Source: a virus
Strand: one strand, 5' to 3'
Virus record (IMG/VR): IMGVR_UViG_3300048837_000489
Span: 1 to 52,785 of that record
Length of the DNA: 52,785 nt
Of the stretch, positions 1 to 52,785 are shown in pieces (within the stretch, counting starts at the first letter, position 1; every line of letters starts with the position of its first letter). The notes beneath the pieces were generated by a model. That model was not told the DNA's origin. It was given only the letters and a program-made list of their open reading frames with translations, and searched no databases. A program made the position numbers and the translations under genes.

Positions 1-1552
1 GCTGGCCGTCGCTGGTCGACATGCCAGACAGCCGCGCCGGCCCGTAGTTTGCGCCATTGATCGCAGGCACGTCGCCGCTGTCGTTATCGACGAACCGAAT
101 CCAGCAATCTTCGAGCGTGACGAGATTATTCGCGACCCATCGCCGCACCTTGCCGGGGTGAAAGCCGTCTGCATTGGCGGACACCGGCGCTCCGGCCGAA
201 TCGCCAGAGTAGAAAACTTGGACGATGTTCGGCAGGCGCGGGTAGTTCGGATAAGAATGGCGGGCCAAGTCGGAAGCGGTGTAATTTTCAAACGCCACGT
301 TTTCTTCAAATTGCATCCAGGCGGAAGGCCCCACGGCACCATCGCCACCACCCTGGTTGCCGAAATCGCGCACTAAATCCGGCCGGCATAGGTATTCTGT
401 CACCGTCCCGCCCAACGCATTCGACTGATGATCGCCCCAATTCCGCCACAGCACCGCGCGCACCTGCGCACCCACAAATAAAGCGTTGACCCCATAAAAA
501 ATCTTGTGGCGCCGCTCCGTCCGCTGCCGTTGCAGCCAATTGTCTTTCCGCTCCGTCGCCCTGGCAGTCACCGCGGTCCCGTTGACCAGCGTGTTGTCTT
601 CGTCAAGCTGCCGGTACAGATCATCCCAAAACACTTTCACCGTGCCTTCCACCGCGGTGGCATCGCCGGTGGCAACATCCGTGGATGCACCGGCCCCTAG
701 ATAACTCCAATTCGTGGCCAATTCCGTATCGCGCTCTTGGCCATAGCTGCGGTAATGGTTATTGAAAAACACTCGCACCGTTTCCGGAATATCGGTGGCC
801 GGAAAGTCTTGGGGTTCCGCGTTCCAAATGATCCGGTTGGCCGGTTCGTCGATCGTCTGTTCTGCACCCAGGCGGACGATGGAATACGTGCCGGCCAGGG
901 GATTGTGGGCCACGGCGCAATCGAGTTTTTCTAGCACCGCGCAAAGCGACCACCAGGCATTGAGGCCGTTAAACCGCGCATCCTCCGGCACACCGTGGGG
1001 CGCATAGGGCAAGCCAGGGAACGCTCCCAGCACGCCGCACGCATCCCATAGCGCCGTGCAAAGCGTTGTCCAGGTGTGGCCCTCGGTGCCATCCAGGTAA
1101 TCGGTATCATCGGCGTAGGATCGCACGTTGTAGTTGATGCCACCGGTGGACGAATGCGCCGCCGCGATGCCGCGCGCGTCGCAGAATTCCACCAAGTGCA
1201 AGGCGTTCTTATCGTTGTTGCCGCCATTGAAAAGCCGCTGCGACTTCACCAGATACATTTTCTGAAAGTCGCGGCGAGTTTCGACGCCCGGACCGCCTCC
1301 AAAGTCGTCGGCCTTGTAAAACTCCTTCCAGGTGATGGTGTGAAATTTGTCCGAAGTTTGCTGCGAGGAGGAGGTGAGCGCATCCAGGGCGGATTTCGTG
1401 ACGAGGAGGAAGGCGCGAGTCGCCATCGGCCCGAGCGGGCAGAAGATGGCGTTGGCGCGCTTCCAGGCGGCGGTTCCATCGTCGCGCGATTGATCAGCGA
1501 GGATGACGGGGATGGTGTCGTCGATGGTGATGGTGGTTGAGAATGAGGGCAT
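1..1552 (-). CDS. Putative tail/baseplate protein, 3' end cut by window edge
   Basis: I read this frame directly: it is open from an ATG at 1552 to base 1 with no stop, giving at least 517 residues. It starts 3 bases after the stop of the portal fusion, with a GGAAGAG ribosome-binding site inside the end of that gene. The protein begins MPSFSTTITIDDT and is rich in Trp, Asn and Asp. It has no signal peptide, membrane segment or motif that I recognise. The position behind the tail genes and a soluble mixed alpha/beta composition suggest a virion or tail-tip component. Function is inferred from context only; the C-terminus is not in the window. Confidence 0.75.
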   Translation of the reverse strand, partial: MPSFSTTITIDDTIPVILADQSRDDGTAAWKRANAIFCPLGPMATRAFLLVTKSALDALTSSSQQTSDKFHTITWKEFYKADDFGGGPGVETRRDFQKMYLVKSQRLFNGGNNDKNALHLVEFCDARGIAAAHSSTGGINYNVRSYADDTDYLDGTEGHTWTTLCTALWDACGVLGAFPGLPYAPHGVPEDARFNGLNAWWSLCAVLEKLDCAVAHNPLAGTYSIVRLGAEQTIDEPANRIIWNAEPQDFPATDIPETVRVFFNNHYRSYGQERDTELATNWSYLGAGASTDVATGDATAVEGTVKVFWDDLYRQLDEDNTLVNGTAVTARATERKDNWLQRQRTERRHKIFYGVNALFVGAQVRAVLWRNWGDHQSNALGGTVTEYLCRPDLVRDFGNQGGGDGAVGPSAWMQFEENVAFENYTASDLARHSYPNYPRLPNIVQVFYSGDSAGAPVSANADGFHPGKVRRWVANNLVTLEDCWIRFVDNDSGDVPAINGANYGPARLSGMSTSDGQ

Positions 1553-1555
1553 GGG

Positions 1556-4500
1556 TTACTCTTCCGCTTTTGGCCTACCTGATTCAATAATCGCGGGCAG
1601 GTCGTTTTTCAGTCCTTTCGCAACTCGAAGTGAATCGACAGCCCAATCGTGCTCCCAGGGATGAGAGCCCTGTCGTGTGTCGATTCGCTCGGAAGTAAGA
1701 GGCACAACATGATTGCTTAGCCGCAATTTGATCCCGTTCGGAGCAACATAGTATTTACTTCCCGATTCGCTCTTATATTCGAGCTTCCAGCCAGCAGAAA
1801 GAAGTTGCGATTCAACGTCTGATACAATTGCCTCGGTCTCTTTATCTTCGGCCTGTTCTTTGGCCATGTTTTTTGCGGCGGCTGCTTTAATTGCGTTTCT
1901 CTTGTCGGCATCTTCCTTGCCTTTGCCGACAATTGCTTCCATTAACTCTTCTGGCGTTACGCCAAGTTCCCTTGCGGATTGAGCAACCTTAGCCGCGAAC
2001 TTTTCTTTACTATGCTTGTTTCTCTGATTCGCAAGTCGCCTTGCTTCTGCGCTGACTGCCTTGTTTTTCTCCACAAATTCACCATCTTCGTTGCGAGGAT
2101 GTTTCTGTTCGAAATCCTCAGTAAATCTAGCAAACTCCGGCGACGGCTCAAACGGCGGCGGCGCGACCCATTCCCGCTCGCTGGGTGCAGTCCGATTCAG
2201 ATATTCCACGATTCGGCCTTCTCCGTTGAACTGTTCATCACGTACCATTCGCGCCCGCTCCCACCACGCCTGCGCCTCTTGCACGCCTCTCCTGGCAGCT
2301 TGCTCCACCGATACCGGCGTCCAAGAGCAGCGGCAGTTGTAGTCGAACGGCGGACGGAACTTAAACCACGTCGGATCGTCGGCCCGGTAGATGTTCGTCC
2401 CGTTCAATCCGTGCCGTTCCATCGCCGCATGTTCTGGCCGCACCCGCTGGTCAGTCGTGGCGAAGTACGCCCGATACGGGAAAGCATCGCTCACCATCGG
2501 CTGCTCTAGCGACTTGTTCGCGCCGTTGCTGAATGCCGCATTCACGTTGGTTCTAAAAATCGTTTCGATGTGGGCTTCCGACAATGGCCCCTCCACCTCC
2601 AACCGCGCGACAACCGCTTCCGTGAATTCCTCCAAGTTCGCACCCTTGGCGATGTTCTCCTGAAGGATGTCGCGGACGTCGGCCACTGCTTTAGCTTCCA
2701 GGTCGGACGTAATGCCAAACGCCCCGCGCCGCACTTCTTCGGCCACTTGGCGGTAGTCGTTCGACGTGAACACTTCGGAGGATTCCAGAACTTGCACCGC
2801 GTCATCCAGAACGGGGAAGAAGAGGTCGGGCGGCGGTTCGTCTGGGAAGAGTGCTGCCAGGGTAGGTGGCGCGGGTGGAATGCCGGGAGGGCCAACCGGC
2901 GCGGCGGGCGGCGTCAAGGCAGGCGGAACCGAGACAGCCACCTCAGCCGCGCCGGAAAGCTGTCCAGCGAGCATGGAGGCTTGCAAGTCGGAGGAAATGC
3001 CGCGCGAAAGGGATTCAATGAGGGTTTCGATGTCAGTCAGGAGCGCGAACGAATCGAACGTACCGAGCGGGTTGAACGGATCGGTTAATTCAGCCGTTTT
3101 TTTTTGAGGGTCGTCGAGGAGCGCACGGATCGCGTCGGCGGCGGCGCGGATGCGTGCACGAGCGGCGGCCGTGCCGATGGCGGTGATGTCGTCTTGGGAG
3201 GAGGGGGCGGGTTCTTCGAACCTCGTCGAAGTCCCCAGCAGCGGAATCGACGTGTGCGTTCCCGTCTTGTCGGAGAAAATCAACCGATCAAATACCGCCA
3301 CCTTGCCCTGCAAATCGTTCAGCGCGGCAGCGTAAGTCTCGCCCATGCCCGGCTTCACGTAGGCAATCGTGCAATGTGGCTTGTAGTCGGGATAGGTGTC
3401 AGTGCAGTGCAGTTTTTCACTGATTGCCGCATTGAGGTCGCGAAGTCCCTGGCTTTCGATTTCGATTTTTACAACGTCGTGCTCGCTGCCAGGGAAGGTG
3501 GAAGTCTTACCGAACGTCACCGCGATTGGCGCGGAGTCTTGGACTGCTCGCCGCACTTCCTCCGCATCGTTGGTGTGCAGGCCATACTTGACGGTGATGT
3601 GCGGGTTGAGTTCACGGCCGTCCTCTGCGAGGTCATCGAAGTTGATGCGGTCACCCACTTGGCGAAGTTGAAAAGCGAGTTCGCCGGGAAGGTTGAATTG
3701 CGTGCTGCTGAATTGGTGGATAGTGGGTTCGGTTTCACCTTCAGCGAATCGTTGTCCACCACCCGCCATCCTTCCCCCTGGCTGCATCGCTCCCGTCATC
3801 GCGCCGCCGCCTTGCATCCCTCCTGGCTGCCCATTCCCTCCCTGTCCCGGCTGCCCACCAATCGCCCCACCGCCCATCGGGCTTCCGCTCGCATCCTGCG
3901 CGAAACTCTCCACCAGACTCTTCGGCCGCAACTCAAAATCAGGATCGCTTCCCCAGTTCAACCACGCCACATCGCGAAGCAATTGCTCAATCGCTTGAAC
4001 GTAACAGGTCAACTCCTCATTGCAGACCGACAACAGCACCATGAACGGGATGCTTCGCCCTGAATACCCGCTCCCCGTCTCGCTGGCCTTCACCACCTCA
4101 ATCGGGATGTCCGCCGCGCGAAGAATGTCTTCGTCGATGCTCTCGCGCCACTGGAAAATGTCCGTCGCGCCGGGGATATGTTGCGGCGGGGTGTATCGCG
4201 TCAAATCCTTGCCGTTGTTGTCGATCAGCATCGGCATGGTGAGCGCGCCACCACTCAACCGATTCTCACCTTGCTGGCGTAGCACGTCGCGCCACGGCAC
4301 CTCTTGGCCGTTGATCGTCAGGTTCATGTTCGGCGGATACCAGAAAATGTCGCCGATGTACGCATCCTTAATCATGCGGAGTTGCGTCAGTTTCTCCGCA
4401 CCATGAGGCATCCACTTTTTGAACCATGGCGGCCACATGCGGCGCAGAACACCCTTGCCATAAGGTGAGCCATACTCCGCGTTGAACGTCAGCCACAAGG

Positions 4501-5041
4501 CGCGGGGGCCGTACAATTCACGGCCGCGAACCTTGAATCCACAAGGGTTGCCGGATTTCTTATTTCGTAGCGCCTTCATGTCCTCCGGCGCAAAATCCTT
4601 CAGCCCCTCGATCTCAATCATCCTGGTAGCCGGATTCATTTTGTAGGTCGGCTGCAACCCATTGAATCCCCACTTCTTCGTCGCCAGAATCTTGCCGCGA
4701 TTCAACTCCCAAATCACCCGCCATTGATCGTCGAGCCACTTTTTCACCTGCTCATTCTTGGCGGTGATCTCAACTTCCGCGACCGATAAAGCGGCGTTCC
4801 GGATGTTCAGACCAAACTCAACTACCGGATCGGTGTCGAGCATCATCTTGCCATCGAACAACGTATATGGCGGGATGCTGTTTACGATGGTGGCGTAGGG
4901 GTAGTTCGGAAGTCCCTGATAGCCTGCGGTCGGGTCGTGGCCGACGAGCGCGGCCTGCAACTTTTGCTGGCTGCTGTTGAGCTTCGGAAATTGGCTTTTA
5001 ACCCAATTGAACGGCGCGGCGAGGATTTCAGAAGCCTTCAT
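1556..5041 (-). CDS. Portal protein fused to 2H phosphoesterase and MuF-like head protein
   Basis: A 1161-residue multidomain virion protein. Residues 1-375 look like a phage portal (DUF935/Mu gp29 type), including the segment ETGSGYSGRSIP near 321-332. Residues 380-430 are a Gly/Gln-rich linker. Residues 440-605 carry the two signature motifs of 2H phosphoesterases, HITV (H481, T483) and HCTI (H556, T558), 75 residues apart. After a Pro-rich linker (705-735), residues 800-910 match the MuF/SPP1 gp7 minor-head domain, ending in the conserved YNCRC (C903, C905). Residues 920-1060 are charged and probably helical; 1075-1150 form a small unknown domain. The portal would form the DNA gate and the MuF part sits inside the capsid. 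The 2H part may act on RNA or cyclic oligonucleotides; its substrate is unknown. The gene overlaps the one upstream by ATGA. Confidence 0.85.
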   Translation of the reverse strand: MKASEILAAPFNWVKSQFPKLNSSQQKLQAALVGHDPTAGYQGLPNYPYATIVNSIPPYTLFDGKMMLDTDPVVEFGLNIRNAALSVAEVEITAKNEQVKKWLDDQWRVIWELNRGKILATKKWGFNGLQPTYKMNPATRMIEIEGLKDFAPEDMKALRNKKSGNPCGFKVRGRELYGPRALWLTFNAEYGSPYGKGVLRRMWPPWFKKWMPHGAEKLTQLRMIKDAYIGDIFWYPPNMNLTINGQEVPWRDVLRQQGENRLSGGALTMPMLIDNNGKDLTRYTPPQHIPGATDIFQWRESIDEDILRAADIPIEVVKASETGSGYSGRSIPFMVLLSVCNEELTCYVQAIEQLLRDVAWLNWGSDPDFELRPKSLVESFAQDASGSPMGGGAIGGQPGQGGNGQPGGMQGGGAMTGAMQPGGRMAGGGQRFAEGETEPTIHQFSSTQFNLPGELAFQLRQVGDRINFDDLAEDGRELNPHITVKYGLHTNDAEEVRRAVQDSAPIAVTFGKTSTFPGSEHDVVKIEIESQGLRDLNAAISEKLHCTDTYPDYKPHCTIAYVKPGMGETYAAALNDLQGKVAVFDRLIFSDKTGTHTSIPLLGTSTRFEEPAPSSQDDITAIGTAAARARIRAAADAIRALLDDPQKKTAELTDPFNPLGTFDSFALLTDIETLIESLSRGISSDLQASMLAGQLSGAAEVAVSVPPALTPPAAPVGPPGIPPAPPTLAALFPDEPPPDLFFPVLDDAVQVLESSEVFTSNDYRQVAEEVRRGAFGITSDLEAKAVADVRDILQENIAKGANLEEFTEAVVARLEVEGPLSEAHIETIFRTNVNAAFSNGANKSLEQPMVSDAFPYRAYFATTDQRVRPEHAAMERHGLNGTNIYRADDPTWFKFRPPFDYNCRCSWTPVSVEQAARRGVQEAQAWWERARMVRDEQFNGEGRIVEYLNRTAPSEREWVAPPPFEPSPEFARFTEDFEQKHPRNEDGEFVEKNKAVSAEARRLANQRNKHSKEKFAAKVAQSARELGVTPEELMEAIVGKGKEDADKRNAIKAAAAKNMAKEQAEDKETEAIVSDVESQLLSAGWKLEYKSESGSKYYVAPNGIKLRLSNHVVPLTSERIDTRQGSHPWEHDWAVDSLRVAKGLKNDLPAIIESGRPKAEE

Positions 5042-5256
5042 CGTTTCTCACTTTCGAGCTTTGCCAACTTCATTTCCATCCAAAACTCGGCTTTCGCCTT
5101 TTCCGCGATTTCTTTATCCCCGGTTTCCACCAGCACGCGATTATAAACGCCTTCCTTGGTGGTCGGCTCCAGGCTGCGCCGTAGCTTGTCCTCATAGAGC
5201 AGTGCGGCCGGGATGTTGTCGAGCCACTCCTGTTTCAAATCTTCGTCTAACAGCAC
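5038..5256 (-). CDS. Second half of a likely -1 frameshift pair (72 aa if initiated alone)
   Basis: This frame has only a GTG start at 5256 and no clear ribosome-binding site. It lies in the -1 frame relative to the gene upstream (5247-5678), and stays open upstream through a run of nine A residues (minus strand, 5307-5315). It is therefore more likely made as the C-terminal extension of that gene: reading through adds 89 residues, for a product of about 213. The extension is mostly helical and charged (DLKQEWLDNIPAALLYEDKL). Such pairs are typical of tail assembly chaperones (lambda G/GT). Here the pair sits after the tape-measure candidate and directly before the portal, which is not the usual place, so that role is tentative. 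Confidence 0.6.
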   Translation of the reverse strand: MLLDEDLKQEWLDNIPAALLYEDKLRRSLEPTTKEGVYNRVLVETGDKEIAEKAKAEFWMEMKLAKLESEKR

Positions 5257-5678
5257 CCAGGAAGGGAGGCCGGGATAACAGCGGGCGAGGATGCAATCTG
5301 CGCGGCTTTTTTTTTACGTTCATCGTTGAGGGTGGCGACGATCTCGCTCACCGTGTCGTTGAATTCGATAGCCTGCGATTCGCTCCACTTTTCGCGGGCA
5401 ATGGCCGTTTTCGTCGCGAGCCAATCGAGCACCATGGCCCAGCGCTTCGCCTCCGAATCGGTGTTGCGTTCGGCTTGCTCGAGGATGCGGCGGGCTTCGT
5501 AGACGTCGATGTTGACTTCCAGGGAGTTGCCGTCTGGCGAGTGTGCCGCTATTTGCAGGAACGCCGGCGGGGAGAGGTTCAGCCGGTATTGTCGCGCGGC
5601 GGTTGTGGCTGGTGTGGTGGGAATTGGTGCGGTTCCTGGTTCAACCGATGCTGCCAGGGTGGGTGATTCTTCGCTCAT
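5247..5678 (-). CDS. Small phage protein, zero-frame half of frameshift pair; possible tail assembly chaperone
   Basis: 143 residues from the ATG at 5678 (MSEESPTLAASV), which has a purine-rich GGCGAGAAAG upstream. A longer in-frame start would run into the preceding gene and gives low-complexity sequence, so I reject it. The N-terminus is Pro/Thr-rich; residues 35-125 are predominantly helical. The frame passes through AAA AAA AAA (5307-5315) and stops 20 codons later at TAG. The A9 tract, and an open -1 frame that runs into the 72-residue reading frame, suggest two products in fixed ratio. Function rests on this architecture; no sequence family is recognised. Confidence 0.7.
   Translation of the reverse strand: MSEESPTLAASVEPGTAPIPTTPATTAARQYRLNLSPPAFLQIAAHSPDGNSLEVNIDVYEARRILEQAERNTDSEAKRWAMVLDWLATKTAIAREKWSESQAIEFNDTVSEIVATLNDERKKKAAQIASSPAVIPASLPGCC
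5307..5315 (-). promoter_or_regulatory. A9 slippery tract, candidate -1 ribosomal frameshift site
   Basis: Nine consecutive A residues on the coding strand, read as Lys-Lys-Lys in the zero frame. A slip of one base backward continues without a stop as S-R-A-D-C-I-L-A-R into the downstream reading frame ending at 5038. A AAA AAG-type heptamers are the classic slippery sites in tail assembly chaperone genes. I did not identify a downstream pseudoknot by eye. Confidence 0.55.
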
Positions 5679-5706
5679 CTTTCTCGCCTTTTCGTTAGTG
5701 ATCGAC

Positions 5707-7428
5707 TTAGTAGTTATCGGTAATGTTCGGCTTCGCGCAACTATCTTTACTCCCCTGCCCAAACACGGCCTGTACGCTTCCGCTAAACCGATAGAGTCGC
5801 CACGCGCGGACGAACCACGCGGGGCACTCAAACAGGTCAAACGCAATTTTTGGCTGCATGATTTCCTGTTTGATGAGTTTCACGGGCTTGCCGCCGATCG
5901 TTTTAATGTTCGGCACAACCGGTAAGTACTGCGCGCGAAGCCCTTTGAACTGCAACAGCACCAACCACTCGGGATAACCGTGATACTCGGTCGTCTCGTA
6001 GTCGCTCGCGCTCTGCTGGTATGATGGCCCGCCCAGCGGCATTCCTTCACCCTGGCTTAGCGAATCGCCCGGACTTGAGACCGGCGGCCCCTGGTTGTAG
6101 CTTGACGCTGGCTTGTGCCAGTTCTGCTCATCGGTGCGGCGAAAGTAAACGTCCAGGTCATAGGCGATCCAGCCGCCATCAGGCGGAATCTGCGGACATG
6201 CCAACCCGAAATTTCCCGCCGCGTTGGTTGTAGGCGGCTTGGAGTAGGCGTCGCCGAATGTTCGCGTCGATACGTTGTCGCAGACGTCGATAATCAAGTC
6301 TTCATTCGGCAGCGCCGCGATGTCCGCATTCCCACGGTTGCGCCACAGGTTTTCAATCGACGTTTTCCACGTCTGATAATTGCCCGGCGTGAGCGGTTCC
6401 CAAATTCCGGCCGCGTTCAACATCGCGTTGAGGCACTTCGTGAGCTGCCAGGTGGCGGAACCCGTCGTGATTCTCGCGTCGTCATACTTCGCGTTTTCGA
6501 TTTCGAGCGATTGAGGAATCGCGAACCCCTTGGAATTCGCCAGACGCTCATTCATAAACGCCTGCTTGGCCATCACCGACTGAATGAAGATGATGCCAGC
6601 TAGGCTCTTGCCTACTTCCGGCGACGTTTTGAGCGTCATCGACAGCCTCGCGGTGCCTTTGGCGAATCCCGGCCCCTGCGAAGCGAACGAAAACCGCCCC
6701 TGTGCGAGCGTCACCCCGGCCGGGTAAACATCGCCGGTCAATTGTTGATCCACCACGGTGAAGTTCAACCGCGTCTTGTCGGCGGATTCGTCCCAGTTGT
6801 TCACCATCCGCTTGAAACCGAACGGCACAACGATGTTGATCCGCTCGCGCACTTGGTCCGCGATGGCAACCGGCTGCTTGCCTCCCGCGCCACCACGCCG
6901 CCCAGCGATCTCGACATAACCGGAGATTCGCCGTGTACAAAAACCTTCGAAATCGTTTGTCCAAGTTTGGGCGAAGTTCCAGGCCAGCCAGGTGAGTGGC
7001 GGCGCGTTGCCGGTCGCACATTCCGAGACGTGGAACTGCACCTTCCAGACAACCTCCCACGCCAATTGACCGTGTGGGCGAGCTTCGCATCCAAGCGGCT
7101 TGGGGCCATACTTCAAATCGCTTATGATCGTGCCGAACCCGGTCCCGATGCCGACGATTTTCAGCTCCTTCCCTGGCGCGCTCAATCGCTCCTTCATCGC
7201 ATCCATTGAGGCCGACAAGCCGCCTTCGCCGGTGTCGTAGAAAACGCAGGTGACGCTCAACGTATAGCGAACGTAGATGACCGCGCGGTTCGCGTCGTCA
7301 TAAACGAATTCCGACTTCCAGTAGTATTGGGGCGGCATACTGGAATAGGCTGCGTCCGCACCGCCGAACTGCACCCCGTTGTAGGTGATTGTCGATCCGG
7401 CCAAGTTTGCGGAAGCGATGCCTGCCAT
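5707..7428 (-). CDS. Large tail or baseplate protein, family unknown
   Basis: 573 residues, beginning 12 bases after the tape-measure candidate. Soluble, no membrane segment. The N-terminal half is beta-rich (MAGIASANLAGSTITYNGV) and the C-terminal quarter is Pro/Gln/Ser-rich, ending with several Trp and aromatic residues. Its place downstream of the tape-measure candidate suggests a distal tail or hub protein, but I recognise no domain. The protein is intact and its reading frame is well separated from its antisense shadows. Confidence 0.75.
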   Translation of the reverse strand: MAGIASANLAGSTITYNGVQFGGADAAYSSMPPQYYWKSEFVYDDANRAVIYVRYTLSVTCVFYDTGEGGLSASMDAMKERLSAPGKELKIVGIGTGFGTIISDLKYGPKPLGCEARPHGQLAWEVVWKVQFHVSECATGNAPPLTWLAWNFAQTWTNDFEGFCTRRISGYVEIAGRRGGAGGKQPVAIADQVRERINIVVPFGFKRMVNNWDESADKTRLNFTVVDQQLTGDVYPAGVTLAQGRFSFASQGPGFAKGTARLSMTLKTSPEVGKSLAGIIFIQSVMAKQAFMNERLANSKGFAIPQSLEIENAKYDDARITTGSATWQLTKCLNAMLNAAGIWEPLTPGNYQTWKTSIENLWRNRGNADIAALPNEDLIIDVCDNVSTRTFGDAYSKPPTTNAAGNFGLACPQIPPDGGWIAYDLDVYFRRTDEQNWHKPASSYNQGPPVSSPGDSLSQGEGMPLGGPSYQQSASDYETTEYHGYPEWLVLLQFKGLRAQYLPVVPNIKTIGGKPVKLIKQEIMQPKIAFDLFECPAWFVRAWRLYRFSGSVQAVFGQGSKDSCAKPNITDNY

Positions 7429-7440
7429 GTTGCGTTTTTG

Positions 7441-8685
7441 TTAGAGGATCAACCCGGGCACATTGCCGAATTTGATAGTTTTGGGATCGAGTTGCGCTTC
7501 GCCGGCGGCCGGCGTTGGCCACTCGGGCGGATGGATGTGCGGTTGCGCTTCAAACCATCCCAATAGGTCGAACGGCTTGTCATTGTCGTCGCGCAGTTTT
7601 TCTAATAGCCACGCGATCCGCGCTAGACGAAAAGGCGACTCAATCACTATTCCGGCGGCGGTTATAAGCGGTTGAGCAAACTCCAACCCTTGGCGGGCAA
7701 CATCCGCTAAGCTGCCAATAATCGAAATGGCGTCGTTGGCCATGTCCATGAACGGGCCGGATAATATCGATCCGATATCTTGCAAGTCCTCAGACAGCTT
7801 GGATCGCTCTTCGATATTCTCGGCGACTCGCGCGCCGTTTCGTTGCGAGCGGCGTAGGTCTCCAAGAATCTGGCGCACTTCCGCTTGCGCGGTGGCCGCG
7901 GCCACATCGGGCGAAAGTTCGGCATAGCGATCTTTGACAGAATCGGCGTATTTGTTGCCGATCATGGTTGGAATAGCAACAGAGGCCAACGCTAGGCCAA
8001 CCGGGACGGCTATGGCACCGGCTGCCCCTGCGACGGCACCGGCTGCCCCTGCGCCGGCACCGGCTGCCCCTGCGCCGGCACCGGCCGCCGCGCCAGATCC
8101 AGGAACCGCACTCGCGCCAACGCCAAACGCCGCGCGCCCGGCCACTATCCTGGCCGCCGTCGTCGCTGCCGTTCCCGCGGTATCTCCGGCCATCGGTAAG
8201 CTAGATGCAGCACCAACGCCTGGAATTGATTGTGCAATTGGAAGTGACTGAACGCCCGGGATAGCCCTCGCGACACTCGCCAAACCCCTGGCAGCATTCA
8301 TGCCGGCCAGGCCGGATTGGATGGCGCCCATCACGTCGCCGGATGCCGCGGCCTTCGCAAAGTCTTTGGCGGAACTGCCGACAGCACCCAGGGAGGAGGC
8401 TATTTCGTTCGCACTGCCGCGCGAGCCTGATCCTGCAACGCTCGACGCGCCGGTTGATGGAACCGAGGCCGGGCGCGATGAACTGCCGCGGCCGCCGTCG
8501 TCGCCACCTGTCGCCCGCTCGTTGCGCTGCTGCGCCTTGTCGGGTGCATCCCCGGCAGTCTCCTGGAAGGATTCGCCCACGCCAGAAGATGCGCCGCCAC
8601 TGCTGGACGCGCCGGGCTTGGAAGATGCCGGAAATGCGCCAGTCTTGTCGATAAACTCAAATTTGAATTCGACGTCATCTGCCAC
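7441..8685 (-). CDS. Candidate tail tape-measure protein
   Basis: 414 residues. Residues 20-110 are Ser/Gly/Ala-rich and probably disordered. Residues 110-250 contain Gly/Ala-rich hydrophobic stretches typical of the membrane-active part of tape measures, including a tandem GAGAGAAGA region (about 8020-8100, built from roughly 24-bp DNA repeats). Residues 250-330 look helical, with charged coiled-coil character. It follows the probable tail tube gene, as tape measures normally do. At 414 residues it would specify a short tail of about 60 nm by the usual 1.5 angstrom per residue rule. The assignment is from composition and position. Confidence 0.6.
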   Translation of the reverse strand: MADDVEFKFEFIDKTGAFPASSKPGASSSGGASSGVGESFQETAGDAPDKAQQRNERATGGDDGGRGSSSRPASVPSTGASSVAGSGSRGSANEIASSLGAVGSSAKDFAKAAASGDVMGAIQSGLAGMNAARGLASVARAIPGVQSLPIAQSIPGVGAASSLPMAGDTAGTAATTAARIVAGRAAFGVGASAVPGSGAAAGAGAGAAGAGAGAAGAVAGAAGAIAVPVGLALASVAIPTMIGNKYADSVKDRYAELSPDVAAATAQAEVRQILGDLRRSQRNGARVAENIEERSKLSEDLQDIGSILSGPFMDMANDAISIIGSLADVARQGLEFAQPLITAAGIVIESPFRLARIAWLLEKLRDDNDKPFDLLGWFEAQPHIHPPEWPTPAAGEAQLDPKTIKFGNVPGLIL

Positions 8686-8746
8686 AGTAACCGCCTGTTG
8701 GTTGCGTGGGTGTTAGGCTGCCAGGGTGGGAAAATCGCGCCCCGGC

Positions 8747-9247
8747 TTAGGTATCCGTGAAATACCTCGTCTTCTTGCTCCCGCCGCTTTCCGATTCCGG
8801 CAGCACGCCGAACACAACCGGCACGTTTCGTTCTTCCGGCCCCATTGTGATGTCAAGATTGTGTCCCGGCAGCAAACCGCACAACGGATACGTGCGCGTT
8901 ACCGGTCCCTCCGTCGCCGCGGGTGTCCCGGCCAGCGCCGTCAGCACCATTTGCTTGTAGAGCGGATTGAAAAGCAGGCCAGCTTCGTTGACGATGCCGG
9001 GCGTCGATCCGAACTGCCACTGTGCCGCTTTGGCGTTGGCGTTCCATTCCTTCATCACCAACGCGATGGAGTAGAACCCGCCTTGCAGAATGTAATCGAG
9101 GATCGTTTGCCCGTAAAGGCTCGCGCGAATCGGCAAGCCAATCACCTGTTGCCCGGCGCGGACAGAGCCCTCCATCATGCCGATGCTGTTGCCGTTCCAG
9201 GTCACTTCGTACGGGCCTGGAGGGAAATCGCCGGTGATTGCTGCCAT
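8747..9247 (-). CDS. Probable major tail tube protein
   Basis: 166 residues. Compact beta-rich protein with the N-terminal pattern MAAITGDFPPGPYEVTWNG followed by EGSVRAGQQVIG, resembling tail tube proteins, which start with a short strand and a conserved Gly-rich turn. There is no sheath gene nearby, so the tail is probably of the non-contractile type. It lies between small connector genes and the tape-measure candidate, the expected location. A 60-bp gap downstream holds one copy of the dispersed GCTGCCAGG motif (8717-8725). Confidence 0.55.
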   Translation of the reverse strand: MAAITGDFPPGPYEVTWNGNSIGMMEGSVRAGQQVIGLPIRASLYGQTILDYILQGGFYSIALVMKEWNANAKAAQWQFGSTPGIVNEAGLLFNPLYKQMVLTALAGTPAATEGPVTRTYPLCGLLPGHNLDITMGPEERNVPVVFGVLPESESGGSKKTRYFTDT

Positions 9248-9302
9248 GATTATGTTCCTTGAATATGCGGCGAAAATTCCGCCTTGTGTGCGTTGCCTTA
9301 AA

Positions 9303-9638
9303 TTACGCCAACGGATGAATTCTTAGCCCGACGCCGGCCAGTGATACGCTTACCGCGTCTTCGGTTTCGCCCAGCGGCAACACCGTGGATACCGGCGCAA
9401 ATCGCGGGTCTGCTTCCCACTCCTTGAGCTTCATCAGGTCATTCAACCGCATCCCGCTCAGCACGAAGCCGACGTGAGACGCCAAGTTTTCGACGCTCCA
9501 CGCGATTGGGATGATTGCAATCGGCATCTCGACTTCCGCGTCGAAGAATTTCCCGAAGTCGGTCCCCAGCATTTGCACGGCCGGATCGCTCAGGTTCTTC
9601 TTCAGGGTGCGGACGATAACGAGCTTGGAAATGGTCAT
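9303..9638 (-). CDS. Small tail-region protein of unknown function
   Basis: 111 residues, MTISKLVIVRTLKK. Mixed alpha/beta with a central SVENLASHVGFVLSGM helix; no membrane segment and no motif I recognise. It lies in the row of small genes between the connector proteins and the tail tube gene, so a neck or tail-completion role is possible. The plus-strand reading frames opposite are antisense shadows. Confidence 0.65.
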   Translation of the reverse strand: MTISKLVIVRTLKKNLSDPAVQMLGTDFGKFFDAEVEMPIAIIPIAWSVENLASHVGFVLSGMRLNDLMKLKEWEADPRFAPVSTVLPLGETEDAVSVSLAGVGLRIHPLA

Positions 9639-9674
9639 TGTGTTCGCCTTTATGCTTCCGGCTTTCCGCCGCCT

Positions 9675-10220
9675 TTATCCGAGTGAATCCGTGATTTTCT
9701 GAATCCGTTTGAGTCCGCGAAATCGTAGTTTGCGACCGATGAATACCAACCCTGGTTGCCCTTCGTCCGGCTGCGCGGTTTCGACTTTCGTTCGCCCGCG
9801 ATAGCTCAACTTCTCAATGAAGTTGTCGCCGCGCCCTTCGTCCGGCAGTCCATACTTGCCGTTGATGTAAGTGAGCAACTCCCAGCGGTTGTGCAGCCAG
9901 AAGATGACGCGCCGCTCCATGTCGTTTAGCGTCGAAATCTCCGGCAGGTATAAATCCTCTGGCAGCATCGACTGCCCCAGCATGTCCTTTGGCAAATGTC
10001 CCGGCCTTCGCCAGATACCAACCTCCAGGGTGTAAATCTCCGTCAGTGCGTGCGTGTTGTCCGGTCCCGTCTCAACTCCCCCATCGTCGATCGCGATAAA
10101 CTTTTGGCCGGCGCGGTTCGGCGGAATGCAACGGAACATCACGCCGCATTCCATGTTCGTCCAGCCGTTGCGGTCGCGGAGCCAGTCGCGGACACCCTCG
10201 AGCGCCATGCCCATGCTCAT
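9675..10220 (-). CDS. Putative tail terminator / neck protein
   Basis: 181 residues from ATG at 10220, which forms a 4-base ATGA overlap with the stop of the upstream virion-morphogenesis gene. The longer in-frame start at 10295 would overlap that gene by 79 bases, so it is less likely. The protein has the size and position (after the gpG/gp10-like protein, before the tail tube) of a tail terminator, and contains a central strand-rich stretch around TEIYTLEVGIWRRPG. No catalytic motif. Function is inferred from synteny. Confidence 0.7.
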   Translation of the reverse strand: MSMGMALEGVRDWLRDRNGWTNMECGVMFRCIPPNRAGQKFIAIDDGGVETGPDNTHALTEIYTLEVGIWRRPGHLPKDMLGQSMLPEDLYLPEISTLNDMERRVIFWLHNRWELLTYINGKYGLPDEGRGDNFIEKLSYRGRTKVETAQPDEGQPGLVFIGRKLRFRGLKRIQKITDSLG

Positions 10221-11014
10221 TGCCGGAACCCTCCGAACAACTCGCCGATCCGCACCATCCCGCTCACCGCCGCATCGGTAATCTGTCGCCACCAATCTTG
10301 AGGCAACGTCTCCGGCCAGAATCGCCGCCGTCGCTTGCCCTTGCCGTGATGGTGATATTTCGCGTAGGGGACGGTTGTGCCCACGATTAACCGCGTTCCA
10401 ACGTCGTCAAATTTCTGGTTGTCGGCCGGTCGATACTCGCTGTGTACGTCGTCTTCGTTCACTGCTTCCCCTGGCAGCAAAGAGCGCCGCAGCACGCCGG
10501 TATCCACCAAAATTTGATAATCAATTCCCGCCTTGCGCTGGCCGAATGTGCCGATCTTGGTTTTCGCGCCTTTCTCCTTCACGACGATCCAAGCAATGGC
10601 CGCCGCGCGAGCCTTCGCATCCTTATCCGGCATCCTCATCACGTACCACGCCAATCGATCGGCGTAGGTGCGCCGCCATAGTCGCAGTTGGTCCGGCGTG
10701 AGATACCCGTCCTTGCCTCCAGGGGCGAATCCTCCCGCGCGCGGCGGTTGGCGTCCCGTCACTGGCCGACGATAGGCCAAGTATCCCGGCGACAGCGGCG
10801 CCCACATCTCGCCAGCCGAATCCGTCCCGCCGCGGCCTTTCTCGTTGAACGAAAACGCCACCAGTTGGAAGAACGCCCAGCCGATGCGAGCGCGGAATCC
10901 CGCTGCGATACCATGTTCATCCGGCACGTTGCCAGCGAGCATCGAAGGCAGGCGACGGATAATCCGCTCCAACTCCGGTTTGCGGTCGCGGGTGACGACG
11001 GTGGTGACTTGCAT
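10217..11014 (-). CDS. Phage virion morphogenesis protein (Mu gpG / HK97 gp10-like)
   Basis: 265 residues. The C-terminal half carries the features of this head-tail joining family: an LVDTGVLRRSL segment (new-particle strand), then GTRLIVGTTVPYAKYHHHGKGKRRRR, a positively charged loop with a His cluster, and a final Trp-rich helix. These residues lie near 170-235. The N-terminal half is longer than in the family and rich in Arg. It overlaps the putative terminator gene by ATGA and follows the DUF1320-like connector, matching the order in Mu-type phages. Confidence 0.7.
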   Translation of the reverse strand: MQVTTVVTRDRKPELERIIRRLPSMLAGNVPDEHGIAAGFRARIGWAFFQLVAFSFNEKGRGGTDSAGEMWAPLSPGYLAYRRPVTGRQPPRAGGFAPGGKDGYLTPDQLRLWRRTYADRLAWYVMRMPDKDAKARAAAIAWIVVKEKGAKTKIGTFGQRKAGIDYQILVDTGVLRRSLLPGEAVNEDDVHSEYRPADNQKFDDVGTRLIVGTTVPYAKYHHHGKGKRRRRFWPETLPQDWWRQITDAAVSGMVRIGELFGGFRQ

Positions 11015-11053
11015 GGTTCGTGACGCTCGAAATTCTCGGTACGGATAAAATCC

Positions 11054-11566
11054 TCAGTACGGCAGCGGTCCACCCGCCGGCCATCGCTTCACTGGCGGCT
11101 CCGGTTCTTCTCCGGTGCTCTCGATCTGGCGAACGCGAATCGGGCTGTGATACCTACCCAGTTCGGGTTCAAAATTCGTGACGGTTGGCGAATGATCGAA
11201 ACTCGGATTCTGTTGCGGGATCTGCTCGCGCCCCCAGCGGATCTCCTCGAGCAACCGCTCCCGGTCCTTGCATTCCTCCATCAAGGATTGCGGCGATGGA
11301 TTCTCGCGACGTTCTGCCAACGTCCTGGCTGCCAGGTAGGCGTTAGTGTCGCGCAGCCAATCGTTGCCGGTGGCCAGGTCGGTCAATTTGTACTGATGGC
11401 GAATCCGCTGGTTGATCTTTCCGGCGGCGATTTCGATGGCGCGGGTTATCAATGCTTCCGCGGCCACACTTCGCTGGCCGGTTTCGTTGTCGTCCAGGCA
11501 GGCCGTAACACCCGCTGCGCTTAGCACGAATTCCACATCCGCGGTCACGCAATAGGTTTGGGCCAT
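11054..11566 (-). CDS. Head-tail connector, DUF1320 (Mu gp36)-like
   Basis: 170 residues beginning MAQTYCVTADVEFVLS. The first 110 residues match the pattern of DUF1320 connectors: an N-terminal (Y/T)-hydrophobic element followed by a helix with AEALITRAIEIAAGKINQRI, then NDWLRDTNAYLAARTLAERR. The C-terminal 60 residues are Pro-rich and probably disordered. It would line the neck below the portal. A strong terminator (11584-11618) lies immediately upstream, so its expression is probably lower than that of the capsid genes. Confidence 0.7.
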   Translation of the reverse strand: MAQTYCVTADVEFVLSAAGVTACLDDNETGQRSVAAEALITRAIEIAAGKINQRIRHQYKLTDLATGNDWLRDTNAYLAARTLAERRENPSPQSLMEECKDRERLLEEIRWGREQIPQQNPSFDHSPTVTNFEPELGRYHSPIRVRQIESTGEEPEPPVKRWPAGGPLPY

Positions 11567-11583
11567 GGGTGTATCCGTGTAAT

Positions 11584-11618
11584 AAAAAAGCGGGCGAACG
11601 ATTTCCCGTCCGTCCGCT
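11584..11618 (-). terminator. Rho-independent terminator after capsid genes
   Basis: On the minus strand an 11-bp stem (one mismatch, AGCGGaCGGAC pairing with GTTCGcCCGCT) with an 8-base loop is followed by six T residues and ATT. It lies between the capsid/decoration genes and the connector/tail genes, where phages often reduce transcription after the most abundant virion proteins. Confidence 0.85.
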
Positions 11619-11662
11619 AGGTCACCTGGGGTGGCGGTGATTCGTCAAAATTTCAAATCCGC

Positions 11663-12121
11663 TTACACGGCGGTCAGGTGTCCCGCTCCGTCGACCGGTT
11701 CCCATTCCACCGTCCACTTCACCGCGCCGGTGTTGCTTGCAGCGCAGTCCAATTCGATGTCGCCAGGGCCGAGGATGATGCCTTCGGCCGGAATGTTATC
11801 AGCAGGTAGCACGCCCCATAGCGTGGTCGACTTCATCGCGGTTGCGACCACTCCAACGATGCTGTAGAGCGTTCCCACGGCATCGGCGGAAATATCAAGC
11901 ACGGCGCACAAGTCGACGTCGGAACCAGTGCCCGACGGGTTGAATTTGATTTTCGTGTTGTTCGCCTGAGTCTGGATGACCGTCGTAACTTCTCCGATGA
12001 TCGCTTTGATTCGCACCTTGCCGCCAACGATCCGAAACAACGCCACGTCGGTCGTCTGCGGCAGCGCGGCGGCGGCGCGTTCTTCAATCCGGCGAAGTCG
12101 TGCTGTCCAAGGCAGGCCCAT
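11663..12121 (-). CDS. Head-associated protein of unknown function
   Basis: 152 residues. It follows the major capsid gene and ends just before the terminator at 11584-11618, so it belongs to the capsid transcription unit. Residues 45-140 are strand-rich with many Val/Ile and Thr, suggesting a small beta-sandwich, perhaps a capsid decoration or head-completion protein. No known family is recognised. Confidence 0.7.
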   Translation of the reverse strand: MGLPWTARLRRIEERAAAALPQTTDVALFRIVGGKVRIKAIIGEVTTVIQTQANNTKIKFNPSGTGSDVDLCAVLDISADAVGTLYSIVGVVATAMKSTTLWGVLPADNIPAEGIILGPGDIELDCAASNTGAVKWTVEWEPVDGAGHLTAV

Positions 12122-12181
12122 GATGTTTCTCGCTCAAATGGTCGATTGCTGGTGCGGTTGTTGGTTTGCGTTAGTTCCGGC

Positions 12182-13345
12182 TTAGAACCCCGAAACCGTG
12201 GCATAGCACCACGAACCGGGGTTGTAGGGGACCGGGAAGAAGTTATCGAGGATGAAAGCCTCGTAGGTTGTCGGGTTGCTCTTGGTCGTCGTCCAAGCGG
12301 CCTGGCCGGTCTTCACCGAGATCGGGCCGTTGTCGTATTCCGCGATCGGTTCCGACGCGATGCAGCCTTCGAACACGTCCGGCCCGTTCACGTCAGGCAG
12401 GAAGAGCGCGTTGTTTTCGCCGATGTGATACTGCCAGGTGGCGGAATTCGGGTTGCCGATGTCGATGCCTTCATCGTTAATCATGAAGTCGATGCCAGGG
12501 CATTTCGTCAGGCGGCCCATTTTGACCATGAACGGCGAGCCGTCCGGGTTGACGCCGGTTTGACGCTCGAACACCTGGAACGGCGGATTGGCGATGCCCG
12601 CACCCACCGTCACATAGTCGTTGTTCGTGATGTTGTTCCACTGTTGCGAGCGAACCACGATCGTCTTCAAGTGCAAGCCACAGCGACGGAAGAGCGCGGC
12701 GTCGACTAGCTGGATTTGGTACGGGATGTCCGCACCCGTCGAATCCCATGGCACGTCGATGATGTCACCACCATTGATTGACGTTCCGTTGCCGTCGACG
12801 ATGTTCAGTTGATCCTTGTTGCCTGCTGGCATGTCAAACGAGACTTGTAGCAGCGCGTTGCTGCTGTCGTAGCTCGGATACCAGTTTTGGCCGAGTTCGT
12901 GGAAGTAAAGCGAGTCGCGGAGCATACCGACGAGGAGCGCGGTGCGCCAGTTCGTGGCCTCTTGCACCGGCTTTTGCATTTGGCGCCGGATGTACGATTC
13001 GCCGGCAATGTCCCGCATCTTGGGATCGTCGATTTTTGCGAAGTTGTGGATTTCCTCGTAAAGCAGCGACAATTGTTGGTGCATACGGGGATAGACGAAC
13101 GGCACTTCGCCGACCGGGTTGCGCGAGCGTTTCGCGGCCGGGCTGCCAGGGGCGGTGCCAAGCGCGACGGTTCGCACGTTGTTGAACACCTTGTAAGAGC
13201 CGGTGCGGCCGTGGCCGTAGTTCCGCTCATTCGGCCCGCCTGGTTGCATCCCGAAGAAGTTTAGGAATTGCGAACTGGCCGCGCTGATCCGACTGACAAC
13301 CTTCGTGAAGGTGATCGGCTGAAGGATTTGTTGAATCGAAGCCAT
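12182..13345 (-). CDS. Probable major capsid protein
   Basis: 387 residues, no signal or membrane segment. The N-terminus (MASIQQILQPITFTKVVSRI) is followed by an aromatic and Asn-rich region; MHQQLSLLYEEIHNF and RQMQKPVQEATNWRTALL form long helices like the E-loop/spine helix region of HK97-fold capsids. Size and position after a decoration protein and a protease/scaffold gene fit the capsid of lambda/Mu-like heads. No clear cleavage site is visible. The call rests on length, synteny and overall pattern. Confidence 0.75.
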   Translation of the reverse strand: MASIQQILQPITFTKVVSRISAASSQFLNFFGMQPGGPNERNYGHGRTGSYKVFNNVRTVALGTAPGSPAAKRSRNPVGEVPFVYPRMHQQLSLLYEEIHNFAKIDDPKMRDIAGESYIRRQMQKPVQEATNWRTALLVGMLRDSLYFHELGQNWYPSYDSSNALLQVSFDMPAGNKDQLNIVDGNGTSINGGDIIDVPWDSTGADIPYQIQLVDAALFRRCGLHLKTIVVRSQQWNNITNNDYVTVGAGIANPPFQVFERQTGVNPDGSPFMVKMGRLTKCPGIDFMINDEGIDIGNPNSATWQYHIGENNALFLPDVNGPDVFEGCIASEPIAEYDNGPISVKTGQAAWTTTKSNPTTYEAFILDNFFPVPYNPGSWCYATVSGF

Positions 13346-13430
13346 TGAAATTGATCCCTAAGCAGGTTGCGAAAGGTATGTCAGTTGTGGGTGAACGTTG
13401 CGAACGGTCTGGCGTTGAGCCAGCCAGCGA

Positions 13431-14270
13431 TTAGCTCGCCAGCGACATGGCCAGGTAGTTGTCGGTCGAGAACGGCACGGTGACGATTTCGATGAGCCAC
13501 TTGAGCGTGGTGCCCACGTAAACGCTCCGCACCTTGACCCGCGCGCCGATCTGCTCGCCGGCCGTGGTGAATGTGACGGAATCCGCCGAAAGATCGTTGC
13601 CCATGATGATGTTGTCACCCTCGCCAGAAGAAACGACGAGTTCTTCATCAGCGGTGCGGACGATCTCGTATTCGAGGCCCGGCTGAATCGCCGGAAGCGT
13701 GACAGCAACAGCCGCCGCGTTGTTGTAAAAGAGCGTGGTGCCGTTCTCGGCGGCGGTGAGCGTGTCGGCGGTACCAGTGACCAGCGCGACGCGCGAGCCA
13801 CCGCCAGCCAGGTAGCCGAACATGTCGTCATCGAGCACGCAGCCCGCGTTCCACAGTTGGCGACGTGCGAGGAATTCGTCAGCGTGACCAACCAGAGCGG
13901 AACCCTGGATGAGCAGTTGCGAGGCCATGAAAACGCCGCGTTGATAAACCGATGGCGGAACGCGATCCACGGCGGTGCCGTATTGATCCAGAACCGTGAT
14001 GTCGGTGCGGTTGATGCCCGCGATGTTTTGCGTGCCATCGCTGGCGTCCGCGTCCCACTCTTCGAATTCACCGCTGGAGGTCACCTTGCCAAGCAAGAGG
14101 CCGGGACGGAGAACTGTCGTCGGAGTGCTGCCAGCGTCACGCGCCGCGCTGCTGATGACCACCGACTTGAACAGACAAAGATTGTCGTAACCAACCGCAA
14201 CGATTTCACGGTCGTTAGTAAAAACCGCCGCGCCTTGGCCGGGCTTTCCGAATCCACCGAGTGACGACAT
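13431..14270 (-). CDS. Head decoration protein (lambda gpD-like N-terminal domain)
   Basis: 279 residues. Residues 50-90 carry the typical decoration-protein pattern: RPGLLLGKV, a short turn, then EEWDADASDGTQNIAGI. Residues 150-279 form an additional beta-rich region (TLTAAENGTTLFYNNAAAVAVTLPAI), which resembles the tail-spike-like domain often appended to planctomycete and cyanophage virion proteins, so the molecule may be a decorated trimer with an exposed outer domain. It sits directly before the capsid gene in transcription order, as gpD does. Confidence 0.75.
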   Translation of the reverse strand: MSSLGGFGKPGQGAAVFTNDREIVAVGYDNLCLFKSVVISSAARDAGSTPTTVLRPGLLLGKVTSSGEFEEWDADASDGTQNIAGINRTDITVLDQYGTAVDRVPPSVYQRGVFMASQLLIQGSALVGHADEFLARRQLWNAGCVLDDDMFGYLAGGGSRVALVTGTADTLTAAENGTTLFYNNAAAVAVTLPAIQPGLEYEIVRTADEELVVSSGEGDNIIMGNDLSADSVTFTTAGEQIGARVKVRSVYVGTTLKWLIEIVTVPFSTDNYLAMSLAS

Positions 14271-14351
14271 TGTTTAGTTCCCTATGTGGGCCGTGGTTGG
14301 GGTTTTTGCTGGAATTTGCTGGGTTTTGCGAGTTTCAGGAATCGCGACGGT

Positions 14352-15590
14352 TTAGGACTTGTGGCGGGTGAACATTTCACCAACGACCTTTTCTGCTTCC
14401 TCATCCGAGAGCTTGTCGTCGCTTTTCGGCGGGTCGACTTCTTCGGATTCGTCGTCTTCAAAACGAACGGAGGGAGGGAGCGCGGCCAGGAACATGGCAG
14501 CCGCTTCGTTGACGGTGAGCGTTGGTGCTTCGCCGGTTTCGCTGAACTGAACTTTTTCGAGCTTGCCGAGAAGGGTCTTCTTCAACCCTGGGGGCAGCTT
14601 CATGGCCTTGACGCTGGCGACGGTCTTCTCGCGTTCGGCCTTCGTGCGCTCTTCAGCGAACTGCGTCACCTTGGCGTTGAGCTTGTCGCGGCTTTCTTTC
14701 AGCCGCTTGTTTTCGGCCTGGCTTGCTTCAATCGCCTTGCGGATGTGCGGTGGCAGCGTGGCCAATTCGTCTTCACTGAACGCAATCGGGTTGTCGGCCT
14801 CCTGCGTTTCCGGCGGGTCTTCGGCTTCTTCTTCCTTGGGTGCCGCTTCGGCGTCCGCTTTGGATTTGGTTTTGAGTGCCGCCAGGAGGATGTCCGCCGC
14901 GCCTTCGTTGTCGAATGTCCAATCCGCCGGAAGTTCAATACCGATGGTGCTGAACTGCGCAACGATGGCTTCCATCTTCATGTCAGCCGCGTCGTCTTTG
15001 GGCAGGTCAGGATTGACCGGTGACTCGTCGGTGCTGGTATCCGTTTCGCCGTTGGCGTTCTCGGTGCCATTGGTGCCTTCAACTTCGCTTTCGCCTGGTT
15101 TTTTTTCTTCGTCGTCCACGTAATCCTCCAGCGAAAATCGAGACACCCCGGCGGGGACTTCGACAAATGGGCCTTGGATCGGATTGCGCGGTTTCGGCGT
15201 CAGTGCGACGTGGCGAATGATCGAACCAAGTTCACCAATGCCCTCCGCGAAAAAGTTTTCGTGAAACTCGGGAGACGTGAAACGAATGGAGCCGGTCTTG
15301 AGTCCGTTGGCGGTTTCGGCGTCAGTGATGTCAAGCTCGTATTCGAGCCATCCGTCATCCGTCACTTGAAACCGTTTCGCCCAGCCCCGATTTCGCAAAG
15401 CTGATCGCGGGTCTTTCGCCTCTCCGATTGAGCCTTTCGCATCTACGTCGTCGTGAAAATCAATTACGGGAATCGACAGTCCGGCTTCGATCGCTCGGTT
15501 CGTGTTCTCCGCGTATTGCTTGAAACGCTCTACGGGATAATCACCGACACGATACTTTCCTGGCCGGAGTGCTTTTTGCCGAACAAGCAT
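14352..15590 (-). CDS. Putative prohead protease/scaffold (Mu gpI-like)
   Basis: 412 residues from ATG at 15590; the same frame is open to a TTG at 15653, so the true start is uncertain. Residues 1-130 have a protease-like layout (VIDFHDDVDAKGSIGEA, then TGSIRFTSPEFHENF and IIRHVALTPKPRNPIQGP), the last being close to the Mu gpI pattern that precedes NPIQGP. The C-terminal half is acidic, Glu/Lys-rich and helical (ESRDKLNAKVTQFAEERTKAE), as in internal scaffolds. Located before decoration and capsid genes. The catalytic residues were not identified with confidence. Confidence 0.7.
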   Translation of the reverse strand: MLVRQKALRPGKYRVGDYPVERFKQYAENTNRAIEAGLSIPVIDFHDDVDAKGSIGEAKDPRSALRNRGWAKRFQVTDDGWLEYELDITDAETANGLKTGSIRFTSPEFHENFFAEGIGELGSIIRHVALTPKPRNPIQGPFVEVPAGVSRFSLEDYVDDEEKKPGESEVEGTNGTENANGETDTSTDESPVNPDLPKDDAADMKMEAIVAQFSTIGIELPADWTFDNEGAADILLAALKTKSKADAEAAPKEEEAEDPPETQEADNPIAFSEDELATLPPHIRKAIEASQAENKRLKESRDKLNAKVTQFAEERTKAEREKTVASVKAMKLPPGLKKTLLGKLEKVQFSETGEAPTLTVNEAAAMFLAALPPSVRFEDDESEEVDPPKSDDKLSDEEAEKVVGEMFTRHKS

Positions 15591-15610
15591 GAGTAATTGA
15601 TAAGCCGAAA

Positions 15611-15640
15611 GTGGTGCATAATTGCGGAAGATTGCACCAC
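15611..15640. repeat. 8-bp inverted repeat at the divergent junction
   Basis: GTGGTGCA (15611-15618) and TGCACCAC (15633-15640) are perfect inverted copies 14 bp apart. They lie between the ATG of the protease/scaffold gene (15590) and the plus-strand gene at 15714. A perfect -35 box TTGACA follows on the plus strand (15647-15652), although the -10 region is poor. The repeat may be an operator for one or both directions. Confidence 0.5.
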
Positions 15641-15713
15641 TTAACTTTGACAATTGCGCACATTCTCTAAGACTTGCGCCCTAAAAGGCTGGCCAGAAGT
15701 GGCCGGAATTGTC

Positions 15714-16937
15714 ATGGCAACTCATGTTTGGCGCGGTGATGCGCCCGCCGTCGCCCAGGTCACCACGGTCCAGGTGACTGCCTACGATGCGGCCACCAGC
15801 TATCGCTTGACGATCAACGGCAAGACGGTCGCGGTTGATGGCGATACGGACGTGAATGACACTGCCACCGCCCTGGCTGCAGCTTTCAACGCGAGCACCA
15901 TTCCAGAATTTGCCGAGATCACCGCGAGCGCGGCGACGGACACTGTGACGCTTACGGCCGACACCTCCGGAAAGCCCTTTACGGTCACCTCGAGCGTGAG
16001 CGGCGGAACAGGAACGATCGGCGCGGCGACGTCGGCAACGGCCAACTCGGGCCCGGCGGTTGTCGCGGCGGCCAACTTCGATAGCGGATCGCTGCCAGGG
16101 AATAGCGACACGCTCATCCTGCAGGATTCCGCCAACTCGCTGAAATACACCCTGGATGCACTCGCCGCGGTGACGCTCGATTTGCTGGTGATCGCGGCCG
16201 ACTTCTCCGACGGTGCGCAGGTAGGCTTGCCGCGCACCAACACGGATTCCACAAGCTACGTCGAATACCGGGATACCTACCTGGAGGTTGGCGCGACGGC
16301 AGTTCGCATCGGCGAGGGGCGCGGCCAGGGGAGTAGCGGCTTGCGGTTGAATCTGCTTTCCGCGCAAACGTCGGTCCAGGTTTTCGCGACCGGCAATTCG
16401 TCAGATACCGATTACGCCGCGCTCCAAATTATCGGGACGAACGCCAGTAACGTGCTGCAGGTGTTCGGCGGCCAAGTTGACGTCGCCATGCAACCAGGAC
16501 AAGTCGCCACGTTCGCCACGGTGACTGTGAGCGGCGGCCAAGTGCGGTTCGGCTCGGGCGTGACGCTGACGACCGTAGAGGCCAACGGAGATTCGTCCGT
16601 GGAAGTGCGGAGCGCGGCGACGACGTTGCGCAGCCAGGGTGGTGGCAGAATTTACAAGCTGGGAGCCGGCGCGGTGACGACGGTAGATGTCGGCGGCGGG
16701 ACGTTTGAGCTTGCGGCGGCCGGCACGATTGGGACTCTGACGGTGCGGGCCGGGAAGACGTTTGATGCCAGCAAATTGAATGTCGCGGTGACGGTGACGA
16801 ATAGCACCGCCTACGCGGGCGCGCGGATCATCGATCCCAATGGTAAGTTGACGTTCACGAATCCAACGGCATGTCCCGATGGGGCGGATTCGGTGACGTT
16901 TGTGACGAAGAAGGGGGCGACGGTGCTGGTGGCTTAG
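15714..16937 (+). CDS. Fibre-like beta-structured virion protein, opposite strand to the rest
   Basis: 407 residues from ATG at 15714 (GGCCGGAATT upstream). Highly beta-rich, Ala/Thr/Val/Gly-rich with repeated short strands (VTVSGGQVRFGSGVTLTTVEANGDSSVEV), indicating a parallel beta-helix or spike. It starts with MATHVWRGDAPAV; residues 20-60 look like an N-terminal docking domain. It is the only plus-strand gene within the head module, and its 3' end overlaps by 83 bp the C-terminus of a minus-strand gene. The composition resembles structural proteins, so it is probably a late virion protein with its own promoter. Confidence 0.8.
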   Translation: MATHVWRGDAPAVAQVTTVQVTAYDAATSYRLTINGKTVAVDGDTDVNDTATALAAAFNASTIPEFAEITASAATDTVTLTADTSGKPFTVTSSVSGGTGTIGAATSATANSGPAVVAAANFDSGSLPGNSDTLILQDSANSLKYTLDALAAVTLDLLVIAADFSDGAQVGLPRTNTDSTSYVEYRDTYLEVGATAVRIGEGRGQGSSGLRLNLLSAQTSVQVFATGNSSDTDYAALQIIGTNASNVLQVFGGQVDVAMQPGQVATFATVTVSGGQVRFGSGVTLTTVEANGDSSVEVRSAATTLRSQGGGRIYKLGAGAVTTVDVGGGTFELAAAGTIGTLTVRAGKTFDASKLNVAVTVTNSTAYAGARIIDPNGKLTFTNPTACPDGADSVTFVTKKGATVLVA

Positions 16938-17142
16938 GTGGTGGTGGTTCCGGCAGAAGTTCAAGTGAAAATGCATGCAGCGTGTCCTCTAGATCTTCGA
17001 CAGCTTCGCCTGAATCTTGCTCCCTTAAATAAATTGGCATAGTTTCCATAATCACACACAATGCCAACAATCCTTTTTTGCCGAGAAGTTTTCGTAGAAC
17101 TTCAAGTGCTTCTTCTCGATACATTTCATCGGTTAGTCCCAT
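16855..17142 (-). CDS. Small protein with Pro-rich tail, function unknown
   Basis: 95 residues: a helical N-terminal part (REEALEVLRKLLGKKGLLALCVIME) followed by an acidic linker and a Pro/Ser-rich tail from residue 65 onward. It starts 17 bases inside the end of the zinc-binding gene upstream, and its end overlaps the 3' end of the plus-strand fibre gene in the convergent direction. The Pro-rich C-terminal part could partly reflect the antisense overlap with that gene. Confidence 0.6.
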   Translation of the reverse strand: MGLTDEMYREEALEVLRKLLGKKGLLALCVIMETMPIYLREQDSGEAVEDLEDTLHAFSLELLPEPPPPKPPAPSPPSSSQTSPNPPHRDMPLDS

Positions 17143-17458
17143 CGTCCATTCCTTCTAGAATTCTATCTCTCTCTTCGTGACACTTCAGACAAAACCAACC
17201 ACGAACAGATGCATCTTCATGCCATCCAATCTTCCCGAATACTGGCTTTGATTTGCAATTGTCGCAGATTTCGGGAGTGTCAAATTCAAGATCGAGGCGA
17301 TAAAGATTCGGGTGAGGCAGTGGCTTTACAGAAACAATAGCTCCGGGCACCGATGCAAAATCACACGCGAATATACATGCACCCTGCTCGGGACCAACGA
17401 ATTTGAAAATGAAGAAATCATTGAAATAAAGTATTTCGCCGTGCTGCATTTTCGTCAC
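17126..17458 (-). CDS. Small zinc-ribbon protein
   Basis: 110 residues, GTG start at 17458 (ATG nine bases further in is possible). The C-terminal half carries two CxxC pairs, CDNC and CLKC, about 28 residues apart, typical of a zinc ribbon. Its start forms a GTGA overlap with the stop of an open frame encoding LCDACGFDFTNER, suggesting coupled translation with the small gene before it. DNA- or protein-binding role is possible; no family recognised. Confidence 0.7.
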   Translation of the reverse strand: MTKMQHGEILYFNDFFIFKFVGPEQGACIFACDFASVPGAIVSVKPLPHPNLYRLDLEFDTPEICDNCKSKPVFGKIGWHEDASVRGWFCLKCHEERDRILEGMDDGTNR

Positions 17459-17512
17459 CGCTCGTTCGTGAAATCAAATCCGCACGCATCGCAAAGCCAC
17501 GCATCCTCATCC

Positions 17513-17638
17513 TCACTTCGCTGGCTGCACGGTCTCCCCTTTCATCGAATAGACAATCGTCAATTCCTCTGGCGTATATCCGGCGTCCAGAAACTTTTCC
17601 TCGGTCGATTCTTCGTTATCATCGTATTGATTAACCAT
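17513..17638 (-). CDS. 41-residue leader protein after terminase, possible frameshift product
   Basis: Starts at ATG 17638 with an excellent AGGAGGTG site 7 bases upstream, 12 bases beyond the terminase stop. The peptide is acidic (MVNQYDDNEESTEEKFL). It ends at TGA (17513). Skipping one base at that stop opens a frame reading EDEDAWLCDACGFDFTNER, which has no start codon of its own and whose stop overlaps the GTG of the next gene. A +1 shift at UGA, as in RF2, could therefore give a 60-residue zinc-binding protein. Confidence 0.65.
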   Translation of the reverse strand: MVNQYDDNEESTEEKFLDAGYTPEELTIVYSMKGETVQPAK

Positions 17639-17650
17639 CCAACCCACCTC

Positions 17651-20332
17651 CTAAAACCTAACCCCAGGAATCCCCTGCGGCTCCCAAAACGCATGGTCCA
17701 CCGCCACCGTCCCACTCCCGCCCGCCGTAACCTCAATCGCGGCGTAACTCGCCATATCCACCTGGTCGCACGTCTCCTCGTCCAACCCCTGCCAGCTAAG
17801 CCACTCGGCCTCTAGCGGCTGCTTCCATCCCGCGTCGTACTTCGGCAGAAACACCTCGCCGCGCTCCATCATGTTAAGCAGCGGCGCGGCCCGCGTCACC
17901 TTGTCCTTGCCGCCGGTGGCCGTGGTGCTGATCGGTAACTCGCCTTGGAGCATCGACACCGCCGCTTCGCCGTACTTCTCGTTCTCAATCAAGATTCGCG
18001 TCGGCTTCCATTCCTTGTGAATGTTGCGGATTCCTTGGAGCAAGCCAGGGAAATCTACCCTCGCTCGCCAGACGTGCCGGAGGATCAATTTCCTACCGAA
18101 TCGCGACGGCGGTTGATCCCAAACGCCCGCTACAGTCCAAGAGTGCGGCTTCCCCTTCGATTCCTTCGCCTTCTCGGCCGACGTGCCAGCCGGGTCGATG
18201 GTGATGAAGCGGCGGCAGTCGCGTTGGTCGATGAGTGCGATTACGTTTCCGCCGGAGTCGCGCGGCTCGATGTAATCGCCTTTCATGGTGAAGTATCGGA
18301 GCCATTCGTATTTGATGAGCCCGGCCACCGAAACAGACCAGTCGCCGTTCATCAATCGCAGGCGAGTAACCGGCGGAAGGTGGGACAGGTTTTTTGAATA
18401 CTCATCTTCATTGATCGCGGGGTTGTCCTTGATCTTCGAAGGCACAAACGCTCGCCCTTCCTGGAAGTACAAATCCTTGGGATTCCCCTCAAGCAAATCC
18501 TTTTCAGCTTCTGGCGAAATGAACCGGCCTTTCACAAACGCATGGCCCGCATTGCCAGGGTTCGAAGCGGATCGCACGCGGAGCGGTATCGGGTTGTCCT
18601 CTGTTTTTCGCAGGCGGGAGAACATGAAGAGGTAAACATTCGCGTCGTTCGCTTCGCCGTTTTGCTCGGATGGTAACGCGAATTCGGTTAGCTCGTCCCA
18701 GCCGATGAATTGAAACTCGGACGATGCGTAGCGGAACCGATCATCCGGGTTGTCGATGTAGCCGAACTGGATGATAGCGCCGGAGGGGAAGCGAAACATT
18801 TTCCGCGATTCGTTCCACTCCGCATCGCTGTTGTAAAGCCACGCCTTGGCGCGATCCATGATGCTGCCAGGGAGGGATAACCGTGGGAAGTCGCGGCGAA
18901 GGATGAGTGCGGCGTAGTTGGGGAGGTGCGCGTATTCGAGCGCTGCCATGAGGAGCGTATCGCTGTTGTGCGTCGGTATCATCGACCGGCCAGCAAGGTA
19001 GCAGTGCGATGGAGAATCGACTTGCACGCAGCGAACTGGAACCGATGGAACGCGAGTCACTTTTGTGATGTATCGGACAGAATGAGTGCCGCGGTAGCCG
19101 GATAGCTTTTGCCTTTCGAGTTTTCTTTGCAGGCGAAAGGCTGGTTTTTCCGCAACAAACTTAATTCTCCATTTCGGCCCAATCACTCGCCCGTTTAATT
19201 TGGCAACACCCTCTTTCGCATTAGCCTTGATTCCAAGCGATAGGATCAATTCCAAAACGCCATCGCGAAGTACTGGCGATGTTGTCGTGAATTCGCAATG
19301 GCCTTTCACGCAGGCATGGCCATCGGTATCCATGAGCCCTTGCAGAAGTGCCCAGCGATCATCTTCGCACGCGCGTAGATACTGCTCTGGAATGTGCTTG
19401 TTTTTCAAAAGACCTGTGATTCTCAAGGGGCGATACAGACCGAGGATTCCATAACCATAAGTACTTGAATGTTTAGTGACTTCATGGCCATGCTTGCGAA
19501 TTTCATCTATCAATTCTGGATCGTTGCAAGTGAATCCTGCACCGATGCTATGTCCATCGCCGAGCCACGCGCCAAGAACGTAGGGGTGAATCGGAAGATC
19601 GGACGTTGGCAACTGAAGAGCGCCGGCAACTTTTACGCTGTGATTCGTGCGGCCGTTATGGGTCAGTGTTTCAAGAATTTCGCAAGTCGTTTTCGGCGAT
19701 GACGTTGGCGGTTCTAAGACGGCATGTTCAATAGCTTGGTTGCGTTCGATCACCCAAGGCTTTTTTCCTGTCGATCTCGATTTGCGGATAGCCCTTCTCT
19801 TTGCACGGTACTCATCGGTTCGCCTGGTCGCTGCGTTTCTGTCCGCAAGTGTCAATGTGCTCCAAAGGTGTCCGCCATCGGCGATGATCGTGGAACCGTC
19901 CGAAAACTCCACTTCGAAGCAAGAGTTGTTGTGCATCACCTCAGAGCAGGCGAGCACCTCGCAAGGATTGCCGTCGTCGGCAAATAGAATATCACCCGGC
20001 TTCACGTCGCCCATTTGCACCCAGCCAGTAGGCGTCGGGAGCCAAGTATCGACGGCTAAGGCTTTCCCGCCTCCAGCCGCGCCGCCGAAGAATGCCTCTT
20101 GGTCGTCGATGTCGAGGAATAACTGCTGCTTCGGCCAGGGTTTATGAGGAGCGTACTTCGCCGTTCCCGTCACTCCCCTAGGAGCCAGCTTCGCCCGCGC
20201 CTCCATCTGCCGAATGATCGATTCCTGCTGGTCGATAGTGAACTGCTTCAACCACTCGTCTAGCTCGGATTTCTTCAGCGATAGCAGCAAGTTCAGCTTG
20301 CTGTTGCGCAGCTTCCACGGTGATGTTGACAT
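17651..20332 (-). CDS. terL: Terminase large subunit interrupted by an in-frame intein
   Basis: 893 residues. The host protein is split inside Walker A: FFGGAAGGGK (81-90) continues as SDTLLMAALEY at 457. Walker B is FIGWDEL (D546, E547). The C-terminal nuclease shows ITIDPAG (D713) and the late acidic pair near DQVDMASYA (D856, D859). It packages DNA by ATP-driven translocation and cuts concatemers. The intein (residues 91-456) must splice out for ATPase activity, because it separates the P-loop Lys from its Ser. The ATG at 20332 overlaps the upstream gene by 155 bases. A later start (for example M43) would still keep the ATPase and would remove most of the overlap. Confidence 0.9.
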   Translation of the reverse strand: MSTSPWKLRNSKLNLLLSLKKSELDEWLKQFTIDQQESIIRQMEARAKLAPRGVTGTAKYAPHKPWPKQQLFLDIDDQEAFFGGAAGGGKALAVDTWLPTPTGWVQMGDVKPGDILFADDGNPCEVLACSEVMHNNSCFEVEFSDGSTIIADGGHLWSTLTLADRNAATRRTDEYRAKRRAIRKSRSTGKKPWVIERNQAIEHAVLEPPTSSPKTTCEILETLTHNGRTNHSVKVAGALQLPTSDLPIHPYVLGAWLGDGHSIGAGFTCNDPELIDEIRKHGHEVTKHSSTYGYGILGLYRPLRITGLLKNKHIPEQYLRACEDDRWALLQGLMDTDGHACVKGHCEFTTTSPVLRDGVLELILSLGIKANAKEGVAKLNGRVIGPKWRIKFVAEKPAFRLQRKLERQKLSGYRGTHSVRYITKVTRVPSVPVRCVQVDSPSHCYLAGRSMIPTHNSDTLLMAALEYAHLPNYAALILRRDFPRLSLPGSIMDRAKAWLYNSDAEWNESRKMFRFPSGAIIQFGYIDNPDDRFRYASSEFQFIGWDELTEFALPSEQNGEANDANVYLFMFSRLRKTEDNPIPLRVRSASNPGNAGHAFVKGRFISPEAEKDLLEGNPKDLYFQEGRAFVPSKIKDNPAINEDEYSKNLSHLPPVTRLRLMNGDWSVSVAGLIKYEWLRYFTMKGDYIEPRDSGGNVIALIDQRDCRRFITIDPAGTSAEKAKESKGKPHSWTVAGVWDQPPSRFGRKLILRHVWRARVDFPGLLQGIRNIHKEWKPTRILIENEKYGEAAVSMLQGELPISTTATGGKDKVTRAAPLLNMMERGEVFLPKYDAGWKQPLEAEWLSWQGLDEETCDQVDMASYAAIEVTAGGSGTVAVDHAFWEPQGIPGVRF
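18965..20062 (-). mobile_element. Class 3-type intein with LAGLIDADG homing endonuclease in terL
   Basis: 366 residues between K90 and S457. The first residue is Ala, not Cys or Ser. Block B has GGHLWS (W157), block F has VRCVQV (C435), and the C-terminus is IPTHN followed by Ser. This is the Trp-Cys-Thr (WCT) set known from class 3 inteins, in which an internal Cys starts splicing. The middle carries two LAGLIDADG-type motifs, LGAWLGDG (253-260) and LLQGLMDTDG (329-338). Their conserved Asp residues are present, so the endonuclease may be active. Ends were checked at the codon level. Confidence 0.88.
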
Positions 20333-20720
20333 TGATATTCGTACCCGAATTTTCCTTGCTCTCCGCTGCCGTCTCGCGGTGAATGTTCAATTTGTCGGCG
20401 GCAATAATGACCCGCGCGGCGGCGATCTGCGTTTTCGGGCATCCCTCATTAACGGCCGCTTCCATCTTCTCAACGATCGCGCGCCGCAGGCTGTTTTTGA
20501 TCGGCCATTTGTGCTTGACGGCCCGCTCGATCATCTTGGAATCGCTGCGAGAAATGACGGCCGGTTCGGCGAGTACCTCATCGACGGCAGGCGTCGGCTT
20601 CGTCTCATCCCCTGGCGGCAATTCCGGTTCAGGCTTTCGCGGTCGACCGGCGCCAGGACGTAGGCCACCGCGTCCCGGCCCATTGGTAGGTTTCGGTTTC
20701 TTTTTTCGTCGCCTGCTCAT
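20178..20720 (-). CDS. Candidate terminase small subunit / DNA-binding protein
   Basis: 180 residues, just before terL. Very basic N-terminus with an AT-hook-like GRPRK; residues 55-120 form a helical domain (MIERAVKHKWPIKNSLRRAIVEKMEAAV) and 120-180 contain a Glu/Ala-rich coiled coil. The last 155 bases overlap the annotated start of terL. Size, basic N-terminus and position fit a small terminase, but the oligomerisation motif is not recognisable. The 100-residue HTH protein upstream is an alternative. Confidence 0.6.
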   Translation of the reverse strand: MSRRRKKKPKPTNGPGRGGLRPGAGRPRKPEPELPPGDETKPTPAVDEVLAEPAVISRSDSKMIERAVKHKWPIKNSLRRAIVEKMEAAVNEGCPKTQIAAARVIIAADKLNIHRETAAESKENSGTNINVNITVEAAQQQAELAAIAEEIRARRVVEAVHYRPAGIDHSADGGAGEAGS

Positions 20721-20722
20721 TC

Positions 20723-21025
20723 CTACTCCCTCACCGCCACATTCCCCAACTTCACCTGCTGCATAATCTCACACTCCACGCAAACGCCCGTCACCGCCAT
20801 CAGCCACATATGATCGCCGCACCGAGGGCAGCGCCGGCCGTTTCCGCGCGAGAGTCGGAGCGAGTCGATCGTGAGCGCTGGCGCGGCTTGGCGCGGCGGG
20901 TCGGTTCGCTTCCGCCATCGCAGAACGGTCGAGTGATGCACGCCGACGATTTCCGCCGCTTGCCGGATTGATAGATGGGCGAGCTTCTTTGCCTGCTCGA
21001 ATTTGCTGTGCGCGTGTGCCACCAC
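20723..21025 (-). CDS. HTH plus zinc-ribbon DNA-binding protein
   Basis: 100 residues, GTG start at 21025 with AAAGGAA upstream. Residues 10-45 form a helix-turn-helix (LSIRQAAEIVGVHHSTVLRWRKR). Residues 65-92 carry CPRC and CVEC, a zinc ribbon. Such domains occur in small terminases and in phage regulators. It sits immediately before the candidate small terminase, so a packaging-site recognition role is possible. Confidence 0.7.
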   Translation of the reverse strand: MVAHAHSKFEQAKKLAHLSIRQAAEIVGVHHSTVLRWRKRTDPPRQAAPALTIDSLRLSRGNGRRCPRCGDHMWLMAVTGVCVECEIMQQVKLGNVAVRE

Positions 21026-21052
21026 CCCAGATTCCTTTCGCTAGTTGCTCTC

Positions 21053-21403
21053 CTACATCCCACCCCGCACCCGCGCCGTGTATTCGAGTACTCGCAAGTC
21101 TTTGCGACCGCTCCCGGCGTCGACGTGGATGCGGAGGAAATACTTCGTACCCACTGTCAGCCCCACCGTCGCCGCATCGTCGAGAATCCCGCGGTACTCG
21201 CCGTTTGACCCAGTGATGTAGCTGGCCGTGCCGCTGGTGTCGGCGATCGCGCCGGTTCCCGCGACGGCCGCCGCCTGCGTGGTGTGAAGGGAAAACGTCA
21301 CGGTGGCATCGTTGATGTAGGTGTCGAGCGCGTCATCGGCGCGGAGACCCTTGAGCCAGATGGCGTTGTCGGAGCCGACGAAAATGGGGTCGTTTTTGAG
21401 CAT
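21053..21403 (-). CDS. Fibre-associated or adhesin-like phage protein
   Basis: 116 residues, starting MLKNDPIFVGSDNAIWLKGLR. Strand-rich (TVTFSLHTTQAAAVAGTGAIADTSG), with a short-range layout like N-terminal docking domains of baseplate and fibre proteins (BppU-type). It starts the cluster of fibre-like genes that continues to about 24.9 kb. Family not recognised. Confidence 0.65.
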   Translation of the reverse strand: MLKNDPIFVGSDNAIWLKGLRADDALDTYINDATVTFSLHTTQAAAVAGTGAIADTSGTASYITGSNGEYRGILDDAATVGLTVGTKYFLRIHVDAGSGRKDLRVLEYTARVRGGM

Positions 21404-21406
21404 TGG

Positions 21407-21643
21407 TTATTCGTTTTCTAAGTTTGAGTACCTTGAAAACTCTCGTATGGATTCGCTCATATTCACTGCTCTATGCGAAAACATTAATTCTTTGAGTTCG
21501 CGAGGTGTTAAATGCCTTCGAAGTAGCAACAAGTTTCTTACTGTTCTCACTTGTGATTTCGGATCAAGCCTATTGCGAAATCTGCTTTGAAATCGCGTGA
21601 TTTGATTGCAGAACCTATATTGAAATGCAGTTTGCCTTGCCAT
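21407..21643 (-). CDS. Short basic open frame, possibly a real small protein
   Basis: 78 residues between two fibre genes, with its stop 3 bases before the next start. It is Arg-rich with a helical middle (VRNLLLLRRHLTPRELKELMF). There is no good ribosome-binding site and the N-terminal 25 residues look like random Arg/Gln/Phe sequence. It may be a small regulator or a non-coding stretch; no motif supports a function. Confidence 0.4.
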   Translation of the reverse strand: MARQTAFQYRFCNQITRFQSRFRNRLDPKSQVRTVRNLLLLRRHLTPRELKELMFSHRAVNMSESIREFSRYSNLENE

Positions 21644-21655
21644 AACCCACGCTCG

Positions 21656-22495
21656 CTAAAACTTCTCAACCGTCCCCACCAACCCTGGCTGCACATTCGC
21701 CGTTGCTACCAGGGAGGAAGTTTGCCCGGCCGTCGCGCGGAGTGCTGGCGAGACGTAGGCGGTGTAGATGAGGTGGGAGCCGCCGGGAACTTCGTCAATC
21801 AACACCCCGCTCACCGTAAACGTCAGCGTCGTCGCTCCGCTCATCGCCCCCGCGCCAACCAGCACGCCAGCGGTCGAGAACGTGATTCCCGTCGATCCGG
21901 CCAGCGCTCCCGTCCCCTGGAGGCTTCCCGCGGTGCTGAACGTCAAATCCGTCGAACCGCTCGCAAATGCAAACCCGTCGATGCTGCCAGAGGTGCTAAA
22001 CGTGAGCGAAGTTGATCCGGCCAACTCGCCTGCGCCGCGCAGAATCCCCGCCGTCGAAAACGTGAGTGACGTACTGCCGCTGATAGCTCCAGCCGTCAGG
22101 TTTTCGAGCGTGCCAGCCAGGGCGAAGGTGATCGAGGTCGCACCCGATAATGCACCCGCCCCAGTCAACGTCCCGCTGGGTGAAAACGTGAGCGTCGTAG
22201 CGCCGGCCATCGCTCCGGCCCCGGTCAGGCTGCCAGAGGGTGCAAATGTCAGCGAGGTTGCGCCGGCGAGTGCTCCCGCGCCAGTTAGCACCCCCGCCGT
22301 CGTGAAGGTGAGAGAGGATGTGCCCGTGAGCGCACCAGCGCCAAGCAGCGTTCCCGATGGTGAAAACGTGAGCGATGAACTGCCCGCCAATGCTCCGCTA
22401 CCAACGAGCGTACCGGCGGTGCTGAAGGTCAGCGAAGTGCTGCCCGTCATGTCGCCGGATAAGGCAGTCGGTTTTGTGAGCCAGTATTGGAGCAT
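21656..22495 (-). CDS. Tail fibre protein made of 20-residue repeats
   Basis: 279 residues, starting MLQYWLTKPTALSG. From residue 15 to 225 it is composed of about eleven copies of a roughly 20-residue unit GALAGSTSLTFSTAGTLxGAG, suggesting a beta-solenoid or triple-stranded fibre shaft. The C-terminal 55 residues (from EVPGGSHLIYTAYV) differ and could be a tip or docking domain. Codons between repeats vary, so the repeats are old. An equally long plus-strand open frame (21768-22787) is antisense and is rejected. Confidence 0.8.
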   Translation of the reverse strand: MLQYWLTKPTALSGDMTGSTSLTFSTAGTLVGSGALAGSSSLTFSPSGTLLGAGALTGTSSLTFTTAGVLTGAGALAGATSLTFAPSGSLTGAGAMAGATTLTFSPSGTLTGAGALSGATSITFALAGTLENLTAGAISGSTSLTFSTAGILRGAGELAGSTSLTFSTSGSIDGFAFASGSTDLTFSTAGSLQGTGALAGSTGITFSTAGVLVGAGAMSGATTLTFTVSGVLIDEVPGGSHLIYTAYVSPALRATAGQTSSLVATANVQPGLVGTVEKF

Positions 22496-22534
22496 TGGGT
22501 TTCAATTGGCGGTGATTTCCTTCACCTGGCAGCG

Positions 22535-22975
22535 CTATTGTACGTCCACATCCAACTCACCAATCGCAAAGCTCGGCGTAATCCCCGCGCTCACATTCAG
22601 CGTTGCCGATAGCGCTCCCTTGAACAGCAAGTTCCCCGCACCGCTGGAAGCCGTGCCGATGCCGAAATGGGTAATGGCGTTGCTGCCGCCAGTTGCCGCT
22701 GGAAACGTGACCGCTGCCGCATTGCTGGCGTTGTTTCCAGAGACAGTCCAGGCCGAACCGCTCCGCGCGATCGCCACGCGAGCGTAGGACGTGTAAGTCG
22801 CCTCGCTGGTAGTCTGATCGCCGGTTTCGCCTGGATCGCCAGTATGCAGTGAAATGTAAAGGCTGCCGGCGGTGGACGATCCACGCAGGCCGGTCGCATC
22901 GCCGATGTTGGCGATGTTCGCGTTGTTGAGGATGAGTCCGAGAATGGACGTTTCGAAAGCGTTGGTTGCGGACAT
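22535..22975 (-). CDS. Phage tail fibre/spike-type protein
   Basis: 146 residues with a pattern often seen in phage structural proteins: LYISLHTGDPGETGDQTTSE, then YTSYARVAIAR and GNNASNAAAVTFPAATGGSNAITHFGIG. These form an eight-stranded beta sandwich with a conserved HTGDP turn. It lies among fibre genes and is probably a tail-fibre tip or baseplate attachment domain. Confidence 0.8.
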   Translation of the reverse strand: MSATNAFETSILGLILNNANIANIGDATGLRGSSTAGSLYISLHTGDPGETGDQTTSEATYTSYARVAIARSGSAWTVSGNNASNAAAVTFPAATGGSNAITHFGIGTASSGAGNLLFKGALSATLNVSAGITPSFAIGELDVDVQ

Positions 22976-22993
22976 GAAAATAGTTCCTTATGT

Positions 22994-24076
22994 TTAGACT
23001 GCCCTACCTAAGATGATGTAGGTTGAGGTATTGTCTGGATTCGTCACCCAGTTCGAATCGAGCGTGGCCACTTTCGTTGAGCCAACGTAATTCGTAATCT
23101 TGCGTGTCTGCCCTACGCCAGTGCCGCCAGTGAGCGTGACGTATGCCCCGTTGTAGTAATCGTCGGTTGCGACTGCACCGCTGCGTAGCGTGATGGTTCC
23201 AGCCGCTCCGGCCTGCGCCGTCCCAACATCGTCAGTGAAGATGGCGACGACGGAATCGCGGATCGCTGTATTGCCTGCGGTTGATAGAGCCAGTGCCGTT
23301 AGGTGATCTCCGGTTCCGCCTGCCTCTGTAAGATTTGTTCCATCTGCGATATGATCTCGTAACGCCTGCAATGAATCCGTCGAGCGGTCGAAAGTCGCGG
23401 TTCCATTGTCGGCTATGTCTTGCAAGTTAGCCGCGATCGTACTTGTGCCGCTGCCGAAATCGGTTGGCGTGCCGATGGTATTCGTGAGCGTCGAAATTGA
23501 ATTCGCGATACTCGTTTGATTCGCTTCCGTGCCTAGTCCATTTTGGATCGCGGATAATACGGCACTATCCTGGGAAGCAACATGAGCCTGAACGTAGGTG
23601 CTGCTTAGGTCGGCAGGCGCCGAGCCTTTCCAGTTGACGACATTCACGCCTAGTTGCGCCGCCGAGGTGTTGAGTGCACTCCCGGCGAGGTGTGTCGTGT
23701 TTACCTCCGGCCGCCCACTGGCAAACGCGCCAGCCGTGCCGCCGAAGTCTCTCACGCTCGCCCGTAGTTCCGCATCTTCCGCCGGATAAATCACAATGGT
23801 CGTCGTCTTAGCGTCCGTTGTGCTCGTCTTAACGATGATTGCCACGGTGTCGGCGTTCATCTCGGTGCTGGTCAGGTCGAGATAATACATTCCGCTGCTG
23901 GTGGCAATCTCCGTCGCTTCATTCGTGCAATCGGCGAACGTGCCACCGTCTTTGCTGACCTCGCTATCGAGTCCCGCCGCTCCGGTTACGAGGTCGCCGT
24001 CGTTGTCCAGAATTGGAAACGTGACGCGAAAGGCGACGTTTTTTCGCGGGATAGGAAGTGCGTCGGTAGATGCCAT
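22994..24076 (-). CDS. Fibre or baseplate protein with N-terminal docking domain
   Basis: 360 residues. Residues 10-100 (VAFRVTFPILDNDGDLVTGAAGLDSEVSKDGGTF) look like the BppU/host-cell-adhesion N-terminal domain of baseplate proteins. Residues 110-250 hold an elongated region with repeated Asn/Thr/Ser-rich segments; residues 280-360 form a beta-rich tip (AGTITLRSGAVATDDYYNGAYVTLTGG). It is located between a LamG adhesin and other fibres. Confidence 0.75.
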   Translation of the reverse strand: MASTDALPIPRKNVAFRVTFPILDNDGDLVTGAAGLDSEVSKDGGTFADCTNEATEIATSSGMYYLDLTSTEMNADTVAIIVKTSTTDAKTTTIVIYPAEDAELRASVRDFGGTAGAFASGRPEVNTTHLAGSALNTSAAQLGVNVVNWKGSAPADLSSTYVQAHVASQDSAVLSAIQNGLGTEANQTSIANSISTLTNTIGTPTDFGSGTSTIAANLQDIADNGTATFDRSTDSLQALRDHIADGTNLTEAGGTGDHLTALALSTAGNTAIRDSVVAIFTDDVGTAQAGAAGTITLRSGAVATDDYYNGAYVTLTGGTGVGQTRKITNYVGSTKVATLDSNWVTNPDNTSTYIILGRAV

Positions 24077-24088
24077 GTTCGATTGTCC

Positions 24089-24865
24089 TTATCTGCCGAT
24101 GCGAATAAACCGATTGTTGCCGTGCATGTAAGGGATGTTTTGAGCGTACTTCGTCAACCGACTCGCCGCTCCCCCGCCGCCGCCGCCTGTGATGTCCGCG
24201 TAGCTCATGCCGCTGCCGCTGTTGTACAGTTCGGTGATTTCGTCCGCAGTGAGCAATCGTGACCAATATCCCCACTCGTCCAGTAATCCGTTTAGATTGC
24301 CACTGCTGCCATTTCGCCCTAGCTCGAAAACAGACGAACTGGCAAACAAGCCCCCGGAATGCGATGCAGTGGCGGGTGTGCCGCCATTCACAGACAAACT
24401 GATTTGATTCGCTGCTGCGTCGTGGCGACACACAATAAAATACCAAACCCCCGTCGATGCTGTTCCGCTCCAGTCGAGGCCGGTAAGTGTGCTGGATGTC
24501 CCGTCTGATGATACTTGAAAAGTAAATGTGAACCTGAATCCGTTTGAGCCCGCAAGGATTCTAAACGACCTTTGGTTGCCGCTAGTTACATATTTCCCAA
24601 GCACTCCGTATGGTGAAGCATCGGAATTAACTCGCACCCATCCCGCCAGTGTCGCATCTGCATCTCCTATCTGCACTACAGAACTTGAAGATGCTACAAA
24701 CCGTCCACTGGACGAACTGAACGTGCCTCTTGCATTACCAACCCTGCCTGTCGCTGTTCCGACCGTGTTGATTTCCGTCAGGTTGTTGCTGCCGTGAGCA
24801 TCTAGCGCATTGCCGGATGCTTCATCGAGTGACCAATAGCTGACGAGATTATCGGACAGGGCCAC
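24089..24865 (-). CDS. LamG/concanavalin A-like lectin domain adhesin
   Basis: 258 residues. Residues 10-215 show the LamG jelly-roll pattern: LVSYWSLDEASG, GRFVASSSSVVQIG, ATLAGWVRVNSD, TGVWYFIVCRHDAAANQISLSVNGG and LLDEWGYWSRLLTADEI. This fold binds sugars. A Gly-rich linker precedes a basic C-terminal tail. In the fibre cluster it is likely a receptor-binding component. Confidence 0.9.
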   Translation of the reverse strand: MALSDNLVSYWSLDEASGNALDAHGSNNLTEINTVGTATGRVGNARGTFSSSSGRFVASSSSVVQIGDADATLAGWVRVNSDASPYGVLGKYVTSGNQRSFRILAGSNGFRFTFTFQVSSDGTSSTLTGLDWSGTASTGVWYFIVCRHDAAANQISLSVNGGTPATASHSGGLFASSSVFELGRNGSSGNLNGLLDEWGYWSRLLTADEITELYNSGSGMSYADITGGGGGGAASRLTKYAQNIPYMHGNNRFIRIGR

Positions 24866-24868
24866 GGC

Positions 24869-25183
24869 TTAGCCTCGCAACTTGGCAAACAGTTGATCTC
24901 TCGCCGCACGCACAAACGACACTGAGCCATCACCGCTCGTCTTGCTGTAAGCCGAATCGAGTTCGTCGAACGCCTCTTTCGCCTTGATATTGCTGACGAA
25001 CCCAAATCGCGATGTGACTTCGGCGTAATGCGCCGCGTCGGTTCCGTCTCCGTCTCGCATTTGAATCATCACGTCGCGAACGTCTTTCATCAGGTCGTCA
25101 GCTTCTTCTGACATTTGGAGCATCCGACGAAGCAAACGCCCGTATTGGGTCTGGTCATTGAAATGGATGTGATTGAATGCCAC
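24869..25183 (-). CDS. Small helical protein near fibre genes
   Basis: 104 residues, GTG start at 25183 preceded by CAAGGAG. Largely alpha-helical and acidic: RLLRRMLQMSEEADDLMKDVRDVMIQMRDGD. No signal sequence. It ends three bases before the LamG gene and likely belongs to the same structural unit. Function unknown. Confidence 0.7.
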   Translation of the reverse strand: MAFNHIHFNDQTQYGRLLRRMLQMSEEADDLMKDVRDVMIQMRDGDGTDAAHYAEVTSRFGFVSNIKAKEAFDELDSAYSKTSGDGSVSFVRAARDQLFAKLRG

Positions 25184-25184
25184 A

Positions 25185-25556
25185 CTATTTCTCCTTGTAA
25201 AACTTCACCAACCCCCTTCTCTCCTCAACCGGCAACCGCTGCCGATCTCTCATTTCCCTATCGCACTGCGAATGAACCGTCCGCACCCGCTCCGCCACAA
25301 TCCGCCGCATCACCTGCCCATCCCACCGCAGCATGTCGCCGCTGAATGAATCGTCTTTGAGCAGCCACCAGCAGCGGACTTCTTCGCGGGAGGTGGCTCG
25401 GTTGAATTGCCAGATGATGATTTGTCGGAATGTCTCCTTGCCGTTTTCGTCGTAGATGATGTTCTGTTCGGCTGTCTCCACGCGGCTTGTCAGCGGGAGG
25501 TCTAGCGGCACTATCGCGAGCATCAGGGCTGCCAGGGTTGGGATGAATCCATTCAC
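25185..25556 (-). CDS. Secreted small protein (signal peptide), function unknown
   Basis: 123 residues. The N-terminus MNGFIPTLAALMLAIVPLDLPL is a signal peptide or membrane anchor; the rest is hydrophilic with a QNIIYDENGKETFRQIIIWQ strand pair and a basic C-terminus. The gene lies after the tRNA-like sequence and may be a periplasmic or envelope-targeted accessory protein. It contains a copy of the dispersed 9-mer inside its signal sequence. Confidence 0.65.
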   Translation of the reverse strand: MNGFIPTLAALMLAIVPLDLPLTSRVETAEQNIIYDENGKETFRQIIIWQFNRATSREEVRCWWLLKDDSFSGDMLRWDGQVMRRIVAERVRTVHSQCDREMRDRQRLPVEERRGLVKFYKEK

Positions 25557-25570
25557 GTCGTCACCTCAAA

Positions 25571-25641
25571 CAGCGGCGGTGGGAGTCGAACCCACTCGGA
25601 CGGGATTGAAAGCCCGCTGCGGTCCCCATCGCTTCGCCGCC
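25571..25641 (-). tRNA. tRNA-like gene with 8-base anticodon loop
   Basis: 71 bases. Acceptor arms GGCGGCG and CGCCGCT pair over 7 positions (one G-U) followed by discriminator G. The T arm is GTGGG-TTCGACT-CCCAC, canonical. The D arm is weak (3 bp plus a mismatch) with two G residues in the loop. The anticodon stem pairs as GCGGG with CCCGT, which leaves an 8-base loop CTTTCAAT. This reads as UUC (Glu) or UCA (stop codon UGA) depending on register. No CCA is encoded, and position 8 is A instead of T. It may be an unusual functional tRNA or a decaying one. Confidence 0.6.
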
Positions 25642-25648
25642 TGGTCGA

Positions 25649-25996
25649 TTATCGTTCGAGCCAATCTTTCACGTCTTGCTCTTTGGTCTTGTACCAGAAG
25701 CCGGTAAGCTTCTTCGTTAATCGCACACGATCAACGGGCGATGCCGTCGTCAACTTTTGCTCAACCGACTTGTACGCTCGCCCTCGCAGGAATGCTAACG
25801 CGAGATGGGCGTATCGGGCTTCCTCTCGCAATCGTCCGCGTCGATGCACTGCCAAGCAATCGCGGTATGCCGGTCCACAGCGTGCCGACTCTTGGCGGTT
25901 CAGTCGCGCTTCGGCAGCGAGCGACTTGACGTTGACTCGCGCCTTGTGGATTCCTGCTATTTTTGCTTCGTAGATGAATTCTTTGCGTTGCAACAT
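25649..25996 (-). CDS. Basic helical protein, function unknown
   Basis: 115 residues from ATG at 25996 (CAGGAACC upstream). An in-frame GTG at 26068 would add 24 residues. Very basic: Arg/Lys-rich helices (SLAAEARLNRQESARC) throughout, no hydrophobic segment. It follows a small gene and precedes the tRNA-like gene. Possibly nucleic-acid binding. Confidence 0.6.
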   Translation of the reverse strand: MLQRKEFIYEAKIAGIHKARVNVKSLAAEARLNRQESARCGPAYRDCLAVHRRGRLREEARYAHLALAFLRGRAYKSVEQKLTTASPVDRVRLTKKLTGFWYKTKEQDVKDWLER

Positions 25997-26086
25997 TGGT
26001 TCGGTTCCTGAATGGGGTTTGGTTGAAAGTACGTCAGCATTCAGGGTGCTAGGGTGGTCTGCATTCACAACATGGGTTAACTCCTC

Positions 26087-26188
26087 TTAATTCGGTCGAA
26101 TGACTGGTTCGCTCGATAACATCACTCCCTCCCCCTTGCACTTCGGGTAGGCGAAAGGGAATCCGCCGATTGTGTCTACTGCCATCAT
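26087..26188 (-). CDS. 33-residue small protein behind a GGA-loop hairpin
   Basis: Begins MMAVDTIGGFPFAYP with a GAGGTG site directly upstream; two ATGs are possible (26188 or 26185). It contains one Cys and no membrane segment. The start lies 15 bases downstream of a GC-rich hairpin with AAGGAG in the loop and a T5 tail (26197-26218), so its expression may be controlled by termination or by an RNA-binding protein. Unknown function; too short for family comparison. Confidence 0.5.
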   Translation of the reverse strand: MMAVDTIGGFPFAYPKCKGEGVMLSSEPVIRPN

Positions 26189-26196
26189 CTCACCTC

Positions 26197-26218
26197 AAAA
26201 ACGCGGCCTCCTTGCCGC
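26197..26218 (-). terminator. GC hairpin with AAGGAG loop and T5 tail
   Basis: GCGGC-AAGGAG-GCCGC on the minus strand, followed by GTTTTT. It looks like a weak intrinsic terminator, but also presents GGA in its loop just 15 bases before the next start codon, the arrangement recognised by CsrA-type proteins. A second short hairpin (TGACAGG...CCTGTGTCA) lies just upstream at 26219-26241. Confidence 0.55.
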
Positions 26219-26240
26219 TCTGACACAGGTTGAACCCCTG

Positions 26241-26588
26241 TCACTCGTCCTCAAAATGCTGTGCCAGGTCGTCTACGTGAATTTTCACCGCTGGCTTCTT
26301 CTCATCACTGGCTGACTCATGAATCGCTCGCCCCAGGCTGATAAACGCTTTGCGGTCCTGCCTGTGCTGCTTCGTCGTTAGCTGCATGTAAGCGATAAAT
26401 TCCGCCATCAGTGCCGTTTGGGCCTGAAACCACTTCACCTGTTCAGCAAACCATGAAGCGATGAGAGGCTTCACAAACGCCCACGCAGCACGCACTGCAA
26501 GACCAACACCGATAATAGTGACCACCACGATAAAGACGGCAAGTCCTGTCGTGGTGATAAATCGTTCTGCTTCTGTCCATGTTGGCAT
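26241..26588 (-). CDS. Membrane-anchored small protein, holin or spanin candidate
   Basis: 115 residues: one strong N-terminal transmembrane helix (LAVFIVVVTIIGVGLAVRAAWAFV, residues about 16-40) followed by a hydrophilic helical domain with KKPAVKIHVDDL near the end. One membrane segment with a cytoplasmic or periplasmic tail fits class III holins or lysis accessory proteins. Flanked by another tiny membrane protein. Confidence 0.65.
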   Translation of the reverse strand: MPTWTEAERFITTTGLAVFIVVVTIIGVGLAVRAAWAFVKPLIASWFAEQVKWFQAQTALMAEFIAYMQLTTKQHRQDRKAFISLGRAIHESASDEKKPAVKIHVDDLAQHFEDE

Positions 26589-26633
26589 TTCATTGGTCTC
26601 AACTTTCTAAGCGGCCCCATGCCGGCCAGAGAG

Positions 26634-26741
26634 TTATCTTCGTGTCCATCGCTCATGCACCCACTTGGCCAGCATCGCCAACAGGCCAATGGAGCCTGTC
26701 ACGAGGCCGATGATTGCTCCGGCTAGTAGGATGCCTGCCAT
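26634..26741 (-). CDS. 35-residue hydrophobic small protein
   Basis: MAGILLAGAIIGLVTGSIGLLAMLAKWVHERW plus a short basic end: a single transmembrane helix with two Gly-rich stretches. ATG at 26741. Fits holin-like or pinholin-type lysis peptides next to other membrane proteins. It is too short for family assignment, but the composition, with a charged C-terminal flank, supports a real gene. Confidence 0.65.
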   Translation of the reverse strand: MAGILLAGAIIGLVTGSIGLLAMLAKWVHERWTRR

Positions 26742-26744
26742 TGG

Positions 26745-27131
26745 TTATTTCCACAGACTCCACACGCATTCATGCTGCACAATGTACATGTCCAGCGTGC
26801 TCCGGTCAGTCGTTTGCCAAAATGAAATGTTCTTGTAGTACCGCCCCCACTGAATCGTCCAATGCCATTCATCGTTGCCAATCATCACCGCCGTTTCGCT
26901 CACCCACAGCAGCCTTACCTCTTGTGCTCGTGATCGCTGATAACTTTCCAGTCTCCGAACCTTCCGCATGAGAATTAGCCTGTCCCAGTCGAGCACCTCG
27001 ATTCGCTTCTGTTGCCTCTGCTGCTCCTTCTCAATGCTGATTTGTCCTGCCGTGTTCACCGCGATTCCGAGACCACAGCACACGATTGCGACCCATGCGA
27101 ATTGTTCGCGTAGGGTCACTGCGTCACCCAT
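26745..27131 (-). CDS. Membrane-anchored protein, function unknown
   Basis: 128 residues from ATG at 27131 (an earlier start at 27164 is possible). Residues 8-30 (EQFAWVAIVCCGLGIAVNTAG) are one membrane span, then a basic helical region and an aromatic C-terminus (WHWTIQWGRYYKNISFWQT). The start lies inside the end of the upstream 49-residue gene. It lies in the putative lysis cluster. Confidence 0.6.
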   Translation of the reverse strand: MGDAVTLREQFAWVAIVCCGLGIAVNTAGQISIEKEQQRQQKRIEVLDWDRLILMRKVRRLESYQRSRAQEVRLLWVSETAVMIGNDEWHWTIQWGRYYKNISFWQTTDRSTLDMYIVQHECVWSLWK

Positions 27132-27265
27132 TCCCCATCGCGCAAGTATCCATGCCAGCCGCACTCCGGCGTGTTGTGATGCACGCTAGGCGTCAAGGTC
27201 GGAGCGTTTTTGCTTCCGTTCCACTTCCAGCTAGGAAAGCCAATACGGTCGTCAATCGGTCCCAT
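27116..27265 (-). CDS. 49-residue protein resembling the DUF6527 C-terminal part
   Basis: ATG at 27265 overlaps the previous stop (TAATG). It reads MGPIDDRIGFPSWKW and ends in NAPTLTPSV...CGWHGYLRDGEWV, a pattern seen in the C-terminal half of DUF6527-type phage proteins (PTLTPS then CGWHGxLxxGxWV). The N-terminal half of that family is not present. Possibly a remnant or a minimal domain. Confidence 0.6.
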   Translation of the reverse strand: MGPIDDRIGFPSWKWNGSKNAPTLTPSVHHNTPECGWHGYLRDGEWVTQ

Positions 27266-27723
27266 TACCGCCTCCGTCCAAAAATTCCCACCCGCCCGCG
27301 TGACGTGCTGCAATTCCCGCCCACGCAATAGCCGCTGGCCTGGGGTTGAACTATTCGGTAATTCCGAATAGTTGCCGCTGGTTGAGTTGTTGCAGATTTC
27401 GCAACTGCCTTCACCTCAAACTGCTCCACCTTCGCGGCGAGTTCGTAGTAGCGACCGGCTAGGGCGGCGTGTTCGAGTTCGAGTTCTTGGAGGCGGGCTT
27501 GTAGGGTTGGGTCGCATTGGCAGGGTGCCGCCGTAGCAGGAGCAGGCGAGGCGGTGCGTGCCTCATTGCTTACCTGCTCCTGCTGCGGCGCGGTTGCGGC
27601 AAGAGATTCCACCACCTGCACCGGCTGCGCGTTTGCGTTGGCTTTCGGTTTGTCGCCGAGCGAGACCAGAGCGATTGGCGCGGCGATCAGTGCGGTGAGT
27701 GTGATTAGTTGGCGAGCGGTCAT
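27265..27723 (-). CDS. Secreted/membrane-anchored protein with coiled coil; spanin-like
   Basis: 152 residues. The N-terminus (MTARQLITLTALIAAPIALVSLG) is a signal peptide or membrane anchor. Residues 70-110 contain a coiled coil (LQARLQELELEHAALAGRYYELAAKVEQFEV), and the C-terminus ends GYCVGGNCSTSRGR...RRR. A single membrane anchor plus periplasmic coiled coil resembles an inner-membrane spanin, but Ala/Pro-rich linkers also occur in secreted proteins. Its location among small membrane proteins supports a lysis role. Confidence 0.6.
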   Translation of the reverse strand: MTARQLITLTALIAAPIALVSLGDKPKANANAQPVQVVESLAATAPQQEQVSNEARTASPAPATAAPCQCDPTLQARLQELELEHAALAGRYYELAAKVEQFEVKAVAKSATTQPAATIRNYRIVQPQASGYCVGGNCSTSRGRVGIFGRRR

Positions 27724-27726
27724 TGG

Positions 27727-28512
27727 TTAGGCTCCTGCGATAAAGTTTGGTACCACGACTGACCGACAAGCAAACGCCCAGCCGGCCGACATGCTCATCT
27801 GACGCAACGTGTCGTAGCCGAATCCGTTATCTCCCCAGTTCCCCCAGGAATTTGCATACTTGGCAACGAGCGAACCGCTTCGATACAGGGGACGACAATA
27901 GCAAATCGAATGCCCTTGACGACCGACTACAACGGGATGACGGTTGAGAAGCGCGCTCATCATTTCAGCGAGCGAGCGAACCACGGTCCATTCCGTCACG
28001 CGGAATTGTTTAGCGATGCCCTCGAATCCCTCCGGTCGCGGCTGGCGAAATCCGGTGTTCGCCATGACCACAGATCCGAACCGCGCGCGGTTGGCCTCAT
28101 CGTCCAGTGGACACGCGCCATGATCGGCGAGTCGTTTGAGTCCATCACTCACCATCGCGCCGCTGCTTGGCGAGCGACCGATGAATTGATACACGCTGAT
28201 CGCGGAGAGATGCGTCACGCGGTCCAGGCCGAACTGCAAGGCCTGCCGAACTTCATGCGATTGGCAAGTTGCATTCGCAACGCAAGAGCCTTCCTGGCCC
28301 TGATTGTAAATGCGCGTGACGAGCGCATCCGCGCCGCTGTTGTTCGCGTCGATCTCTGTAATGCGGTCTCTCCACTCCGATTCGGGAATCATGTCTCCTG
28401 CGTAGTCGCCGTAAGTCGCATACCGCGAGACATCGCCGATAGATTCGTAGCCCGGCACGTACTGCGGCTGGCGCGTGAAATCGACATCTAGGAATTGGTC
28501 AATAGGGTTCAT
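27727..28512 (-). CDS. Papain-like (C1 family) cysteine protease
   Basis: 261 residues. The catalytic set is visible: oxyanion Q71 and nucleophile C77 in NQGQEGSCVANA, H201 in GRQGHSICY, N221 in ANSWGNWGDNGFG. Residue spacing matches C1 peptidases (Q six residues before C; NSWG motif 20 after H). There is no signal peptide. Genes for membrane proteins surround it, so it could be a lysis enzyme or act on virion or host proteins. Overlaps the membrane thioredoxin-like gene by ATGA. Confidence 0.8.
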   Translation of the reverse strand: MNPIDQFLDVDFTRQPQYVPGYESIGDVSRYATYGDYAGDMIPESEWRDRITEIDANNSGADALVTRIYNQGQEGSCVANATCQSHEVRQALQFGLDRVTHLSAISVYQFIGRSPSSGAMVSDGLKRLADHGACPLDDEANRARFGSVVMANTGFRQPRPEGFEGIAKQFRVTEWTVVRSLAEMMSALLNRHPVVVGRQGHSICYCRPLYRSGSLVAKYANSWGNWGDNGFGYDTLRQMSMSAGWAFACRSVVVPNFIAGA

Positions 28513-29114
28513 TCGTGCGCCCTCACGATTTCCAGAATTGTTTGCGATGTCGCACTTGCGGGGAGTTGCTCCGCATCCAGGATTTTGCCGCGCTCATCGC
28601 TGATGATGATTGCAGGCTGCTGTCGTCCTGGGAATTTCTCTCGCCATGGATTGAGCGCCGGCGATGGCGCGCCACTCGCGTCAACGGCCTCCGGGTCGAG
28701 AATGAGTAGCTTGTGCGATTTGCTGCGGAGGTAATCGGCCGCTGCGCCTTTGCGGAGTTGTACGAGCGCGGAGTCCAGTGTGGTGTTCGTGTCTGCATCA
28801 GATTCGGCGACGATCAAGATATTGCGAGGCCCGTGGTCAACCGGCACAATCACCGGCACGTCAGGCAGCCAGCGAAGCCACGCGCGCCAATCCACCGGCA
28901 GCCCACCGCGCCCGACAACCACGCCGATGAGTAGGCCGACGGCGAAGGTCATCAGCCACCAGCGGTCTAGACTCACGCCGCCCGCGCCGCTGCGAATACG
29001 CGCCCAGCACGAGCGCGCAAGCGTGATCGCAGACGACGCGGCGGCGCGAGCATTGGCGGCAGCCATGCCGCCTAGTGCGAGGACCACGACGAGAAGGGTG
29101 AACCAGTCGGACAT
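28509..29114 (-). CDS. Membrane protein with thioredoxin-like domain
   Basis: 201 residues from ATG at 29114; the upstream in-frame extension (to 29345) is low-complexity Ser/Arg/Pro sequence antisense to nothing known and has no ribosome-binding site. Two N-terminal hydrophobic segments (WFTLLVVVLALGGMAAA and WLMTFAVGLLIGVVVG) are followed by a soluble domain (RNILIVAESDADTN..., KLLILDPEAVDA..., PAIIISDERGKIL) shaped like a thioredoxin fold. No CxxC pair is seen. Possibly an envelope-associated accessory protein. Confidence 0.6.
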   Translation of the reverse strand: MSDWFTLLVVVLALGGMAAANARAAASSAITLARSCWARIRSGAGGVSLDRWWLMTFAVGLLIGVVVGRGGLPVDWRAWLRWLPDVPVIVPVDHGPRNILIVAESDADTNTTLDSALVQLRKGAAADYLRSKSHKLLILDPEAVDASGAPSPALNPWREKFPGRQQPAIIISDERGKILDAEQLPASATSQTILEIVRAHE

Positions 29115-29118
29115 GAGA

Positions 29119-29433
29119 CTAGCTCCCCATGTAGAGCGCTCGAATCCCCTGCTCGCACAAGGCCCACAATTGCTCCTTGATCGCTTCGGGAACCGCGATG
29201 GGCAAACGACCGATGGCGAAGTCGAAAGCCAGCTTGGCGGCGAACAGGACCGTGTTGAGTTGCACGTAGTCCTTGATGGAAGCAACCCGCGTTTTGATTT
29301 GGTCCACGATGGGCAGGCCGAGTGCCATCGCGTCCGGCTCGCCACCGGCTGCGGCGTAGGCTACCGCTGGGTCGTCGCCCTCAAATGGCTGGCGGAGATA
29401 ATCGCAAACTTCTGCGTCGGAATTGAAAACCAT
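29119..29433 (-). CDS. Helical small protein at start of lysis/accessory unit
   Basis: 104 residues from ATG at 29433 (AAAGGTG upstream). The longer start (29472) would lie inside the terminator hairpin. Helical throughout, with KTRVASIKDYVQLNTVLFAAKLAFDFAIG; no membrane segment. No family recognised. First gene after the strong terminator at 29461-29499. Confidence 0.65.
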   Translation of the reverse strand: MVFNSDAEVCDYLRQPFEGDDPAVAYAAAGGEPDAMALGLPIVDQIKTRVASIKDYVQLNTVLFAAKLAFDFAIGRLPIAVPEAIKEQLWALCEQGIRALYMGS

Positions 29434-29460
29434 TGCCGCACCTTTGGAAAAGCACCAACG

Positions 29461-29499
29461 AAAAAAGCCCACCGAGAAGCTAGGTGCTCCTTGGTGGGC
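29461..29499 (-). terminator. Strong rho-independent terminator between early and late blocks
   Basis: GCCCACC and GGTGGGC pair over 7 bp around a 19-base loop whose inner part can also pair (AGGAG with CTTCT, one G-U). Six T residues follow on the minus strand (29461-29466). It separates the replication-region genes from the lysis/accessory and structural operon, a natural place for antitermination or a late promoter. Confidence 0.85.
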
Positions 29500-29596
29500 A
29501 AAGACTTGAAACGCTCGCCGGATTATGGATTCGCGGGGCAGGTCCGCCGCTGGGGGTATTATGCGGGTGGCGGGGGGCTGTTGTCAAGTTTGGCGG
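29500..29596. other. 97-bp gap between the terminator and an upstream gene
   Basis: No gene and no convincing promoter were found. The sequence has a GC-rich stretch (GGGTGGCGGGGGGC) and no clear ribosome-binding site. Confidence 0.5.
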
Positions 29597-29821
29597 TTAG
29601 CCGCCTAGTTTATCAACCAGCGCTTGCAGCTTCTTTGCGTCCACTCGATCCGCGACCACCAACGCCATCAGATTGGTCAATGGTTGCGCGATTTCGTGTT
29701 TGATTGGACCGTCGCATGAAAAAATGCCACCTGACTTGCACGCGAACGCAAAAAGCCCTAGCCCTTCACGCTTCGCAATGTCTGCCTGCTCTCTCGTTGT
29801 TTGTGCTTTCACCATCTTCAC
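29597..29821 (-). CDS. Small protein of unknown function
   Basis: 74 residues, MKMVKAQTTREQADIAKREGLGLFAF. Lys-rich N-terminus, then mixed alpha/beta. ATG overlaps the stop of the 67-residue gene upstream (ATGA). It ends at the gap before the terminator. No motif. Confidence 0.6.
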   Translation of the reverse strand: MKMVKAQTTREQADIAKREGLGLFAFACKSGGIFSCDGPIKHEIAQPLTNLMALVVADRVDAKKLQALVDKLGG

Positions 29822-30021
29822 ACATCCTCCAAAATAACCCGTAACCGCCCCCTATCCCCCACCCGCACCGTGCAGTGGTCGGGAGCCTTGACGAGGTAAC
29901 GAAACTCTCTGCCGTCCTCGATGAAGTCGATCACCACCGCGCCTAGGACGTTGGGCGGGATGACGATGCGGAGATTGTGCCGCACCGTGCCGGTGGGTTG
30001 GGGTTGGTCCGAGTCGGTCAT
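29818..30021 (-). CDS. Small beta-rich protein of unknown function
   Basis: 67 residues; TVRHNLRIVIPPNVLG, GREFRYLVKAPDHCTVRVGDRGRLRVILEDV suggests a small beta barrel. Part of a closely packed minus-strand series, overlapping its neighbour by 4 bases. Could be a minor nucleic-acid or protein inhibitor; not recognised. Confidence 0.6.
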   Translation of the reverse strand: MTDSDQPQPTGTVRHNLRIVIPPNVLGAVVIDFIEDGREFRYLVKAPDHCTVRVGDRGRLRVILEDV

Positions 30022-30049
30022 GCGAAGCCTTTCGCGATGGGGGTTCCTA

Positions 30050-30670
30050 TTAGCTCTCGTCGCCGTATAAGTCCTCTAAATCCTCTTGCAAGTCCTCAAC
30101 CAAACTTTCCAGGCCGCCGATCTCGCTGTTGGCTGCGGCTAGTTCCTCGCGCAAGCGTTCGATTTCCCAGTGCTGCTTATCGAGTGCGTCAGCGGCGGTC
30201 TGGTTCTCCGCTCGCAGCTTCGCAATCTCCGCGTCCTTGGTGGCTAGCTTAGTACATAGCGATTCAACGACATCGCCAATTGCAGGGACGCCGTAACTGT
30301 CGCCGTAAGCTGCGAGCTGCCCTAAGTGCTTGACCGCCATCGCTCTGCATTCACTAATCGCCTCACAGTCCTTGGCAACAATTCTTTGCCACTTCGCTTT
30401 CTCCTCCTCCAACTCCCGCTCGCGTGCGGCGATTGCGGCGGCGTGGTTCGCGGCATAAACGATGAAGGCAGCGTCGTGTCCGTGTACGGGAACATCGGCG
30501 TATTTCTGCCTGCCAACCCGATCGCAGCCTATTGGGCATCGCACCCGTGCTAAGTCGTAATGACCGATGAATCCATATCGCTCCCAATACGTTCCGGTTG
30601 CCTTCGCTCGCAGTTCGGCTAGTCGCTGTGCTTGGCTCATGGGGTTCCTTTGGTTGTCGGTCTGGCTCAT
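30050..30670 (-). CDS. Coiled-coil protein with N-terminal Cys motif
   Basis: 206 residues from ATG at 30670 (MSQTDNQRNPMSQ); the longer track start is unlikely because its first 76 residues are Arg-rich without support. Residues 40-55 hold RCPIGCDRVGR. Residues 85-205 form a long coiled coil (RERELEEEKAKWQRIVAKD, ALDKQHWEIERLREELAAANSEIGGLESLVEDLQ). Possibly a scaffold or regulatory adaptor. No family. Confidence 0.65.
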   Translation of the reverse strand: MSQTDNQRNPMSQAQRLAELRAKATGTYWERYGFIGHYDLARVRCPIGCDRVGRQKYADVPVHGHDAAFIVYAANHAAAIAARERELEEEKAKWQRIVAKDCEAISECRAMAVKHLGQLAAYGDSYGVPAIGDVVESLCTKLATKDAEIAKLRAENQTAADALDKQHWEIERLREELAAANSEIGGLESLVEDLQEDLEDLYGDES

Positions 30671-30749
30671 TCGGTCCTCGCTTTCTCGGTTTCCCAAAAA
30701 TCTCAAAATCCAAAAACTCCGTACCGCCCCCTCTTCCCCACTCCGAAAA

Positions 30750-31253
30750 TCATACCGCTTCACGTTCGCCAGAATCGCTCCTAACGAGCGCCGCCGCTTC
30801 ACCCTCCAATCTGTCGCGCTCGGCCGCCGCGTGCCGCCAGCAATCGCGTAGGGGCTGCCAGGAGTGAGATGGCGCCGGGTCACCGCGGATCTCACCACCT
30901 GGCAGCACTTCGACGCCGGCCGTCACAATCGCCCACCGTTCGCCGACGATTCGCCTGGACGGCGCCGGGTGGCACTGCTCGCACTTCTTCACGCCGTCGC
31001 GGTAGATCGACTCCCAGGCGAGCGGACAACCGCAGGTGGGGCAGGGGCCGATTTCGTCCGGCTCGCGAGGAGCGGCCAGTTCAGTGATCGCTAACTTTTC
31101 GCCAGGCACCCGCGGAACTTTTCGCGCGGCGGGGACGGCGGGTTGTGGCGCGGTCGACATCACCGGCAAAGGAGCTTCCAGGGGAGGATCCACCGGCGGC
31201 GAATTTCCACTGTTTAAGTTTTGCTTAGCAATTAGTTTAGAAAGGCTTCCCAT
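30750..31253 (-). CDS. Zinc-ribbon protein near replication origin candidate
   Basis: 167 residues, ATG at 31253. After a Pro/Ala-rich N-terminus, a ribbon CPTC...CEQC around residues 71-95 (CPTCGCPLAWESIYRDGVKKCEQC) is followed by a helical Arg/Glu-rich part. The DNA-binding ribbon and placement directly next to the iteron-rich gap suggest a role in replication or regulation. It contains two copies of the dispersed 9-mer. Confidence 0.65.
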   Translation of the reverse strand: MGSLSKLIAKQNLNSGNSPPVDPPLEAPLPVMSTAPQPAVPAARKVPRVPGEKLAITELAAPREPDEIGPCPTCGCPLAWESIYRDGVKKCEQCHPAPSRRIVGERWAIVTAGVEVLPGGEIRGDPAPSHSWQPLRDCWRHAAAERDRLEGEAAALVRSDSGEREAV

Positions 31254-31561
31254 TGCATTTAGTCCCTGGTCCTAGTGATTTCAACTACCAACGGGCCTAG
31301 TGAGTATGTGCATAGTTACTATAGGGGTGCATATACCCCTTATTATGTATTCTTTTTCTTTCTTCTTGTTACTACTTCCAATAATGGATAAAAACTAGGG
31401 ACAACTAGGACCACATGTTGGTATCAAAGGACTTACGTCGATTCGATAACTAGGGACTAACTAGGGACTAACCGGGGACAACTAGGGACAGTTTGTGTTC
31501 CAACTATCGGCGCTTAAATTTCTGTTGCAAGGCGTGTCCCTAGTTTGTCCCTAGTTAGGTC
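31254..31561. other. Iteron-rich non-coding segment, candidate replication origin
   Basis: No gene. Direct AACTAGGGAC-type repeats on the plus strand at 31393, 31403 (one-base variant), 31448, 31459, 31470 (AACCGGGGAC) and 31480, spaced 10-11 bp in the second group, and inverted copies (GTCCCTAGTT) at 31536, 31547 and 31559, near the stop of the next gene. An AT-rich stretch (31300-31390) and the 6-bp inverted repeat AGGGGT/ACCCCT (31323-31340) lie beside them. A cluster of iterons next to AT-rich DNA and downstream of the primase/helicase is typical of origins. Operator sites for a regulator are the alternative. Confidence 0.6.
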
Positions 31562-32503
31562 CTAGTTGGTCTTTTGGCCATTTCGAAGCTCTACGAGGCG
31601 TTTTTTAACCTCATTGTGGACCATTTCAGCATCAAACTTGAACGCTTCAGGGATTGCCTGATTGATGACGTCGCGTTCGAAAATCACCTTGATTCCTTGG
31701 GTCGAGAAATACTCCACGAAGGTGGCTTCGTCGACTCCGATCCCGGTGTAATCGCGGGTGAACAGAACGTTCGATTTGGAGCGCCGCATCTGCCGGAGAA
31801 TAGCCGGATAGTCGTCGCCGACTTCGGGTTTAATTTCGATGCGGAGGCGGTATTTATTGCGCCAGATCATATCTCTAAAAGAGCGTAAATACTGACCTTC
31901 CCAACTGTCATATGAAGTCCACGATCCATCGCAATGCTGTTTCTTACATTCCCTGGCGTATGTAAAGCCAGCTCCAATTACTTCAAATTCGACGTCTGTT
32001 CCTCCTATCTCAAATTCAGGTGAAGATGATTTGAATTCATGAAGCACGACCTGAATATCGCATTTCTTACCCTCAGATTTTCCAATGGCAGCCCATTGGT
32101 GATTGCCAGATAGGTCAGCTTGAAATGTCATCCCTAATTTTACTTCAACATTGCGCATGTCATTGGCTGCAAATTCACACGCGCTCAACATCCCATCTTC
32201 GCTGGCGAAATCGTTGAACGTCGACTTGATCGCCAGTGCGAACTTCTGACGAAAATCAGCGCTTAAAAACTTCGCCTGCATCTCATTGGACTCTGGCGTC
32301 TCGCTTGGCTCGCCAAAGTTGTTGATGATCACCTGATAGACGTTCTGGTATTTCTGCCGCATCTCTGGCTGCGACATGAACCACTCGCAATAGGACGGAT
32401 CCTGGAGCATGGCCTCGATCGGTTTGCCACGGTACTTTCCAAACGGGACGATGGCACCGCCAGATTGTTGCGGCCGGTCTTCTGGTCCAAATTCAATTGG
32501 CAT
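31562..32503 (-). CDS. ExoX-C/DUF3820-like protein, likely DNA-metabolism accessory
   Basis: 313 residues from ATG at 32503, with a strong AAAGGAG site and an 11-base overlap with the end of the primase gene. Residues 14-55 match the DUF3820/ExoX C-terminal pattern (VPFGKYRGKPIEAMLQDPSYCEWFM). The C-terminal part (from about 220) has RLRIEIKPEVGDDYPAILRQM followed by KSNVLFTRDYTG, with an ExK-like pair and a final alpha/beta element. It may be a nuclease-related protein; the active site is not certain. Expression is coupled to the primase-helicase. Confidence 0.65.
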   Translation of the reverse strand: MPIEFGPEDRPQQSGGAIVPFGKYRGKPIEAMLQDPSYCEWFMSQPEMRQKYQNVYQVIINNFGEPSETPESNEMQAKFLSADFRQKFALAIKSTFNDFASEDGMLSACEFAANDMRNVEVKLGMTFQADLSGNHQWAAIGKSEGKKCDIQVVLHEFKSSSPEFEIGGTDVEFEVIGAGFTYARECKKQHCDGSWTSYDSWEGQYLRSFRDMIWRNKYRLRIEIKPEVGDDYPAILRQMRRSKSNVLFTRDYTGIGVDEATFVEYFSTQGIKVIFERDVINQAIPEAFKFDAEMVHNEVKKRLVELRNGQKTN

Positions 32504-35192
32504 TGAAAAGCTCCTTTTGTTCTTCGAATGTGGAAACGTCAATCTCTTCACCTTCCTCTGATGCGGATCCTGGACGGATGCCGGTGTAGGCATACTGACG
32601 AGTGCCGTCCGAGAATCGCAGCCTCTTCCGTTCAGAGTGCTTGAAATGCTTCTTTAGCTCCTTGCCGAACGTGCCGTCGCTGACTGGCCTATAGCCGTTT
32701 TCGGTGGCCCAGCCCTTGTACTGATCGAAGATCGTATTGCAGCCCACCCAGCAACTATCTTTGGGCCCGGCTGTGTAATTTGTCTGGAGGAATAGCTTTG
32801 TGGGATTCATTTCGAGCCTGTAGGAATTGGTGGCGTCCATGATCACCTTGGACTCTGAAAACTTTCGCTGCTGAAGCAATCGCGCGAGCCCTACCACCGC
32901 CCAGTTGAACACCCCCGGAAGCTCGCCAGACTGCTCCCACCATCGCGTTTTATCCATGCCAATGATCTTCTCATCGTCCTCAATGGTGACGCGCCAGGGC
33001 ATGCAGATCATTCGCCGCCAAAGTCCGAACGTCTTATCGCTGAATCGTGGCCGGGAGTTTCCAGAGAGGACGAGCCGGGCGTAGGGTGTGCATTCAATCG
33101 GGCTTAGGTTTTTCCGGTTGAACGTCATCGGATCGCCGCTGGTCATCGCCTTCAGTTTACCTTCGGCGGCGTTGTCAATCTCCGAACATTCGTTAGAAAA
33201 ATTGAGCAGTCGACCAAGTAGATTCCCTAGCATGAATTCACTGTTGAAATCCTCCAGGCTTACATGCGAGCAATTGCTCTTGCCGATCATGGCTTCCATG
33301 ACTGCCAGAGCGACGGACTTGCCGTTAGATCCTTCGCCCTCCATGAAAAGAAACTTCTGATAATCGGTCGACGGAATGAGGCAATATCCGAACCACTCTT
33401 GAAGAACCGCAATTCGCTCGCGATCGTCCTCCAAGTTCCTCTTTAGGAATGCTTCCCATTGAGGGCATTCCGCGTCCAGGCTGTATTCGTAAGGCAGGCA
33501 GACGGTTGAGAACCAGTCTGACGTGTGTGGGCGAAGTTCGTCTTCTTCGTCAGCAAGAAGGGCTCCCAGGTCCAGGATCCCGTTCTTCATCGCGATCCAC
33601 TGAGGCTGCTGGCTTCCAGAGCGTCGACCACTGCTGTCGATGAGCGAATTGAGTTCGATTTCACTGCTAAGAATCTGCATGCTGGATGTGGCCTGAATTA
33701 CGTTTGCCACTATGTCTCGCGTCACCTTACGGGCTTCGGGCCGTGGTTTCGGCTTCCCGCTTTTGTCCGTTTCTTCATCTTGCTTTTGTCGGCTTTTCTC
33801 CCATGCCATTTGTGCTAGTATGTTGGCGCGGTTGAATTCCTCCTTAACGGATCCAGAAATCTTGGCGGCGAATTCTTTTGGGGAGATCTTACGATAGCGA
33901 TTTGCTTTGTAGACATACCATTCCTCCCGCCAATATCTAATTGTGCCGCCGTCCGTGAGTGCCGCATAGCGTTCGAGGTTGGCGACGGCCAGGCGGTGTG
34001 GATCGTCGATCGCTTCGTTTGGGGTGAGGTCGGTTTCAAAATCCTCGGAGTTGGTCGACCCGGGCCCGGGCAATTCCGCCGCGGGAACTTCGGGCGCCAC
34101 TTCCGCTAGCCGGAGCAATTCCGCGAAAACGTCCACCCGATCCTGGGCGAAGTCTCGCAGATCCTTGCCGTGGTTCTTCTCGATTTGGTAGGGGAGTTCC
34201 GGGACGCGAGAGGTGGTCGCGCGCGAAGCAATCCAGTTTCCCCAACCTGGATGGAAGTCATCGGCGTCGTCCGTGTAGCCACTCGCGCCACGTTGGCCAG
34301 GGATGTCGGCGTCGTGGAGGGTGTAGGCGTGGCGACCGGCGAAAAGCTCGAGCATCCAGGGGAGTGGCTTCTCCCCGGCGCCGTTCGCGTTTGTGATGGC
34401 GGCGTGGCCGGCGGCGATTGAATTGGTGTCCCGCTCGAGCGAATAGAACGTGAGGAGGTCGGTGATTCCCTCGAGCTTCCAGAGGTGGGTGGATTCGGCA
34501 AGGTCGTCGACCGGCCCGAGAATCCCCTGCTGGCTGCCGTAGGTGAGTTTGACTTTCAGGCGTTCAACTGTTTCATACTCGCCCGTTTTGCTGTTTTGCT
34601 TTTTCAGCGGCAGCGTTCCGCCGCGAATATCGTACAGAGCCCACCCCACCGGCTCGGCGGCCGTCAGCTTCTCACCCCATACCGGAATGGCAATCACCTT
34701 ATACTGGCCGCGGTAGAGAGCCTGCCGCGCGTGGCAGCGGATAAGGGCATCCAGGGTGATGGGCGGTTTCGCACGGCAGAAATGGGCGGCGAGCATCGAG
34801 TTGATAGCGGCGTCGAAGCGGAGATCCTTGGCGGGGTCGATACTGGCCTTTCCGTTGCGTCCGGTACCAGCTCCCGAATTCCCTCCACCCTGGCAGCCCA
34901 AATGCTCCGCAACTCTCCGCAGCGTCTCCTTCGCATCCCACCCGCAGAGCGATTGCAGCAACGCGAACCCGTCGCCGAATTTCCCGCACTGGTTGCAGAT
35001 TCCGCCGCCGCCGTCGTCCAGGTTAGTCCACCGCCAGCGATCGGTCCCGCCGCATTTCGGACAGGGACCGTGGCGGCCAGTGAGGTAGTCGGAAGAGACG
35101 TGTGCGAGCGCGGAGAGGATTTCCACCCATCGCCCGGCGGCGCGTCCCTTGACGTAGGCGAATGAGCGGTCTGGATTGGGCTTCCGGGCCAT
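32493..35192 (-). CDS. Primase (zinc ribbon + TOPRIM-like) fused to SF3/D5-type helicase
   Basis: 899 residues, ATG at 35192. Residues 40-70 are a CPKC...CNQC zinc ribbon. Residues 225-310 contain TOPRIM-like segments (LWKLEGITDLLTFYSLE, YTLHDADIPGQRG). Residues 560-730 form the D5/SF3 ATPase with Walker A FMEGEGSNGKSVAL (K625), SNE (about 666), sensor SGNSRPRFSD and arginines WRRM (R726, R727). The C-terminal domain (from 790) resembles the winged-helix part of phage primases. It opens DNA and primes replication at a nearby origin. Confidence 0.9.
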   Translation of the reverse strand: MARKPNPDRSFAYVKGRAAGRWVEILSALAHVSSDYLTGRHGPCPKCGGTDRWRWTNLDDGGGGICNQCGKFGDGFALLQSLCGWDAKETLRRVAEHLGCQGGGNSGAGTGRNGKASIDPAKDLRFDAAINSMLAAHFCRAKPPITLDALIRCHARQALYRGQYKVIAIPVWGEKLTAAEPVGWALYDIRGGTLPLKKQNSKTGEYETVERLKVKLTYGSQQGILGPVDDLAESTHLWKLEGITDLLTFYSLERDTNSIAAGHAAITNANGAGEKPLPWMLELFAGRHAYTLHDADIPGQRGASGYTDDADDFHPGWGNWIASRATTSRVPELPYQIEKNHGKDLRDFAQDRVDVFAELLRLAEVAPEVPAAELPGPGSTNSEDFETDLTPNEAIDDPHRLAVANLERYAALTDGGTIRYWREEWYVYKANRYRKISPKEFAAKISGSVKEEFNRANILAQMAWEKSRQKQDEETDKSGKPKPRPEARKVTRDIVANVIQATSSMQILSSEIELNSLIDSSGRRSGSQQPQWIAMKNGILDLGALLADEEDELRPHTSDWFSTVCLPYEYSLDAECPQWEAFLKRNLEDDRERIAVLQEWFGYCLIPSTDYQKFLFMEGEGSNGKSVALAVMEAMIGKSNCSHVSLEDFNSEFMLGNLLGRLLNFSNECSEIDNAAEGKLKAMTSGDPMTFNRKNLSPIECTPYARLVLSGNSRPRFSDKTFGLWRRMICMPWRVTIEDDEKIIGMDKTRWWEQSGELPGVFNWAVVGLARLLQQRKFSESKVIMDATNSYRLEMNPTKLFLQTNYTAGPKDSCWVGCNTIFDQYKGWATENGYRPVSDGTFGKELKKHFKHSERKRLRFSDGTRQYAYTGIRPGSASEEGEEIDVSTFEEQKELFNAN

Positions 35193-35217
35193 TGCGAGCG
35201 AATCCGTGCGGAGAGAG

Positions 35218-35703
35218 TTAATCTATTACTGCACCAACGATCTTGCTGCGCCAAGAAGCGTTAATGGTTTCCGCTATTCTTGAAGCGCTAAACGCACAGT
35301 AGTCTGCAAACACGCCTTCGATAAATTCGTCTACATCTAAAACGCTTCCACGTTTGTCATACCTGACAACAGGGTCCATTTTGCAATGCAAGCGATTGCT
35401 GTCGATAAAATCAAACAGTTGATTGCTAGGGAAAAACCACTCTCGGTCTTTCTGAACGCGAGAATTTCTAAATCTTTGGTGAAGCGAGAATTCTTTATTT
35501 TGACTTCCCTTGAGAATCAAAAGTATCTCAACTTCCGGCTTGTAAATTCCATGCGGAGTTAAGATTTCTATTTGCTTCAACAGTGATTTAGCACGACTCT
35601 TAAATTGTGCGGACCATCCAATTTTTATTAGTCCGCTTGAAACGTCACGAATGAAATACACGATTCCATTTTCGACGCCATGCTCATTTGTAATCATCCA
35701 CAT
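35218..35703 (-). CDS. GIY-YIG/T5orf172-type endonuclease
   Basis: 161 residues starting MWMITNEHGVENGIVYFI. Residues 14-35 show the GIY-YIG element (IVYFIRDVSSGLIKIGWS) and residues 70-95 show LHQRFRNSRVQKDREWFFP, typical of the T5orf172 subgroup of small intron-free nucleases. Such nucleases often act as homing or resolvase-like enzymes. It lies between the primase gene and an acidic HhH protein. Catalytic Tyr and Arg are present. Confidence 0.8.
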   Translation of the reverse strand: MWMITNEHGVENGIVYFIRDVSSGLIKIGWSAQFKSRAKSLLKQIEILTPHGIYKPEVEILLILKGSQNKEFSLHQRFRNSRVQKDREWFFPSNQLFDFIDSNRLHCKMDPVVRYDKRGSVLDVDEFIEGVFADYCAFSASRIAETINASWRSKIVGAVID

Positions 35704-35732
35704 TGTTTAGCTTCCTTGCGGGTTCAGGCTGC

Positions 35733-36755
35733 TTACTCTTCCGCGTCGGTTTCGTCAGCGTCGTCTGCTTCCACGTCTTCCTGCTTCGACTGCCAGAGCC
35801 AGCCGAGCAACCAGGCGTCGCATTCGGGGCCGGGCTCAACATCGCAGTTGGCGATTTCCTCTTCCGCTTCAGCAGCCTCAGTGCCACTAACCCACGATTC
35901 GCGGTAAGCATGGTCTGGATCGCAAATCAGCGATTCGCGGTTATCGGAATCGAGTTGAACCGCACGTTCATTTAGCCAAGCGATCTGCTCTTCATCTGAC
36001 ATTGCGTACCATGCCTCCACGGTCGGATAGACCGCCTCCACCGGCACTCCCTCACTCCCCTGGCAGCGCTCCAAATCCTGCACCGTAATGAGTGCATCGC
36101 AAATCGCCGTCTGCTTCACCTTGCCGATCCCCTTGGGCCATGCCGCCGTGCTGTCGTGCTCGCAGCGAGTGATGAGGTCCGCGAGTTCGGCGAGCGTGTT
36201 GATTCCGCCGTCGCGGAGTTGCTCCTTGGTCTTTGGCGTGATGTCAGGGAGTGCATCGACGGTGAGGGATTTCCAGGAGGGTTCGGTGGGTGCGGTGGGT
36301 TCCTCTTCCCTGGAATCGCCTTCTTCTTCCACCGCCTCCACCTTCGCATCCAGGTTGGCGAACAACGGCCGCTTCTCTGGCGAGTCGTTCCGTGCGTGCC
36401 TCGCCAGTTCGCGGAGCTTTTCAACGCACCCATCGTAGTGGTCTTTGGCTTCTTTCAGTTCGGCCTTGCGCTCTTCGACGATGGCTTCCGCACGAGCACA
36501 ATCGAATTCTGCGTTGTAGATTTTCGCGAGGATGTCAGTTTCGTCAGTGGTTCGTGTCCAGGTGGATTGGATGGCGGCGGTTGGCGTCTCGACTTCCGCC
36601 GGTGCTTCCGCAGTTTCCCCCTCCTGGTTGCTCGCCTCCGGCGCGTCGGTCGGTTCGGATTCGATAGGATCGACCGCATCGACTTCCGCCGTCACTTCGA
36701 CTTCCGCCACTTCCGCCGCTACCTCTTCTAAGTCTGCATAAATTTCGATGGCCAT
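35733..36755 (-). CDS. Acidic protein with helix-hairpin-helix-like segment
   Basis: 340 residues, ATG 36755. Very acidic ends (EEVAAEVAEVEV, C-terminal EDVEADDADETDAEE). Residues 160-215 contain a double helix-hairpin-helix-like region (PDITPKTKEQLRDGGINTLAELADL, AAWPKGIGKVKQTAICDAL). A coiled-coil-type segment lies at 85-115. DNA-mimic-like acidity plus HhH suggests a DNA-binding or DNA-mimicking role, perhaps in replication. The start codon and leader are duplicated upstream of the next gene. Confidence 0.65.
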   Translation of the reverse strand: MAIEIYADLEEVAAEVAEVEVTAEVDAVDPIESEPTDAPEASNQEGETAEAPAEVETPTAAIQSTWTRTTDETDILAKIYNAEFDCARAEAIVEERKAELKEAKDHYDGCVEKLRELARHARNDSPEKRPLFANLDAKVEAVEEEGDSREEEPTAPTEPSWKSLTVDALPDITPKTKEQLRDGGINTLAELADLITRCEHDSTAAWPKGIGKVKQTAICDALITVQDLERCQGSEGVPVEAVYPTVEAWYAMSDEEQIAWLNERAVQLDSDNRESLICDPDHAYRESWVSGTEAAEAEEEIANCDVEPGPECDAWLLGWLWQSKQEDVEADDADETDAEE

Positions 36756-37144
36756 TGACTAGGTTCCTTCTATTGGGGTTGGTTGCGCTGGTTCATCGTT
36801 CCCAGCTTTTAAGGATTTCCTCTGCTTCTTTTCCGTCTGTTCGTTCGATCAGTACAGACCAATCGTTTTCGTCATAATCACCTTCTTCGCTTCGCTTGCG
36901 ATGTGCGGTGTAGCCCATTCTGCGAAGCTCACGAACCGCTTGACGTAATTGAGGCAATGTGATGTTGAAGCTTGGAACACTCAGCCCATCTTGCGGCGTG
37001 TACGCTTGAAGGTCTATGTCCCATGTTCCAATGCTGTACAAAGCCATTTCAACCGGCCTCGATATCCGCATCTCCGCTTCCGCCACTTCCGGTTCGTCAA
37101 AGATTTCGATGGCTATTTGACTAGGTTCCTTCTATTGGGGTTGG
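36742..37144. repeat. 41-bp direct repeat flanking a small gene
   Basis: The segment 36742-36782 and the segment 37103-37144 are nearly identical (ATTTCGATGGC, then ACTAGGTTCCTTCTATTGGGGTTGG, with one inserted base and one substitution). Each covers a ribosome-binding site (AGAAGGAA) and a start region. In the left copy the start codon is ATG (for the 340-residue gene); in the right copy it reads ATA. The 320 bp between the copies hold one small gene. Confidence 0.85.
36793..37086 (-). CDS. Small protein between direct repeats, function unknown
   Basis: 97 residues if started at GTG 37086. Sequence upstream reads AIEIFDEPEVAEAEMRIS in the same frame, related to the MAIEIYADLEEVAAE start of the next gene. 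An ATA stands where that gene has ATG, so the true start is uncertain. Mixed alpha/beta (QLRQAVRELRRMGYTAHRKRS). No motif. It lies inside the 41-bp direct repeats. Confidence 0.6.
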   Translation of the reverse strand: MAEAEMRISRPVEMALYSIGTWDIDLQAYTPQDGLSVPSFNITLPQLRQAVRELRRMGYTAHRKRSEEGDYDENDWSVLIERTDGKEAEEILKSWER

Positions 37145-37381
37145 GGGATACATCTTCATTAGCTCACTGACCGGCGTTGGTTTGATGGCTGGATAAAGTC
37201 CAGTCATCTCCGCTTCTTCTTCCATCTCGCACCACCGCTCTAACGCGACTCTCGCTACGTCGTTTATGGAGCAACCGTACTTGTCCGCCCGATGCTTGAC
37301 GCGGGTTTGCAGGTTGATGGGGACGCGGGCGAAGATGACGCGGGTTGCAGTTGATTCGCGGATGATTGGTTCGTCGCTCAT
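37121..37381 (-). CDS. Ribbon-helix-helix (Arc-like) DNA-binding protein
   Basis: 86 residues from ATG at 37381, four-base overlap (ATGA) with the ERCC4-type nuclease. Residues 14-55 show the RHH pattern: ATRVIFARVPINLQTRVKHRADKYGCSINDVARVALERWC. The C-terminal 30 residues are helical and Pro-containing. It is likely a small transcription regulator. An upstream in-frame extension is antisense-like and rejected. Confidence 0.75.
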   Translation of the reverse strand: MSDEPIIRESTATRVIFARVPINLQTRVKHRADKYGCSINDVARVALERWCEMEEEAEMTGLYPAIKPTPVSELMKMYPPTPIEGT

Positions 37382-38004
37382 TTCGATTTCGCCTCCCTCT
37401 TCCTCTTCTCCCAGAACCGCCAACACCACCTGAACGCTTCCTCTTCCGCATCCCTTCTTCCGCCACAGAACAGCCATTGCACGCTGGGGAAATCCTGCTG
37501 CCAGGCACGTATCTGATTCCGTAAGCTCTGCTGATTTACTTCCGCCGGTTTCTTCAATGTCTCGGTGGCCGCTCGCCAGACTTGCGAGAAGTCGGCCTCG
37601 ACGATGACCGCGCCGCATTCGATGGAGTTGAGGTTGGCGAGTTCCTGAATGAATCTCTCCCTCCTGGTAGCACCGCCTTCCGTGTTCCGCTCCCAGCCAA
37701 GAAACGTCCCCACGGCATCGTCCAGCGACTTCCGCTCCAAACCGATCCTCCCTTCAAACCCCTGGATGCTGTAATCGCCGAGCGAGTTGGGGTGGCGGCC
37801 TAGATTTGCTGCCAGGGTGGTGACCTGGATCGGCCGGTAGTTGCGCGACGAGTCCGCGCGGATGCCGGTGAAGGTGAAGGGGTGTTGCTCGGCGGAATCG
37901 ACGAGGATGGTGAAGGGGCACTTGTAGGGACGCTCGCTGATGGCGGTGCGGATCGTCGGGCCGGTGAGTGTGGACGGGTCAGGCGTGGTGATGGTGATGG
38001 TCAT
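37378..38004 (-). CDS. ERCC4-type nuclease
   Basis: 208 residues. ILVDSAEQ (D36), then the characteristic GDYSIQGFEG, GLERKSLDDAVGTFLG, and GAVIVEADF. This matches the ERCC4 nuclease core (D...GDY...ERKS...D). The N-terminus has a strand-turn-strand (TITITTPDPSTL). C-terminal Arg-rich helix. Probably cuts branched DNA during recombination. Starts and ends overlap neighbours (ATGA at both sides). Confidence 0.85.
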   Translation of the reverse strand: MTITITTPDPSTLTGPTIRTAISERPYKCPFTILVDSAEQHPFTFTGIRADSSRNYRPIQVTTLAANLGRHPNSLGDYSIQGFEGRIGLERKSLDDAVGTFLGWERNTEGGATRRERFIQELANLNSIECGAVIVEADFSQVWRAATETLKKPAEVNQQSLRNQIRAWQQDFPSVQWLFCGGRRDAEEEAFRWCWRFWEKRKREAKSK

Positions 38005-38615
38005 CGTGCAGAAACCTCTTCTTTCGCACGCATGCCAACAATCGAACCCTGCCCACCCTCAAACCGAAACCGTAAAATATCGGGCTGACCTTTCTTTGCG
38101 CTCTTCACTTCGCCAAATTCAGCCGCCGGTGCGAACACCCGGACACGCTCAATGAAATGCCGCGAAACTCGCACGTTTGGAAACTGAATCTCCGTCCCAA
38201 AGTTGCAAGATTCCTCTCGCATCTTCTGGCCGCTGATATATCCGCTGCCATCACATGTTTCGCAGCATTCAGCAACGGCCACGATTTCATTCCAGCAGAT
38301 GCGGCCAAAACCTAAGCACCAGTGGCAAGTGCCACCGACGTTTCTGTCCTGGTCGCTTAGTCGCCAAAGTTCGCTAGAGTTTGGAAACGGAAACCACTTC
38401 TCAGGCTCAAACGGGTCGATGACTTCTTTCACGTTGGGATAGCGGAGATTGTCCTCCATCGTGTCTGGCTGTCCGGTTGCATCCAGGTAGACGGCAATTC
38501 GCCCATCGGTTGCATACTCCACGCCGTTCTTAATCCACGGCTTTTCCAATGCGTATCGCGTTTGAAACGGATCGCAGAACAAAATCAGGGCTTCACGATT
38601 TACTGGCATGGTCAT
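38001..38615 (-). CDS. Protein with DnaJ-type zinc-binding CxxCxGxG motifs
   Basis: 204 residues. The N-terminal part has ATDGRIAVYLD; residues 95-125 carry CHWCLGFGR and CETCDGSG, a zinc-binding pair as in DnaJ central domains. The C-terminal part (EGGQGSIVGMRAK) is strand-rich. It could be a DNA-metabolism accessory factor such as a clamp-like protein, but this is not certain. Overlaps the ERCC4-type gene by four bases. Confidence 0.65.
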   Translation of the reverse strand: MTMPVNREALILFCDPFQTRYALEKPWIKNGVEYATDGRIAVYLDATGQPDTMEDNLRYPNVKEVIDPFEPEKWFPFPNSSELWRLSDQDRNVGGTCHWCLGFGRICWNEIVAVAECCETCDGSGYISGQKMREESCNFGTEIQFPNVRVSRHFIERVRVFAPAAEFGEVKSAKKGQPDILRFRFEGGQGSIVGMRAKEEVSAR

Positions 38616-38620
38616 CTCCT

Positions 38621-38845
38621 TTAAGAACGTCGCTTATCCGTCTTCACAACCGCCTTCGCCGCCTCGATCAGTTCAAACCAATCATCCCGCACCGTCGCTA
38701 GATTCCTGATCAACACCGACTTCAGCCGATCCATCTCCGCGTGATGGGAAGCGGCATCGGCGGCTCGCCAGGCGGAAAGGAAGTTGAGGAGCCAGGGTGA
38801 GGTGTGGACGCGCGGGGGTGGTAAGTCATTCGAGAGTGATGACAT
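38621..38845 (-). CDS. Small helical protein, unknown
   Basis: 74 residues from ATG at 38845, with a 20-base overlap into the gene upstream. Helical with a Pro-rich start (LPPPRVHTSPWLLNFLSAWRAADAASHH). No family recognised. Part of a tight series of small genes. Confidence 0.6.
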   Translation of the reverse strand: MSSLSNDLPPPRVHTSPWLLNFLSAWRAADAASHHAEMDRLKSVLIRNLATVRDDWFELIEAAKAVVKTDKRRS

Positions 38846-39170
38846 AAGACTCTTTCTCCTTTGTTGGAGTCGCGTCGTAATCCATGCACTCGATGCGAAT
38901 GTGTTGGTAGTAGGTCCACATTTCGATGATGCAGTTACCACGCTTAAAATTCACTTGTTTTCCAGCAAATAGCGTTCTGAATTGCTCAGGCTCAAGACTG
39001 ATGCTCATCAGTGAACCCGCGCCAATTTTCATGTCAGGTGGAAACTTCCGAATGATGTCCAAGGCCATTTCCGCATAGCGAATGTAATTCTCTGCGGTTG
39101 CCTTCACTCCCTTGGGAAGTCCACTTGATTTCGGATCACACGCATCAACAAATGCTTTAAGTTCTTCCAT
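38826..39170 (-). CDS. Small protein of unknown function
   Basis: 114 residues, MEELKAFVDACDPKSSGLPKG. N-terminal helix with two Cys further on, then strand-rich C-terminal half (CIIEMWTYYQHIRIECMDYD). No recognisable family. Four-fold packing of small genes suggests a phage accessory role. Confidence 0.6.
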   Translation of the reverse strand: MEELKAFVDACDPKSSGLPKGVKATAENYIRYAEMALDIIRKFPPDMKIGAGSLMSISLEPEQFRTLFAGKQVNFKRGNCIIEMWTYYQHIRIECMDYDATPTKEKESYVITLE

Positions 39171-39222
39171 TACAACAACTCCTCCAATTTTCGGCCATTA
39201 ACCGCCGCGACGATTCGTTCTC

Positions 39223-39597
39223 TCAAAAACCCTGGCTGCAATAGGCCACATAACTCCGCCCGCATTCATCCGAGCAGCAGTAATCGTTGTCGTAGCATTC
39301 GCCGCCGCAATTCGGGCACATGCCGGTCGGCTCCTTTTGCGACTCGTCGCGCGGTATGTAATCGCCCTTTCCAAGCGATGGAAACTGAGCGGCGGTCGGG
39401 TCGATGATGTCACCTTCCGCTGTCACCAGCCACCAGTGATCGCGGAGACCCCACGCCCAGCAAAGGTATTGCCCGCGCACGCGAATGAGTTCAGGGAACG
39501 CCTCCTGCATTTTGGTTGTCGCCTCCGCACATGCACCATAGGCTTGCGTGCGCGAACGATAATGCTCGTTGATCCAGTTTTGGTATTCAGCTTTCAC
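39223..39597 (-). CDS. Zinc-binding small protein overlapping helicase stop
   Basis: 124 residues from GTG at 39597, sharing four bases (GTGA) with the stop of the RecD2-like gene; GGAGG lies upstream. The C-terminal half has CPNC and CCSDEC (about residues 94-115), a zinc ribbon. N-terminal half: VKAEYQNWINEHYRSR. Reading with the upstream track start gives a low-complexity region inside the helicase, so I prefer GTG 39597. Confidence 0.7.
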   Translation of the reverse strand: MKAEYQNWINEHYRSRTQAYGACAEATTKMQEAFPELIRVRGQYLCWAWGLRDHWWLVTAEGDIIDPTAAQFPSLGKGDYIPRDESQKEPTGMCPNCGGECYDNDYCCSDECGRSYVAYCSQGF

Positions 39598-42137
39598 AGC
39601 AATTCCTCCAACTTTCGATTGTTGATAGCGGTAACGATTCGCTCTCTCAGAAACGTTTTTCGTCCATCCAACGCGGATCGACGGCAGAACCCTCTCGCAA
39701 CTTCGATCTTGCCGACGGGGAGCGTTAGCACCTTGCCGCGAGAAATGGCGGTGAAGAACCATTCGCGAGTGCCGCGCGTTCCGAGCGATTCGTCAACGAT
39801 TGGCAACGCGATACGGGTCTCCGCTCCTTGACATTTGTGGACCGTGGCAGCGTACGCGAGGGAAAGCTTTCCGCTATCGCCGCTGCCTTCCGTTTCTTCG
39901 CCGTCCGTCTCCTCCACCGACGCCGCGTTCTCCTCATCCTCCCTGGCAGCCGACCGTGCGTTGAACACCGGGACGATCACAGTTCCCGCCGCGCCGCGAC
40001 CCTCGAATTCGATGACGACCTTTGATGGTTCGGATTCCGTCACTCTCCCGAATTCACCTTTCGCGATAAACGTCGTTTCTTCGTCGTCGTCGCTCTCCGG
40101 TTTCTCCGCGAGCTTGTACATCCCGTTCTGCTCGCACACCACCTTATCGCCGGTCAAGTAAACCGCACCTTTCGGGCCGCTGCCGTTGGGGTTCAGTTCG
40201 CGCTGCAACATCTCGTTAAGCGGTAGCCGTGATACCTTCCCCTGCTTGTTCAGAGCGACCATAACTTGGCAGTCCCACACCGGGTCGAATCCTTCCGCAC
40301 CCATCATCTGTAGAACTTCCACCAGCCGCTCAACTTGTGCGTCGGGGTTCTCCGCGCGGACGAATTTGAAATTGGCGGGAGGGCTCGCCATCCAATCGAG
40401 TCGTGCCGACTGCCGAAACTCCACACCCCGCCGGATGTCGTCGCACGCGAACACAATATCTCCGGCGTTCCGTTGCGGTTCCGTCAGTTCACCAAACGGC
40501 AACACGCCACTTCCCAGCATGTCTCTAAACGGCGCGCCGGGTTCGATCGGTGGCAACTGCATGGTGTCGCCGACGAACATGATGTGAGTGCCGGCCGGGC
40601 ACGCGCGGATGATAGAGCAAAGCATGTTCGGCGCTCGCATCGACGATTCGTCCAGGAAGATGACCTTGTAGCGGAGCGGTTTTCGCTCGTTGTGGCGAAA
40701 CGTCCAGACGCTACCCTGCACCGAATCCACACCAAGCAACCGATGCTCCGAAACGGCGGTTAGGTCGATGTCGTTCGCGCGGAGTGCGTTCGTCAACCGC
40801 ACCGCCGCTTTGTTCGTGGGAGCCGCTACCGCGATGTTCTCGCTGCCGAACTTGGCGATGCAGGCTTTGATGTAGGCCGCCGTCGTGTGGCTCTTCCCGG
40901 TTCCAGGTCCACCAATCAAGCTGCACACCGCACCCCTGGTAGCCTTCTCGAGCGCCGCCGCCTGATGGTCGCTGATCCCCTTACATTCCTCCACGCGCGG
41001 CCAGTGTGGAGTAGCCAACGCCAACTGCGCCAACTTCTCTGCGATGAGCAATTCCGCCGAGTCCCGCCGACGCTCCGCGATCCACTGGATTCTTCCGCCT
41101 GGCTGCTCGCCCGCGACGTGAACAAGAGGAGCGCCGCCAGGGGTGGAGGTGAAAACTTCGGACAGATACCCGTCGCGGATTCCGAGTCTTACCGCCTTCC
41201 CTGGTTGCACTTCCGCGCCGCCGACTTTCGCCTCAATCGCTTTCTCTAGGAACTGAACGGGAAACCAAGTCGAGCCGCTCCGATCCTTATGAATCGCGTT
41301 CACACCGCAGAACATTTGCCGCTTCAGGTCGTCTAACGGCAAGCCGAGCTTTTGGTATAGGTTGTCCACCTTCGCGAATCCGCAGCCGTAGAAATTGTCC
41401 ACCAGCAAGCGGAACGGGTCGGTCTTCAGCACGTCGGCCGCCTTCGCACCGTATCGCCGAATCAACTCCTTTGGTAGGTCGCGAGGGAATCCCATCCCGC
41501 GAATGATGCCGTCGATGGCGATCCTCGTATCCTCCGTCCTGGCCGAGCGCTCGAGGATCGACGCAATCACCTTCATGTTCGCGAGCGAGACGTGACATCG
41601 GCCAGCCGCCTTCAGCGCCGCGTGTGCCGTCTCTGGATCGGTGCGGAGAACTGTAACGGCAGCCGGGCCGAACTTGTCGAATAAAGTCGACGCCGATGCC
41701 GCGCCGAGACCGTAGCCTGCGCCGGCCGCCTCCAGGTAGCGGACCACCGCGCCGCGATCATGCTGCTCGGCGAGGGTGAAGGAGCGGGCGGAGAATTGGG
41801 GCTCGCCGCGATATTCTTTGTGGGTGCCGTAGAAACGGTAGTGGCAGAATGGGATAAGGCGATGGGAGAGGATTGCACCCAGGGAAGTGGAATCGTCGGC
41901 CGGTTCGGCGGGCTCTCCTGAATCCTCTACCCTGGCAGCCGCTTTTCCGAGTTCCTCACTCGTCACCCCGCCAATCCAAACGCCGATCTCCTTGCCAGTC
42001 GTCTCGCCATTTATGACTTCGCAGTCCGCTAAGACACGGAACGTGCCATCCTCATTCGCGAAGATGAAGTCACCAGCACGGCCGCGCCGGCGGATTCCTT
42101 TGTAGCGTGCGGTGAGTTCGACAAGCGGAGCGGGCAC
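39594..42137 (-). CDS. recD2: RecD2-like superfamily 1 DNA helicase
   Basis: 847 residues, starting MPAPLVELTARYKGIRRRG. Two helix-hairpin-helix-like segments lie near residues 135-265. Walker A GGPGTGKS (K415), Walker B LDESS (495-499), motif III-like GDTMQLPPIEPG, and the C-terminal motif AYAATVHKCQGAE. The C-terminal acidic stretch (from 740) is an insertion. RecD2 proteins unwind DNA 5'-3' and help recombination. Phage forms often pair with SSB and RecT, as here. Confidence 0.85.
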   Translation of the reverse strand: MPAPLVELTARYKGIRRRGRAGDFIFANEDGTFRVLADCEVINGETTGKEIGVWIGGVTSEELGKAAARVEDSGEPAEPADDSTSLGAILSHRLIPFCHYRFYGTHKEYRGEPQFSARSFTLAEQHDRGAVVRYLEAAGAGYGLGAASASTLFDKFGPAAVTVLRTDPETAHAALKAAGRCHVSLANMKVIASILERSARTEDTRIAIDGIIRGMGFPRDLPKELIRRYGAKAADVLKTDPFRLLVDNFYGCGFAKVDNLYQKLGLPLDDLKRQMFCGVNAIHKDRSGSTWFPVQFLEKAIEAKVGGAEVQPGKAVRLGIRDGYLSEVFTSTPGGAPLVHVAGEQPGGRIQWIAERRRDSAELLIAEKLAQLALATPHWPRVEECKGISDHQAAALEKATRGAVCSLIGGPGTGKSHTTAAYIKACIAKFGSENIAVAAPTNKAAVRLTNALRANDIDLTAVSEHRLLGVDSVQGSVWTFRHNERKPLRYKVIFLDESSMRAPNMLCSIIRACPAGTHIMFVGDTMQLPPIEPGAPFRDMLGSGVLPFGELTEPQRNAGDIVFACDDIRRGVEFRQSARLDWMASPPANFKFVRAENPDAQVERLVEVLQMMGAEGFDPVWDCQVMVALNKQGKVSRLPLNEMLQRELNPNGSGPKGAVYLTGDKVVCEQNGMYKLAEKPESDDDEETTFIAKGEFGRVTESEPSKVVIEFEGRGAAGTVIVPVFNARSAAREDEENAASVEETDGEETEGSGDSGKLSLAYAATVHKCQGAETRIALPIVDESLGTRGTREWFFTAISRGKVLTLPVGKIEVARGFCRRSALDGRKTFLRERIVTAINNRKLEELL

Positions 42138-42166
42138 GATGAGATTCCATTCAGAGGGGGAGGAAC

Positions 42167-42556
42167 TTAAACTTTACGGATGAGGGTGTATGTTTGCCCA
42201 ATGCCATTCCAGAAACCAGAGCCGCAAAATTGGCAGTTTTCATTAAGTGCTGTGAATCTGTCGCCAACTCGGACTATGTATCGAATCGCTTTTGATGAGT
42301 TAATCTCAGCCAGCCACATTTGCATTGCGGGGGGCTTCGGAGCGATGTGTGCCGGCGGTGCGTCTTGCTTGCACCAGAAACCATCGGGAACGAATGCGAC
42401 CAACCGCGAATCGTAAATGCGTCCCTCGTTGTTGACTTGTCCAGCAATTAAATCATCACCATCACCATACACGCCCCATCGCTGCACTTCTTCGCTCACT
42501 CCATCACAATACCACCACACGCCAGGTGAATTAGGTTTCGTTGAAGTCCAGTTCAT
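42167..42556 (-). CDS. Small protein of unknown function
   Basis: 129 residues starting MNWTSTKPNSPGVWWYCDGVSEEV. Trp-rich, beta-rich, ends with CQFCGSGFWNGIGQTYTLIRK, which holds a CxxC. It follows a strong terminator (42586-42629), so its transcripts need a separate start or read-through. No family. Confidence 0.6.
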   Translation of the reverse strand: MNWTSTKPNSPGVWWYCDGVSEEVQRWGVYGDGDDLIAGQVNNEGRIYDSRLVAFVPDGFWCKQDAPPAHIAPKPPAMQMWLAEINSSKAIRYIVRVGDRFTALNENCQFCGSGFWNGIGQTYTLIRKV

Positions 42557-42585
42557 TGGGGTGATTCCTAAATAACTAAGCGGTT

Positions 42586-42629
42586 AAAAAACCCGGCGTG
42601 GCGAGACAGGCAGGCCCGCCACAACCGGG
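42586..42629 (-). terminator. Rho-independent terminator downstream of SSB-like gene
   Basis: CCCGG..GTGGCG pairs with CGCCAC..CCGGG (11 bp with a small internal loop), followed by six T residues on the minus strand (42586-42591). It separates the recombination genes from the helicase and smaller genes. Confidence 0.85.
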
Positions 42630-42672
42630 CATCACTGACAAAACAAGTAGGTGAGAATTGCAGGAGACCGCC

Positions 42673-43362
42673 CTACAAGTCTGACAGTGACTTTGCTGGT
42701 TTCGTGGTGGCGGGCTTGGTGGTTTCCTTCTTCGCCGCGCCGTTCGCGGTTGAACCGTTACCATTCCCACTCGCACCACCCGTCGCCGGTTTCAACGCCT
42801 CTTTCAGTGCCGCGAAGTATTCCGGCTTCCTCCGGCACGCATCCGGCAGCGCGGCTAAATGCTCCGCGTCCAAAACGCAATCCTTAGGCGCGTCGGGGTC
42901 GTCAACGTGCCAAATATCCGAGAAGTGAATCTGCATGTACGACTTTCCGGACGATTCATTGGTGTTCGTCGACACCTTCACAATCAATTGATGCGCCTCC
43001 ATGTCGGCCGGTTCAAAGGCGAGCTTGCCAGCGATGATCTCGTCATTTCCAACGAGGTTGCACGCATAGGCCAGCCGCATGAGTTGCCGCCGCTGCATCG
43101 ACCGTTGCTTGTCCGACGCATCCGGCTTCAGGTTGAAAAACGTCTGCTCAAAAATCTTGTCCTTCTCGGTTCCACCGCAGACCGACAATTGAATCTTGAG
43201 CATCCCGTTGATGATCTGGCCGCCGTTGCGATCCAGGGGCATGTCGGTCGCGTGAGTGACGAGGAAGTGGTAAACGCCATCGGCCTTGAGGTAATCCGAG
43301 TTGCCGCCACCGTAGAAGTCCGAGCCGCCGCCTTCGTGATCGTTGCCAACTTCGATAGCCAT
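42673..43362 (-). CDS. Single-stranded DNA-binding-type protein (DUF669-like)
   Basis: 229 residues. Residues 20-150 follow the pattern of phage ssDNA-binding proteins of the DUF669 type: GVYHFLVTHATDMPL, GGQIINGMLKIQLSV, KIFEQTFFNLKP. After an Ala/Lys/Thr-rich linker the protein ends in SLSDL, an acidic, hydrophobic tip like the interaction tail of SSB. It is placed next to the RecT-like gene and the RecD2-like helicase. It likely protects ssDNA and recruits recombination partners. Confidence 0.75.
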   Translation of the reverse strand: MAIEVGNDHEGGGSDFYGGGNSDYLKADGVYHFLVTHATDMPLDRNGGQIINGMLKIQLSVCGGTEKDKIFEQTFFNLKPDASDKQRSMQRRQLMRLAYACNLVGNDEIIAGKLAFEPADMEAHQLIVKVSTNTNESSGKSYMQIHFSDIWHVDDPDAPKDCVLDAEHLAALPDACRRKPEYFAALKEALKPATGGASGNGNGSTANGAAKKETTKPATTKPAKSLSDL

Positions 43363-43409
43363 GATAAGTGAGTCCTTTTGCGTGAGTGTGAAAATTGAAA
43401 CTGTGTGAA

Positions 43410-44633
43410 TTAGTTACCGGCTTCCGTCGCATAGTGCGGAACCGGCTGCAAGCTCTCCTGGAAGTACATCGCCGCGCCGCTCAACTTCGTGTCGCCCTTT
43501 TTCAAGTCTGAAATCAAGACGTTGGCCTGCGCTGCGGACAGTTCCGACAACTTCGCCTTGCCAATCACGGCCAACTGCTCTTTGATCGTGTCGGTAATGA
43601 GCGGTTCAGTTGCCTGGAGCTTTTGGATCAACTCCTTTGCCGCCGCGATCTGAATATCGGAAATAGGGCCGGTCGGTTCTTCGTCGATGTCGAAGGGGAC
43701 TTCTTCCTGGGTGCTGGCATGGTCAACCGCACCACGCAACTTCGCCTCCAGGTCAGTAAGTTGCTCAACATCCAATCCCACCAGCGCCGCCGCACCAGGC
43801 CGTCCGCACCGCTCCTTTCCAATCATCGCGGCTTGGTCATCGAGGGTCGCGCCAAGTTGCTGCCAGTGGGTGCGAATCGCTTCGATGAGCTTGGATTTTT
43901 GCGGAGTCGTCGAATCGGAATTGGCGTCTGGCGTGACTTCGTATTCGGCGTCGATAACTTCGCCTGGCTGCGATGCCTCTGGTGTGGTGGGCGTCACCGG
44001 CGTTTTTGGCGTAGTCGGTTTCTTTGGTTTGCCGTTGCTTTGAGTTTGCACCACTGGCCGCTCATCGTCATCACCATCTTCCAAGTCCTCCGGCGCGTAG
44101 CGGCCAAAATTGACATCGGGGACCGTCGCACGAATTCCATCGCTGATCACGCGAGCCCACAGCATTTGCATTCGCTTGCGAGGGGATGCGTAGTTCGGAT
44201 TTAGCGTTAACTTTTTAGTCTGACCGCTCGCAATTGCAGCCAGTGCAACCTTGCGTTCACAGTCCCACACGTATGGCTCTTGGAGTGCTTGCTCCCAGGT
44301 AAAGGAAAAGCGATCCGTATTGCCTTCAAACGTGAGATCGACTTCCGCTTTCTCTGGTGTTCGCGTGATGATCTTGTGCTTGCCGCCGATGCGCCGAAAC
44401 TCCGCGAGCATGGCGTCCGACTTCATCGACAGCTTATTGCCGATGATGTGGAATTGCTGAATGAGTGACATCGCAGTAGTTCGACGTGCGAAGCACTCCC
44501 AGGCGAGGAGTTGGCCTTGCGAAAGATTTGAACAACCAGCGAAGCCGCTCTTTGAAATGTGGTCTCCCAGGCTGTTGATTGCAGCCGTTAAGTCGGCCTG
44601 AGGGATCTGGTCATAAACGATAATCTCAGACAT
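43410..44633 (-). CDS. recT: RecT/Bet-like single-strand annealing protein
   Basis: 407 residues from ATG at 44633 with AAAAGGAG upstream. Residues 30-185 resemble RecT family proteins: a segment near RRIGGKHKIITRTPEKAEVDLTFE, WEQALQEPYVWDCER, and NPNYASPRKRMQMLWARVISDGIRATVPDVNFGRYAPEDLEDGDDDE, matching the typical end of the core. The C-terminal half is Pro/Thr-rich, then helical (about 340-400). RecT anneals complementary strands and pairs with the SSB-like protein. Confidence 0.8.
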   Translation of the reverse strand: MSEIIVYDQIPQADLTAAINSLGDHISKSGFAGCSNLSQGQLLAWECFARRTTAMSLIQQFHIIGNKLSMKSDAMLAEFRRIGGKHKIITRTPEKAEVDLTFEGNTDRFSFTWEQALQEPYVWDCERKVALAAIASGQTKKLTLNPNYASPRKRMQMLWARVISDGIRATVPDVNFGRYAPEDLEDGDDDERPVVQTQSNGKPKKPTTPKTPVTPTTPEASQPGEVIDAEYEVTPDANSDSTTPQKSKLIEAIRTHWQQLGATLDDQAAMIGKERCGRPGAAALVGLDVEQLTDLEAKLRGAVDHASTQEEVPFDIDEEPTGPISDIQIAAAKELIQKLQATEPLITDTIKEQLAVIGKAKLSELSAAQANVLISDLKKGDTKLSGAAMYFQESLQPVPHYATEAGN

Positions 44634-44670
44634 TTGCAATTCTCCTTTTCGCGGACTCAGACAATCAATT

Positions 44671-44692
44671 AAAAATGCCGGTCTCTCCCGGC
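44671..44692 (-). terminator. Intrinsic terminator upstream of recT
   Basis: GCCGG-GAGAGA-CCGGC on the minus strand, then ATTTTTAATT. It lies between the small zinc-binding gene (44768) and recT (44633). Stem of 5 GC pairs is short, so efficiency may be moderate. A short open frame across the hairpin (44665-44892) is most likely non-coding. Confidence 0.65.
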
Positions 44693-44767
44693 TGCCACGC
44701 ACGCATTCCGGCAAGTTGACAGGACCGTTTGCCGCGGCACGTGTACGTTAAGCCGCCTGTATCGTGT

Positions 44768-45040
44768 TTAGTAATCTGCGAGATCCTCGCTAGACAACAT
44801 TTCACAGCCTTCCGAAAATCGTTCCCCCCAGCTTCTATTGCGTTCGAGTGGTTCACGAAGACGGCGATTGGCAGATAACTTGCCAGCATCATGATTGCTT
44901 GGGCACTTATGATTCGCCCGCTTCATGGACGGTCCTGCATGTTCGATTGGCTTTCCGCAGGCGACGCAGCAAACGGTCTTTCCGTCGACCTTGCAAAACC
45001 AGACATCGCCGTCTTGCTCGTAAATGACACCGCTTGCCAT
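44768..45040 (-). CDS. Zinc-finger protein, paralogue A
   Basis: 90 residues from ATG at 45040, overlapping the stop of the exonuclease gene by one base (TGATG). Motif VCCVACGKPIEHAGPS, then RANHKCPSNH. The same pattern recurs in the protein at 46907-47191 (RCISCGKPIEYAG, RANHKCPQSH), so the two are paralogues. A treble-clef or zinc-ribbon fold is likely. No known function. Confidence 0.75.
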   Translation of the reverse strand: MASGVIYEQDGDVWFCKVDGKTVCCVACGKPIEHAGPSMKRANHKCPSNHDAGKLSANRRLREPLERNRSWGERFSEGCEMLSSEDLADY

Positions 45041-45750
45041 CACACCACCCCCATCCTCTGCGCCGCTACCCACGGCATTTCAAGATCGTTCACCAAATAC
45101 GCTCGCGCCTGCTCTCTCTCCTCCTCCGTTCCCTTCCACAGACGCGCGAATTCCTTACCCTCGCCGTTCTTCCCGTTCAAGCCGAAATGCTTGGCGGCTG
45201 CATCCAGGGAGATAAACTTGCCGCCGCATCCGAATAGCAGCATGAGGTCGAAGAACACCTTCTCGTCCCAGTTAAACCACCGGCCACGGCAGTTGAACGC
45301 GGACGAGGGGACATCGACGCCGAGCCTCCAGGAGCGTTGGACAAGGAACGCGAGGTCGAAGCCGTAGATATTCCAGCCGATGAGTTGGCGGGAGGATCGT
45401 TGGCGCGAAATGTATTGACGCCAGAACGCTGCCAGGATGTCGGATTCGGTGAGCGGTTGCGAGCCTTCGTCGTCTTGGTCCCAATCACCCTGGCCGCTAA
45501 TCGCCACCCCCTTCGCCGACATATAGCCGATGGCGACGACTTCGCCGGTGAGTGGGGAGAGTGCGGATTTCTCGCGAAACTCAGCGAACCCATCCGTCTT
45601 GTATTTTTCGTACTTCTCCGCAACCGTCTCCGGCTTCCACCGTTTGTCGCAATCGGCGGCGAATTCTTCGAGCGTTTTTTCGGTGTAGAGAAGTCGCAAC
45701 TCCTCATCCGGCAGCGCGCCGGTCTCGATGTCGAAAATGATGTGGTTCAT
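45040..45750 (-). CDS. DnaQ-like 3'-5' exonuclease
   Basis: 236 residues. The ExoI motif is FDIETG (residues 5-10); ExoII is WNIYGFDLAFLVQRSWRLG (about 124-142); ExoIII is YLVNDLEM near 217. This matches DEDDh/DEDDy exonucleases. No polymerase domain is attached. Likely trims DNA ends for the RecT-type recombinase, or proofreads. Overlaps its neighbours by four bases (ATGA) upstream. Confidence 0.85.
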   Translation of the reverse strand: MNHIIFDIETGALPDEELRLLYTEKTLEEFAADCDKRWKPETVAEKYEKYKTDGFAEFREKSALSPLTGEVVAIGYMSAKGVAISGQGDWDQDDEGSQPLTESDILAAFWRQYISRQRSSRQLIGWNIYGFDLAFLVQRSWRLGVDVPSSAFNCRGRWFNWDEKVFFDLMLLFGCGGKFISLDAAAKHFGLNGKNGEGKEFARLWKGTEEEREQARAYLVNDLEMPWVAAQRMGVV

Positions 45751-46262
45751 TCTGCAACCCTCGCAACAATCGGTGCCGCAACGCTGTCCACGTCACCAAG
45801 GTCGAATCGAAATAAATAGGCGTCTTCGGTTGAATCCAGATAGAAATCCTTCAGCACTGAGATAGCTCGGAATCCCATCCGGTGAAAGAAAAGTTGCGCA
45901 TCCAGGTTGGATTCGCGAACCTCAAGCATGATCCGATTTCGCCGCTGGAATGACAGCTTGCCAAGTAGCTCGTCAATCATCGCCATGCCGACGTTTCGGT
46001 TTTGCATCGACGGCAGGACCGCGAAGTTGAGGATATGCAAGCGGTTCTTGTGCAGTTCGTAAATCATGAACCCAGCGATTTTCTCCTCGTATTCCGCCAC
46101 CATGCCGATGCAATTACGCTCTCGCAGACAGCGGATGAAGTCGTCCTCCTGCCAGGGGAATTGGAAGCAGAGGTTTTCAATCTCTTGCACCTCTGGCATG
46201 TCTCGGCGAATCATCCAGCGAATATGGATTTTGTTGAGTGGGATTTTAGGATTGGTCTGCAT
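45747..46262 (-). CDS. rimI: RimI-like ribosomal protein N-acetyltransferase (GNAT)
   Basis: 171 residues from ATG at 46262 with an excellent GGAGGAAAT site. The start is MQTNPKIPLNKIHIRWM, as in planctomycete RimI proteins as I remember them (not searched). GNAT motifs: RNVGMAMIDELLGKL (acetyl-CoA P-loop), then LEVRESNLDAQLFFHRMGFRAISVLKDFY. The glutamate of the LEVR element is present; the family Tyr before the FG turn is replaced by Phe (QLFF). RimI acetylates ribosomal protein S18. A phage copy may alter host translation or be a transferred gene. Confidence 0.8.
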   Translation of the reverse strand: MQTNPKIPLNKIHIRWMIRRDMPEVQEIENLCFQFPWQEDDFIRCLRERNCIGMVAEYEEKIAGFMIYELHKNRLHILNFAVLPSMQNRNVGMAMIDELLGKLSFQRRNRIMLEVRESNLDAQLFFHRMGFRAISVLKDFYLDSTEDAYLFRFDLGDVDSVAAPIVARVAE

Positions 46263-46488
46263 GTTCGATTTCCTCCGTGTCAAGTTCGTCCGCCTCTTCT
46301 GCCTCCAGGGTGATGGGAATCACTCCCGTCTCATCGCAGGCTACACACGGCGCACCGCCCGTCCCGTCGCATGTCGAGCAAGCCGATCCGCGAAAACTGG
46401 GAGATTCGCCAGTGCCAGAACACCAGCCGCATAGGAGGTGGCCGTCGCCTTCGCATTCAGGACATGGTTTGCATGGTGCGCGAGTCAT
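46246..46488 (-). CDS. DnaJ-type zinc repeat protein with CxxCxGxG motifs
   Basis: 80 residues from ATG at 46488. Four CxxCxGxG-type repeats: CPECEGDG, CGWCSGTG, CSTCDGTG, CVACDETG, as in DnaJ/anti-TRAP (AT)-like zinc domains. The remainder is acidic (EEADELDTEEIEHADQ). It is a small chaperone-like or regulatory protein. The last 17 bases overlap the start of rimI. The longer upstream start belongs to the antisense of the next genes and is rejected. Confidence 0.75.
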   Translation of the reverse strand: MTRAPCKPCPECEGDGHLLCGWCSGTGESPSFRGSACSTCDGTGGAPCVACDETGVIPITLEAEEADELDTEEIEHADQS

Positions 46489-46697
46489 AAGGCTCTCTCC
46501 AGACGGGTTTTCAGTTCGCACAATTTCATAATCTCGCGCGTCCGCGATTGATCCACGCGATGACGCTGCTTCGATTCGAGGTCGTCGATTCGATAGTCGA
46601 TGCACTCGCGGATTCGGCAGAAGTCGCCGCTGGTTAGCATGTTCGCGGGTTGCACGAGCTTGCCGTCGATCGTGGTTGGTGTTGTTCCGCCGTTCAT
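46485..46697 (-). CDS. Small helical protein, unknown function
   Basis: 70 residues; N-terminal MNGGTTPTTIDGKLV and a charged helical C-terminal half (RIDDLESKQRHRVDQSRTREIMKLCELKTRLE). Four-base overlaps with both neighbours show that it belongs to the operon. No family. Confidence 0.6.
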   Translation of the reverse strand: MNGGTTPTTIDGKLVQPANMLTSGDFCRIRECIDYRIDDLESKQRHRVDQSRTREIMKLCELKTRLERAL

Positions 46698-46903
46698 GCC
46701 GTATCCGCTCCTTTCCGCGGCGAGCCGTCGCCGTACTCGCGGAGACAGGTCTGCGCAGCGTCGATGGCGAGGTCGAGGTTCTTCCGCGAGACGTAGTTGG
46801 CCAACGCGCCGAGCAGGTAGTTCTTCGCACTGTCGTTTAGCTCAAGCGGCACTGTGCGTAAGAACTGCTGAATGACTTTTACGTTTTCTCGTTCGTCGTT
46901 CAT
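46694..46903 (-). CDS. Small helical protein, unknown function
   Basis: 69 residues, MNDERENVKVIQQFLRTVPLELND. Helical and charged, no motifs. Overlaps its downstream neighbour by four bases. Part of the series of very small early genes. Confidence 0.6.
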   Translation of the reverse strand: MNDERENVKVIQQFLRTVPLELNDSAKNYLLGALANYVSRKNLDLAIDAAQTCLREYGDGSPRKGADTA

Positions 46904-46906
46904 GCT

Positions 46907-47191
46907 TTACTCCCCGTCTTTCAATCCTAAATACTCGCATCCGTCTGCGAGTCGCTGTCCCCACGGTTTTCCGCGCACCTGCGGTTCACGCAACCGCGTA
47001 TCTGCGCTCTGTTTTCGAGCTTCGTGAGACTGAGGACACTTGTGATTCGCGCGATCAGATTTTGGTCCGGCGTACTCGATTGGCTTGCCGCACGAAATAC
47101 AACGCATAAGCTTGCCGTCGACCTTGCATAGAAAGTAATCGCCGCACTGCACGTACTCGACTTTTCCGAGATATTTCAATGAATTCGTCAT
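46907..47191 (-). CDS. Zinc-finger protein, paralogue B
   Basis: 94 residues. RCISCGKPIEYAG followed 7 residues later by RANHKCPQSHEARK. Same layout as the product of 44768-45040 (about 60% of residues appear the same over the central 60). It overlaps the pentapeptide-like gene by four bases. Zinc binding, possible DNA or RNA contact. Confidence 0.75.
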   Translation of the reverse strand: MTNSLKYLGKVEYVQCGDYFLCKVDGKLMRCISCGKPIEYAGPKSDRANHKCPQSHEARKQSADTRLREPQVRGKPWGQRLADGCEYLGLKDGE

Positions 47192-48225
47192 GCCGCTTCA
47201 CGTCCTTTCTTATGCTGCTCGTGTAACGCCTTTATTTTCTCAGGTGTAATATTTGGCAATTCCTTGAATCGCTCGAAATCAATCTCCGCATCCAATGCCA
47301 GTGCCTTGCACAAACCCAAATACTGCGGGAATTTGTCGCAGTATTCCTCGCTGGTAAATTCAGTCGGTTCGTCGAATGAAAGGACTTTGGGTGCGGATGT
47401 GCAGAAGAACCCGGACGAGCAGTTAGTCGCATTGCCGTTGCCGGTGTTGCCGTCGCCGGTGTTGCCGTAGCCGGTGTTGCGGTTGCCGGTGTTGCCGTCG
47501 CCGGTGTTGCCGTCGCCGGTGTTGCCGTAGCCGGTGTTGCGGTTGCCGGTGTTGCCGTCGCCGGTGTTGCCGTAGCCGGTGTTGCCGTCGCCGGTGTTGC
47601 CGTAGCCGGTGTTGCGGTTGCCGGTGTTGCCGTCGCCGGTGTTGCCGTAGCCGGTGTTGCGGTTGCCGGTGTTGCCGTAGCCGGTGTTGCCGTCGCCGGT
47701 GTTGCGGTTGCCGGTGTTGCGGTTGCCGGTGTTGCCGTAGCCGGTGTTGCGGTTGCCGGTGTTGCCGTCGCCGGTGTTGCGGTTGCCGGTGTTGCCGTAG
47801 CCGGTGTTGCCGTCGCCGGTGTTGCGGTTGCCGGTGTTGCCGTCGCCGGTGTTGCCGTAGCCGGTGTTGCGGTTGCCGGTGTTGCCGTCGCCGGTGTTGC
47901 CGTAGCCGGTGTTGCGGTTGCCGACAATTCTCAGTTCTTCCACCAAGCGAATACGCTTGCATACTCGCTTGTGATCTGCTCCTGGTTTCGTCGGCAGGTC
48001 GAGAATCTGCTCCGCTTCAACTTTCCAGATTCGTGTTTCATGGTCGCTGCAGTAGGCCCACGGCCCGCTGGGATGGTCACAGAAGTGGAAGCCCGCACCG
48101 CACAATGCAATCTCGCCTTCGTGTTCATGCCACTCGCCGGGCGTGAATTGAAAGTTCAGACATTGAATGTCTTTGTTGGTGGCTTTATAGCCGGTCATTC
48201 GTTCGATGAATTTTTTTCCGCTCAT
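47188..48225 (-). CDS. DUF7666-like protein with 32 tandem pentapeptide-like NTG repeats
   Basis: 345 residues. N-terminal 100 residues follow the phage DUF7666 pattern (GYKATNKDIQCLNFQFTPGEWHEHEGEIALCGAGFHFCD). From about residue 100 there are 32 five-residue units of the form NTGxx in which xx is NR, YG or DG. After that GFFCTSAPKVLSFDEPTEF closes the repeat, followed by a helical C-terminal domain. The repeat is coded by an almost identical 15-bp DNA unit (47442-47924). A beta-helix is expected. The family occurs in phages; its role is unknown. Confidence 0.8.
   Translation of the reverse strand: MSGKKFIERMTGYKATNKDIQCLNFQFTPGEWHEHEGEIALCGAGFHFCDHPSGPWAYCSDHETRIWKVEAEQILDLPTKPGADHKRVCKRIRLVEELRIVGNRNTGYGNTGDGNTGNRNTGYGNTGDGNTGNRNTGDGNTGYGNTGNRNTGDGNTGNRNTGYGNTGNRNTGNRNTGDGNTGYGNTGNRNTGYGNTGDGNTGNRNTGYGNTGDGNTGYGNTGDGNTGNRNTGYGNTGDGNTGDGNTGNRNTGYGNTGDGNTGNGNATNCSSGFFCTSAPKVLSFDEPTEFTSEEYCDKFPQYLGLCKALALDAEIDFERFKELPNITPEKIKALHEQHKKGREAA
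47442..47924 (-). repeat. 15-bp minisatellite, about 32 units
   Basis: Repeat of GGTGTTGCCG plus 5 bases on the plus strand (three variants: GTAGCC, GGTTGCC, GTCGCC). The units differ only at 2-3 positions, so the array is recently homogenised. It is in frame with the protein, so unit changes do not break the frame. All three minus-strand frames are open, which creates false long open frames. Confidence 0.9.
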
Positions 48226-48428
48226 GCCGCTTCCCGTCCTTTCCTTTGCTCACCATCCCGGTCAACCCGCTCCTGCACTTCCTGCCGGTGCACGGCGACT
48301 TCACGATCCGCGGCCACGCCGATCCGTGCCTTGCCGCTGCGAACGTCTAGGAGCGTGACGTAGATTGGCGAGCAGCCAGGTGGGGTGATGATGATGGTTT
48401 CGTTTTCGTGGCGAGTGAGAACTAACAT
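48222..48428 (-). CDS. csrA: CsrA/RsmA-type RNA-binding regulator
   Basis: 68 residues, MLVLTRHENETIIIT. L4, R6 and R48 (VHRQEV), which contact RNA, are present, with LLDVRSGKARIGVAADREVAVHR as the core. GGAGG lies 8 bases before the start. The C-terminal 12 residues are Arg/Glu-rich. CsrA binds GGA in hairpin loops to block translation. The leader carries such a hairpin (48511-48529), so self-control is likely. Overlaps the next gene by four bases. Confidence 0.9.
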   Translation of the reverse strand: MLVLTRHENETIIITPPGCSPIYVTLLDVRSGKARIGVAADREVAVHRQEVQERVDRDGEQRKGREAA

Positions 48429-48691
48429 TGCTAAACCCTCCGTAACAAATCGAAGTGAGCGGACCTACGGCGGCGCGAGAACAACTCGACACCGCCGGTT
48501 CAGTCCGTTTCGTCGGCTCCTTGCCGACGCATCCGATTAACTCACTCCGAGTTCCTAAGCATCCATGTAGCCGCGTCGTGCGTGACGGGGCGCAGTGCTT
48601 GGTTGAAAAGTTGCGGGCCGCTGTATCGATCAGCGTTTAACGAGCGTATGAAACTCGTGAGATTGCCAAACCTCCCACCCGCAAAGGTGAA
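48429..48691. other. 263-bp gap containing the csrA leader
   Basis: No gene in the gap. It holds the csrA ribosome-binding site, the GGA-loop hairpin at 48511-48529, and another GC-rich inverted repeat (CGGCGG...CCGCCG, about 48465-48498). No promoter match was found by eye. The rest shows no clear structure. Confidence 0.55.
48511..48529 (-). promoter_or_regulatory. Hairpin with AAGGA loop in csrA leader (CsrA-type site)
   Basis: CGTCGGC-AAGGA-GCCGACG on the minus strand: perfect 7-bp stem with GGA in the loop, 83 bases upstream of the csrA start. This is the usual CsrA recognition form. A second GGA lies in the ribosome-binding site. Confidence 0.7.
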
Positions 48692-49264
48692 CTACGATCT
48701 GCTTACAAATCGCCGAGGCGTTTCAAAGCCAAGTTCGGTTGTTTCGAGATGTTCAATTCGTCGCGTTTTGTGGTGACGGCGCGCCGACATTTGATTCAAG
48801 CTGTCCGGGTGAAGGTCGAATCGGAGAAGGCGGACAAGTTCGTGTTTTGTAATGTCACGAACAAATAAGCTTCCATCGCTTCGAAATCGTCCCCATTTAA
48901 TCTGGCTGTCATCTGGTGCGCGGCCGGTGAAAATCAAGACGCTCACGCCAAAGTGCCATACCGCTCGCATTGCTTTTCCGCCGACCATCATGAGCGACTT
49001 TTTGCCTTGCTTAGCTTGGAAAAACTGGTGCTGAAACCATAACGATTCGTGTTGAGAAGTCGTCAGGTTTGTGCTGAACGTCTTCACTTCCAGGAACATC
49101 ATGTAATTGATTTCTCGACTTCCAACCGAATCAATTTCTGGCTTATATCGGTGAATCACCCAATCAATATCACTGGCAACGAAGTGCTGCGAGCTAAGTT
49201 CAGGCTGGCAGCGAAGCCATGCTCCAAACGGTGAATCGTTGCCATCCCTCCGGTGAATTGTCAT
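48692..49264 (-). CDS. Putative PD-(D/E)XK-type nuclease, partner of methyltransferase
   Basis: 190 residues from ATG at 49264, sharing ATGA with the stop of the methyltransferase gene. Residues 30-65 contain FVASDIDWVIHRYK followed by NYMMFLEVKTFSTN, giving a D...ExK pair as in PD-(D/E)XK nucleases. It also has WFQHQFFQAKQGKK. The product may be a restriction endonuclease for the methyltransferase or an independent enzyme. Catalytic role is inferred from the motif only. Confidence 0.65.
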   Translation of the reverse strand: MTIHRRDGNDSPFGAWLRCQPELSSQHFVASDIDWVIHRYKPEIDSVGSREINYMMFLEVKTFSTNLTTSQHESLWFQHQFFQAKQGKKSLMMVGGKAMRAVWHFGVSVLIFTGRAPDDSQIKWGRFRSDGSLFVRDITKHELVRLLRFDLHPDSLNQMSARRHHKTRRIEHLETTELGFETPRRFVSRS

Positions 49265-50526
49265 TGAACCCTCCATACAACGATCTCTCGCGTTAATACC
49301 AAGCATTGCTTGGCGTCCTTCGCCCACTCAACCATTTGTGCGTTACATTGCTGGGATTCGTAGGGAACGCTGTATCGCATCTCCACTGGCAGCCTCACCG
49401 CTCGTAGCATGTCGCTGACGTGATCGATGAATTCGCGGTTGGGAGACTTCCACTGCGTTGGCTGGATGATGAGCGCGATGTACGCGCCGCTTAGCTTCTT
49501 AGCGAAGTCGCTAATGATGCCAGTCAGGGACTTGTTGAATTCGTCCAGCGGCATGTTTGCGAGGTCGGTTGGATCGTTGCTGTACTGGCCTTCCGCCTGC
49601 TTCCAATAAGGTGGATCGAGGTAGACGAGTTTCACATCTTTCCACTGCGGCGGTTTCGGTAGTCCGCTCGTTAAGTCGTGAGTGCGAATCTCTTTTTCGC
49701 GTTCCACGATTGGCTTGCGATCACTGACGAAGTATCGACGCAAACGCTTCTTGCAGATGTCAATAGTCGAGCCACCACCCGCGAACGGATCGACGACGAC
49801 ATCAAAAGGCGACGTGTAGAGATACAGCAAGTTATCGAGCCATCGCACTTCCGAATTGCCGAAGTGCGATGAGCCGGAAGTCTTCTCTTGCTGCTTCCAG
49901 ATGTTGTAGATGGGTGGCGTGAAGTCGGTCGCGTGTTCAGCGGCGGCGCGTTGAGGTTTGTTCGCTTTTTCCAGTTCTGTAAAAACCGAACAAACTTCGC
50001 TCAGTTGTGCCTTGCTGATGTTTTCGCTTTCCGCAATTTCATCAAGCGTCCAGCACGCGAGCCACTTATCGAAGATGCGATTATTCCGCTTCTCCTTCGT
50101 GTCCTTATCAATGCGCGACAACCACGAAGCAATTGTTGAATCGCTTACCGAAAGAATCTTGGCAAGCTGCTTCTTCTTCTCGCTGCGATCCTTCTCCGGC
50201 GTTCCGTTGTAAATCTTGAACGCCATGTCCTTCTTATCCGCTTGGCTTAATTGCAAGCCGTGCGTGGCGTTCGTCTCAATCGCCTTTTCGAGCAAGTCGG
50301 AATCGCTGGACGTCTTGACGATGATGGCTTCGATCTCATCGACGCCGTTCTTCTTATGAGCGGTCCAACGATGCCAGCCGTCGATTAATTCTTTGTTCTG
50401 GTTGACCGTGATCGGCGGAAGAACGCTAAGGTCTTCTGCATACTTCTGTACCGTGGTCGCGCTCGTTTCGATGCGCGGGTACAGGTCTTCACGAAATACA
50501 ACGTCGATGACCTTGATCTTGGCCAT
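49261..50526 (-). CDS. ParB/Srx-type domain fused to DNA adenine/cytosine N-methyltransferase
   Basis: 421 residues from ATG at 50526 (MAKIKVIDVVFRED). Residues 10-65 are a ParB/sulfiredoxin-like domain (LYPRIETSATTVQKYAEDLSVLPPITVNQNKELIDGWHRWTAHKKNG), followed by a helical HTH region. Residues 225-285 hold the SAM motif DPFAGGGST, and later YLDPPYW (motif IV). The C-terminal part is a beta-rich target recognition region. It modifies DNA. The nuclease gene overlaps its end, so a restriction-modification-type unit is possible. A promoter and operator lie upstream (50641-50670). Confidence 0.88.
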   Translation of the reverse strand: MAKIKVIDVVFREDLYPRIETSATTVQKYAEDLSVLPPITVNQNKELIDGWHRWTAHKKNGVDEIEAIIVKTSSDSDLLEKAIETNATHGLQLSQADKKDMAFKIYNGTPEKDRSEKKKQLAKILSVSDSTIASWLSRIDKDTKEKRNNRIFDKWLACWTLDEIAESENISKAQLSEVCSVFTELEKANKPQRAAAEHATDFTPPIYNIWKQQEKTSGSSHFGNSEVRWLDNLLYLYTSPFDVVVDPFAGGGSTIDICKKRLRRYFVSDRKPIVEREKEIRTHDLTSGLPKPPQWKDVKLVYLDPPYWKQAEGQYSNDPTDLANMPLDEFNKSLTGIISDFAKKLSGAYIALIIQPTQWKSPNREFIDHVSDMLRAVRLPVEMRYSVPYESQQCNAQMVEWAKDAKQCLVLTREIVVWRVQ

Positions 50527-50640
50527 AAGGCGCAATCCTTGCCGGTGAGAGTCACGCGACAACAGCCGAGAACGGCTAAGAGTCGCAGAAGCTTTTTTCA
50601 TTCGTCAGGCTTGGCTACCACACCAAACCCAACGCGAGCA

Positions 50641-50670
50641 AATGTACGCTAAAGCGTATCGGCAAGTCAA
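50641..50670 (-). promoter_or_regulatory. Promoter with repressor operator before methyltransferase gene
   Basis: Minus strand: -35 TTGACT (50665-50670), 18-bp spacer, -10 TACATT (50641-50646). The spacer contains TACGCT-AA-AGCGTA, a perfect 6-bp inverted repeat (within 50643-50661). The same motif recurs before the XRE gene. Repression by the XRE protein is likely. Confidence 0.65.
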
Positions 50671-50921
50671 GCCGTCTGGCGAGAATTTTTCTTTTTCATG
50701 CCAAGAATTTCATCGGCGGTCGTCTTGAGCGCTTCCGCTAGATTGGCTACCAGCCCGCCTCCAGGCATCTTTCGCCCGTTGATGGCATCGTTGATAGTCA
50801 TTACGCCGTAACCAGTTAGGTCGGCAAGTTCGCGCTGTGTCATGCCACGATCGGCCACCAGTCGCTTTAGATTGGCGGAGACAATGGCCTTGCGTTCTTC
50901 GTCGGTGAGCACAGTTGACAT
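50667..50921 (-). CDS. XRE-family (Cro/CI-type) repressor
   Basis: 84 residues, MSTVLTDEERKAIVSANLKRLVADRG. HTH: MTQRELADLTGYGVMTINDAINGR (about 28-51). Single-domain, no C-terminal dimerisation/peptidase domain. The ATG coincides with the expected transcription start of its promoter (see 50928-50955), so the transcript may be leaderless. Candidate master regulator of lysogeny. Confidence 0.85.
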   Translation of the reverse strand: MSTVLTDEERKAIVSANLKRLVADRGMTQRELADLTGYGVMTINDAINGRKMPGGGLVANLAEALKTTADEILGMKKKNSRQTA

Positions 50922-50927
50922 GCTCCC

Positions 50928-50955
50928 AGTGTACGATATAGCGTATAGAAAGCAA
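50928..50955 (-). promoter_or_regulatory. Promoter and operator of the XRE repressor gene
   Basis: Minus strand: -35 TTGCTT (50950-50955), 16-bp spacer, -10 TACACT (50928-50933). The spacer carries TACGAT-AT-AGCGTA (50930-50948 with flanks), related to the operator at 50643-50661 (12 of 14 bases the same). The layout is parallel in both promoters. Autoregulation is likely. Confidence 0.65.
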
Positions 50956-50959
50956 GAGA

Positions 50960-51019
50960 GACGAAGCGGGTGGTAGCCGGCGCTTCTGCGTGCCGGAGCC
51001 GTTAAGCTTCCGCTTCGTC
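50960..51019. repeat. 10-bp inverted repeat with internal hairpin
   Basis: GACGAAGCGG (50960-50969) and CCGCTTCGTC (51010-51019) pair perfectly around an inner CCGGC...GCCGG hairpin. It lies between divergent genes (XRE and 51058). A transcript would fold into a long stem-loop ending 38 bases before the plus-strand start codon. Confidence 0.6.
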
Positions 51020-51057
51020 ATCTCTTGACTGCTTCATCCCCTCACGGAGAATCTCAA

Positions 51058-51288
51058 ATGTCTGATCCTGCTGTCGTCCTTGCCGATGCCGTTCCCGATT
51101 CACCGCTAATCCGCCTTGCCAGCACTCACTTGCTGCACGCGCGGTCAACACCTACCGGCATCGAATTTGTCGTTGTGCAATGCTGGATCACCACTGAAAC
51201 AGCAGCCTTGATTGCCAATGACGATTCAATCGTCGAGAAACTCGTTAAGCGGATTCCTGCGGAAACTCCCGCTCCAGAATCTCCTTGA
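51058..51288 (+). CDS. Small plus-strand protein divergent from repressor
   Basis: 76 residues from ATG at 51058 with GGAGA upstream (MSDPAVVLADAVPDSPLIR). Mixed alpha/beta, ending PAETPAPESP. Position opposite the repressor recalls cro/cII-like genes, but no HTH is visible. Its end overlaps the minus-strand gene 51245-51439 by 44 bp. Confidence 0.65.
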   Translation: MSDPAVVLADAVPDSPLIRLASTHLLHARSTPTGIEFVVVQCWITTETAALIANDDSIVEKLVKRIPAETPAPESP

Positions 51289-51439
51289 CCATTTCCGAGC
51301 CAAGTACACTCGCCCCTGGCCGCAACATTTCATTGGGTCCAGTCCAAATTGCGGTCAGGCGGCTCCGGCTGCTGTCGTCGCCAAATAACATCGCGTTCAA
51401 CTCGGCTTCACGTGCCTCTCGGCTAACATTGTCCGCCAT
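51245..51439 (-). CDS. Small minus-strand protein near integrase
   Basis: 64 residues, MADNVSREAREAELNAMLFGDDSSR, with AGGAAAGGG upstream. Helical, acidic, no motif. Convergent with the 76-residue gene and overlapping it by 44 bp. Possible excisionase or regulatory partner of the integrase, but this is only from position. Confidence 0.55.
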   Translation of the reverse strand: MADNVSREAREAELNAMLFGDDSSRSRLTAIWTGPNEMLRPGASVLGSEMVKEILEREFPQESA

Positions 51440-51661
51440 AAATTACCCTTTCCTGTTGCACACCACTTACCCACCAACTATTGTTTAGCGTTATCGCATT
51501 TTTCCAGGGAAAATCGCTGTTTTCGCATAGTACCCCCAAGCACAATCTAGGAGTATTTAAGGGGTATTTCAGGACTTTGAGGACAGTTTGGACGCTGGTT
51601 CCACGGACGTTTTTTACAACCTACCTTTGGTTGTTAAGTTTCTTCTGTGGAGGTATTCCAA
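51440..51661. other. Integrase upstream region with candidate attP core
   Basis: No gene. ACAACC-TACCTTT-GGTTGT (51616-51634) is an inverted repeat with 6-bp arms around a 7-bp spacer, the form of a tyrosine recombinase core site. Upstream are three tandem 9-bp repeats with GGAC (51572, 51581, 51590) and two GTATTT copies (51553, 51564) that could be arm-type sites. An SD (GGAGG) for the integrase is at about 51650. Confidence 0.5.
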
Positions 51662-52573
51662 ATGTCCGATGTTTCTCTGCGTGATTTCTACAACCGTTAC
51701 TATCGGCCTATCCAACTCGCACAGGCGTCCTGCGACTGCAAAAAGCAGTATCTACAGAACATTCGGAAGGCAGACGACGCGGCAGGTGGAACTTGTCGCC
51801 TTTCCGATCTCTCCGATGACTTGCTCGCGCGGGTCTGCGGGCGATTGCTGTCCGAAGGTCGCTCACCGGCCACCGCGAACAAGGTCCGCTCCCAGTTGGT
51901 AGCGCTCTGGAACTTTGCCGCGCGGCGAGGGCTGGTTACGACTTGGCCAACTCTGCGGAAATATCGCGAGTACAAACGCGAGCCAACCGCCTGGACGCGC
52001 GAGCAACTTACCCGGCTCTTTGCGGTGGCCGCTTCCAGGAAGGGGTCCATCGGTCGCGTCCCGGCTTCACTCTGGTGGCTCACTCTGCTATCCCTGCTTT
52101 GGGACACCGGGCTGCGGATCGGCGCGGCGCTCCAACTCCGCTGGCAGCAAGTGGACTTTGAACGGGGGTATGTGCTGGCGCTCGCTGAACAACAAAAGCA
52201 GGGTGCGGACCAATGGTTCCGGCTGCATCCTGATACGTTGAAAATCCTTCGACTCCTTGAAGGCTACGCCACAGAGGGCTGCCAGGAGAAGGAAAACGGG
52301 CCGATATTCCGTTGGCCGCGCGCGATCTGCACGCTATGGAACGCCTACAAGGATTTGCTCACGGCGGCGGGATTACCGAACGGTCGCCGGGATAAGTTCC
52401 ATAGAATTCGCCGTTCCGTCGCCACGCACTACGAAGTTGCCGGGGGAAATGCTACGGAATTGCTGGGGCATTCGTGCCGCGCGGTGACGAAATCCTACCT
52501 GGACGCCACGATTACCGGGAAGGTTTGGGCGGCGGATTTATTGTTTCGGCCGGACGGGAGGGATTCCGCTTGA
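51662..52573 (+). CDS. int: Tyrosine recombinase / phage integrase
   Basis: 303 residues from ATG at 51662 (MSDVSLRDFYNRYYRP), GGAGG upstream; an earlier ATG at 51647 is possible. N-terminal SAM-like/core-binding domain to about 105. Catalytic domain: DTGLRIGAALQLRW (Arg), HRIRRSVATHY (H-x-x-R), LGHS (His), TKSYLD (Tyr nucleophile). It inserts or excises the phage at an attachment site. It lies on the plus strand, opposite to most genes. Confidence 0.9.
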   Translation: MSDVSLRDFYNRYYRPIQLAQASCDCKKQYLQNIRKADDAAGGTCRLSDLSDDLLARVCGRLLSEGRSPATANKVRSQLVALWNFAARRGLVTTWPTLRKYREYKREPTAWTREQLTRLFAVAASRKGSIGRVPASLWWLTLLSLLWDTGLRIGAALQLRWQQVDFERGYVLALAEQQKQGADQWFRLHPDTLKILRLLEGYATEGCQEKENGPIFRWPRAICTLWNAYKDLLTAAGLPNGRRDKFHRIRRSVATHYEVAGGNATELLGHSCRAVTKSYLDATITGKVWAADLLFRPDGRDSA

Positions 52574-52785
52574 TTCCGCCCCCATTGGGGTGTAGGGTGG
52601 TTTCCGATATTTCCTCCACTCCGGCGAATAGCAAGCGATGAACGCCACAACAGCCACCTACCCCTTCCCGTTGGCCGAAATTTGCTAGCCACCCGATAGC
52701 GGCATGGCTAGCCCGCGCCGTTTGGTATCTGCTGGCGGGATGGTGGAATTCTCCAACAACTCGGCCAACCCGTATGAGTCGCCGC
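52574..52785. other. Right edge: no secure gene
   Basis: After the integrase no convincing gene ends in the window. A short plus-strand frame from ATG 52704 (MASPRRLVSAGG) is open to the edge, 27 codons, with no ribosome-binding site that I can rely on. It may be the start of another gene, or nothing. Confidence 0.4.

What the first reader, a model, noticed from the sequence alone, without database searches (positions are those of the whole stretch)
3240..3720. 2H phosphoesterase domain inside a portal-MuF virion fusion
Between portal and MuF domains of one 1161-residue protein lie the two 2H signature motifs HITV (H481) and HCTI (H556). Enzymes with this fold cleave 2'-5' linkages or cyclic nucleotides, and some phage members disarm CBASS signalling. 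A copy built into the portal would place the enzyme in the virion, possibly for entry with the DNA. I know of no described example of this combination.
Basis: partly seen in the sequence, partly recalled or inferred. Interest (0 to 1): 0.75.

Follow-up and report, generated by a model that had tools for sequence, protein, structure and literature searches.

The report
Phage portal carrying a 2H phosphoesterase
A tailed phage has fused an RNA/nucleotide-cutting enzyme domain between two parts of its DNA-gateway (portal) protein; it is probably an anti-defence enzyme carried in the virus head, and fusions of this general kind were already predicted in print in 2017.

Summary
Gene 1556-5041(-) encodes 1161 aa: portal (about 60-385), 2H phosphoesterase (440-603), MuF (about 788-906), with predicted-disordered linkers on both sides of the 2H domain. 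The 2H domain passes Pfam PF13563 (1e-13). AlphaFold2 models it at pLDDT 93, and Foldseek returns 2H enzymes. H481, T483, H556 and T558 are invariant in 57 homologues. Two other contigs carry the same gene.

The architecture is recurrent. In 115 non-redundant 2H domains, 22 sit behind a portal, from four Pfam portal families; the tree needs 13 changes of that label. Portal-2H-MuF occurs in two further phage lineages, and one origin for all of them is rejected (p-AU 0.004). Related portals carry other cargo in the same slot (topoisomerase IB, zeta toxin) or none.

The explicit three-domain order may be unremarked; the kind is known. The 2H family is separate from Acb1 and ThpR in the tree, so the substrate is unknown. 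A portal-anchored enzyme stays in the capsid unless cleaved off, so 'entry with the DNA' is undemonstrated. Most likely: a head-targeted counter-defence hydrolase.

The parts
1556..5041 (-). portal-2H-MuF fusion gene, 1161 aa
3887..4864 (-). portal domain, residues about 60-385 (N-terminal 59 residues mostly low confidence)
   Evidence: Portal_Mu 2.6e-4; 26% identity to L020, 55% to L166; full-length model matches solved portals, best 1.1e-9
3728..3886 (-). linker 1, Gly/Gln-rich, residues 386-438, predicted disordered
   Evidence: pLDDT <50; sequence
3233..3724 (-). 2H phosphoesterase domain, residues 440-603
   Evidence: PF13563 1.1e-13; pLDDT 93.3; Foldseek to 2H enzymes
3590..3601 (-). first HxT motif HITV, residues 481-484 (H481, T483)
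   Evidence: invariant in 57 homologues
3365..3376 (-). second HxT motif HCTI, residues 556-559 (H556, T558)
   Evidence: invariant in 57 homologues
2708..3232 (-). linker 2, residues 604-778, Ala/Pro-rich, mostly predicted disordered
2324..2680 (-). MuF domain, residues 788-906
   Evidence: PF04233 9.6e-14; TIGR01641 2e-15
1559..2251 (-). C-terminal extension, residues 931-1161, weak DUF7028
   Evidence: DUF7028 5.8e-4 at 1058-1103; lower GC3, 0.47
14352..15653 (-). predicted head maturation protease, candidate for releasing domains
   Evidence: phrog_976 5.1e-7
12182..13345 (-). major head protein
   Evidence: phrog_29 5.1e-4
17651..20332 (-). terminase large subunit
   Evidence: phrog_979 1.4e-51

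Best explanation
The protein is a portal-headed polyvalent protein of a tailed phage. SHOWN by computation: the N-terminal part has the portal fold; a 2H phosphoesterase domain with an intact HxT/HxT tetrad follows on a disordered tether; a second long linker leads to a MuF domain. INFERRED: twelve subunits form the portal ring, and the C-terminal cargo is drawn into the procapsid interior, as SPP1 gp7 (MuF) is by its portal. The 2H domain then hydrolyses a 2',3'-cyclic-phosphate-type or cyclic oligonucleotide substrate by metal-free acid-base catalysis with the two histidines, and its biological role is to blunt a nucleotide-signalled defence of the host. Because a portal ring stays in the capsid, the domain can act (a) in the producing cell on newly made, unassembled or procapsid-bound protein, or (b) in the next host only if proteolysis, for example by the phage's head protease, frees it for ejection.
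For: Domain order and fold. Catalytic residues invariant in 57 diverse homologues and purifying selection on the domain (dN/dS 0.157, window vs L003). Between window and L089, which are syntenic, 2H keeps 66% identity while portal and MuF keep 27% and 35%, so the domain is strongly conserved. Repeated fusion to portals of four Pfam families, with 13 label changes on the tree. Other effector-like cargo occupies the same slot in related portals: TopoIB in L166, zeta toxin in L176. Best sequence-profile match among solved structures is Acb1 (9q2g 5.6e-11; FBB1 9.3e-8), and the YPDYxPHxT motif is shared with FBB1 Acb1. No RNA ligase, polynucleotide kinase or KptA among the window ORFs scanned, which weakens RNA repair. 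SPP1 gp7 is targeted to the procapsid interior by the portal (PMC6316719).
Against: The substrate is unknown. The tree puts the family outside both Acb1 and ThpR. By alignment, the Acb1 base-stacking Tyr12 is Ser here and the adenine-reading Glu141 is not matched (the C-terminal part of that alignment is uncertain). The host and its defences are unknown. Nothing shows that the protein is in the virion, cleaved or ejected. Twelve fused MuF copies would differ from SPP1's one to two.
Confidence: 0.5

Rival explanations
1. RNA enzyme: the 2H domain acts as an RNase (Usb1-like) or processes 2',3'-cyclic phosphate ends of RNA in the host, for example on tRNA or CRISPR RNA, rather than on a defence signal.
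For: Foldseek's best PDB hits include drCPDase (2.4e-6) and Usb1 (4e-6 to 1.9e-5). Iyer et al. 2017 prefer RNase by analogy with PBECR-MuF/portal fusions. In relatives 2H sits with PBECR3 (L035), a CCA/polyA polymerase (L043) or an RNase_T domain (L048).
Against: Closest solved sequence relatives are Acb1; no RNA repair partners in the window ORFs scanned.
Confidence: 0.3
2. Structural or binding role only: the 2H fold is a domesticated, catalytically idle decoration of the portal vertex.
For: The 2H fold has been reused non-enzymatically elsewhere (own knowledge, for example AKAP18); location in a virion structural protein.
Against: All four catalytic residues invariant in 57 homologues, including solo forms; disordered tethers rather than an ordered interface; related portals do without it (L167, L188).
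Confidence: 0.1
3. Annotation or assembly artefact: a chance motif pair or a chimeric contig.
For: None found; the Portal_Mu match is below its cut-off.
Against: Strong profile match, confident fold, same gene in two other contigs, recurrence in unrelated phages.
Confidence: 0.01

Closest known systems
2H domains fused to MuF or portal domains in polyvalent proteins (Iyer et al. 2017, PMC5512222; Iyer et al. 2022, PMC9503650)
   Same: 2H phosphoesterase in one polypeptide with portal or MuF; predicted head packaging and injection, predicted RNase or nucleotide-signal degradation
   Different: The text names MuF or portal fusions; whether their Fig. 5B shows portal-2H-MuF in one chain could not be seen
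Acb1, anti-CBASS 2H nuclease (T4 57B, FBB1; Hobbs et al. 2022, PMC9117128)
   Same: HxT/HxT tetrad, YPDYxPHxT motif (FBB1), best profile match among solved structures
   Different: Acb1 is a small solo protein; here 22% or less identity, separate clade, Tyr12 not kept, Glu141 not matched in the alignment
ThpR/LigT RNA 2',3'-cyclic phosphodiesterases (TIGR02258)
   Same: Same fold and catalytic residues
   Different: 17.8 bits against a cut-off of 65.7; separate in the tree
MuF polymorphic toxins of temperate phages (PMC5576092) and SPP1 gp7
   Same: MuF domain used to place cargo in the head
   Different: There the cargo is at the C-terminus of a separate MuF protein; here the cargo lies between portal and MuF in one chain

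Membership tests
2H phosphoesterase superfamily | Two HxS/T motifs in the duplicated 2H fold | tested here: met
   pocket geometry not measured directly
2H phosphoesterase superfamily | Metal-independent phosphoesterase activity | not testable with these tools
   Needs biochemistry
Acb1 (PF23474) | Match to the Acb1 profile at the curated cut-off | tested here: inconclusive
   27.1 bits for the domain alone and 21.2 for the whole protein, cut-off 27
Acb1 (PF23474) | Groups with T4/FBB1 Acb1 in a tree | tested here: not met
   Three Acb1 sequences form a separate starred clade
Acb1 (PF23474) | Hydrolysis of CBASS cyclic oligonucleotides | not testable with these tools
   Needs biochemistry
ThpR/LigT (TIGR02258) | Score above curated cut-off | tested here: not met
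   17.8 vs 65.7 bits
Phage portal (Portal_Mu type) | Portal fold and profile match | tested here: met
   Weak profile (2.6e-4, below cut-off) but clear relatives L020, L166 and Foldseek portals to 1.1e-9
MuF (PF04233) | Profile match above cut-off | tested here: met
   52.5 vs 29.6 bits
Polyvalent protein of a phage head | Several effector/structural domains in one chain, encoded among late genes | tested here: met
Polyvalent protein of a phage head | Packaged in the virion and injected | not testable with these tools
   Needs virion proteomics

The most novel reading that the evidence does not exclude
The portal C-terminus is a general effector slot, and the 2H enzyme is held at the portal vertex on purpose: it is not injected but acts in the producing cell, at the assembling head, on nucleotide signals raised by head assembly, so that the phage carries a built-in, position-specific anti-signalling enzyme.
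Probability: 0.15. Interest if true: 0.7.

Novelty: new member of a known kind. Interest (0 to 1): 0.4.

Why it matters
If the domain degrades defence signals, phages would have a way to tie an anti-defence enzyme to an essential virion part. The repeated, independent fusion to unrelated portals (13 label changes; three-domain order in three lineages) makes the published but untested idea directly testable, and it points to the portal C-terminus as a place to look for unknown phage effectors.

Tried and rejected
Chance motif or chimeric contig: rejected. Direct membership in ThpR or Acb1: ThpR failed the cut-off, Acb1 failed the tree test. Recent horizontal swap of 2H between window and L089, suggested by 66% vs 27% identity: not supported, since window, L003, L089 and L166 2H domains form one 100/99 clade, all on related Mu-type portals; slower evolution of 2H is enough, though a swap within this clade is not excluded. 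Internal start to make a separate 2H-MuF product: no spaced Shine-Dalgarno site found at residues 380-800. First genome-contig scan found no relatives; the second found ten, one with a portal-2H gene in a Gemmataceae genome, L078. In the full-length alignment A6 the six MuF-only rows were misplaced, so the MuF part of that model is poor (pLDDT about 30-80) and was not used as evidence. Search for RNA repair partners: none. The 2H locus sample is biased towards relatives of the query, so 22 of 115 is not a frequency in nature.

Full report
Observation. The ORF at 1556-5041 on the minus strand codes for 1161 residues. The motifs are at the stated places (HITV from 481, HCTI from 556). Pfam finds 2_5_RNA_ligase2 (477-565, 6.7e-13; 1.1e-13 for the domain alone), MuF (788-906, 9.6e-14) and a sub-threshold Portal_Mu match (66-209, 2.6e-4). 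PHROGs agrees: portal, 'RNA ligase', minor head protein.

Fold. With an alignment of 57 related domains the 2H domain is predicted at mean pLDDT 93.3, pTM 0.86. Foldseek against the PDB returns drCPDase, Usb1, poxvirus cGAMP PDE, plant CPDase, Acb1 and LigT, all 2H enzymes. The full-length model shows a confident portal part and 2H part, joined by segments of pLDDT below 50 (386-438; most of 604-778). Its best Foldseek hits are portals (1.1e-9), including phage Mu (5.4e-6). The MuF part of the model is poor, since six MuF rows were misaligned.

Is it an active enzyme? H481, T483, H556 and T558 are invariant in all 57 domains, which include solo proteins of large phages, giant proteins and head proteins. 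Window versus L003 gives dN/dS 0.157 in the domain. I take catalysis as very likely (inference).

How common is the arrangement? Scans of viral contigs and bacterial genomes gave relatives. Pfam shows 2H behind portals of the PF04860, PF06074, PF05136 and PF06381 families (the PF05136 matches are below that family's cut-off), behind a prohead protease (L019), before MuF (L047), and with PBECR3, NUDIX and polyA polymerase domains in other proteins. By phmmer, 21 of 117 non-redundant ORFs hold a portal and 7 a MuF. L136 and L161 have portal-2H-MuF with PF04860 portals (the MuF match of L136, 26.9 bits, is just below the cut-off of 29.6). On a tree of 115 domains the portal label (22 rows) needs 13 changes and the three-domain order 3; one clade for the four three-domain rows is rejected, p-AU 0.004. 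The tree cannot tell gain from loss, and the sample is biased to the query's kin.

Origin of the window gene. L089 is syntenic: its portal-2H gene (640 aa) is followed after 1 base by a separate MuF gene. Neighbouring genes keep 27-38% identity but 2H keeps 66%. The window gene therefore looks like the same pair joined in frame. L166, with a 55% identical portal, has portal-2H-DUF5661-topoisomerase IB; L176 has a zeta-toxin domain; L167 and L188 end shortly after the portal. By eye, L175/L181 carry ParB-like and L182 methylase-like sequence, without Pfam support. The portal C-terminus in this family thus behaves as a cargo slot.

What does it cut? The best sequence-profile matches among solved structures are Acb1 proteins (9q2g 5.6e-11, FBB1 9.3e-8), ahead of LigT-like proteins. 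FBB1 Acb1 shares YPDYxPHxT. But Acb1, ThpR-like and this family form three separate groups in the tree. Of the T4 Acb1 base-contact residues (PMC9117128), positions of W74, F107 and W147 align with F, Y and F here, Y12 with S, and E141 with A (the C-terminal part is uncertain). So the chemistry is probably Acb1-like, and the specificity is open. No RNA ligase, kinase or KptA family was found among 58 window ORFs.

Where does it act? MuF protein gp7 of SPP1 is brought inside the procapsid by the portal, and MuF toxins are proposed to enter the host (PMC6316719, PMC5576092). A portal ring, however, stays in the capsid after ejection (own knowledge). Either the 2H domain acts in the producing cell, or it is cut free; the window encodes a head protease candidate (phrog_976). 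Neither is shown.

Known or new? Iyer et al. 2017 describe 2H domains fused to MuF or portal domains and propose RNase or counter-signalling roles; Iyer et al. 2022 repeat this with packaging and injection. Whether the exact three-domain chain was drawn could not be checked, as figures are not held. I class it as a new member of a known kind, with a useful new measure of how often it arose.

Noticed in passing
window 25571-25641 (-): tRNA-like gene (Rfam 39.5 bits) for which ARAGORN gives a four-base anticodon 'ttca'; read as tca it would pair with UGA. Genes of the window do end in TGA.
   Followed up: partly
window 49261-50601 (-): Gene with both ParB-like and DNA methyltransferase matches in PHROGs.
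   Followed up: no
window 1559-2251 (-), residues 931-1161: C-terminal part has much lower GC3 (0.47 vs 0.67-0.75 in the domains) and higher dS against L003 (0.40 vs 0.18 in the portal): perhaps a different history.
   Followed up: no
window 1-20332: The portal gene lies downstream of the other head genes (terminase, protease, major head protein, connector) rather than next to the terminase; L089 shares the local order.
   Followed up: partly
L166:5851-9198: Portal fused to 2H, DUF5661 and a eukaryote-type topoisomerase IB catalytic core (6.8e-22) in one 1116-aa chain.
   Followed up: no
L003:2496-3092, 2H domain: Natural insertion of about ten residues in a 2H loop compared with the window.
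   Followed up: no
L182, L185, L186, L191 (about 2350-2390 aa): Giant portal-headed proteins; L182 carries methylase-like sequence by eye; cargo otherwise unidentified.
   Followed up: no
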